32,650 nucleotides of DNA from a virus: the IMG/VR virus record IMGVR_UViG_3300037672_001346, positions 1-32,650 of that record; one strand, written 5' to 3'. Positions 1 through 32,650 of this stretch are shown piece after piece. Position numbers and translations under genes: made by a program. The notes beneath the pieces were generated by a model, which was given only the letters and a program-made list of their open reading frames with translations, had not been told where the DNA came from and searched no databases. Within the stretch, counting starts at the first letter, position 1. Every line of letters begins with the position of its first letter.

Positions 1-326
1 TCATTACGATATTCTCATGAGATATTCACAATGATTTAATCTATTTACTGAGAATAATATAATTAGCACGAATGGATATAACCGAAAATGATAGGGTTTG
101 ATACTTTTTACTCCAGTTTAGCATTTGTTAATCTATTGATATATAGTGTATTAAGTTTTATCCAGTTCCACCAGTTAGCTGATTGCGAATAATGTAATAT
201 AGGTATCCGTTTGTTTAGAAAATAATTATAGTACATAGGGATTAGTCAGTACGTCTAAGTATCTCAAAACGCAAATTTTCTACCTATATATATTATAAGA
301 CTTAGTTTATTGTTGTTTATACAAAT

Positions 327-343
327 ATTGTAGGTACAAACGT
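327..343 (+). repeat. Direct repeat copy 1 (ATTGTAGGTACAAAcGT)
   Basis: This 17-base element recurs at 533-549 with one mismatch (c versus t at position 15). The core TTGTAGGTACAA contains a short dyad. It lies in noncoding DNA, so it may be a protein-binding site. Confidence 0.5.
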
Positions 344-354
344 CAAAAGTTTAC

Positions 355-367
355 TTGCATTATGCAA
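355..367. repeat. Perfect palindrome TTGCATTATGCAA
   Basis: Two 6-base arms, TTGCAT and ATGCAA, flank a single T, giving a 13-base dyad in noncoding DNA shortly after the first direct repeat. It is a candidate operator half of the left regulatory region. Chance occurrence in AT-rich DNA cannot be excluded. Confidence 0.4.
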
Positions 368-466
368 TAAAAGTAAGGTCGTGGGTCAAGGAAATCCGTT
401 TTCTGTCAAGGACTGCGTCGTGTATATTGTATAGTAACCCAATACCCCTATATATTTTACGTGGCA

Positions 467-474
467 TACTTTTG
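467..474 (+). promoter_or_regulatory. Possible -7 promoter box TACTTTTG
   Basis: Matches the Bacteroidota -7 consensus TAnnTTTG exactly. No clear TTTG -33 box is seen at the usual 19-base spacing. If active, it would drive an untranslated transcript of about 200 bases ending at the terminator at 640-687. Confidence 0.3.
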
Positions 475-532
475 TGACATTTAACTATCTATTATAATGT
501 GTGCAGTTATTTGGCACAAATTCATGCCATCT

Positions 533-549
533 ATTGTAGGTACAAATGT
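533..549 (+). repeat. Direct repeat copy 2 (ATTGTAGGTACAAAtGT)
   Basis: Second copy of the element at 327-343, 206 bases downstream. It sits about 45 bases upstream of the -7-like box at 592-599, a position where an operator or activator site could lie. Confidence 0.5.
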
Positions 550-591
550 TAAATTATAATTATTATATTATGATTGTTTATATAAAAAATG

Positions 592-599
592 TATATTTG
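592..599 (+). promoter_or_regulatory. Possible -7 promoter box TATATTTG
   Basis: Exact match to TAnnTTTG, with a TTG at 574-576 that is closer than the normal -33 spacing. A start near 605 followed by the hairpin at 640-687 would give a small RNA of about 80 bases, or an attenuated leader for the genes that begin at 701. Confidence 0.4.
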
Positions 600-639
600 A
601 ATCATAATTTGTTTGTTTTTATTTTGATGTAGGATGATT

Positions 640-687
640 AAGGAGTTTTTCTAAACCTTGTTTAGGTTAGAGGCTCCTTTTTCTTTT
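640..687 (+). terminator. Rho-independent terminator or attenuator
   Basis: AAGGAG (640-645) pairs with CTCCTT (674-679). An inner stem pairs TCTAA-A-CC (650-657) with GGTTAGA (665-671). The hairpin is followed by TTTTTCTTTT. No protein gene precedes it in the window, so it ends either an untranslated RNA or a leader transcript. Confidence 0.75.
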
Positions 688-688
688 C

Positions 689-696
689 TACCTTTG
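689..696 (+). promoter_or_regulatory. Possible -7 promoter box TACCTTTG
   Basis: Exact TAnnTTTG match directly after the terminator T-run, the expected place for a promoter that restarts transcription for the membrane protein, radical SAM and chaperonin genes. The likely start point falls almost on the ATG at 701, so that gene would be leaderless if read from here. A further TATCTTTG box lies at 736-743 inside that gene. Confidence 0.4.
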
Positions 697-700
697 ATAG

Positions 701-868
701 ATGTTGTTATTTACATTTATATTTCCAAACGCCCTTATCTTTGGATTTGAATATTTTGAAGAGACAGAGGACCTTCAATTCAATGAGTTTAACTTATATT
801 TATTCTTCTTTGCTATAGCATACAGGTGGAGGAGCGATGGAAAAAAAATTAAAAACCTAAAGGTTTGA
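701..868 (+). CDS. Small two-TM membrane protein (55 aa), hypothetical
   Basis: An ATG at 701 opens a 55-codon frame ending at TGA 866-868. The product has two hydrophobic stretches, at about residues 2-16 (LLFTFIFPNALIFGF) and 31-41 (NLYLFFFAIAY), separated by an acidic loop (EETEDLQ). It ends in a basic tail (RWRSDGKKIKNLK), which fits a small inner-membrane protein with a cytoplasmic C-terminus. The stop overlaps the TTG start of the radical SAM gene as TTGA, the same junction style as groEL-groES (ATGA) and groES with its downstream gene (GTGA). That supports both a real gene and translational coupling. No family is recognised and no function is proposed. The main doubt is the short length in AT-rich DNA. 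Confidence 0.5.
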   Translation: MLLFTFIFPNALIFGFEYFEETEDLQFNEFNLYLFFFAIAYRWRSDGKKIKNLKV

Positions 869-1788
869 TAGACAAAATAAGGTATGCACAGATAGATCCT
901 AATGGATTATGTAATGCTGGGTGTTGGTTTTGTCCCGTTGCATATGAAGGAAACCCAAAGGAATCTATAAATCAAATGTCCCCAGAGGACTTCAGAAATA
1001 TTATTCAGCAGATAAACGATAACAAGGAAGGAATTGTTTCTCCAGAGTTTAATGGAATATATAGTTCTCATTATAACGAAGCTTTATTATACAGATATTT
1101 TGAGGAAATGCTAGAGACTCTCAGAGAGTTTAAGCTTGGCATGATGGTATTAACTAATGGCACTCCGTTATCACCCGATAAAATTGATCTCATAAACAAG
1201 TATCAAGATGTTGTTTGGGGAGTCTGTGTTAATGCTCCAATTTGGTCAGATGAAGAACTGTTTGCTAAAAGAACCAACATGAAACAAAGTCTCTTCAAGA
1301 CATTAAAAATAAATGTTTCTTATGCTTACACAAACCTTAAAAACAAAAACTTACTTTCAGTTCAGATAAATGGACACGACAGAGAGTCTGGAGCAATCAA
1401 AGGACCTAAGTTTCCAGGCATACCAGATACAGAGCTTGATGAGCAAGTAGCGGTGGCTAAATCAATGTTTCCTAATGCAAATGTGTTTAAACAACCTCAT
1501 CTTATAGATCGAGTTGGATTAATAGACGAATACATAAGCTCCTCTGCATTTATTCACCCAGAAAAAAAAGTAATCGGATGCATGGGGAAAAGAGATAGCG
1601 AGTGGCTTCATATAAATGCAAACTCTGATTTGTTCTTGTGCTGTAATGATTATCATATGGAGCATAAATATGCAAATTTGAAAGATTCTACACTAAAAGA
1701 GGTCTGGATGAATCAAAAACACAAAGAAATTTTACAAAATGCATGGAATACCATATGTAAATCATGCACATCAGCCGTTTATGAGTAA
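865..1788 (+). CDS. Radical SAM protein with SPASM-like C-terminus
   Basis: The radical SAM [4Fe-4S] motif CxxxCxxC is at residues 16-23 (CNAGCWFC), very near the N-terminus. The C-terminal part holds further cysteines, C239, C259, C260, C298 and C301 (ending CKSC), around the pattern ANLKDSTLKEVW, which is typical of SPASM/twitch domains carrying auxiliary clusters. Such enzymes cleave S-adenosylmethionine to make a radical and often modify peptides or proteins; the substrate here is unknown. The start is uncertain. TTG 865 overlaps the stop of the preceding membrane gene as TTGA. An ATG at 837, preceded by a purine-rich GGTGGAGGAG, would reach this frame only if one A were missing from the A5 run at 851-855. 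The chaperonin genes follow directly. Confidence 0.85.
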   Translation: MIDKIRYAQIDPNGLCNAGCWFCPVAYEGNPKESINQMSPEDFRNIIQQINDNKEGIVSPEFNGIYSSHYNEALLYRYFEEMLETLREFKLGMMVLTNGTPLSPDKIDLINKYQDVVWGVCVNAPIWSDEELFAKRTNMKQSLFKTLKINVSYAYTNLKNKNLLSVQINGHDRESGAIKGPKFPGIPDTELDEQVAVAKSMFPNANVFKQPHLIDRVGLIDEYISSSAFIHPEKKVIGCMGKRDSEWLHINANSDLFLCCNDYHMEHKYANLKDSTLKEVWMNQKHKEILQNAWNTICKSCTSAVYE

Positions 1789-1796
1789 AATTGTTC

Positions 1797-1804
1797 TATA
1801 TTTG
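1797..1804 (+). promoter_or_regulatory. Promoter -7 box TATATTTG for groEL operon
   Basis: Exact TAnnTTTG match nine bases after the radical SAM stop and 28 bases before the groEL ATG, leaving an AT-rich leader of about 20 bases. A -33 TTTG is not clear. It would allow chaperonin expression independent of the upstream genes. Confidence 0.55.
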
Positions 1805-1831
1805 TAGATATAAATCTAATTTAATTTACAA

Positions 1832-3421
1832 ATGATAGAAAAAAACATTGATTTTGATCATGATGCTAGAGAACAGCTCCTCAACGGGGTTAATAAATTA
1901 GCAAATGCTGTAAAGCAAACACTAGGCGCAGCAGGAAACACAGTTATTTTAGAGGATGAAATAGGGCGACCACACATTACAAAGGATGGTGTGACTGTTG
2001 CTAAAAGTATCAACCTACCAGAGCCAGTAGCACACTTAGGAGCTACAGCAGTAAAGCAAGCCTCCATTAAGACCGCTGATGAGGCGGGGGATGGAACAAC
2101 AACATCAATAGTTATAACGCAAGAATTAGTTAATAGAGCGTTTGAAAAGATTGATAGTAAAAAACTCAATGTAACCAAGTTAAGAAACTCACTAGAATCT
2201 CTTTCTATAGATGTTATAAGTAGCATTAAAAAAAGATCGAAGGAGGTTACAGACGATAACCTAAAAAGTGTAGCTACAATAGCGGCAAACAACGACCCTG
2301 AGCTTGGAGGCATTATTGCAGACGCTTATCTTAAGGTTGGTGTTGATGGGGCTGTAACAATAGAGGAATCCATGACTAAAGAAACCTACACGGAGGTTGT
2401 AGAGGGAACTAGAATTAAAAGAGGATTTGACAGTCCCTATATGATTACAGACAAAGAAAAAAATCAAGCAATACTTGAAAATGCGTTTGTTCTTATATCT
2501 GACAAAAAAATAACCGTTGTTGAGGATATAGAGCCCGTGCTTAGGGTGGCTATGAAATCTAAACGTCCATTACTTATTATATCAGAGATGGAAACAGCCG
2601 TAATGAATCTGCTTAATGTAAACAAGGCTAGAGGAGTTTTAAGTGTTAGTGTGGTTGCTCCAGAAGGAGTGGGCTTAAACAGATTTGAGCTTTTAGAGGA
2701 TTTAGCTATTATGACTGGATCTATACTTGTTTCTGATGAAACGGGTAATGACTTCACCGCTATAGACGAAAGCTTCTTGGGACAAGTTAAAAAGTCGGTT
2801 TCTACAGATAAAGAAACTATACTTAGTCTTTCGGGTGAAAACATTGATACGATAATTAAAGAACGAGCTGATATGGTGCGCAACATCCTTAAAAAAAAGA
2901 AAGACCAATCAAATAGTTGGCACTATAAGGATAGGCTATCAAGATTGTCAGGAGGTATTGCAGCAATACATGTAGGGGCTCTTACTGAGGTGGAAATGAA
3001 AGAAAAGAAGGATAGAGTTGAAGATGCTATATTCGCTACTAGAGCAGCCTTAGAAGAAGGTATTGTTGCTGGAGGCGGCGTTTGTCTTTATAATGCAGCA
3101 ATGGAAATGCAGTCTAGATATTTTAAAGAAGAAGATGTTGAAACAAAGGAAGCTTGTTTAATTTTATCTTCAGCGCTGATATCTCCTATAAAACAAATAC
3201 TTGAAAATGCCTCTATGAGTTATGATGATTTTGTAGAGAAGATTGATACTGTGAGACGAAGAAACTCTGGGTACGATGTTAAAAATAAAAAATTTGGAAA
3301 CATGTTTACTATGGGTATTATAGATCCTTTTAAAGTTACAAAGAATGCTATACAGAATGCTGTTTCTGTTTCTATGACAATTTTAACAACCAACTGTGTA
3401 ATATCAAATAGAAGAGCATGA
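1832..3421 (+). CDS. groEL: Phage chaperonin GroEL (529 aa)
   Basis: Group I chaperonin of near full length. The ATP-site residues of E. coli GroEL sit at the same numbers: D52 in KDGVTVAK, D87 in AGDGTTTS, and D398 in VEDAIFATRAALEEG followed by the GGG turn. The P-loop-like LGAAGNTVIL is at 31-40. The C-terminus ends NRRA, without the GGM-rich tail of cellular GroELs. It should form the ATP-driven folding ring, most likely for phage capsid or fibre proteins, working with the GroES encoded immediately downstream (ATGA overlap). The preceding leader carries an AT-rich element shared with the gene at 28343. The ATG at 1832 fits the promoter position. Divergence from host-type GroEL and the phage neighbours indicate a phage gene rather than a contaminating host fragment. 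Confidence 0.95.
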   Translation: MIEKNIDFDHDAREQLLNGVNKLANAVKQTLGAAGNTVILEDEIGRPHITKDGVTVAKSINLPEPVAHLGATAVKQASIKTADEAGDGTTTSIVITQELVNRAFEKIDSKKLNVTKLRNSLESLSIDVISSIKKRSKEVTDDNLKSVATIAANNDPELGGIIADAYLKVGVDGAVTIEESMTKETYTEVVEGTRIKRGFDSPYMITDKEKNQAILENAFVLISDKKITVVEDIEPVLRVAMKSKRPLLIISEMETAVMNLLNVNKARGVLSVSVVAPEGVGLNRFELLEDLAIMTGSILVSDETGNDFTAIDESFLGQVKKSVSTDKETILSLSGENIDTIIKERADMVRNILKKKKDQSNSWHYKDRLSRLSGGIAAIHVGALTEVEMKEKKDRVEDAIFATRAALEEGIVAGGGVCLYNAAMEMQSRYFKEEDVETKEACLILSSALISPIKQILENASMSYDDFVEKIDTVRRRNSGYDVKNKKFGNMFTMGIIDPFKVTKNAIQNAVSVSMTILTTNCVISNRRA

Positions 3422-3675
3422 AAGCAATAGGAACGTTTGTTGTTTTAAGAAAACAAGAAGAAGAGGTAAAAAATAAAAGTGGTCTTATAATGACTGAGTA
3501 CACGGATAAAGATATAAGATATAAACTTGCTGAAGTTGTTTCTGTAGGAGAAGGTGTAAGTGGTTTACAAAAAGGCAATAAAGTTTATTTTGACTCTGCT
3601 GCGGGGTCTGATATTCGCATAGAAGGAGAAAAGCTTACGGTAATACCTGATAGACAGATAGTTGTGGTTTTGTGA
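3418..3675 (+). CDS. groES: Short phage co-chaperonin GroES (85 aa)
   Basis: GroES fold signatures are present: an N-terminal strand (GTFVVLRK), a mobile-loop segment with GLIM at about residues 23-26 replacing the cellular G-IVL contact, GEGV, then KGNKVYF, and a final strand resembling the cellular LxVIxDxxIxxVL ending. At 85 residues it is shorter than cellular GroES (about 95), and the segment that forms the dome hairpin is reduced to a few residues. It caps the GroEL ring and closes the folding chamber. It overlaps groEL by ATGA, so expression is probably coupled. The altered mobile loop suggests tuning to the phage GroEL. Confidence 0.9.
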   Translation: MKAIGTFVVLRKQEEEVKNKSGLIMTEYTDKDIRYKLAEVVSVGEGVSGLQKGNKVYFDSAAGSDIRIEGEKLTVIPDRQIVVVL

Positions 3676-4412
3676 GATTATTTGATTTTGATGACGATAA
3701 TATTATACTTCAAACAGATCACGATTTTAAAGGTTTTGATTTTGTTTGGTACGATCAACCTGTAGACCATTTTGATTTACAAGATGTAAGCCATAGGATT
3801 ATATCGTTTCATCAGCTTCAATACTATGCTGAGGTATTTATTTATTTAAACCCTGACATGGATTACGATATTTTTAGTGGTTATTTCAGGTGGATGGGAA
3901 ATAGGGAGAGTAAAAAAAGTATTAGAAGTTATTCTAAGGCACGTGTGGATCAAATGACGAAAGAAGTTTATGATGCAATGAAAGATCCATACTGCCGAAG
4001 AATGAGAAGGGTTGTGTTTAATCCAGAATCAATAATATCTTTTGAGGAGAAAATGGCTGTTACTGCTCATATGATTAAAAGAGGCATGAGCTATACCGTG
4101 ACAGATTTATTAAACTGTATAGACAAACTAGCTGATGCTCAGATAGTTATAACTCAACAATTAATCGCATCTGAGTTAATGTGTAGTAGAAGAACAATTA
4201 ATAGGCTTATGAGTGAAAAAGTAAAATATAATATAGAGTTTAATAATAAAAAAATAAAAAGAGAAAAAGCAATAAATAGTGCTGTTGAGTGGATTGATGT
4301 TTTGTCAGACTCAGGTAACAAGTTTAAGATGCAAGAACTCAAAAGTTTAACCAACATCAGAGATTATTCTATAATCAAAGAAGCTATAAGTCGTTACGAG
4401 ATTGAGTACTAG
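3672..4412 (+). CDS. Hypothetical protein with C-terminal HTH-like segment
   Basis: A GTG start overlaps the groES stop as GTGA, so this 246-residue gene is the third member of the chaperonin operon. The N-terminal half is rich in Asp, Phe and Tyr (FDFDDDN, FDFVWYDQP) and matches no family I know. Residues about 158-192 (QQLIASELMCSRRTINRLMS) look like a helix-turn-helix: an ITxxxIA-like first helix, then a recognition helix with RRTINR. A DNA-binding role, perhaps as a regulator of the late genes, is inferred from this alone. The 3' end overlaps the opposite-strand gene by 29 bases. Confidence 0.7.
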   Translation: MRLFDFDDDNIILQTDHDFKGFDFVWYDQPVDHFDLQDVSHRIISFHQLQYYAEVFIYLNPDMDYDIFSGYFRWMGNRESKKSIRSYSKARVDQMTKEVYDAMKDPYCRRMRRVVFNPESIISFEEKMAVTAHMIKRGMSYTVTDLLNCIDKLADAQIVITQQLIASELMCSRRTINRLMSEKVKYNIEFNNKKIKREKAINSAVEWIDVLSDSGNKFKMQELKSLTNIRDYSIIKEAISRYEIEY

Positions 4413-4875
4413 AATTCATCTTTTTTATTACACTTTTATATATCTTATCCATATAAGATTTCCCCTTGAATATTTCATTCCTATAGGGATCCTCCGAGAT
4501 AACTTCTTCTTGCATTAGTTTTTTATACAAATGATTGCATATTCGCTTTGATTTTATTGTAAGCTCATAAAGTGCAGATTTTTGTGTTTCTCGTCTGTTT
4601 CTCCATATTTTTATATAGCCGTCATCCACCATTTTAGAAAATCTTTTTTTATCCCAGCTCATCGTTGCTGAAAACCAATTAAAATCTTTTTTTGAAAAAA
4701 CATTTTCGTCATACAAAAACAACAACATCTCTATTTCTGGTTCAGATATTTGATATTTTTCTTTTATATAATACTTAACAACTCTCCAATATTTTAAAAA
4801 ATTGTGTTGTCTAGGTCGGTATTGGTATTCGTAGGTTTTTTTAGGTTTTTTTTTAAGGTAAAAACGCTTGTACAT
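4384..4875 (-). CDS. Winged-helix, MarR-like candidate regulator
   Basis: The only clear leftward gene in the window. I chose ATG 4875 (163 aa) rather than the upstream TTG at 4908 because the leftward -7 box at 4905-4898 would lie over that codon. The protein is basic at the N-terminus. It has a helix (SEPEIEMLLFLYDEN, 45-59) followed by SWDKKRFSKMVDDGYIKIW (73-91) and RRETQKSALYELT (94-106), which matches the helix, recognition helix and beta-wing order of MarR-type winged helices. The tail is Lys-rich. Its position beside divergent overlapping promoters suggests it controls the switch to the small-gene and structural operon, possibly also its own transcription. Proteins of this appearance are common in marine flavobacterial phages, to my recollection. 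Confidence 0.8.
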   Translation of the reverse strand: MYKRFYLKKKPKKTYEYQYRPRQHNFLKYWRVVKYYIKEKYQISEPEIEMLLFLYDENVFSKKDFNWFSATMSWDKKRFSKMVDDGYIKIWRNRRETQKSALYELTIKSKRICNHLYKKLMQEEVISEDPYRNEIFKGKSYMDKIYKSVIKKMNSSTQSRNDL

Positions 4876-4897
4876 ATGATGTGTCGTATATAAGTAA

Positions 4898-4905
4898 CAA
4901 ATATA
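4898..4905 (-). promoter_or_regulatory. Leftward promoter -7 box TATATTTG
   Basis: The reverse complement of 4898-4905 is TATATTTG, an exact TAnnTTTG match. It lies 23 bases upstream of the ATG at 4875, so the leader would be about 15 bases. Its -33 region falls over the rightward -7 box at 4924-4932. Confidence 0.6.
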
Positions 4906-4923
4906 CAAGTTTATTTTTTTAAC

Positions 4924-4932
4924 TATCTTTGC
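4924..4932 (+). promoter_or_regulatory. Rightward promoter -7 box TATCTTTGC
   Basis: Full match to the extended consensus TAnnTTTGC, 18 bases upstream of the ATG at 4950. Its -33 region would overlap the leftward -7 box, so the two promoters probably compete. It is the best candidate for driving the small-gene cluster and the adhesin. Confidence 0.65.
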
Positions 4933-4949
4933 GCTATATATTTATTTAC

Positions 4950-5249
4950 ATGGCAGCAAGATTAGATAAATCTAAAATGAAGTGTAACTCTCCTAGGAAG
5001 AGTCCTAATCCAAAAAAGAAAAAAGTGGTTAAAGGTTGTTCTGGAGGTCAAGAAAAAATAATACACTTTGGAGCTACAGGGTATGGTCATAATTATTCTG
5101 CTGCTGCAAGAAAATCGTTTAAAGCGAGACACAAGTGCTCTACCGCTACAAACAAGTTAACAGCAAGATATTGGTCTTGTAAAAATTTATGGGCTGGAAA
5201 AGGAGGGTCCACTAAGTCATCTCCTAAATCTAAAAGAGGAAAATACTAA
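4950..5249 (+). CDS. Small basic Cys/His protein (99 aa), conserved phage type
   Basis: I chose ATG 4950 (MAARLDKS) instead of the in-frame TTG 4929, which lies within the promoter box. The protein is Lys/Arg-rich with four cysteines (12, 30, 63, 77) and two histidines (47, 61) that could bind a metal, though spacing is irregular. The central segment GATGYGHNYSAAARKSF, then KARHKC and ARYWSCKNLW, is a pattern I recall from small proteins of marine phages, without known function. It is the first gene of a run of eight small basic proteins and is likely strongly expressed from the consensus promoter just upstream. Nucleic-acid binding or a virion role is possible but unproven. Confidence 0.8.
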   Translation: MAARLDKSKMKCNSPRKSPNPKKKKVVKGCSGGQEKIIHFGATGYGHNYSAAARKSFKARHKCSTATNKLTARYWSCKNLWAGKGGSTKSSPKSKRGKY

Positions 5250-5253
5250 AAAT

Positions 5254-5421
5254 ATGCCAGATAATATTGATTACAATGAATTTGTATTTAGAAATACAAC
5301 AGTTGAAAAGTTTTTAAATAATATAAAAGCTAAACAATTACCAGGAAATAAAAGAAAGGTTGGTACTCCTGGGGCTGCAGGCACAACGTTTGTAACTAAG
5401 AAACCTAAAACCACTGCTTAA
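5254..5421 (+). CDS. Small hypothetical protein (55 aa)
   Basis: ATG 5254 lies four bases after the previous stop, and the TAA (5419-5421) overlaps the next ATG as TAATG. The N-terminal half (MPDNIDYNEFVFRNTTVEKF) is mixed and probably helical. The C-terminal half is basic and flexible (GNKRKVGTPGAAGTTFVTKK). No family is recognised. Tight packing between two other small genes and the sharp change from structured to basic sequence support a real gene. Confidence 0.65.
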   Translation: MPDNIDYNEFVFRNTTVEKFLNNIKAKQLPGNKRKVGTPGAAGTTFVTKKPKTTA

Positions 5422-5591
5422 TGAATCCTCTTAGAAAACATAGAGGTCTTGGAGATACTGTTGAGGCAGTAACGCAAGCCACTGGCATCAAGGCTATTGT
5501 TGAGGCTGGTTCAAGAGCATTTAAAAAACCTTGCGGATGTGAGGGTAGAAAAAAAACTTTAAACGATATGTTTCCTTATGGCAAAAAGTAA
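5421..5591 (+). CDS. Small protein with CxC motif (56 aa)
   Basis: It starts at the ATG of a TAATG junction and ends 14 bases inside the next gene. The C-terminal part reads KKPCGCEGRKKTLNDMFPYG. I recall this CGCxxRKxxLNxMFPY pattern as a recurrent tail of small proteins in many phages. The two cysteines (38 and 40) could be half of a metal site completed in a dimer. The N-terminal half forms a possible amphipathic helix (DTVEAVTQATGIKAIVEAG). Function is unknown. Confidence 0.7.
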   Translation: MNPLRKHRGLGDTVEAVTQATGIKAIVEAGSRAFKKPCGCEGRKKTLNDMFPYGKK

Positions 5592-5739
5592 CACAAAAAT
5601 GAAAAGAGGTAATAAGATATGTGCCTCAGGAATAGCTTGGGCAAAACGTACTTTTGAAAAGTATCCTTCAGCTTATGCTAACATGGCAGCTAGTAAATAC
5701 TGCAAAGACCCTAACTACGCTAAAAAAAGTAAAAAATGA
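5578..5739 (+). CDS. Small basic protein, YPSAYAN type (53 aa)
   Basis: It overlaps the previous gene by 14 bases and the next by four (ATGA). The core GNKICASGIAWAKRTFEKYP followed by SAYANMAASKYCKDPNYA matches a motif recurrent in small marine-phage and large-virus proteins (a KxC...WAKxTFxxYPSAYANxxASKxC pattern, from memory). Two conserved cysteines (15 and 42) flank the helical core, and both ends are Lys-rich. Function is unknown. The high basic charge suggests binding to nucleic acid or to the virion interior. Confidence 0.75.
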   Translation: MAKSNTKMKRGNKICASGIAWAKRTFEKYPSAYANMAASKYCKDPNYAKKSKK

Positions 5740-5837
5740 TAGATTACAAAGAACCAGTATGTGAAGGACCTCAGTGTCAGTGCGGAAGCACCTCTAATGA
5801 GGATGGCACGTGTGACGGAACACATTTGAAAAAATAA
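5736..5837 (+). CDS. Mini CDGSH-like iron-sulfur protein candidate (33 aa)
   Basis: A 33-residue frame, overlapping the gene before it by ATGA and followed two bases later by the next ATG. It contains C9, C14, C16, C26 and H30 in CQCGSTSNEDGTCDGTH. CDGSH domains bind a [2Fe-2S] cluster through C-x-C-x8-C-x3-H. Here the pattern is C-x-C-x9-C-x3-H: one residue longer, without the usual proline, but with the CDG(S/T)H signature intact. Unlike its neighbours it is acidic rather than Lys-rich. It could carry an iron-sulfur cluster or simply bind zinc. Too short for a full CDGSH fold (about 60 residues), it would have to dimerise or bind another protein. Confidence 0.6.
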   Translation: MIDYKEPVCEGPQCQCGSTSNEDGTCDGTHLKK

Positions 5838-5838
5838 A

Positions 5839-6078
5839 ATGGCAGGAGCTCTTAAAAAATGGCGTGACCAGAATTGGGTTCGTATAGGAACGGATGGCTC
5901 TATACTAGGAGCTTGTGGTACAAGTAAGAATAAAAAGAATCCAGATAGATGCTTACCCTTATCTAAAGCAAGGAGTCTTAGCAAGGCTCAAAGAGCAGCA
6001 ACTGCTAAAAAGAAAAAAAGATCAGGAGGCAAAAAACAATTTGTTTCAAATACTAAAGCTGCAAAAGTAAAATCATAA
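5839..6078 (+). CDS. Small basic protein of a conserved marine-phage family (79 aa)
   Basis: ATG 5839 follows the preceding stop by one base, and its TAA overlaps the next ATG. The pattern WRDQNWVRIGTDGSILGACG, then NPDRCLPLSKARSLSKAQRA, ATAKKKK and VSNTKAAKVK, is one I recognise as a widespread domain of unknown function in cyanophages and other marine phages; I cannot confirm its database number. Two cysteines (26 and 38) are spaced for a possible metal site or disulfide. The C-terminal third is a Lys-rich tail. Function is unknown. Confidence 0.85.
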   Translation: MAGALKKWRDQNWVRIGTDGSILGACGTSKNKKNPDRCLPLSKARSLSKAQRAATAKKKKRSGGKKQFVSNTKAAKVKS

Positions 6079-6227
6079 TGGATACAAAAAAAGTAAAAGC
6101 GCCATCAGGGTTTCATTGGATGAAATCAGGCAATGCATTTAAATTAATGAAACACACAGGTAAATTTGTAAAGCATAAAGGAGGGTCTTTATATGCGAAT
6201 TTTAAAATTCAAAAAAACCACAAATAA
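6078..6227 (+). CDS. Small basic protein, GFHWMK type (49 aa)
   Basis: It starts in a TAATG junction. The sequence APSGFHWMKSGNAFKLMKHT followed by GKFVKHKGGSLYANFKIQKN matches a small marine-phage family I recall (PKGYHWMKxGxxYKLMKxxGxFxPHKGAS pattern). It is compact, aromatic and basic, likely a small beta-rich fold. Function is unknown. It is followed by a one-base gap and the next small gene. Confidence 0.75.
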   Translation: MDTKKVKAPSGFHWMKSGNAFKLMKHTGKFVKHKGGSLYANFKIQKNHK

Positions 6228-6228
6228 T

Positions 6229-6342
6229 ATGGCTTATAATAAATACTCACCAGCACAAAAAAAATTAGCATCTGTTGCACCACCAAGAAAAAAAATTACT
6301 AAAGCTGATTTTACAGCTCTAAAGAAAAGAAAAAGAGGATAA
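6229..6342 (+). CDS. Small basic protein, last of the small-gene run (37 aa)
   Basis: MAYNKYSPAQKKLASVAPPR and KITKADFTALKKRKRG resemble a recurrent short marine-phage protein (YSPxQKKIAxVAxPRxKITxADFxxL pattern, from memory). The stop at 6340-6342 abuts the ATG of the large adhesin at 6343, so the small genes and the adhesin are probably co-transcribed and translationally linked. Function is unknown. Confidence 0.75.
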   Translation: MAYNKYSPAQKKLASVAPPRKKITKADFTALKKRKRG

Positions 6343-9306
6343 ATGTCAAACACAAAGATAAAAGCGGGGCAATTCTCAGGAATTGTAGGACATGGGACTG
6401 ATGGATTTTTCTTAAAAACCAATGGAGACAGTACTATGGATTGGGCAGCTGCAGCTACTCCAAGTCCAACAATTACATCTGTTGATTATCCAGGAGATGA
6501 TTTAGCTGCAGACCCAGCTGGCAATCAAAGTGTTGTGTTAATAGGCTCTAATTTTGCTGCAAGCGGTATGACAGTTACTATTGGTGGGACAGCAGCATCT
6601 GCAGTAGCACACAACTCTACTACGCAACTAACTATTACTACACCTGCAAAATCAGCAGGTGATTATGACCTTGTTGTTACAGACGGAGCGACTGGTAATA
6701 CAGGTACATTTGTAAATGGTATATCTTATAATGGTATCCCAGCATGGACTACGGCAACAGGCAGTTTAGGAACATTAGAATCTGAAACAACAATATCTAC
6801 AATAACATTAGCGGCTACAGAACCTGATGGAGGTACTATAACCTTTAATATAACGAGTGGAGCGTTGCCTTCGGGTCTATCACTTACAGGTGCAAACATT
6901 GATGGTACAACAACTGCTGAGTCTTCTACAACTCTGTATAGTTTTACAGTTGAAGCTATAGATAATGAAAATCAATCAACACCTAGAGCTTTTTCAATAA
7001 CAGTTAATGCTGTTCCACTTATACCTACAGAAAACTTTGCAATAAACACTTATAATGGGACAGGATCAACACAGTCTGTGTCAGGTAAGATAGGCACTGC
7101 AGGCTCTTTTAACGGAAGCAGTAGTCTGGTTGATACAGGAATAAGTGGTCATACAGTCGCTTGGGGTTATACGGCTTGGTTCAAGACTACAGTGAATTCA
7201 GGATGCATACTTGCTACTTTAGCAGGTTCAGGCTCTAGTAGTGGCGTTGATATAATAATGCAATCAAGTGGTGGTCTACGTTGTCTTTTTCATCAAAATG
7301 GAAGTGTTATTAACGGTAGTACCTATATATTTGGAAGTGGTTTTAATGATGGTAATTGGCATTTTGTTGCTTATACTTGGGATGGTGTTAGTGGAAATGC
7401 TGCAACAATTAGAATAGATAATACAACATATACACAAGCAAGTAGCATTGCAGGAGGAACAAATGCTGACCAAACTTTAAAAATTGGGAGATTGGGCTCT
7501 TCTGCAGGTGGTGGACATTTTAATGGTTCAATTGACCAAGTAAGGATTTTTAATAAAAAACTATCTACTAGTGAATTAAATACTCTTTACGCTGAAACTT
7601 CTGCAAGTTCTAATAAATCTAATACAGATATTTTTAGCGATGCAAGCGGTGTTGCACTATATGAATTTGAGGGAAATGCTAACGATGCTGGTAATCCAGG
7701 GGTTACTGTTGCCTCTGGTCAAAGCGCAGTGTTTAACGGGAGTAGTAGTTATATTCAGTTACCTAATAATTCTTTTAATCATTCAACAATGACTTTTAGC
7801 GCTTGGGTAAATCCTAGCGCTGATGATGCTTATAATTACATATTTCTAAACGGAATGTATGATAATAGAATAGGTGGTACAATAGGATGGTATGTAAGGA
7901 GACAGCAAGGAGGTGTGCTTTTAGCTAGAGGGTTTTCATCTAATTCGCTTAGTACACCTGAATTTGATGTGACATCAGCATCAGGTATTATTCCACTTAA
8001 CACTTGGACTAATGTTGTTTGTGTTTTAACAACAACTTCTTTTAAGATCTATGTAAATGGTAATTCTACAGCCGTTGTTTCAGCTTCTTTTTCAAATGCT
8101 ATAACATATTCATCAAGTCAGCCTGCAGCTGTTTACATTGGAGTTGCTTATTATTATTATAATGCTAATCTCCATGAGTCGTATTGGGAAGGTGGACTTG
8201 ACCAAATAAGAATATATTCTACAAATTTAAGTAGCGGAGATGTATCTAACCTATATAACGAAACAAGTGTACCAACATCTAATCTTGTGGCTTGGTATAA
8301 ATTAGATGGAGACGCTAATGACTCGCAAGGAACTAATAATGGAGTGTGGAGTGGTACAGAAGCATATTCGAGCGCAGCTGCAAGAGGGTCATCTCTAAAC
8401 AACGGAACAGCTACAAATCTAGGTTTTGTTGGGATGGATTTTCAACCAGATTTTACTTGGATAAAAAATCGTACTCCTGGCGGAGTAGGATATTCTCATC
8501 AATTATATGACTCTGTGCGAGGTGTTACTAAAGCTATATTTACTAATGATACAGACGTAGAATATACGAGAACTAATGGTTTAACTTCTTTTGATTCAAA
8601 TGGATTTACTGTTGGCTCAAGAGCAGATACAAATTCTGGAACAATGGTGTCTTGGAACTGGTACGCTCCTACTTCAGAAAGTATTAGTGCAAGTGGTTCT
8701 CGTATTGCTTCAACTGTAAAAAAGAATGTAGCTGCAGGGTTTAGTATTGTACAGGGAAGTTTTGCAACTAATGAAGCATCTACTAAAGTTGTAGGTCACG
8801 GACTGTCATCTCCAAAATTAATTATTTATAAAGCAACAAATATAGTTTTACCGTGGTTTAATTTCGGAGTACACGGAGGAAGTGTATTTGGAAATAATAA
8901 TGTATTAAGATTTAATACTGATGCAGCAGCTAATGATAGCACTTTTGATATAACAAGTACAACATTTAAAGTAGGTTCTACTGGTACTGCTCACACTTTT
9001 ATAGCTTATTGTTTTGAAGATGTAGCAGGTTATCAGAAAGTGGGCAGTTATACAGGAAACAGACCGAGTAACGTAACAGTTCCTACAGGTTTTCAGCCAA
9101 GATTTGTAATGATAAAAGCAGATGCTGCAGGTGAGGGTTGGACTATAGTAGATTCAGCAAGAGGGAATTTTGCTTTATATCCAAACTCAAGTGCGATTGA
9201 GGATGCTTATACAAGTGTTACTTTTAATTCAACAGGGTTTGTGGTTGGTAATTCAGGATTAGTAAATACAAGCGGAGCAAATCATATTTATTTAGCAATC
9301 GCATAA
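6343..9306 (+). CDS. Large LamG-domain tail adhesin (987 aa)
   Basis: Modular surface-binding protein. The N-terminal segment (1-40) has the GQFSGIVGHGTDGFFL look of phage fibre attachment regions. Residues about 42-130 resemble an IPT/TIG Ig-like domain and 131-223 a second, cadherin or He_PIG-like Ig domain (ALPSGLSL). Two LamG/concanavalin-like domains follow at about 230-420 and 436-640, each ending in IDQVRIF or LDQIRIY. The last 300 residues are one copy of a repeat module (FQPDFTWIK, DSVRG, FDSNGFTVG, GFSIV, GHGLSSP, YCFEDVAGYQKVGSYTG) that occurs twice in the adhesin at 16627. Both proteins end in IYLAIA. It probably binds host-surface polysaccharide or protein. Some databases may call the repeat DUF7483; I have not verified that. 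Confidence 0.85.
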   Translation: MSNTKIKAGQFSGIVGHGTDGFFLKTNGDSTMDWAAAATPSPTITSVDYPGDDLAADPAGNQSVVLIGSNFAASGMTVTIGGTAASAVAHNSTTQLTITTPAKSAGDYDLVVTDGATGNTGTFVNGISYNGIPAWTTATGSLGTLESETTISTITLAATEPDGGTITFNITSGALPSGLSLTGANIDGTTTAESSTTLYSFTVEAIDNENQSTPRAFSITVNAVPLIPTENFAINTYNGTGSTQSVSGKIGTAGSFNGSSSLVDTGISGHTVAWGYTAWFKTTVNSGCILATLAGSGSSSGVDIIMQSSGGLRCLFHQNGSVINGSTYIFGSGFNDGNWHFVAYTWDGVSGNAATIRIDNTTYTQASSIAGGTNADQTLKIGRLGSSAGGGHFNGSIDQVRIFNKKLSTSELNTLYAETSASSNKSNTDIFSDASGVALYEFEGNANDAGNPGVTVASGQSAVFNGSSSYIQLPNNSFNHSTMTFSAWVNPSADDAYNYIFLNGMYDNRIGGTIGWYVRRQQGGVLLARGFSSNSLSTPEFDVTSASGIIPLNTWTNVVCVLTTTSFKIYVNGNSTAVVSASFSNAITYSSSQPAAVYIGVAYYYYNANLHESYWEGGLDQIRIYSTNLSSGDVSNLYNETSVPTSNLVAWYKLDGDANDSQGTNNGVWSGTEAYSSAAARGSSLNNGTATNLGFVGMDFQPDFTWIKNRTPGGVGYSHQLYDSVRGVTKAIFTNDTDVEYTRTNGLTSFDSNGFTVGSRADTNSGTMVSWNWYAPTSESISASGSRIASTVKKNVAAGFSIVQGSFATNEASTKVVGHGLSSPKLIIYKATNIVLPWFNFGVHGGSVFGNNNVLRFNTDAAANDSTFDITSTTFKVGSTGTAHTFIAYCFEDVAGYQKVGSYTGNRPSNVTVPTGFQPRFVMIKADAAGEGWTIVDSARGNFALYPNSSAIEDAYTSVTFNSTGFVVGNSGLVNTSGANHIYLAIA

Positions 9307-9551
9307 TGGGATTAGGAAAAACAGCAAAATATTATAGAGAAAATCCTAAAGCAAGAGCTAAAAAAGCTGAATACGACAGCATCTTTCAGAAAAAAAGAAA
9401 GCAAGTTAAGAAGCGTGTTGAATGTAATAAGTGGAACAGAAAAAACGGAAAGAAAGGAGATAATATGGACTGCTCACATCAAAAAAACGGATCAATTATA
9501 GCAGAGCACAGAAAACCAAACAGAGCCAGAGGAGGCTCACGAAGAGTTTAA
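9306..9551 (+). CDS. Small basic hypothetical protein (81 aa)
   Basis: ATG 9306 overlaps the adhesin stop (TAATG). The protein is strongly Lys/Arg-rich. Its C-terminal part, GDNMDCSHQKNGSIIAEHRK then NRARGGSRR, recalls a short motif seen in many phage proteins (DxxHxxGxxxxExxxxNRARG). It has a superficial similarity to HNH-type D-H and N-R residues, but no complete nuclease motif is present. It opens the lysis-region genes. Function is unknown. Confidence 0.75.
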   Translation: MGLGKTAKYYRENPKARAKKAEYDSIFQKKRKQVKKRVECNKWNRKNGKKGDNMDCSHQKNGSIIAEHRKPNRARGGSRRV

Positions 9552-9567
9552 TTTTAATTTTTTATAT

Positions 9568-9864
9568 ATGACAACTATTATTTATATTTTAATCGCAGTA
9601 ATCGCAGTATTAGTTATTGTTAACATAGCTGCAATATGGTTAACTCGTAAGGGGTTAACAAAAGACGAAAACAACAACATGATCCCTGATCTCCTAGAGG
9701 AGAAAATGGCTGATTTGAAAGAGGATGTATCTATAAGAGTTTCTCGTGTAGGAGAAGAGCTTAAAGATGTTTCTAAAGCAATCAAAGAAGTTGGAAATCA
9801 AATAGGAGATATTCCAAAAGCAGCTACAGGAAAAACAAGACCAGGCAGAAAGCCTCAAAAATAG
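9568..9864 (+). CDS. Single-TM membrane protein with coiled-coil tail (98 aa)
   Basis: Residues 3-25 form a transmembrane segment (IIYILIAVIAVLVIVNIAAI). It is followed by a possible calcium-loop-like stretch (DENNNMIPDLLEEK, 33-46), then a helical, charged region (ADLKEDVSIRVSRVGEELKD) and a basic Pro-rich end (GKTRPGRKPQK). With two more small membrane genes, an endolysin and a holin candidate following, it probably belongs to the lysis machinery, for example an accessory holin or spanin-like protein. No lipobox is present, so it is not an outer-membrane lipoprotein spanin. Confidence 0.75.
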   Translation: MTTIIYILIAVIAVLVIVNIAAIWLTRKGLTKDENNNMIPDLLEEKMADLKEDVSIRVSRVGEELKDVSKAIKEVGNQIGDIPKAATGKTRPGRKPQK

Positions 9865-9866
9865 TA

Positions 9867-10016
9867 ATGGAAGATTTGAAGTTATACGGAATAAGCATTA
9901 GTGCGTTAGGCACTACAATTTTTAGCGACATCAATCCAGTTTTATCTACTTTAGTTTTAACCGCTACATTAGCATATACAATTATACAAATAACAGAAAA
10001 ACTAAAAAAGAAATGA
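9867..10016 (+). CDS. Holin-like small membrane protein (49 aa)
   Basis: ATG 9867 lies two bases after the preceding stop, and the stop overlaps the next gene as ATGA. One hydrophobic helix covers about residues 24-43 (PVLSTLVLTATLAYTIIQIT), preceded by a moderately hydrophobic stretch (YGISISALGTTIF) and followed by a KLKKK tail. Size, topology and position immediately before other membrane and lysis genes fit a small holin or antiholin. The role is inferred from context. Confidence 0.7.
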   Translation: MEDLKLYGISISALGTTIFSDINPVLSTLVLTATLAYTIIQITEKLKKK

Positions 10017-10303
10017 GCAAGATAGATATAGATGGAGACGGAAAAGCAGATATCAGTATATCTTTACCACAAATAGTTACTCTTTTGGCGATGTTTGCAT
10101 CGATAATTGGATCTTATTATACTTTAAATAATAGAATTGCTCTTTTAGAAGAAGAGGTTTCTAAATTGCAGTATAATCAGAAAGAATATACTTGGAAAAA
10201 TCAAAGAAAACTTGAGGATCAAGTAAAAACTATGGAGCTTGAAATGAGAGATTTTATGAAAGATTTAGAGTGGATTCAAAAGAGTGGCAAAAAAAATAGA
10301 TAA
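10013..10303 (+). CDS. Membrane protein with Ca-loop-like N-terminus and coiled coil (96 aa)
   Basis: The N-terminus carries DIDGDGKADIS (5-15), which fits a DxDGDGxxD calcium-binding loop. One transmembrane helix follows (PQIVTLLAMFASIIGSYYTL, 19-38), then a heptad-rich coiled coil (ALLEEEVSKLQ onward, to about 90) and a basic end. It overlaps the upstream gene by ATGA and lies four bases before the endolysin gene. A role in lysis timing or as a spanin-like spacer is possible. A calcium sensor is speculation from the loop alone. A 5-base-arm hairpin (CGATG/CATCG) lies at 10089-10102 in the coding sequence. Confidence 0.75.
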   Translation: MSKIDIDGDGKADISISLPQIVTLLAMFASIIGSYYTLNNRIALLEEEVSKLQYNQKEYTWKNQRKLEDQVKTMELEMRDFMKDLEWIQKSGKKNR

Positions 10304-10307
10304 TTAA

Positions 10308-10769
10308 ATGGAACGTATCTCTGAAAATATAAGCTACAGAGAGGCAATAAAATCAAATACGGCTATGCGTAAAGGCATAGATAATACACCAACATCTTAT
10401 GAGATAACTAATATGGTTGGTGTGGCTAAAAACATATTTGAGCCTTTAAGAAAGTGGGTTGGAGGACCTATTAAGATAACAAGCATGTTCAGGTCCGAAA
10501 AATTAAATCGTGCTATTGGTGGGAGTTCTCGAAGCCAGCACTGCCAAGGTAGAGCTTTAGATCTGGATGACACATTTGGACATAAAACTAATGCTGAGAT
10601 GTTTGATTACATTAAAAGTAATTTAAGCTTTGATCAACTTATATGGGAGTTTGGAAGTGATATTAATCCAGATTGGATTCATGTAAGTTATATTTCTAAT
10701 GATGAAAATAGAGGTCGTGTTATGCAAGCTCAAAAAATTAATGGCAAAACTAAATATAAATACATATGA
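10308..10769 (+). CDS. Endolysin, M15-family peptidase (153 aa)
   Basis: Zinc peptidase of the M15 (D-Ala-D-Ala carboxypeptidase/VanY-like) type. Motifs: ITSMFRSEKLNRAIGG (57-72), SQHCQGRALDLDD with H78 and D85 as zinc ligands, a candidate catalytic E114 (WEFG), and WIHVSY with H125 as the third ligand. Such enzymes cut the peptide part of peptidoglycan and serve as phage endolysins. No signal peptide is seen, so it needs a holin to reach the wall, which fits the membrane genes around it. The downstream holin candidate overlaps it by ATGA. The length is typical for the single-domain form. Confidence 0.92.
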   Translation: MERISENISYREAIKSNTAMRKGIDNTPTSYEITNMVGVAKNIFEPLRKWVGGPIKITSMFRSEKLNRAIGGSSRSQHCQGRALDLDDTFGHKTNAEMFDYIKSNLSFDQLIWEFGSDINPDWIHVSYISNDENRGRVMQAQKINGKTKYKYI

Positions 10770-11233
10770 GTAAAGAAAGAAAATCGTTTAAAGAAACTGG
10801 ATTAGGAAAAATATTGCTTAAAGTTTTACCAAATGTTGTAAAAGGCGCTTCTCAATTTTTACCAGACTCAGGGGTTACGGGTGTTATAAAAAATTTAATA
10901 AACAGTGATCCAAACATGTCTGATGACGAAAAAGCAGCTGCGCATGATCAGCTTGTAGAGCTTTATAGACTTGAAGTAGAAGATAGAGATTCAGCGAGAA
11001 AAAGAGAAGCCGCAATTGTAGCTTCAGGCGGAAGGGATTGGATGATGACACTTACAGGGATTGTAGGCTTGTCTGCCTTTGGGTTTTTAGTTTATACGGT
11101 TGTAACAACACAAGTTCCTGAAACAAACAAAGAAATATTTATTCATATGATTGGAATTGTTGAAGGAGTAGCACTAAGTATATTTGGTTATTATTTTGGT
11201 TCAGCTGTAAAGAAAGACGACAAGAATGGATAA
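10766..11233 (+). CDS. Holin-type protein with two C-terminal TM segments (155 aa)
   Basis: Residues 1-80 are soluble, with an amphipathic start and an acidic helical part (DPNMSDDEKAAAHDQLVELY, then RDSARKREA). Two hydrophobic helices follow at about 91-111 (MMTLTGIVGLSAFGFLVYTV) and 125-147 (IGIVEGVALSIFGYYFGSAV), with a KKDDKNG tail. This layout resembles the phage holin group often called Holin_3TMs. It directly overlaps the endolysin gene (ATGA), the normal partner arrangement. The assignment rests on layout and neighbours; an internal virion protein is the alternative. Confidence 0.8.
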   Translation: MSKERKSFKETGLGKILLKVLPNVVKGASQFLPDSGVTGVIKNLINSDPNMSDDEKAAAHDQLVELYRLEVEDRDSARKREAAIVASGGRDWMMTLTGIVGLSAFGFLVYTVVTTQVPETNKEIFIHMIGIVEGVALSIFGYYFGSAVKKDDKNG

Positions 11234-11245
11234 GCTTAATTTTTG

Positions 11246-11254
11246 TAAATTTGC
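11246..11254 (+). promoter_or_regulatory. Promoter -7 box TAAATTTGC for the fibre genes
   Basis: Exact TAnnTTTGC match 12 bases after the holin stop and 15 bases before the ATG at 11269. A start near 11261 leaves a very short leader. It probably begins the fibre transcription unit (11269-19425 and possibly beyond). Confidence 0.6.
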
Positions 11255-11268
11255 ATAAAAGTTAGTGT

Positions 11269-11610
11269 ATGCCAAGGATAAGTAGTTACCCACAAGATAC
11301 CACAGTTACTGGAAATGATGCATGGATTGGATCTGATGGAGATAATGGTCTTGTAACTAAAAATTTTAGTGCAGATAATCTTGCTACGTACTATAACCAG
11401 AGTAATTCTTTTGGTCAAGGTACGTTTGAATTTTCTCAATTAATAGCTGCATCAACTTGGACAATAAATCATAATTTGAACAAATTCCCTGCAATTACAG
11501 TTGTTGATTCATCTGGGAACGTAATAGTTGGCTTTGAAACATATAGCAACAGCAACCAAATAGTATTAACCTTTTCAGCAGCATTTTCTGGAAAAGCATA
11601 CTTAAACTAA
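11269..11610 (+). CDS. Small fibre-type virion protein (113 aa)
   Basis: The N-terminal 45 residues (MPRISSYPQDTTVTGNDAWI, then KNFSADNLATYY) look like a short attachment segment common at the start of phage fibre proteins. The C-terminal 55 residues (STWTINHNLNKFPAITVVDS onward) form a beta-sandwich-type fibre tip that recurs, diverged, at the end of the next gene (SYAVTHNLGTKDVIVQLYD). It is the first gene after the consensus promoter. It may be a minor fibre or a fibre adaptor. Confidence 0.75.
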   Translation: MPRISSYPQDTTVTGNDAWIGSDGDNGLVTKNFSADNLATYYNQSNSFGQGTFEFSQLIAASTWTINHNLNKFPAITVVDSSGNVIVGFETYSNSNQIVLTFSAAFSGKAYLN

Positions 11611-11616
11611 AAGAAC

Positions 11617-12858
11617 ATGGCAATAAATTATTTAAGTAGTATAAATCTAAACAAGAATGAACTTCAGAACGGAGTTATTCACGTATTAGCAGCTAACCCA
11701 AGCAATCCTGTAGCAGGTCAAATTTACTACAATTCGACAGACACTAAGTTGTATTTTTACGATGGAACTATTTGGGTTGACGCTTCAGGAGATATTAAGA
11801 GTGTAGTAACAAGCACTTCTAGTCAGATTGCTATTACAGACTCAACAGGACCTAATCCATCACTAGCTATAGTGACTGGAGCTGTAACTAATAATGGGAC
11901 AGCTTTAGCTACTGGGGATCAAATATTTGACTATGTAACAACTGCAATTGGAAATATTGCATTTACAATTCAAGGAACCACAAATGAAGTTGATGTAACC
12001 AACGGAACTAGCATGGGTAACGGTGGGACAGCCACTATAGGTCTCCCTAGCGACGTTACTGTTACAAACAACTTAAATGTAGGTAATAACTTAAATGTAT
12101 CAGGTTCTTCGTTTCTTGATGGATTTGTAACAATAGACCACAATTTAAATGTACAAGCGAGTGGAGTAATTCAAATGGGTGGTACAGAAGTTATCTCAGC
12201 AACAAGAGTTATTCGTGGAAGTTCAGGACTGTTTTCGAGCGACGTAAATGTAAGTAATAACTTAGATGTAACAGGAAACGCTGTTATAGGTGGTAATTTA
12301 ACGGTTAATGGAACAACTACAACGATAGACACTAATACTGTTAATATTGGAGACAACATAATAACATTAAACTCAGACGAAACAGGGTCGCCAACTCAAG
12401 ATGCTGGGATTGAAGTTGAAAGAGGGACTGGAGCAAATAAAAGTTTAATTTGGGATGAAAGTGCTTCTGAATGGACAATACAACAAGCCTCTGGTACGAA
12501 CGAAAGAATAGCTACGTATGCAGACTCTAAAGAGGATGTTATTCTACAAGAAACAGGTTCAAGTGGAATTACAGTAACAGAAACATTATCTGGAACAGAC
12601 AACAGAATAAAAACTTATGATCTTGCCGTAAATCTTAGTGATCTTAGTTTTAAAACTTCGATAGGAGATGGAAGCACATTGTCTTATGCAGTAACTCATA
12701 ATTTAGGAACAAAAGATGTTATTGTTCAACTTTATGACGTATCTTCAAACGACACAGTATATACTGACGTTGTTAGAAATACAGTAAATCAAATAACAGT
12801 AACATTTACAACCGCACCATCTTCAAATGATATAAGAGTATTAGTGCAGAAATTATAA
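11617..12858 (+). CDS. Tail fibre protein (413 aa)
   Basis: Begins with a typical fibre base (AANPSNPVAGQIYYNSTDTK then LYFYDGTIWVDAS). The middle is a beta-helix-like run with repeated NNLNVxGNxxVxG units (NNLNVGNNLNVSG, NNLDVTGNAVIGGNLTVNGT) and the IDTNTVNIGDNIITLNSDET block often found in marine phage fibres. It ends in the HNLGTKDV beta-sandwich shared with the preceding gene. It should trimerise on the tail. No enzymatic motif is visible. Confidence 0.85.
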   Translation: MAINYLSSINLNKNELQNGVIHVLAANPSNPVAGQIYYNSTDTKLYFYDGTIWVDASGDIKSVVTSTSSQIAITDSTGPNPSLAIVTGAVTNNGTALATGDQIFDYVTTAIGNIAFTIQGTTNEVDVTNGTSMGNGGTATIGLPSDVTVTNNLNVGNNLNVSGSSFLDGFVTIDHNLNVQASGVIQMGGTEVISATRVIRGSSGLFSSDVNVSNNLDVTGNAVIGGNLTVNGTTTTIDTNTVNIGDNIITLNSDETGSPTQDAGIEVERGTGANKSLIWDESASEWTIQQASGTNERIATYADSKEDVILQETGSSGITVTETLSGTDNRIKTYDLAVNLSDLSFKTSIGDGSTLSYAVTHNLGTKDVIVQLYDVSSNDTVYTDVVRNTVNQITVTFTTAPSSNDIRVLVQKL

Positions 12859-12866
12859 TCTAAAAT

Positions 12867-15245
12867 ATGGCTAATCGTTTTCTAAATAGCATAACAGTAG
12901 ATGGTAAAATCTATTATAGTAATGTTTTTCAAGCTCTCTCAGATTTACCGTCAGCAACAGATTATCACGGTATGTTTGCTCATGTTCACAATGAAGGAGC
13001 TGCATATTATGCACACGCTGGAAACTGGGTTAAATTAGCTAATTTTAGTGATATATCAGGGTCAGGGTCTGCAAACGACTCTACATTAACCGTAACTGCA
13101 GGAACTGCATTATCAGGCGGTGGAACATTTACAACAAATCAATCTTCAGATAGTGCTGTAACCGTAAACCTAGACAACACAGCAGTAACTCCAGGAACTT
13201 ATGGAGATGCCAATAATACTCCTCAAATAGTTGTTGATCAACAAGGTAGAGTAACTTCAGCAACAACTGTTTCAACAGCAGGGTCTGGAGGAGGGGGAGG
13301 AGGAAGCTCATCTCTATCTATTGAAAAAAATGTTTTTACTGCTACGGCAAATCAAACAGCATTTACAATTTCATCAAGTATTACCTCTTCAAGTAATACG
13401 CAAGTATATATTGATGGAGTTTATCAAGCAAAAAGTAATTACACAACAAGCGGTTCTGTTATTACCTTTAGTTCAGGAGTTCCTTTAGGAGCTGAAGTTG
13501 AGGTTATACACTTTATATCTGTTGCTTCTAAAGTTTACACAGATTCATTCACAGGAGATGGTTCAGACGTTACTTTTGATGCCTCTAAGGATGTTACAGA
13601 CGAAAATGTTACACAGATATACATAGACGGAGTTTATCAATCTAAAGACAATTATACGACTTCAGGCGCTACTATTACATTTTCCACCGCACCACCCAAT
13701 GGAAGTGCTATTGAAGTCGTTCATTTTGAGTCAATAAATTATTCTTCTCTCGCATCAAATCAGTTTACTGGGACAGGATCTCAGACAGCTTTTACATTAA
13801 CTCAGTCTGTTGGCGTAGATACGTCTTTTGTTTTTATTCAAGGTGTATATCAAGAAAAGGATCAGTACTCTATAAGCGGAACAACATTAACATTTACCTC
13901 AGCTCCACTCAATGGATATAGTATTGAGGTTGTTACAGTAGGAGCTGTTGCAAATGTATCTGTTAGTCCTGTCACAAGTGTTAATGGATTAACTGGAGCT
14001 GTAACTGTTAGTGGTGGCACAGGTATAAGTGTGGTAACTAATTCAGCTAATAACTTTACTATAAACAACACGCTTATAGATGTGTCGGTGTCATTTAATG
14101 CACCTACTGGTCAAAGTTTAACATACACAACACCTGCTAGTTCTTCAGGTCAAGCTGGATCAAGTTTTACATCAACAACTTTTACCATAACAGACCCATC
14201 AGGTGGTATATTGAGTGGAACAGCAGTAATCGGTGGGCTACCAGCAGGATTAACAAGTACTCAGAGTTATAATAATACAAATGCTGGTAATATATTAACA
14301 ATAACTTTAAGTGGCGTTTATCCTAGTGCTAATTCAACTGGTACAAATTTAGTTATATCTAACTTAACAGTAAGCGCTGCACCTTTAACAGTTCAATATT
14401 TAGTTATTGGCGGTGGTGGTTCGGGAGGTCAAACAGGGGGCGGTGGCGCTGGCGGTTATTTAACTAATTTCGGAGGCACTCCTTTATCAGTTTCTACATC
14501 AACTAATTATGCCATAACTGTAGGTGCTGGTGGTGGAGCAACAGCTTCAATTAGAGGTAATAGTGGATCAGACTCTATTTTTAATAATATAACTTCAACA
14601 GGCGGTGGAGGTGGTGGTGGTCAAGGTGCTGCTACTAATTCTGGAGATGGATATAATGGTGGATCAGGTGGAGGTGCTGGAATTTATGACGCTGGAAGTG
14701 GAACACCTGGAAATGGAAATACTCCTGCCACAAATCCATCACAAGGAAATAATGGTGGAAACGATAATAAAGGATCTGGTACGCAGTTTGCTGGAGGCGG
14801 TGGCGGTGGTGCTGGAACTGTTGGGCAAGATGCTCCTAGTGCTACTTTAGGAGGTGATGGAGGTGCTGGATTAGCTAACGCTATAACGGTTGCATCAGGA
14901 ACAGGACCTTTTTATGCTGCAGGTGGCGGTGGTAGTTCGTGGAATTATAATGTTGGAACACCATCTGCTGGTACAGGAGGAAGTAGTATTGGTGGCAATG
15001 GAGGTACTAGTAGTGCTGTAGCTACAGGCGGTGCAGCTAACACAGGAAGTGGCGGAGGTGCAAACGGTTTTACACCAAGTGGTTATTTACTTGGTAATAG
15101 CGGATCTGGTGCAGATGGAGTAGTTATACTGCGCTATCCTAGTGGTTACCAAATAAATGGATTATCAGGTACAACAAATGTAGTAGGAAACGATAAAGTC
15201 ACAATTTTTACTAATGCAGGGACAGGAAACATAACATTTAGCTAA
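12867..15245 (+). CDS. Tail fibre with triple repeat and glycine-rich tip (792 aa)
   Basis: The N-terminal attachment region (KIYYSNVFQALSDLPSATDY, HNEGAAYYAHAGNWVKLANF) resembles marine phage fibre bases. After a Gly/Ser linker at about 135-148, three tandem beta units of roughly 70 residues follow (each with FTxxxxQTxF, VYIDGVYQxKxxY, TxSGxxITFxxxPxxGxxxEVxxF), spanning about 152-357. A VNGLTGAVTVSGGTG segment comes next, and then an Ig-like part. The last 280 residues are a glycine-rich domain (VIGGGGSGG, GGGGGGGQG, AGGGGGGAG), which in other phages forms a polyglycine receptor-binding tip. It probably contacts the host surface. Confidence 0.85.
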   Translation: MANRFLNSITVDGKIYYSNVFQALSDLPSATDYHGMFAHVHNEGAAYYAHAGNWVKLANFSDISGSGSANDSTLTVTAGTALSGGGTFTTNQSSDSAVTVNLDNTAVTPGTYGDANNTPQIVVDQQGRVTSATTVSTAGSGGGGGGSSSLSIEKNVFTATANQTAFTISSSITSSSNTQVYIDGVYQAKSNYTTSGSVITFSSGVPLGAEVEVIHFISVASKVYTDSFTGDGSDVTFDASKDVTDENVTQIYIDGVYQSKDNYTTSGATITFSTAPPNGSAIEVVHFESINYSSLASNQFTGTGSQTAFTLTQSVGVDTSFVFIQGVYQEKDQYSISGTTLTFTSAPLNGYSIEVVTVGAVANVSVSPVTSVNGLTGAVTVSGGTGISVVTNSANNFTINNTLIDVSVSFNAPTGQSLTYTTPASSSGQAGSSFTSTTFTITDPSGGILSGTAVIGGLPAGLTSTQSYNNTNAGNILTITLSGVYPSANSTGTNLVISNLTVSAAPLTVQYLVIGGGGSGGQTGGGGAGGYLTNFGGTPLSVSTSTNYAITVGAGGGATASIRGNSGSDSIFNNITSTGGGGGGGQGAATNSGDGYNGGSGGGAGIYDAGSGTPGNGNTPATNPSQGNNGGNDNKGSGTQFAGGGGGGAGTVGQDAPSATLGGDGGAGLANAITVASGTGPFYAAGGGGSSWNYNVGTPSAGTGGSSIGGNGGTSSAVATGGAANTGSGGGANGFTPSGYLLGNSGSGADGVVILRYPSGYQINGLSGTTNVVGNDKVTIFTNAGTGNITFS
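13321..13935 (+). repeat. Three tandem coding repeats in the fibre gene
   Basis: Three units of about 200 bases encode the (V/T)YIDGVYQxK...TSGxxITF module. They are diverged in DNA but aligned in protein: unit 1 about 13325-13515, unit 2 about 13530-13730, unit 3 about 13745-13935. Unit number could vary by recombination. Confidence 0.7.
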
Positions 15246-15251
15246 TAAAAT

Positions 15252-15623
15252 ATGGCACATTACGCATTTTTAGACATGGCTAACGTCGTAACCGAAGTAA
15301 TAGTAGGTAGAGACGAAGGCGATACAAACACAAACTGGGAACTAGAATACCAAGATGTAAGAAAACAAGTTTGTAAAAGAACTTCTTATAATACAAGTGG
15401 TGGTGTACACTCAGGTGATGGTACTCCATATAGAAAAAATTATGCAGGCATAGGATATACTTATGATTATGCTCGTGATGCATTTATTCCACCTAAACCG
15501 TATGCTAGCTGGACACTAGATGAAACATCATGTTTATGGCAAGCACCAGTTGCTTATCCTGATGATAGTGAAAGATATAGGTGGAATGAAGAAACAACAA
15601 GTTGGGATTTAATAACAGAATAA
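15252..15623 (+). CDS. Small virion-associated protein, marine phage family (123 aa)
   Basis: The sequence MAHYAFLDMANVVTEVIVGR then GGVHSGDGTPYRKNYAGIGY and DAFIPPKPYASWTLDETSCL matches a family common near fibre genes in cyanophages and other marine phages (recognised by the FIPPKPYxSWxLDxxxxxWxAP(V)xYPDD pattern). It usually has no assigned function and sits next to tail fibre genes, as here. The aromatic, beta-rich composition suggests a fibre accessory or tip protein. Confidence 0.85.
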   Translation: MAHYAFLDMANVVTEVIVGRDEGDTNTNWELEYQDVRKQVCKRTSYNTSGGVHSGDGTPYRKNYAGIGYTYDYARDAFIPPKPYASWTLDETSCLWQAPVAYPDDSERYRWNEETTSWDLITE

Positions 15624-15633
15624 ATAAATAATT

Positions 15634-16026
15634 ATGGCATTAACTAAAGTAACATCAGCAGTATTAAATGACGATGCTGTTTCATTTGATAAACTAGAAA
15701 ACAGATACACGGCTCTTTCTGCTTTAGGTAGTGGAACAGCTTTTGCTTTAGATTTTAGTACAGCTACAACCTTTACAGCAACAGCAAGTGGAGCAGCTAC
15801 ATTAACTTTCTCTAATGCAGTACAAGGTCAAGTAATTGATTTAATAATTACAGGAAACTTTGCCTTGACTTTTGCAGAGACAGGGTCAACCTTCAATAAG
15901 GTAGGTTCTACAACTTACGATGGTAGTTCAACAAACCTTATACAAATAATTTGTACAGACGATTCAAGTGGTGCAAAAATATATCACTACTCAATAGCAA
16001 CTTATACAGCATCACAACCTCAATAG
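15634..16026 (+). CDS. Small fibre-like protein (130 aa)
   Basis: Begins MALTKVTSAVLNDDAVSFDK, a start widely used by phage fibre subunits (xLTKVTxxML...). The rest is a compact beta fold with Thr/Ala-rich strands (TTFTATASGAATLTFSNAVQ) and a KIYHYSIATYTAS end. It lies between other fibre-type genes with 4- to 11-base gaps. It is probably a minor fibre or decoration subunit. No enzyme motif. Confidence 0.8.
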   Translation: MALTKVTSAVLNDDAVSFDKLENRYTALSALGSGTAFALDFSTATTFTATASGAATLTFSNAVQGQVIDLIITGNFALTFAETGSTFNKVGSTTYDGSSTNLIQIICTDDSSGAKIYHYSIATYTASQPQ

Positions 16027-16029
16027 ATT

Positions 16030-16623
16030 ATGAAAGCAATTAAAACAGATAACGGTCAAATAGTAACTTACGGAAGGCTTCCTTTAGAATGGAAAGATGA
16101 AAATGGTTTACACCTAAACTTTAGAAAAACTACGGATCCAACGGTATTTGGTTTTTATGATGTAGTGACACCTGAGTATGATAAGGTTACTCAAGGTTTA
16201 AGTGAGATCCAGTGGGATGATGAAAAAAATATTTTTACTTATTCAGTTGTAGAAAAAGATGTAGAAGGTACATACGAGCATAAAGAACCTATAGTTGATG
16301 AAGATGGAAAGGCAGTTTTAGATGCAGATGGAGAACCTACTTATAATGTAACTACAAAACCTATCTACGATAAAGACAAGCTAAAAGCACAATTTATAGA
16401 AAGTATAAATGCAGAAGCAGGTAGAAGATTGCAACCTACAGATTGGTATGTAATTAGAAAGGCGGAAAGGGATGTAACAATTCCAAGTAATATAGTAGGC
16501 GATAGATTAGAACTTTTAAGCAGAGCCGATGAGTTAATAGCAGAGGTAAACGCTTTAACAACTGCTGAAGCATTATTAAAATACACATTTGAATTTTTCC
16601 CTGTCGTTATAGAAAAAGAATAA
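16030..16623 (+). CDS. Tail-fibre-assembly-like protein (197 aa)
   Basis: The C-terminal part contains INAEAGRRLQPTDWYVIRKA followed by ERDVTIPSNIVGDR, the pattern seen in phage proteins near fibre genes and in tail-fibre assembly chaperone relatives (LxxTDWYVIRKxExGxxIPxxVxxxR). The N-terminal half contains a beta region and the segment IVDEDGKAVLDADGEPTYNV. Given its place just before the second large adhesin, it may help fold or attach that protein. It may instead be a structural fibre component. Confidence 0.75.
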   Translation: MKAIKTDNGQIVTYGRLPLEWKDENGLHLNFRKTTDPTVFGFYDVVTPEYDKVTQGLSEIQWDDEKNIFTYSVVEKDVEGTYEHKEPIVDEDGKAVLDADGEPTYNVTTKPIYDKDKLKAQFIESINAEAGRRLQPTDWYVIRKAERDVTIPSNIVGDRLELLSRADELIAEVNALTTAEALLKYTFEFFPVVIEKE

Positions 16624-16626
16624 ACT

Positions 16627-19425
16627 ATGGCTATAAATAAAAGATTAATAGCAGGTGCGCCAACAGGCGGTGGTGGTGCTTGTACTACTAACACTTTACA
16701 AATATTAGGTGATTCATCTTGTATTGCTTATTATAAAATGGCAGATGCTACTGATGAAAGTGGCTCTCATAACGGAACACCTACTTCAGTTGATTTTAAT
16801 GTAGAAGGTAAGTATGGATTAGCAGGTGGTTTTAATGGTAGTAGTAGTAAAATAGTATTACCCAATTCTTCATTTCAAACATCTGCATTTACAGTTTCTG
16901 CTTGGTGTAATGTTACAGCTAATGGAAGTGAAAATAGTATATTTGAATTTACTGACACAAATTCTGGAAACAATCAAAGCACAGTGCTTTTAAGTGCAGG
17001 TAATGCGTCAAATTCATCAAGATTTTTAATTAGAAATACAACATCAAATGAATATAGTCACGCACCAAGCGGAACACCTGCAACTGGATGGAATCACTAT
17101 TGCTTGACTTTTGATGGCTCTACTGCTAAATCTTATATAAATGGAAGTGAGGTTAATAGTGCAAGTTTTTCTATAACAAATACAATAGCATCAACAAGTG
17201 AGGTGCTTTTAGGTTTATCAGCAACAGATAGATTTTTAAATGGCAAAATAGACCAAGTAAGAATATTCAACAAAGCAGTTTCAGCTTCAGAAGTAGGAAA
17301 ATTATATGCAGAGGTACAATGTGCAAGTGCTGTAACTCCAAGTGAGCATTTTAATACTGTTTTATTTACAGGAAATGGAGCAAGTGGCAGAACGGTAAAT
17401 GTAGGATTTGAACCTGCTTTAATTTGGCAGAAATTTAGAAACTTTAATTATGACCATCAATTAATGGATAGTGTAAGAAGTAATTTCACAGAGCTGCTTC
17501 AATCAAATTCTAGTGCCGCCGAAAACACTAATAGTGGAGTTATAACATCAACAAGTTCCACAGGTTTTACAACAGGAACTTCAGGCATTGTTACTTCGGC
17601 TTATAATATGGTTTTTTGGAATTGGTATGCTCCTACTTCAGAGACTAACAATGCAGGTTCTAATGGCGCTACAATTGCATCAACTATAAAAAAGAATGTA
17701 GATGCAGGATTTAGTATTGTTTCTTATAATGGTGCTACAAATGCCACAAGTGATGGTTCTAATAACAGCGGAGTTGGTTGGAACATTGGACACGGACTGT
17801 CGGTTGCACCATCTTTGATTATTATTAAAAAAACTAATAACACAGCGAGTTGGTATGTGGGTGCAGACGGAATATCCAGCAATCCTTGGACAACTGGAAA
17901 TGGACAACATTTAGTGTTAGATGAATCTTATGCTAAAAGTTCTCCTGGAGGTTCTACTAAAATATGGAATAGTGCGCCAACAGCTACAACATTTAATGTG
18001 GGAGGATGGGATGTAGTTAATAGAAATGGAGATTCTTACATTGCCTACTGCTTCCACAGCGTAGAGGGTTATTCTCGTATAGGTTCTTATACAGGAAATG
18101 ATGGAACAACAAATATTGTAACAGGATTTGAACCCGCTTGGATTATGATAAAATGTTCAAGTAATGGAGGTACAAATAAAGAATGGAATATTTTTGATAA
18201 TAAAAGAGATACATCTCCTTTAAACAACAGACTTGAAGCAAATACAAGTGATTCAGAAACAACAGATACATCTAACATTATATTAAATACTAATGGCTTT
18301 ACTATTGCCGATAATGGTACTGCTACAGGTTCAGTAAATCAAGTAGGTTTTGACTACATCTTTATGGCTTTTGCTCAAGACCCAGATACTACACCTGCAA
18401 CTAAAGCGGATAGTTTTGATGTCATAACTTATACAGGTAATGGTGGAACACAATCTACAAACTCATTATCAAATCAAAGTGGTTCTGTAAGTTTTAAGCC
18501 AGACTTTGTTTGGTTTAAACGAAGAAGTGATACAGAAGACAATGCTTTCTTTGATAGTGTAAGAGGTGTCCAAAAACAAATTGTGGCTAATAAAACAAAT
18601 GCAGAATCTACTAAAACAAATGCTTTAAGTTCATTTGATTCTAATGGATTTACTATGGGAGCAAACAATGCTCTCAACACAAACAATCAAACGTACGTTG
18701 CTTGGAATTGGAAAGCAGCAGACCACGATAGAGGTTTAGCTACTATAAACCAAGACGGAAGCATTACAAGTTTAGTTAGTGCGAATCAAAATGCAGGATT
18801 TAGTATTGTGAAAACAACATCACCAAGTTCTACAATTAATTTTAATTATGGACACGGACTTTCTCAAGCACCAGAACTTGTTATGGTTAAAACTCTAAAC
18901 ATAGCATCTTATTGGGAAGTTATTTTTCCTGATACTTTTGGCTCAGTTTCAGGAAGTAGTTCGCCATCTAATTGGAATAGAATAAAATTAAATGAATCTG
19001 ATGGTGTAATGTCAAGCAATGCTTATTTAGCAGCAGATGGAACTAAAATCTACAATGGTGCTTGGCAGGCAAATACCGAACTAATAAACTACTGCTTCCA
19101 TTCAGTAGATGGTTATCAGAAAGTGGGGAGTTATGCAGGGTCAGGAGCAGCAAATAAACAAATAACGACAGGCTTTCTTCCATCGTTTTTAATGATAAAA
19201 AATATTACAAGTTCATCAAGCACAGGTTGGGTTATTTTAGACACAGCAAGAGATGGTACGACTGAAAACGGAAATGCTTTATTTGCTAATTCATCAGGGG
19301 CTGAATGGGGTGCAAGTAATACTACTATAGACATAGACTTTACTGCAACAGGGTTTACAATACAAAATGGATATGTGGTTGTAAATGGTGGAAGTGATAC
19401 ATATATCTATTTAGCAATAGCATAA
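16627..19425 (+). CDS. Second LamG tail adhesin, paralogue of the 6343 gene (932 aa)
   Basis: The Gly-rich N-terminus (GAPTGGGGACTTN) leads to one LamG domain at about 35-232 (IAYYKMADATDESG to IDQVRIFNKAVS). Two copies of the roughly 340-residue module found once in the 6343 adhesin follow, starting at about residue 240 (FNTVLFTGNG) and 598 (FDVITYTGNG). Each has PxFxWxKxR, DSVR, AGFSIV, GHGLSxxPxLxxxK, YCFHSVxGYxxxGSY and a final aromatic strand. The protein ends in IYLAIA like its paralogue. DNA similarity is visible, for example the stretches starting near 8709 and 17688. It probably recognises the host surface. Ig domains of the first adhesin are missing. Confidence 0.85.
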   Translation: MAINKRLIAGAPTGGGGACTTNTLQILGDSSCIAYYKMADATDESGSHNGTPTSVDFNVEGKYGLAGGFNGSSSKIVLPNSSFQTSAFTVSAWCNVTANGSENSIFEFTDTNSGNNQSTVLLSAGNASNSSRFLIRNTTSNEYSHAPSGTPATGWNHYCLTFDGSTAKSYINGSEVNSASFSITNTIASTSEVLLGLSATDRFLNGKIDQVRIFNKAVSASEVGKLYAEVQCASAVTPSEHFNTVLFTGNGASGRTVNVGFEPALIWQKFRNFNYDHQLMDSVRSNFTELLQSNSSAAENTNSGVITSTSSTGFTTGTSGIVTSAYNMVFWNWYAPTSETNNAGSNGATIASTIKKNVDAGFSIVSYNGATNATSDGSNNSGVGWNIGHGLSVAPSLIIIKKTNNTASWYVGADGISSNPWTTGNGQHLVLDESYAKSSPGGSTKIWNSAPTATTFNVGGWDVVNRNGDSYIAYCFHSVEGYSRIGSYTGNDGTTNIVTGFEPAWIMIKCSSNGGTNKEWNIFDNKRDTSPLNNRLEANTSDSETTDTSNIILNTNGFTIADNGTATGSVNQVGFDYIFMAFAQDPDTTPATKADSFDVITYTGNGGTQSTNSLSNQSGSVSFKPDFVWFKRRSDTEDNAFFDSVRGVQKQIVANKTNAESTKTNALSSFDSNGFTMGANNALNTNNQTYVAWNWKAADHDRGLATINQDGSITSLVSANQNAGFSIVKTTSPSSTINFNYGHGLSQAPELVMVKTLNIASYWEVIFPDTFGSVSGSSSPSNWNRIKLNESDGVMSSNAYLAADGTKIYNGAWQANTELINYCFHSVDGYQKVGSYAGSGAANKQITTGFLPSFLMIKNITSSSSTGWVILDTARDGTTENGNALFANSSGAEWGASNTTIDIDFTATGFTIQNGYVVVNGGSDTYIYLAIA

Positions 19426-19721
19426 TGGAAGATTTAAGAATTTATATATTAACATTGTTTGCTTTTTTAGGTTTTAATTTTGGAATTTCTCAAGAGAACG
19501 AAAGGCATATAATAAAGTCTCCGACAAAGGAGATAAAAATGATACTGTACTCTAATGGTAAGCCAATAGTGGAAGGCTATGTAATTACAGTAGGAAACAA
19601 GCTTATAAATCACGGTATGTTTATAGTGTATGAACAAAATGGATTTATTTTACGAACAGTTCATTATGATATGGGTAAAATAGTAAAAATTACTAATTTT
19701 AATAAAAAAGAAAAAATATAA
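19425..19721 (+). CDS. Exported MORN-like small protein (98 aa)
   Basis: ATG 19425 overlaps the adhesin stop (TAATG). The N-terminus has a hydrophobic core (LTLFAFLGFNFG) followed by ISQEN, resembling flavobacterial signal peptides that end in SQ or AQ. The mature part (KMILYSNGKPIVEGYVITVG then INHGMFIVYEQNGFILRTVH) has the NGK...G...HG.F..Y..NG spacing of MORN_2/YwqK-type repeats. It should act in the periplasm or at the cell surface. Possible roles are superinfection exclusion, a cell-surface change, or a minor virion component; none is shown by sequence alone. Confidence 0.65.
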   Translation: MEDLRIYILTLFAFLGFNFGISQENERHIIKSPTKEIKMILYSNGKPIVEGYVITVGNKLINHGMFIVYEQNGFILRTVHYDMGKIVKITNFNKKEKI

Positions 19722-19939
19722 TGAATTACATAAGAAAAATATCTGTAGGGGTAAACTACAAGGATGCTATGCATTACATTGTCGATCAAAATGTTCTTAG
19801 CGGCAATTACATTATTTCGGATATAGCTCAAGAAGGAGACGGGTATAGTGTTTGGGTAAAGAAGGACAATGAATCAGTAAAATGGAAAGAATTTAAAAAT
19901 ATACCAGTGGTAATCGAATATAATATAAATATAATATGA
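19721..19939 (+). CDS. Small hypothetical protein (72 aa)
   Basis: ATG 19721 overlaps the preceding stop and its TGA overlaps the next ATG (ATGA). The sequence KISVGVNYKDAMHYIVDQNV, then SDIAQEGDGYSVWVKKDN and VVIEYNINII, suggests a compact alpha/beta fold. I recall similar short proteins next to GroES-like genes in marine phages, with no assigned function. Tight coupling to the GroES-like gene downstream is the main contextual clue. Confidence 0.75.
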   Translation: MNYIRKISVGVNYKDAMHYIVDQNVLSGNYIISDIAQEGDGYSVWVKKDNESVKWKEFKNIPVVIEYNINII

Positions 19940-20487
19940 CGCCAAGATGGGATTATTTAATAATGCCTTGCGGCGAAAAGTACAACAACACAAAAAAAAT
20001 AGCGAACAAAGATTTTATAGTAAACACTTCAATAGAGAGTGCAGCCTTTGTGAACAGGCTGGGAATTGTGTGTGCGGTGCCGAGTGGTGGGCAAATACCC
20101 CTGGGTAGCATGGTGGTTGTGCATCATAACGTATTTAGGACTTATCTAGATATGAAAGGAAATAAAAGAAAAAGTAATGAATTTTTTAGAGATAATGAGT
20201 ACCTTGTAGATCCAAGTAAGATATATTTGTATTATGAAAATGAAGTTTGGAAAACTACTGATGGATATTGCTTTATCAGTCCTATTGACTATATACAAGA
20301 TCAAGAAATTTATCGCTCCGATAAACAAAAGGAAGAGCATGTGGGATTTTTAAACTATGGAGTAATTCCTGAAGTTTCTAAAGGAGATAAAGTTGGATTT
20401 ACTAAAAACTCTGAATACGAGTTTGATATTGAAGGTAAAAAGCTATATAGAATGAGAAATTCAGATATTTGCATAAAACTTGATTAA
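19936..20487 (+). CDS. Divergent GroES-like protein (183 aa)
   Basis: The C-terminal part GDKVGFTKNSEYEFDIEGKK followed by LYRMRNSDICIKL matches the final strands of GroES (GDxVxFxxxxxxExxxxGxxLxxMxxxDIxxxL). The middle part, GIVCAVPSGGQIPLGSMVVV, matches the central GroES strands (GxVxAVGxG...xGDxVxF). Between them lies an insertion of about 80 residues with HHNVFRTYLDMKG, FRDNEYLVDPSKIYLY and DGYCFISPI. No clear mobile loop with a G-IVL motif is visible. It may be an alternative co-chaperonin, or a GroES-fold virion protein. It is separate from the short GroES at 3418. It overlaps the genes on both sides. Confidence 0.7.
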   Translation: MTPRWDYLIMPCGEKYNNTKKIANKDFIVNTSIESAAFVNRLGIVCAVPSGGQIPLGSMVVVHHNVFRTYLDMKGNKRKSNEFFRDNEYLVDPSKIYLYYENEVWKTTDGYCFISPIDYIQDQEIYRSDKQKEEHVGFLNYGVIPEVSKGDKVGFTKNSEYEFDIEGKKLYRMRNSDICIKLD

Positions 20488-20731
20488 ATTGGATTCTTTC
20501 TTTAAAAATAACACTTCTATTGTCATAACTTTTGTAGCAAGTATTTTTGCCGCTGGAGGAATATTTTCAGAATTTACAGCTCTTAAAGATGAACTAAGTA
20601 TGGTTCATCAAAGATTAGATGAGAAGGTTTTGGTTATGGAACGAATTCAACAACGAGTTATAGAGTTAGAAAAAAAGACAGAATACGAAAGAGGATTATT
20701 AGACGCAAGAAATAAAATTAATGAAAATTAA
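20480..20731 (+). CDS. Single-TM protein with coiled coil (83 aa)
   Basis: There is no ATG. TTG 20480 overlaps the preceding stop region; a second TTG at 20489 is the alternative start. The N-terminus has a hydrophobic helix (TSIVITFVASIFAAGGIFSE, 12-31). The rest is a charged heptad-type coiled coil (LKDELSMVHQRLDEKVLVME and onward to RGLLDARNK). The layout resembles the membrane proteins of the lysis cassette, especially that at 10013, so it could be a spanin-like or membrane scaffold protein. It lies just ahead of the packaging genes. Confidence 0.65.
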   Translation: MIKLDSFFKNNTSIVITFVASIFAAGGIFSEFTALKDELSMVHQRLDEKVLVMERIQQRVIELEKKTEYERGLLDARNKINEN

Positions 20732-20798
20732 CTGGAAAACTACAACAACTTGGGGTGATTACGAGGTTAAATACACCTTCAAGTATGCGAGACAATAA
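20721..20798 (+). CDS. Possible 25-residue peptide gene
   Basis: ATG 20721 lies within the last codons of the previous gene and the frame ends at TAA 20796-20798, 14 bases inside the small-terminase gene. The product (MKINWKTTTTWGDYEVKYTF plus five more residues) is not low-complexity and fills the only gap here. It may also be translated just to couple the two neighbours. No family is recognised, and chance is quite possible. Confidence 0.3.
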   Translation: MKINWKTTTTWGDYEVKYTFKYARQ

Positions 20799-21084
20799 AG
20801 AAACAATACTTAGAGTTATAAAAGCTGGAGAAAAAGCTGTAGACGAACTAATAAAAGTGGCTGAAGAAAAAATCATTACAGGTGACAAGGATGATGATTT
20901 AGCCGCAGACAGGTTAAAGAATGCAGCAGCAACAAAGCGATTAGCTATTGAGGATGCTTTTACAATATTGCAGCGTATAGAAAACGAAAGAGAAAAGTTA
21001 AATGGCGAAGACCAGACTAAAGACGGTAAAGGAAAAGATACAGGATTCCAAAGCTTTGCAGAATCAAAGGGAAGAAAGTCTTAG
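20785..21084 (+). CDS. Small terminase subunit candidate (99 aa)
   Basis: I chose ATG 20785 (MRDNKETILRVIKAG); the frame stays open upstream to GTG 20755. The protein is nearly all helical and charged: KAVDELIKVAEEKI, then DDDLAADRLKNAAATKRLAI, EDAFTILQRIENEREKLN, and a disordered Gly/Lys-rich tail. It directly precedes and overlaps the large terminase gene by 83 bases. Marine phages commonly have a protein of this type there, which I recall as the probable DNA-recognition subunit. No helix-turn-helix is obvious, so the role is inferred from position, size and composition. Confidence 0.6.
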   Translation: MRDNKETILRVIKAGEKAVDELIKVAEEKIITGDKDDDLAADRLKNAAATKRLAIEDAFTILQRIENEREKLNGEDQTKDGKGKDTGFQSFAESKGRKS

Positions 21085-23281
21085 CCTTTGCAAGGTAATA
21101 GATCATATTCCTTTAAAAGACGTAAAGCTAGGTAACAAAAAAAAATCTTGGGATTATGGTTATAACTCCGATCATGACGTTGTTGTTATATCAAAAAATG
21201 GTCAGATAGGTGATGTTGTAGAAATACAAAATTTAAAAATTGCACTACCTTTGCAATCAGATAAAATCTATGAAAGGAGTGCAAAAAAAAGTGACCAATA
21301 CTGGGAAGCTTTTGAATACCCAAAAGAGCTTAAAAAAATCAAGACCATATTCCAGTGGAATGAGTACTCGAATGCATTCAAAGAGATGTGGGTCGATTAC
21401 ATTGAGAATGAATTCGAAAGAAGAGAGAGTGGTTTTTGGTTTAAAAATAATGGCATTACTACTTATATTACTGGGTCTCACTACATGTACCTCCAATGGA
21501 CAAAAATCGATGTTGGTCACCCCGAATACAGAGAATCAAACAGGGTGTTCTTCATCTTTTGGGAAGCATGCAAAGCAGATAACAGGTGTTATGGGATATG
21601 CTATCTCAAAAATAGACGGTCTGGGTTTAGCTTCATGTCATCATCAGAAACGGTTAATCAGGCTACAATCACCTCCGATGCTAGGTTCGGTATTTTATCC
21701 AAGACAGGTGCAGATGCAAAAAAAATGTTTACAGACAAGGTCGTCCCAATATCAACAAATTATCCCTTTTTCTTTAAGCCAATCCAAGACGGTATGGATA
21801 GACCAAAAACAGAACTCGCATATAGAGTGCCAGCGTCAAAGCTTACAAGAAGATCTATTGCAGATACAGAAAACGAAGAGATGCTTACAGGGCTCGACAC
21901 AACAATTGACTGGAAAAACACAGGTGACAACTCCTACGACGGTGAAAAGTTACAACTCCTCATACACGATGAATCTGGAAAGTGGGAGAAACCAGATAAT
22001 ATCCTCAACAACTGGAGGGTCACTAAAACTACATTAAGATTAGGTAGAAGAATTATAGGAAAGTGCCTTATGGGCTCTACATCTAATTCATTAGAAAAAG
22101 GGGGAAGCAACTTTAAGAGGCTTTACAATGACTCTGATGTTACACAAAGAAATGCAAACGGACAGACAAAAAGTGGAATGTATTCCTTGTTCGTTCCTAT
22201 GGAGTGGAATTTTGAAGGATTTATGGATCAACATGGTCAACCTTTGTTTAGAAAACCAAATAGAATCATTTTAGACCCCTATGGTGACGTTATAGATGGT
22301 GGGGTATTAGATTATTGGGAAAATGAAGTAGACAGCCTTAAAAACGATTCTGATGCACTTAATGAGTTTTATAGGCAGTTTCCTAGGACGGAGGGTCATG
22401 CTTTTAGAGATGAATCAAAAAATAGCTTGTTTAACCTTACAAAACTATATTCTCAGATAGATTACAATGATGGACTTCAAAGACAAAGAGTTCTTAAGAG
22501 AGGTTCTTTTTATTGGAGAAATGCAAAAAAAGACGGTGAGGTTGTGTGGACTCCTGAAAAAAACGGTAGATTTTATATTTCATGGATTCCTCCATTAGAA
22601 TTAAGAAATAGAGTTATTACAAAAAATGGAATTAAATATCCTGGTAATGAGCACATAGGTTCTTTTGGGTGTGACTCTTATGATATATCGGGGACTGTTG
22701 GCGGAGGTGGATCTAATGGTGCGCTTCACGGATACACCAAACCCAACTTTGATGGACCATCTAACATGTTTTTTCTTGAGTACATTCATAGACCTCAAAC
22801 AGCTGAGTTATTTTATGAAGATGTTTTAATGGCTATGGTTTTTTATGGCATGCCTATATTAGTTGAAAACAATAAACCAAGGCTTTTGTATCATCTTAAA
22901 AACAGAGGATATAGAAAATGGAGCATAAATAGACCCGATAAAAATCAAAATGATTTATCAAAAGCAGAGAAAGAACTTGGAGGAATACCATCGTCTCCAG
23001 CGGTTATATCTATTCATGCTGAAGCTATTGAAAGTTACATAGAAAACAACGTTGGATTAAACGACCAAGGAAGCGGTAACATGTACTTTACAAGAACATT
23101 GCTAGATTGGGCAAATTACGATATCAATAAACGAACTAAATTTGACGCAACCGTCAGCTCGGGTTTAGCTATCATGGCAAACCAGAAGTATGTGGTCAAG
23201 CCTCAGAAAAATAATATGGAAATAAATGTTAACTTTGCAAAGTATAATAATGGCGGCACAGTTAGCTCTATTATAAAGTAA
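21002..23281 (+). CDS. terL: Terminase large subunit (759 aa)
   Basis: Packaging motor and nuclease. Visible motifs: an adenine-binding-type segment GSHYMYLQWTKI (158-169), a non-canonical Walker A KNRRSGFSFMSS (203-214), in which arginines replace the usual GKS/T, and a Walker B LLIHDES with D323 and E324. The nuclease half has the strand GSFGCDSYDI, whose D558 is a likely metal ligand. The 759-residue length is above the common 450-650, with an N-terminal extension of about 100 residues. It forms the ATP-driven packaging motor with the portal encoded five bases downstream. ATG 21002 lies 83 bases inside the small-subunit frame; a later start such as M130 would lose conserved sequence. Confidence 0.92.
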   Translation: MAKTRLKTVKEKIQDSKALQNQREESLSLCKVIDHIPLKDVKLGNKKKSWDYGYNSDHDVVVISKNGQIGDVVEIQNLKIALPLQSDKIYERSAKKSDQYWEAFEYPKELKKIKTIFQWNEYSNAFKEMWVDYIENEFERRESGFWFKNNGITTYITGSHYMYLQWTKIDVGHPEYRESNRVFFIFWEACKADNRCYGICYLKNRRSGFSFMSSSETVNQATITSDARFGILSKTGADAKKMFTDKVVPISTNYPFFFKPIQDGMDRPKTELAYRVPASKLTRRSIADTENEEMLTGLDTTIDWKNTGDNSYDGEKLQLLIHDESGKWEKPDNILNNWRVTKTTLRLGRRIIGKCLMGSTSNSLEKGGSNFKRLYNDSDVTQRNANGQTKSGMYSLFVPMEWNFEGFMDQHGQPLFRKPNRIILDPYGDVIDGGVLDYWENEVDSLKNDSDALNEFYRQFPRTEGHAFRDESKNSLFNLTKLYSQIDYNDGLQRQRVLKRGSFYWRNAKKDGEVVWTPEKNGRFYISWIPPLELRNRVITKNGIKYPGNEHIGSFGCDSYDISGTVGGGGSNGALHGYTKPNFDGPSNMFFLEYIHRPQTAELFYEDVLMAMVFYGMPILVENNKPRLLYHLKNRGYRKWSINRPDKNQNDLSKAEKELGGIPSSPAVISIHAEAIESYIENNVGLNDQGSGNMYFTRTLLDWANYDINKRTKFDATVSSGLAIMANQKYVVKPQKNNMEINVNFAKYNNGGTVSSIIK

Positions 23282-23285
23282 AAAT

Positions 23286-25709
23286 ATGCAAGGATCTTCT
23301 GGTAGATACATTATAGGATTTCCCAATCAATTAGCATCAGATGTTGAGAAAGCATCTCAAGAATACGGTCTCATGGTGGGGCGTGCTATTGAATCGGAAT
23401 GGTTTAGAAAAGAGGGTGGTCAGTCACGATTTTACAACAACCGAGACACTTACCACAAATTAAGAACATACTCTATGGGAGAGCAGTCTGTACGTAAGTA
23501 TAAAGACGAGCTTGCTATTAATGGAGATATATCTTATTTAAATTTAGATTGGACCCCCGTCCCTATAATACCAAAATTTGTAGACATTGTTGTTAATGGA
23601 ATCACAAACAGACTTTTTGACGTAAAGGCTGAAGCTGTAGATCCTATTTCTTCTAATAAAAAAGCAATGTATAAAAATCGCATACAAACAGAAATGCGAA
23701 ACAAAGAAGATTTTGAAGATATTGGAGCTATGTTGGGAAAAAACATGTTTTCTACACAGCCAGATATGCTTCCAGAAACAGACGATGAGCTTGAGCTTCA
23801 CATGAAGATTGATTACAAAGATGACATTGAAATAGCGGAAGAAAAAGCAATTGAAACAACATTAAAATACAACAACTACGAGTTAACTAAAAAAAGAATT
23901 GATGAAGACGCTGCAGTACTTGGTGTTTCAGCTGTAAAGCATTCGTTTAACAAGCACGAAGGAATAAGGGTAGAGTATGTAGATCCTTCTGATTTAGTTT
24001 ACAGCCCAACTGAAGATCCCTACTTTGAAGATTGTTATTACTTTGGTGAGGTAAAAAATGTAAATATTACTGAGATTAAAAAAATTGATCCATCATTAAC
24101 TCAAGAAGATATAGATGAAATAGGCAAGTCCTCATCTAAGTTTGATTCGTATCAAGGAATGCGTGGTGGTTATAAGACTGACAATTTTGACTACAATACA
24201 GCAACGCTTCTATATTTCTGCTACAAAACAGATAAAAACATTGTATACAAAAAGAAAAAAAATGCATACGGAGGTGAGAAGGTATTAAAAAAAGACGATC
24301 AATTCAATCCACCAAAAACAGAACAGGCTCGTTTTGAGAAGCTGTCTAAAAGAATTGACGTTTGGTATGAGGGTGTTCTTGTATTAGGAACAAACAAAAT
24401 TCTTAAATGGGAGATGATGAAAAATATGGTGCGTCCAAAAAGCTCTATGCAAAGAGTTTATGCTCCATTTATAGTTAGTGCTCCAAAAATGTACAGAGGT
24501 CAAATAGATTCTCTTGTAAAAAGAATGATTCCTTTTGCAGACCAAATACAGCTACTACATCTTAAGTTACAGCAAGTTGCTGCAAAAATGATACCCGATG
24601 GTGTTTTTATAGATCTTGATGGAATATCTTCTATAAACCTAGGTAATGGAAATACTTATTCACCACAAGAGGCGTTAAACATGTATTTTCAAACTGGCTC
24701 TGTTCTTGGAAGAAGCCTTACAGAAGAGGGAGAGTTTAATAATGGAAAAGTTCCAGTTCAAGAGCTTACATCTTCTGGTGCAAACGCTAAAATATCTTCT
24801 TTAATAAACATGTATAACTACAACTTAAACATGCTTAGAGGAGTGACTGGATTAAACGAAGCTAGAGATGGCTCTATGCCTGACTCAAATGCATTAGTTG
24901 GGGTTCAAAAACTTGCAGCACTAAATTCTAATACAGCCACAAGGCACATATTAAAGTCTGGAATTTTTACAACTCAACGAATTGCTGAGTGTATTAGCTA
25001 TAGAATATCTGATGTTTTAGAGTATTCTGACATGAAAGAAGACTTTGTAAAAAATATAGGAAGGTACAGTGTCGAAATTCTTGAAGAAATCAAAGAGTTG
25101 CACTTACACGACTTTGGCGTATTTATAGAGATACATCCCGATGAGGAAGAAAGACAAATGCTTGAGCAAAATATTCAAACATCTTTATCTGCTGGAAAAA
25201 TAGATATTGATGATGCTATTGATATAAGAAGCATTAAAAATGTAAAGATTGCATCACAGCTACTTAAAGTTAGAAAAAGACGTAAAGAAAAACTTGACAA
25301 CAAGCGTCAGCAAGAAAACATTGCTCTTCAAGCTGAAGCAAACCAGCAAGCGTCCCTTACAGCAGAACAAGGAAAGCAACAAACTGCTTTAGCTAAAATG
25401 GAAGCAGAGGCTAAGATAAAACAACTTGAATCTGATCTTGAAATGAAGAGAATGCAGCAAGAGTTTATTTTAAAGTCTGAGCTTATAAAAATGCAGAAAG
25501 GGATTGAAAGCCAAATAAAAGGAAACGAGGCAATGCTTCAGAAAAATAAAGATGCATACAAAGAAGATAGAAAAGATAAAAGAACTGCAAAACAAGCTAC
25601 ACAACAATCTAAATTAATTCAACAAAGACAGCAAGATTTAGATCCAATTGATTTTGATGGTCAAGACACGTTAGGGTCAGGTATGGAGGGAATCGTTGGC
25701 GTTGATTAA
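23286..25709 (+). CDS. Portal protein (807 aa)
   Basis: Portal-type features: an N-terminal clamp-like region containing NLDWTPVPIIPKFVDIVVNG (95-114), a long alpha/beta centre with YVDPSDLVYSPTED, and the helical stem region around QIDSLVKRMIPFADQIQLLH. The C-terminal 150 residues are a Gln/Lys/Glu-rich coiled coil (from about 655 to 780) that could face the inside of the head. Its place between the large terminase and the scaffold is standard. The IIPKFVDIVVNG signature recalls crAss-like and Cellulophaga podovirus portals, from memory. It forms the dodecameric DNA gate of the head. Confidence 0.85.
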   Translation: MQGSSGRYIIGFPNQLASDVEKASQEYGLMVGRAIESEWFRKEGGQSRFYNNRDTYHKLRTYSMGEQSVRKYKDELAINGDISYLNLDWTPVPIIPKFVDIVVNGITNRLFDVKAEAVDPISSNKKAMYKNRIQTEMRNKEDFEDIGAMLGKNMFSTQPDMLPETDDELELHMKIDYKDDIEIAEEKAIETTLKYNNYELTKKRIDEDAAVLGVSAVKHSFNKHEGIRVEYVDPSDLVYSPTEDPYFEDCYYFGEVKNVNITEIKKIDPSLTQEDIDEIGKSSSKFDSYQGMRGGYKTDNFDYNTATLLYFCYKTDKNIVYKKKKNAYGGEKVLKKDDQFNPPKTEQARFEKLSKRIDVWYEGVLVLGTNKILKWEMMKNMVRPKSSMQRVYAPFIVSAPKMYRGQIDSLVKRMIPFADQIQLLHLKLQQVAAKMIPDGVFIDLDGISSINLGNGNTYSPQEALNMYFQTGSVLGRSLTEEGEFNNGKVPVQELTSSGANAKISSLINMYNYNLNMLRGVTGLNEARDGSMPDSNALVGVQKLAALNSNTATRHILKSGIFTTQRIAECISYRISDVLEYSDMKEDFVKNIGRYSVEILEEIKELHLHDFGVFIEIHPDEEERQMLEQNIQTSLSAGKIDIDDAIDIRSIKNVKIASQLLKVRKRRKEKLDNKRQQENIALQAEANQQASLTAEQGKQQTALAKMEAEAKIKQLESDLEMKRMQQEFILKSELIKMQKGIESQIKGNEAMLQKNKDAYKEDRKDKRTAKQATQQSKLIQQRQQDLDPIDFDGQDTLGSGMEGIVGVD

Positions 25710-25714
25710 TTCTT

Positions 25715-25723
25715 TACTTTTGC
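25715..25723 (+). promoter_or_regulatory. Promoter -7 box TACTTTTGC for head genes
   Basis: Exact TAnnTTTGC match six bases after the portal stop and 23 bases before the scaffold ATG. A TTG at 25696-25698 lies 16 bases upstream, slightly close for a -33 box. It should boost the scaffold and major capsid genes over the portal. Confidence 0.6.
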
Positions 25724-25745
25724 AGTATAATTTAATTTAATTCAT

Positions 25746-26918
25746 ATGGAATGGAAAGTAAGAGCTCTGGATACGGAAGGTAATCCTATTGAGCCAAAAA
25801 AAGAAGAGCAGACTCAAGAAGAATCTGTACAGGAAACTGCACAAGAAACAATAGAGGAGCCAAAGAAAGAAGAAATAAAAGAAGAAATAAAAAAAGATGA
25901 CATACCACAAGAAGAAGTCAAGCAAGAGCAAAACAGCTCCGAAGAAAAGCAAGAAAAGCAAGAAAAGCAAGAAGGCGTATTAGAAAAGCCTTTTGAGCTT
26001 GATGATAAAAGCATCTTAAATTATTTAAAGGATAGACACAATTTAGAAGTTGAGTCTATTGACGTTCTTAAAAATACTGATAAAAAACAAGAGCAATCTT
26101 TACCTGAAGATATTGCTAAGTTTATGGAGTACAAAGATGAAACAGGTCGTTCATTTGATGACTACGCAAAACTGCAACAGGACTGGTCAAAGGTAGATGA
26201 GACAACACGTTTGCGAGAATATTATAAGCAAACAAAGCCTCATTTAGATATAGACGAGATTGATTATCTAATAACAGAAGAATACAGCTATGATGCTGAT
26301 ATTGATGATGAAAAAGATGTCAAAAAAAAGAAGATTGCTTATAAAGAGGAATTATATAAAGCTACAAGTCACTTTGAAGGGTTGAAGGAAAAATACAAAG
26401 CGCCACTTGAGTCAAGAGGCACTGAGATACCAGAAAACTACAAAGAGGCTTTAAACTTTTATGATCAATACAGAGAACAATCTGAGAAAGACACAAAAGC
26501 TCAAGGTGAACGCTCTCGTATCTTTATGGAAAAAACGAATAATCTTTTTTCTGATGAGTTCAAAGGTTTTGAATTTAATGTAGGAGAAAAGAAACAAGCG
26601 TTTAAACCAACTGATGTAATTAAAGTTAAAGAAGTTCAATCAGATATAAATAACTTTTTTAATCAACACTTAGATCAGGACGGAAAAGTTAAAGATATAA
26701 ATGCGTACCACAAAGCTTTGTATGCTGCACAGAATTCAGATTCATTAGCAAAGTACTTCTACGAACAAGGAAGGGCTGATGCTACTGATGGTTTAGTTAA
26801 AGAGACTAAAAACATTGACATGAGTGTTCGTGAAAATGTTCAATCTGAAAGTAGCGGAACAAAATTTAGAGCAGTTTCTTCCGACGATGAGTTCTCATTT
26901 AAAATTAAAAAACGATAA
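25746..26918 (+). CDS. Scaffold-type protein (390 aa)
   Basis: The first 80 residues are almost entirely Glu, Lys, Gln and Asp (a short EKQEKQEKQE run at 67-76), which means disorder. The remainder is helical and charged (SILNYLKDRHNLEVESIDVL, DDYAKLQQDWSKVDETT, LREYYKQTKPHLDIDEIDYL). It ends with a basic tail (DDEFSFKIKKR). Position between portal and major capsid genes, composition and a basic C-terminus that could hold the capsid protein all fit a scaffolding protein. No protease motif is seen in it. The start at 25746 agrees with the promoter spacing. Confidence 0.8.
   Translation: MEWKVRALDTEGNPIEPKKEEQTQEESVQETAQETIEEPKKEEIKEEIKKDDIPQEEVKQEQNSSEEKQEKQEKQEGVLEKPFELDDKSILNYLKDRHNLEVESIDVLKNTDKKQEQSLPEDIAKFMEYKDETGRSFDDYAKLQQDWSKVDETTRLREYYKQTKPHLDIDEIDYLITEEYSYDADIDDEKDVKKKKIAYKEELYKATSHFEGLKEKYKAPLESRGTEIPENYKEALNFYDQYREQSEKDTKAQGERSRIFMEKTNNLFSDEFKGFEFNVGEKKQAFKPTDVIKVKEVQSDINNFFNQHLDQDGKVKDINAYHKALYAAQNSDSLAKYFYEQGRADATDGLVKETKNIDMSVRENVQSESSGTKFRAVSSDDEFSFKIKKR
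25944..25970 (+). repeat. Triple 9-base tandem repeat (GAAAAGCAA)
   Basis: Three perfect copies of GAAAAGCAA inside the disordered N-terminus of the scaffold gene, encoding EKQ three times in frame. Copy number may change without a frameshift. Confidence 0.85.
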
Positions 26919-26941
26919 TTAATCATTAAAAAATATATAAA

Positions 26942-28279
26942 ATGAGTGTAACAATGTCAGGAGTAGCGGGTGCTTTAACCCCAGCTCCATCGAAGTCGAC
27001 GTTATCGACTAACTATTTAGGATCAGCTATTGAGTTTACTTCTCAGTATCTTCCTGATGTATACGAAGCAGAATTTGAAAAGTATGGAAATCGTTCTGTT
27101 TCTTCTTTTTTGAGACTAGTAGGCGCTGAAATGCCTTTCCAGTCTGATGTAATCCAATGGTCAGAGCAAGGAAGACTTCACTTGGCTGTTTCTGGAGCAA
27201 CTCGCTCTGGAGACGTAATCACGTCAAATGGACACCCTTTCCGCTTAAACCAAACGGTTATTATTTCTGACGGAACAGATCAAGACAAAGCAATCGTTAC
27301 AGCTGTTACAGCTAACACTTTTGACGTAGCTTCTTATTCAGGTGCTAACTTAGCAGCTGCAGTAGGAACTTCTGCTCTTAGTGTATTTGCTTTTGGTTCT
27401 GAATTTTCAAAAGGAACTAATGGAATGAGTGGATCTTTAGAGGCTCCAAAAGACATCCAAACAACTAACCCTATTATAATCAAAGACAAGTATGAAGTCA
27501 ATGGTTCTGATATGGCTCAGATAGGATGGATTGAGGTGACTACTGAAAATGGTGCTACTGGATACCTTTGGTATTTAAAATCAGAGCATGAAACTCGTCT
27601 ACGTTTTGAAGACTACCTAGAATTATCTCTTATCGAAGGAACACCTGCTGCATCTGGATCTGGCGCTGCAACTGCTGGGTACAATGGTACAAAAGGTTTA
27701 TTCCACGAAATCGAAAACAGAGGGAATATTTCTACTGGATCAATCGCTGCTCGTACAGACATCGAGGAAATCATCAAGGTTTTAGACAAAGAAGGAGCTA
27801 TTCAAGAAAACGTCCTTTTCGTTAATAGAACAAAATCATTTGAAATTGACAATGTGCTTGCTGCGCAAAATAACAGCGGTGCATCTACAAGTTCTTATGG
27901 GTTGTTTGACAACGATGAAGAAATGGCTATTAGCCTTGGATTCAAAGGATTCAACTTAGGATACGATTTTTATAAAACTGATTGGAAATACTTAAATGAC
28001 GCTACAACTGGAGCCTTAACTTCTGCTGTTGATGGTGTGTTAGTACCTGCGGGAACTACAACTATCTACGATCAAGTACTAGGCAAAAATGCTGTACGTC
28101 CTTTCTTACACGTAAAGTATAGAAAATCAGAAGCTGAAGATCGTAAGTATAAGTCTTGGGTAACTGGATCAGCTGGAGCAGCTGGTATGTCAAGTGACCT
28201 TGACGCAATGCAAGTTCACTTCTTAAGCGAAAGAGCGCTTTGTGTACACGGAGCAAATAACTTTATCTTAATGAAGTAA
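26942..28279 (+). CDS. Major capsid protein (445 aa)
   Basis: A single-copy gene after the scaffold and ahead of a terminator. It is noticeably less Lys-rich than the neighbours and uses C-ending codons often, as expected for a highly expressed gene. Features: SAIEFTSQYLPDVYEAEFEK and GAEMPFQSDVIQWSEQGR near the N-terminus, then a small beta-domain insertion (about 87-140: RSGDVITSNGHPFRLNQT, VTANTFDVASY). The centre and C-terminus contain IEEIIKVLDKEGAIQENVLF and KSFEIDNVLAAQNNSGA, ending ERALCVHGANNFILMK. These fit an HK97-type capsid protein of marine phages. It forms the head shell and is a likely client of the phage chaperonin. Confidence 0.88.
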   Translation: MSVTMSGVAGALTPAPSKSTLSTNYLGSAIEFTSQYLPDVYEAEFEKYGNRSVSSFLRLVGAEMPFQSDVIQWSEQGRLHLAVSGATRSGDVITSNGHPFRLNQTVIISDGTDQDKAIVTAVTANTFDVASYSGANLAAAVGTSALSVFAFGSEFSKGTNGMSGSLEAPKDIQTTNPIIIKDKYEVNGSDMAQIGWIEVTTENGATGYLWYLKSEHETRLRFEDYLELSLIEGTPAASGSGAATAGYNGTKGLFHEIENRGNISTGSIAARTDIEEIIKVLDKEGAIQENVLFVNRTKSFEIDNVLAAQNNSGASTSSYGLFDNDEEMAISLGFKGFNLGYDFYKTDWKYLNDATTGALTSAVDGVLVPAGTTTIYDQVLGKNAVRPFLHVKYRKSEAEDRKYKSWVTGSAGAAGMSSDLDAMQVHFLSERALCVHGANNFILMK

Positions 28280-28287
28280 TATTAATT

Positions 28288-28320
28288 AGGGGGATGAGAT
28301 ACCTTGTCCCCCTTTTTTTT
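28288..28320 (+). terminator. Rho-independent terminator after the capsid gene
   Basis: AGGGGGAT (28288-28295) pairs with GTCCCCCT (28306-28313, including one G-T pair), with a 10-base loop and then eight Ts. It lies nine bases after the capsid stop. Because no -7 box is seen before the next gene at 28343, partial read-through probably sets a lower level for the genes downstream. Confidence 0.9.
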
Positions 28321-28335
28321 AATCTAATTTAATTT
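28321..28335 (+). promoter_or_regulatory. AT-rich translation leader element
   Basis: The 15-base sequence AATCTAATTTAATTT is identical to 1813-1827, upstream of groEL. A related TAATTTAATTTAA lies at 25728-25740 before the scaffold gene. These lie 4 to 7 bases before the ATGs. AT-rich leaders of this kind take the place of Shine-Dalgarno sites in Bacteroidota. Confidence 0.45.
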
Positions 28336-28342
28336 TAATAAA

Positions 28343-29104
28343 ATGGCAAAAAAAACTACGGCTACCCAGCCTAAATGGGAAGTAAAGGATAGAATATATA
28401 TATTGAAGAATAGCAGAACTCCTGTTAATTATATTCTAAGGTCTAAGCACCACTTAAATAAACCACTACAATATTTTGACGGAACAATTTCACGCTCTAT
28501 GCGGTTTGCTTCAAATCAAACTTCATTGTTTGAAGATGAGCAATTTGGAGACGTAACTCTTCCAGCTATTATATTTAGAGATGGAAAACTTTTAGTTCCA
28601 AAAGAAGAAGTTTTAAAACAACAGTTTTTATCTATTTATCATCCAGATGTAAATAAGGAGTACGAGGAATTTGATCCAAATAAAATTGCAGAAAAGGATA
28701 TTGCTACCGAAGAACAAAAGCTTGACGCACAAAATATTGTTAGAGATATGGATATAGAGGAGCTTGAAGCTATTGCACGTGTAGCGCTAGATGGAAGAAC
28801 AGTTTCTGATATGACTTCTAAAGAAATAAGGAGAGACATGTTGATTCATGCAAGAAAAAATCCACAAGAAGTTATGGATTTATCAGAAGATGAGAATATT
28901 AAGTTAAGAAACGTAGCTGTTCGTTCAGTCGAAATGGGCATTGTTTTTATTAAAGACGACAACAGAACTGTTTGCTGGAATAATAAAGACAAGGACAAGA
29001 TAGTTACGATTCCTTATGGAGAAAATGTGTATTCAGCACTAGCTTCTTTCTTTAAAACAGATGAGGGTCTTGACATACTTCAAGGGATTACCAATAAATT
29101 GTAG
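28343..29104 (+). CDS. Virion-associated candidate after the capsid gene (253 aa)
   Basis: No family is recognised. The N-terminal 110 residues look like a beta-rich domain (KWEVKDRIYILKNSRTPVNY, FASNQTSLFEDEQFGDVTLP, IIFRDGKLLVPKEEVLK). An acidic helical middle follows (DIATEEQKLDAQNIVRDM, IEELEAIARVALDG). The C-terminus (GIVFIKDDNRTVCWNNKDKD and ALASFFKTDEGLDILQGI) looks like a small compact domain. Its place between the capsid and neck genes, bracketed by two terminators, suggests a head-completion or head-decoration protein. Confidence 0.75.
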   Translation: MAKKTTATQPKWEVKDRIYILKNSRTPVNYILRSKHHLNKPLQYFDGTISRSMRFASNQTSLFEDEQFGDVTLPAIIFRDGKLLVPKEEVLKQQFLSIYHPDVNKEYEEFDPNKIAEKDIATEEQKLDAQNIVRDMDIEELEAIARVALDGRTVSDMTSKEIRRDMLIHARKNPQEVMDLSEDENIKLRNVAVRSVEMGIVFIKDDNRTVCWNNKDKDKIVTIPYGENVYSALASFFKTDEGLDILQGITNKL

Positions 29105-29127
29105 TGTTTCCACCCAACACTACTACC

Positions 29128-29162
29128 AGAGGGGAGTCATAAATATGGCTCCTCTTTTTTTT
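29128..29162 (+). terminator. Strong rho-independent terminator
   Basis: AGAGGGGAGTCAT (29128-29140) pairs along its full length with ATGGCTCCTCTTT (29145-29157, including G-T pairs), with loop AAAT and an uninterrupted T-run to 29162. It starts 24 bases after the preceding stop and is followed at once by the -7 box of the next unit. Confidence 0.92.
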
Positions 29163-29163
29163 G

Positions 29164-29171
29164 TATTTTTG
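29164..29171 (+). promoter_or_regulatory. Promoter -7 box TATTTTTG for neck and hub genes
   Basis: Exact TAnnTTTG match right after the terminator and 16 bases before ATG 29187. It decides the start of the next gene: a transcript from about 29178 leaves no room to use the upstream TTG at 29181. Confidence 0.55.
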
Positions 29172-29186
29172 TGAAAAGATTTGCTA

Positions 29187-29876
29187 ATGATAGATCACGT
29201 TAGAAGCACCGTTTTAAGTGTGTTAAATAAAGAGAATAGAGGGACTTTAACAGTCGCTCAATTCAATTCATACGCAAAACATGCGCAACAGTTAATATTT
29301 GATCAGTACTTTTCAGAGTACTCAAGGTTATCTACATTGAAAAACTCAAGAAGACTGTCTAGGGATCATGGAGACAAGCTTACAATGCTTAGACAAAATA
29401 TTGATAAGTTTATGAAGACGGCTACAGGAAGTATAGTTTCAACTTATATTCAAAAGCCAACTGACTTGTACAGCATAATCTCTTTAACTTACGGCGGAAA
29501 GCTCATGGAATATATTCCTAAATATAAAGAAGCATATTTAGAAGCCTCTAATATAGCTGCGCCTTCAGCATTATATCCAGGTTACTGTGATGAAAATAAT
29601 TATCTATATGTGAAACCAAACACATTGACAGGATCTGTAAACATAAACTATATAAGAACGTTAGTAGACCCTAATTGGACTTATAATGTTATTGGAGAAA
29701 ATCCAGTACACAACCCATCAGCACTTGATTTTCAAGATTTTGAATTAAGTCCAGATGATCAGACAAGTCTTGTAATAGAAATTTTAAAATTATCTGGTGT
29801 TACTATTAGAGAAGCTGAAGTAGCTCAAGCAGCTGCTCAGATTGATGCAGTAGAAACTCAGAAAGAAAACGTATAA
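29187..29876 (+). CDS. Neck/ring-type virion protein 1 (229 aa)
   Basis: Start ATG 29187 (MIDHVRSTVLSVLNKENRG) is preferred to TTG 29181 because of the promoter position. An N-terminal helical region contains the typical LNKENRGTLTVAQFNSYAKH and AQQLIFDQYFSEYSR. A beta-rich part follows (KPTDLYSIISLTYGGKLMEY, YLYVKPNTLTGSVNINYIRT), then an acidic helical C-terminus. Proteins with the NKxxxGxxxxxQFN pattern lie between capsid and tail-hub genes in crAss-like and related podoviruses and form connector rings, to my recollection. It would sit below the portal. Confidence 0.7.
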   Translation: MIDHVRSTVLSVLNKENRGTLTVAQFNSYAKHAQQLIFDQYFSEYSRLSTLKNSRRLSRDHGDKLTMLRQNIDKFMKTATGSIVSTYIQKPTDLYSIISLTYGGKLMEYIPKYKEAYLEASNIAAPSALYPGYCDENNYLYVKPNTLTGSVNINYIRTLVDPNWTYNVIGENPVHNPSALDFQDFELSPDDQTSLVIEILKLSGVTIREAEVAQAAAQIDAVETQKENV

Positions 29877-29879
29877 TAT

Positions 29880-30737
29880 ATGTCATTAACAGATCAACAA
29901 TATTATGGCGATAGCACTAAATGGGGAGACAATCAGTTTGTACTTCTAAAAGATGTTATAAATAACTTTATAGCGTTTTATGTAGGCGACGACAAGGTTA
30001 TTAATGATATACAGCGTTATGACATTGTGTTTCACGCTAAAAGAGCTTTGCAAGAACTTCATTATGATGCTTTAAAAGACGTAAGAGCTCTAGAGTTAGA
30101 GCTAGCGGATGATCTTCAAATGGAACTGCCTAAAGACTTTGTGAGGCTTGTAAGGCTGTCTTGGGTTGATAAGCTAGGAAGACTTCACCCTATGATGGTG
30201 GATACAGAGTCCATAATAGCAAAAGCATACTTACAAGATGATAGCTATAATATTATCTTTGATAGCAGTGGAGCTGCAACTGAGGGAACTTCTGTTATTG
30301 ACACACGAATAGCTCAAGCATCAAGCGTTGATAACGACAGCTTTACTAATTTAGACTACGAGTTTTTTGGTGGAAGATTTGGAATGTCTACTGAAAAAGC
30401 AAATGTAAACGGTGACTATAGAATAGACAAAAATCTTGGTGTAATAAATTTTAGCTCAGAAGTGAAAGGTAAGGCTATAGTTATAGAATACATAACTGAT
30501 GGTCTTGAATACTTAACTGAGGACGAGTTAAAAGTAAATAAACTTGCTGAAGATTTTTTATATAAATATATTGCTTATCAAATAGTTCAATATAAATTTG
30601 GCGTTCAAGAATTTATTGTTAGACGAATGAAGAATGAACAATTCGCTGCAATGAAAAACATGAAAATAAGAATGATGGATATACATCCATTTGATTTAGT
30701 TCATGCCATGAGGGGACGCAACAAGTGGATTAAATAA
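29880..30737 (+). CDS. Neck/ring-type virion protein 2 (285 aa)
   Basis: The motif RYDIVFHAKRALQELHYDAL (44-63), followed by LELELADDLQMELPKDFVRL and VRLSWVDKLGRLHPM, is a strong family signature. Proteins with this helix and then LPxDFVxxVRxSWxDxxG are the ring or adaptor proteins of crAss-like and similar podoviruses. The middle (DTESIIAKAYLQDDSYNIIF, FFGGRFGMSTEKANVNGDYR) and the C-terminus (EDFLYKYIAYQIVQYKFGVQ) are also typical. It connects the portal to the tail barrel. It begins three bases after the previous stop and overlaps the next gene (TAATG). Confidence 0.8.
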   Translation: MSLTDQQYYGDSTKWGDNQFVLLKDVINNFIAFYVGDDKVINDIQRYDIVFHAKRALQELHYDALKDVRALELELADDLQMELPKDFVRLVRLSWVDKLGRLHPMMVDTESIIAKAYLQDDSYNIIFDSSGAATEGTSVIDTRIAQASSVDNDSFTNLDYEFFGGRFGMSTEKANVNGDYRIDKNLGVINFSSEVKGKAIVIEYITDGLEYLTEDELKVNKLAEDFLYKYIAYQIVQYKFGVQEFIVRRMKNEQFAAMKNMKIRMMDIHPFDLVHAMRGRNKWIK

Positions 30738-32650
30738 TGAAGATACAAAACCTGTTTACATCAGGGAAGATGAATAAAGACCTCGATGAGAGGCTTCTTC
30801 CACAAGGAGAGTACAGAGATGCTTTAAATGTTAAAGTAGCAAATTCAAATGGTTCTGATGTAGGAGCTATAGAAAATGCTTTATCTAATGAAGTTAAAAG
30901 CAGTCTTAGTCTAGGGTCTAATGCTGTATGTGTTGGAGCTCTATCTGATGATGAGGATAGGGTTATATATTGGTTTGTAAAATCTGACACGGGTTGTTTT
31001 GTTTGTTTTTATGATCAAAAAGATGAAACTACGGGTATTGTTATGTCCGATACAAGACTATTAACAAATCAAAACCCAGAAGAAAGTGTGCTAAACTTTA
31101 GTAAGGCGCATATGATTCAAGCTAATATTTTAACTGATGCCGATAATTTAAAGAAGTTTATTTACTTCACAGATGGATTAAATCCACCAAGAAGAATAAA
31201 CGTAGAGACGGCTAAAGGATATGATATAAATGGCTTTACAGATGAAGATATTAATGTTATAGTTAAACCCCCATTGCATCCACCAGGGATAAAAATGAAA
31301 AACACTACCGAAGAGGCTAATAACCTTGAGGAAAAGTTTTTACTTTTTGCGTACAGATATATATATCATGATGGAGAAATTAGTCCTTTGTCACCTTTTT
31401 CAGAAAATGCATTTACACCAAGTCAATTTGCTTTTGATTTTTTAGGAGCCATAAACAACTCAATGAAAAACTCTTTTAACGGAGTTGATGTCACATACAA
31501 CACTGGAAGTAAACTTGTCAAGTGTATTGACATTGTGTTTAAAGAGTCTGGAAATAATAACATATACTTAGCAGCCAATATAAATAAGAAAAACGAATCT
31601 TACCTCGATAATGCTGATTTAGTTTATACTTTTAAAAATAATAATATATACAAAGTACTTCCTGAAGATGAAATTTTTAGGCTTTATGACAACGTTCCTC
31701 TTACTGCTCAAAGTCAAGAGATTATAAGCAATAGAATTGTTTACGGAAATTACACTGAAAATTTTGACCTTACCGATCAAGATGATAATTCAATTAGTTT
31801 AAACCTTACATCAGGATATATTACTCAAGAAAAATTAGATGATAATCCAAGCAAAACTGCAAGATCTAATATGGATTACGAAATAGGTATTGTTTATCTT
31901 GACGAATATGGAAGAAGCACAACTGTTTTAAATTCAGAAAACAATTCAGTTTACATAAGACCTTCTGATGCTATAAACCAAAACATTCTTACAGCCACAA
32001 TAAGCTCAAAAGCCCCGTCTTTTGCTAAACATTATAGATTTTTTGTAAAACAGTCTAAGCTTAATGATTATAATATTATATCTCCTATAACATTTTATGC
32101 AGATGGAGATTTTTTATGGATAAGATTAGAGGGTGATGATAAAAATAAAGTCAACGAAGGAGATTATTTAATAATTAAGGCTGATGTGACTGGAGTTAAA
32201 AAAAATGTAATTAAATCTAAAGTACTAGATCAAGGCGTTAAAGAAAAAGATTTTTTAGAAGAAACACCAGAAGATGGAACGCTTCAACAAGAAGCAGGAT
32301 ACTACATAAAAATAGCATCATCGGGCACAAACTTTAGCAATTTTAGCTTAACAAAACACATAGCAATAGATCACGACAGCACAAGCAGAAACAATCTTTT
32401 AGGCGGCGGCGTATATGGCACAAACTTTACAGGAGATACAACTACATATACTGAGGGACCATTTTTTTATACAGACACAGCAAATGATAACGATATGACT
32501 GTATCAGGATCATATTCTGGATCTGTAGACGCAAGGTTTGAGATTAGAATAGATTCAACTGGATCTACTGACGCTTTTGTTTGGAGGAAATACGATGTAA
32601 CAGCAACAGCTAAAGGTAATTTTTCTAATCCAGTAAATTGTTCTGCATCT
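30737..32650 (+). CDS. Tail-hub (muzzle-like) protein, partial (at least 638 aa)
   Basis: The frame opens with ATG 30737 in a TAATG junction and is uninterrupted to the window's right edge, so it is incomplete at the 3' end. The N-terminus contains NLFTSGKMNKDLDERLLPQG, EYRDALNVKVANSNGSDVGA and a later YFTDGLNPPRRINVE. This matches the start of the long tail-hub or muzzle proteins of crAss-like and related podoviruses (P22 gp10-like stabilisation position). It goes on with beta-propeller-like segments (LLFAYRYIYHDGEISPLSPF, IGIVYLDEYGRSTTVLNSEN). It likely forms the distal end of the short tail, to which the fibres attach. Confidence 0.8.
   Translation, partial: MKIQNLFTSGKMNKDLDERLLPQGEYRDALNVKVANSNGSDVGAIENALSNEVKSSLSLGSNAVCVGALSDDEDRVIYWFVKSDTGCFVCFYDQKDETTGIVMSDTRLLTNQNPEESVLNFSKAHMIQANILTDADNLKKFIYFTDGLNPPRRINVETAKGYDINGFTDEDINVIVKPPLHPPGIKMKNTTEEANNLEEKFLLFAYRYIYHDGEISPLSPFSENAFTPSQFAFDFLGAINNSMKNSFNGVDVTYNTGSKLVKCIDIVFKESGNNNIYLAANINKKNESYLDNADLVYTFKNNNIYKVLPEDEIFRLYDNVPLTAQSQEIISNRIVYGNYTENFDLTDQDDNSISLNLTSGYITQEKLDDNPSKTARSNMDYEIGIVYLDEYGRSTTVLNSENNSVYIRPSDAINQNILTATISSKAPSFAKHYRFFVKQSKLNDYNIISPITFYADGDFLWIRLEGDDKNKVNEGDYLIIKADVTGVKKNVIKSKVLDQGVKEKDFLEETPEDGTLQQEAGYYIKIASSGTNFSNFSLTKHIAIDHDSTSRNNLLGGGVYGTNFTGDTTTYTEGPFFYTDTANDNDMTVSGSYSGSVDARFEIRIDSTGSTDAFVWRKYDVTATAKGNFSNPVNCSAS

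Follow-up and report, generated by a model that had tools for sequence, protein, structure and literature searches.

A very small gene in a late phage operon

The window, by which we mean the whole stretch of viral DNA analysed (32,650 nucleotides; IMG/VR record IMGVR_UViG_3300037672_001346), probably belongs to a podovirus of Bacteroidota, since its portal protein shares 45-53% identity with the portal proteins of Flavobacterium phages, Maribacter phages and an uncultured podovirus record. Within it, a gene of only 33 codons is packed between two other small genes, and the lysis genes lie further along the same operon. The features that concern us here are as follows.

5578..5739, + strand: upstream small gene, phrog_27331, unknown function (PHROGs E=1e-20); its stop overlaps the start codon of the mini-CDGSH gene
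5736..5837, + strand: mini-CDGSH gene, 33 aa, x9 variant (translation; leave-out family profile; 84-homologue alignment)
5775..5825, + strand: codons C14 to H30 of the CDGSH-like motif, with putative ligands C14, C16, C26 and H30 (translation; chance expectation)
5839..6078, + strand: downstream small gene, phrog_23735, unknown function (PHROGs E=2.6e-27)
9306..9864, + strand: two small genes (9306-9551 and 9568-9864), with no CDGSH gene between or after them in the window; relatives L012, L017, L028 and L087 have a mini-CDGSH there
10308..11233, + strand: lysis genes, of M15 peptidase/endolysin type (10308-10769) and holin type (10766-11233), from matching cluster profiles whose representatives match phrog_894 endolysin and phrog_3427 holin

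The gene at 5736-5837 (+) encodes MIDYKEPVCEGPQCQCGSTSNEDGTCDGTHLKK*. Its start codon shares bases with the stop codon of the upstream gene (ATGA), and its own stop lies one base ahead of the ATG of the next gene. Translation confirms the motif read at this locus in an earlier note, C-x-C-x9-C-D-G-T-H, which has one residue more than the CDGSH pattern, lacks its proline and retains all four ligands; in full, the spacing is C14-x-C16-x9-C26-D27-G28-T29-H30. Set against the published CDGSH consensus, C-X-C-X2-(S/T)-X3-P-X-C-D-G-(S/A/T)-H (PMC5859297), the S/T7 residue is present as T19, whereas the loop is longer by one and Gly24 stands near the position of the proline. A CxCx8-9CDG[STA]H motif is expected 2.7e-6 times by chance over all open reading frames of the window, and shuffling of the window peptide regenerated the motif 7 times in 2,000,000.

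Taken alone, the protein returned nothing convincing in single-sequence searches of Pfam, PHROGs and the PDB, which gave only noise; there was no Pfam or NCBIfam hit, and no Pfam match to the CDGSH family PF09360 even at E=1. A Pfam match to Toxin_37 (termicin) at E=0.012 was below the cut-off and was rejected as a cysteine match. No close copy was found in INPHARED phage records or PLSDB plasmids by tblastn, a search that is weak for queries of 25-43 aa.

The gene belongs to a conserved family of minimal proteins

Relatives were fetched in two ways, through the two flanking genes and through degenerate DNA patterns. The first route yielded 157 neighbour-anchored loci, of which 15 carry a mini-CDGSH gene of 25-38 aa, nine with nine residues between the second and third cysteines (x9) and six with the canonical eight and the proline (x8). 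The second, a scan of IMG/VR and of GTDB species genomes in which G17 was required and whose counts are lower bounds, gave at least 170 distinct x9 genes of 45 aa or less, the window copy included. Many of the listed phage matches are stand-alone proteins of 22-45 aa; the listed cellular matches are mostly of 24-41 aa and come from marine Flavobacteriaceae and Paenibacillaceae. Of 300 genomes sampled from the family that includes Polaribacter glomeratus, 15 carry a copy scoring above 40 bits. The window gene is thus no lone oddity, the x9 form without proline being a consistent trait across the family. The earlier proposal that the protein would be one of the smallest of its kind holds insofar as it is unusually small, but it is not the smallest, as relatives, cellular as well as viral, reach down to 22 aa.

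A profile built without the window recovered the window gene at 43.4 bits (E=4.2e-13) and gave no other significant match within the window. In an alignment of 84 diverse x9 members, the positions C14, C16, G17, G24, C26, D27, G28 and H30 do not vary at all, while T19 and S29 hardly do. Because motif scans select for the ligands, we turned to two counter-checks, the neighbour-anchored loci and a codon test that leaves out the motif positions. All four ligands are kept in 15 of the 15 neighbour-anchored hits above noise, and control sequences in which one or two ligands were replaced still score 29-51 bits, so that such variants would have been detectable. For nearest-neighbour pairs, dN/dS outside the motif codons is 0.30 in phages and 0.20 in bacteria, indicating that these codons are under purifying selection; the value obtained with the motif codons, 0.11, was set aside as biased. 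Homologues in other phages with conserved ligands had been named beforehand as a test of the motif, and many were found, with the four ligands in every solid relative. We are in next to no doubt that the window open reading frame is a real conserved gene.

The x9 module also occurs in longer or altered forms. Nine loci (L415, L427, L452, L453, L455, L483, L496, L500 and L511), mostly from Opitutae, encode two tandem x9 motifs in 54-63 aa. The module forms the C terminus of a long phage protein with an XkdF-type protease domain (PF14550; L186:1914-3680) and is likewise C-terminal in long phage proteins of L205, L215, L269 and L274; x9 tails are found on bacterial ribosomal protein S16 and PSP1-type proteins (L498:4289-4939, L417, L508 and L519), and the module is also a terminal tail on WYL_2. 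In a single relative, near a contig end (L520:160-276, minus strand), the CDGSH part is replaced by CDWFGTYSC, making this either a decayed copy or a real variant.

Relationship to known CDGSH proteins

At the level of profiles, the family is homologous to known CDGSH proteins. The x9 profile aligns to the canonical x8 phage minis with an hhalign probability of 95.5 (E=1.5e-8), and in a profile search of the PDB the best match and five of the six listed matches are CDGSH proteins, individually at weak E values (0.011-0.93). No Pfam family recurs except PF09360, which is reached by 48 of the 84 x9 members at E<=1 (best 5.8e-4) and by all 18 aligned x8 minis, one of which, the 29-aa protein of L026, exceeds the PF09360 cut-off (31.2 versus 29.5 bits). 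The window protein falls short of that curated cut-off.

Comparison with the CISD/NEET proteins (PF09360; types 1-7, Lin et al. 2011, PMC3174974; PDB 3tbm, 3tbn and CISD2) reveals both what is kept and what is lost. The ligand pattern C-x-C ... C-D-G-(S/A/T)-H is present in the window protein and its 84 aligned homologues, as is S/T7. The spacing X2-(S/T)-X3-P-X is not: family-wide, the loop has nine residues rather than eight, with Gly24 in place of Pro11, so that eight of the nine universal motif positions defined by Lin et al. (PMC3174974) are retained. The N-strand, the P motif and Pro11 occur in all solved CDGSH structures and are described as required, the elements outside the motif being considered necessary to pair two clusters (PMC3174974); at 22-45 aa in total, the x9 minis have no sequence outside the motif to form an N-strand, a P motif with its lid proline, or the beta-sandwich that pairs two clusters. 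AlphaFold models are of low confidence both for the window family (pLDDT 68, isolated bridges only) and for the tandem form (pLDDT 57), and Foldseek found no match in the PDB.

Two further forms offer closer parallels. The x8 phage minis (L026, L029 and L299) are likewise tiny stand-alone phage modules, and those of L026, L029 and L043 are followed, like the window copy, by a phrog_23735-type gene; they differ in having the x8 spacing and Pro11. The tandem Opitutae minis resemble Type 6 tandem CISD proteins (MmCISD, CISD3/MiNT) in carrying two motifs per chain, but with x9 spacing, 7-11 residues between the motifs and no beta-strand region. On this evidence, the window protein appears to function in the manner of a CDGSH module and to be derived from, or very close to, the CDGSH family, and, because two of its defining tests failed, to be a variant rather than a plain member. 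That the mini-CDGSH protein is a CDGSH-derived metal module seems to us highly probable.

Genomic context differs between bacteria and phages

In bacteria, among the matches listed, a YceI gene lies directly upstream of the mini-CDGSH gene in 53 of 88 cases and an FMN_red flavoprotein directly downstream in 16 of 77, often with operon gaps of 0-6 bases. HxlR regulators stand beside some copies, and DoxX and direct fusions to YceI also occur. YceI proteins are isoprenoid-quinone binders.

Around the phage genes, neither YceI nor FMN reductase recurs as a neighbour. Phage copies instead occupy at least four slots in one late operon: between the genes that correspond to 5578-5739 and 5839-6078, an order that the window shares with L083, L086, L094, L099 and L270; between the two small genes of 9306-9864 (L012, L017 and L028); after the second of these (L087); and just before groEL (L097). 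Of 85 x9 phage copies, 48 have a holin or M15 endolysin gene no more than two genes away, compared with 18% of all genes in those loci, relatedness among the loci being uncorrected in this comparison. Within the late and lysis region, the mini-CDGSH gene has the behaviour of a movable accessory element.

A putative [2Fe-2S] relay and its alternatives

We propose that the gene product is a free-standing CDGSH module, comprising little beyond the metal-binding loop, whose ligands would bind a [2Fe-2S] cluster as those of mitoNEET do. Two copies probably pair, as the tandem-duplicated Opitutae versions suggest. The cluster would then relay single electrons from reduced flavin to a quinone or to oxygen. 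In vitro, mitoNEET, in concert with a flavin reductase, is reported to hand electrons from FMNH2 on to ubiquinone or O2 (PMC9490426), and a mitoNEET-like relay of this kind fits the bacterial order YceI - mini-CDGSH - FMN reductase. In phages, which have probably exchanged the gene with Bacteroidota hosts, the protein would be made late, with the lysis-region genes, and would adjust the infected cell's redox state or respiration. To this proposal as a whole, a [2Fe-2S] electron relay between flavin and quinone made with late and lysis genes, we assign a probability of about 0.48. Several points weigh against it. By itself the window protein does not reach PF09360, and the structure models are of low confidence and gave no Foldseek match. 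A chain of 25-33 residues without Pro11, the N-strand or the P motif may be unable to hold a 2Fe-2S cluster; the logic of the host operon may not be transferable to phages, because their recurrent neighbours include no YceI or FMN reductase; and the fusions to ribosomal S16, PSP1 and the XkdF protease have no obvious redox role.

The same size and tail-like fusions make a zinc module the main rival, and a serious one, although we consider it rather unlikely. Three cysteines and one histidine could form a structural zinc knuckle that binds a partner protein or nucleic acid, the resemblance to CDGSH reflecting an efficient metal loop with no redox chemistry. Its use would be comparable to that of the SEC-C zinc motif (PF02810), a short CxC...C element that serves as a portable tail on unrelated proteins and has no DGSH signature. 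The very short chain with its four ligands, the loss of Pro11 and of the fold that pairs 2Fe-2S clusters, and the terminal position of the x9 module on S16, PSP1, the XkdF protease and WYL_2 all agree with such a role. Yet Asp-Gly-Ser/Thr-His and S/T7, which are associated with cluster binding in CDGSH proteins of solved structure, are strictly conserved, and the DGSH signature itself sets the x9 module apart from SEC-C; among the 84 x9 members, PF09360 recurs while no Pfam match to SEC-C is seen at E<=1; and the bacterial neighbours are flavin and YceI proteins. Judged from these sequence comparisons, a [2Fe-2S] cluster is the likelier occupant of the site, with a fair degree of confidence.

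Even with a cluster in place, the module need not carry electrons. The clusters of NEET proteins are labile and bind NO (PMC9490426). A CDGSH protein with a labile [2Fe-2S] cluster could instead sense redox state, iron or nitric oxide, or could donate its cluster; in phages, it may adjust when lysis occurs or provide another Fe-S enzyme, such as the radical SAM protein, with clusters. HxlR regulators beside some bacterial copies, the enrichment in the phage lysis region and the radical SAM gene present in both the window and L087 are consistent with this reading, which we regard as improbable: most copies are not beside regulators, and most mini-CDGSH loci show no radical SAM gene. The link to that enzyme, raised in the earlier note, proved weak, as a homologue occurs in only two fetched loci, L087 with a mini-CDGSH gene and L089 without. 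Finally, a chance or decaying reading frame amid dense small genes, encoding no functional protein, could explain a gene of 33 codons that most of the related phages lack (a mini-CDGSH is present in 15 of the 157 neighbour-anchored loci), but it is rejected as scarcely credible on conservation and dN/dS, given the rarity of the motif, a profile match of E=4e-13, dN/dS of 0.2-0.3 outside the motif codons and tight coupling to both flanking genes.

Should the module bind a cluster as we propose, it would be one of the smallest iron-sulfur proteins in nature and would contradict a rule derived from the solved CDGSH structures, namely that Pro11 and a beta-sandwich pairing domain are required. It would also place a small electron carrier in the bacterial YceI / FMN-reductase operon and imply that phage redox genes exist below the length reach of standard annotation. 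A literature search, incomplete in coverage and thus no proof of novelty, found no paper that connects CDGSH with YceI or with auxiliary genes of phages. We suggest, tentatively, that the x9 minis may constitute an undescribed minimal class of stand-alone Fe-S proteins (22-45 aa, x9 CDGSH), common to uncultured marine phages and their flavobacterial hosts, which would hold a [2Fe-2S] cluster without beta-sandwich or proline, serve a YceI / FMN-reductase quinone relay and count among the smallest auxiliary metabolic genes. At this length the peptides can be made by synthesis, which opens the claim to direct test.

Other features of the window

Several other genes of the window merit mention in their own right. 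The neighbour at 5421-5591 ends in KKPCGCEGRKKTLNDMFPYGKK, and its family in related phages keeps a C-G-C ... R ... LN ... FPY tail, possibly another small metal site. The radical SAM protein, at 865-1788, also has a SPASM domain (PF04055, E=1e-8; PF13186, E=1e-7) and lies just upstream of the phage GroEL, which forms a pair with GroES at 1832-3675 and recurs in many related loci. Two long related proteins of surface or fibre type, at 6343-9306 and 16627-19425, are matched by the same cluster profile.
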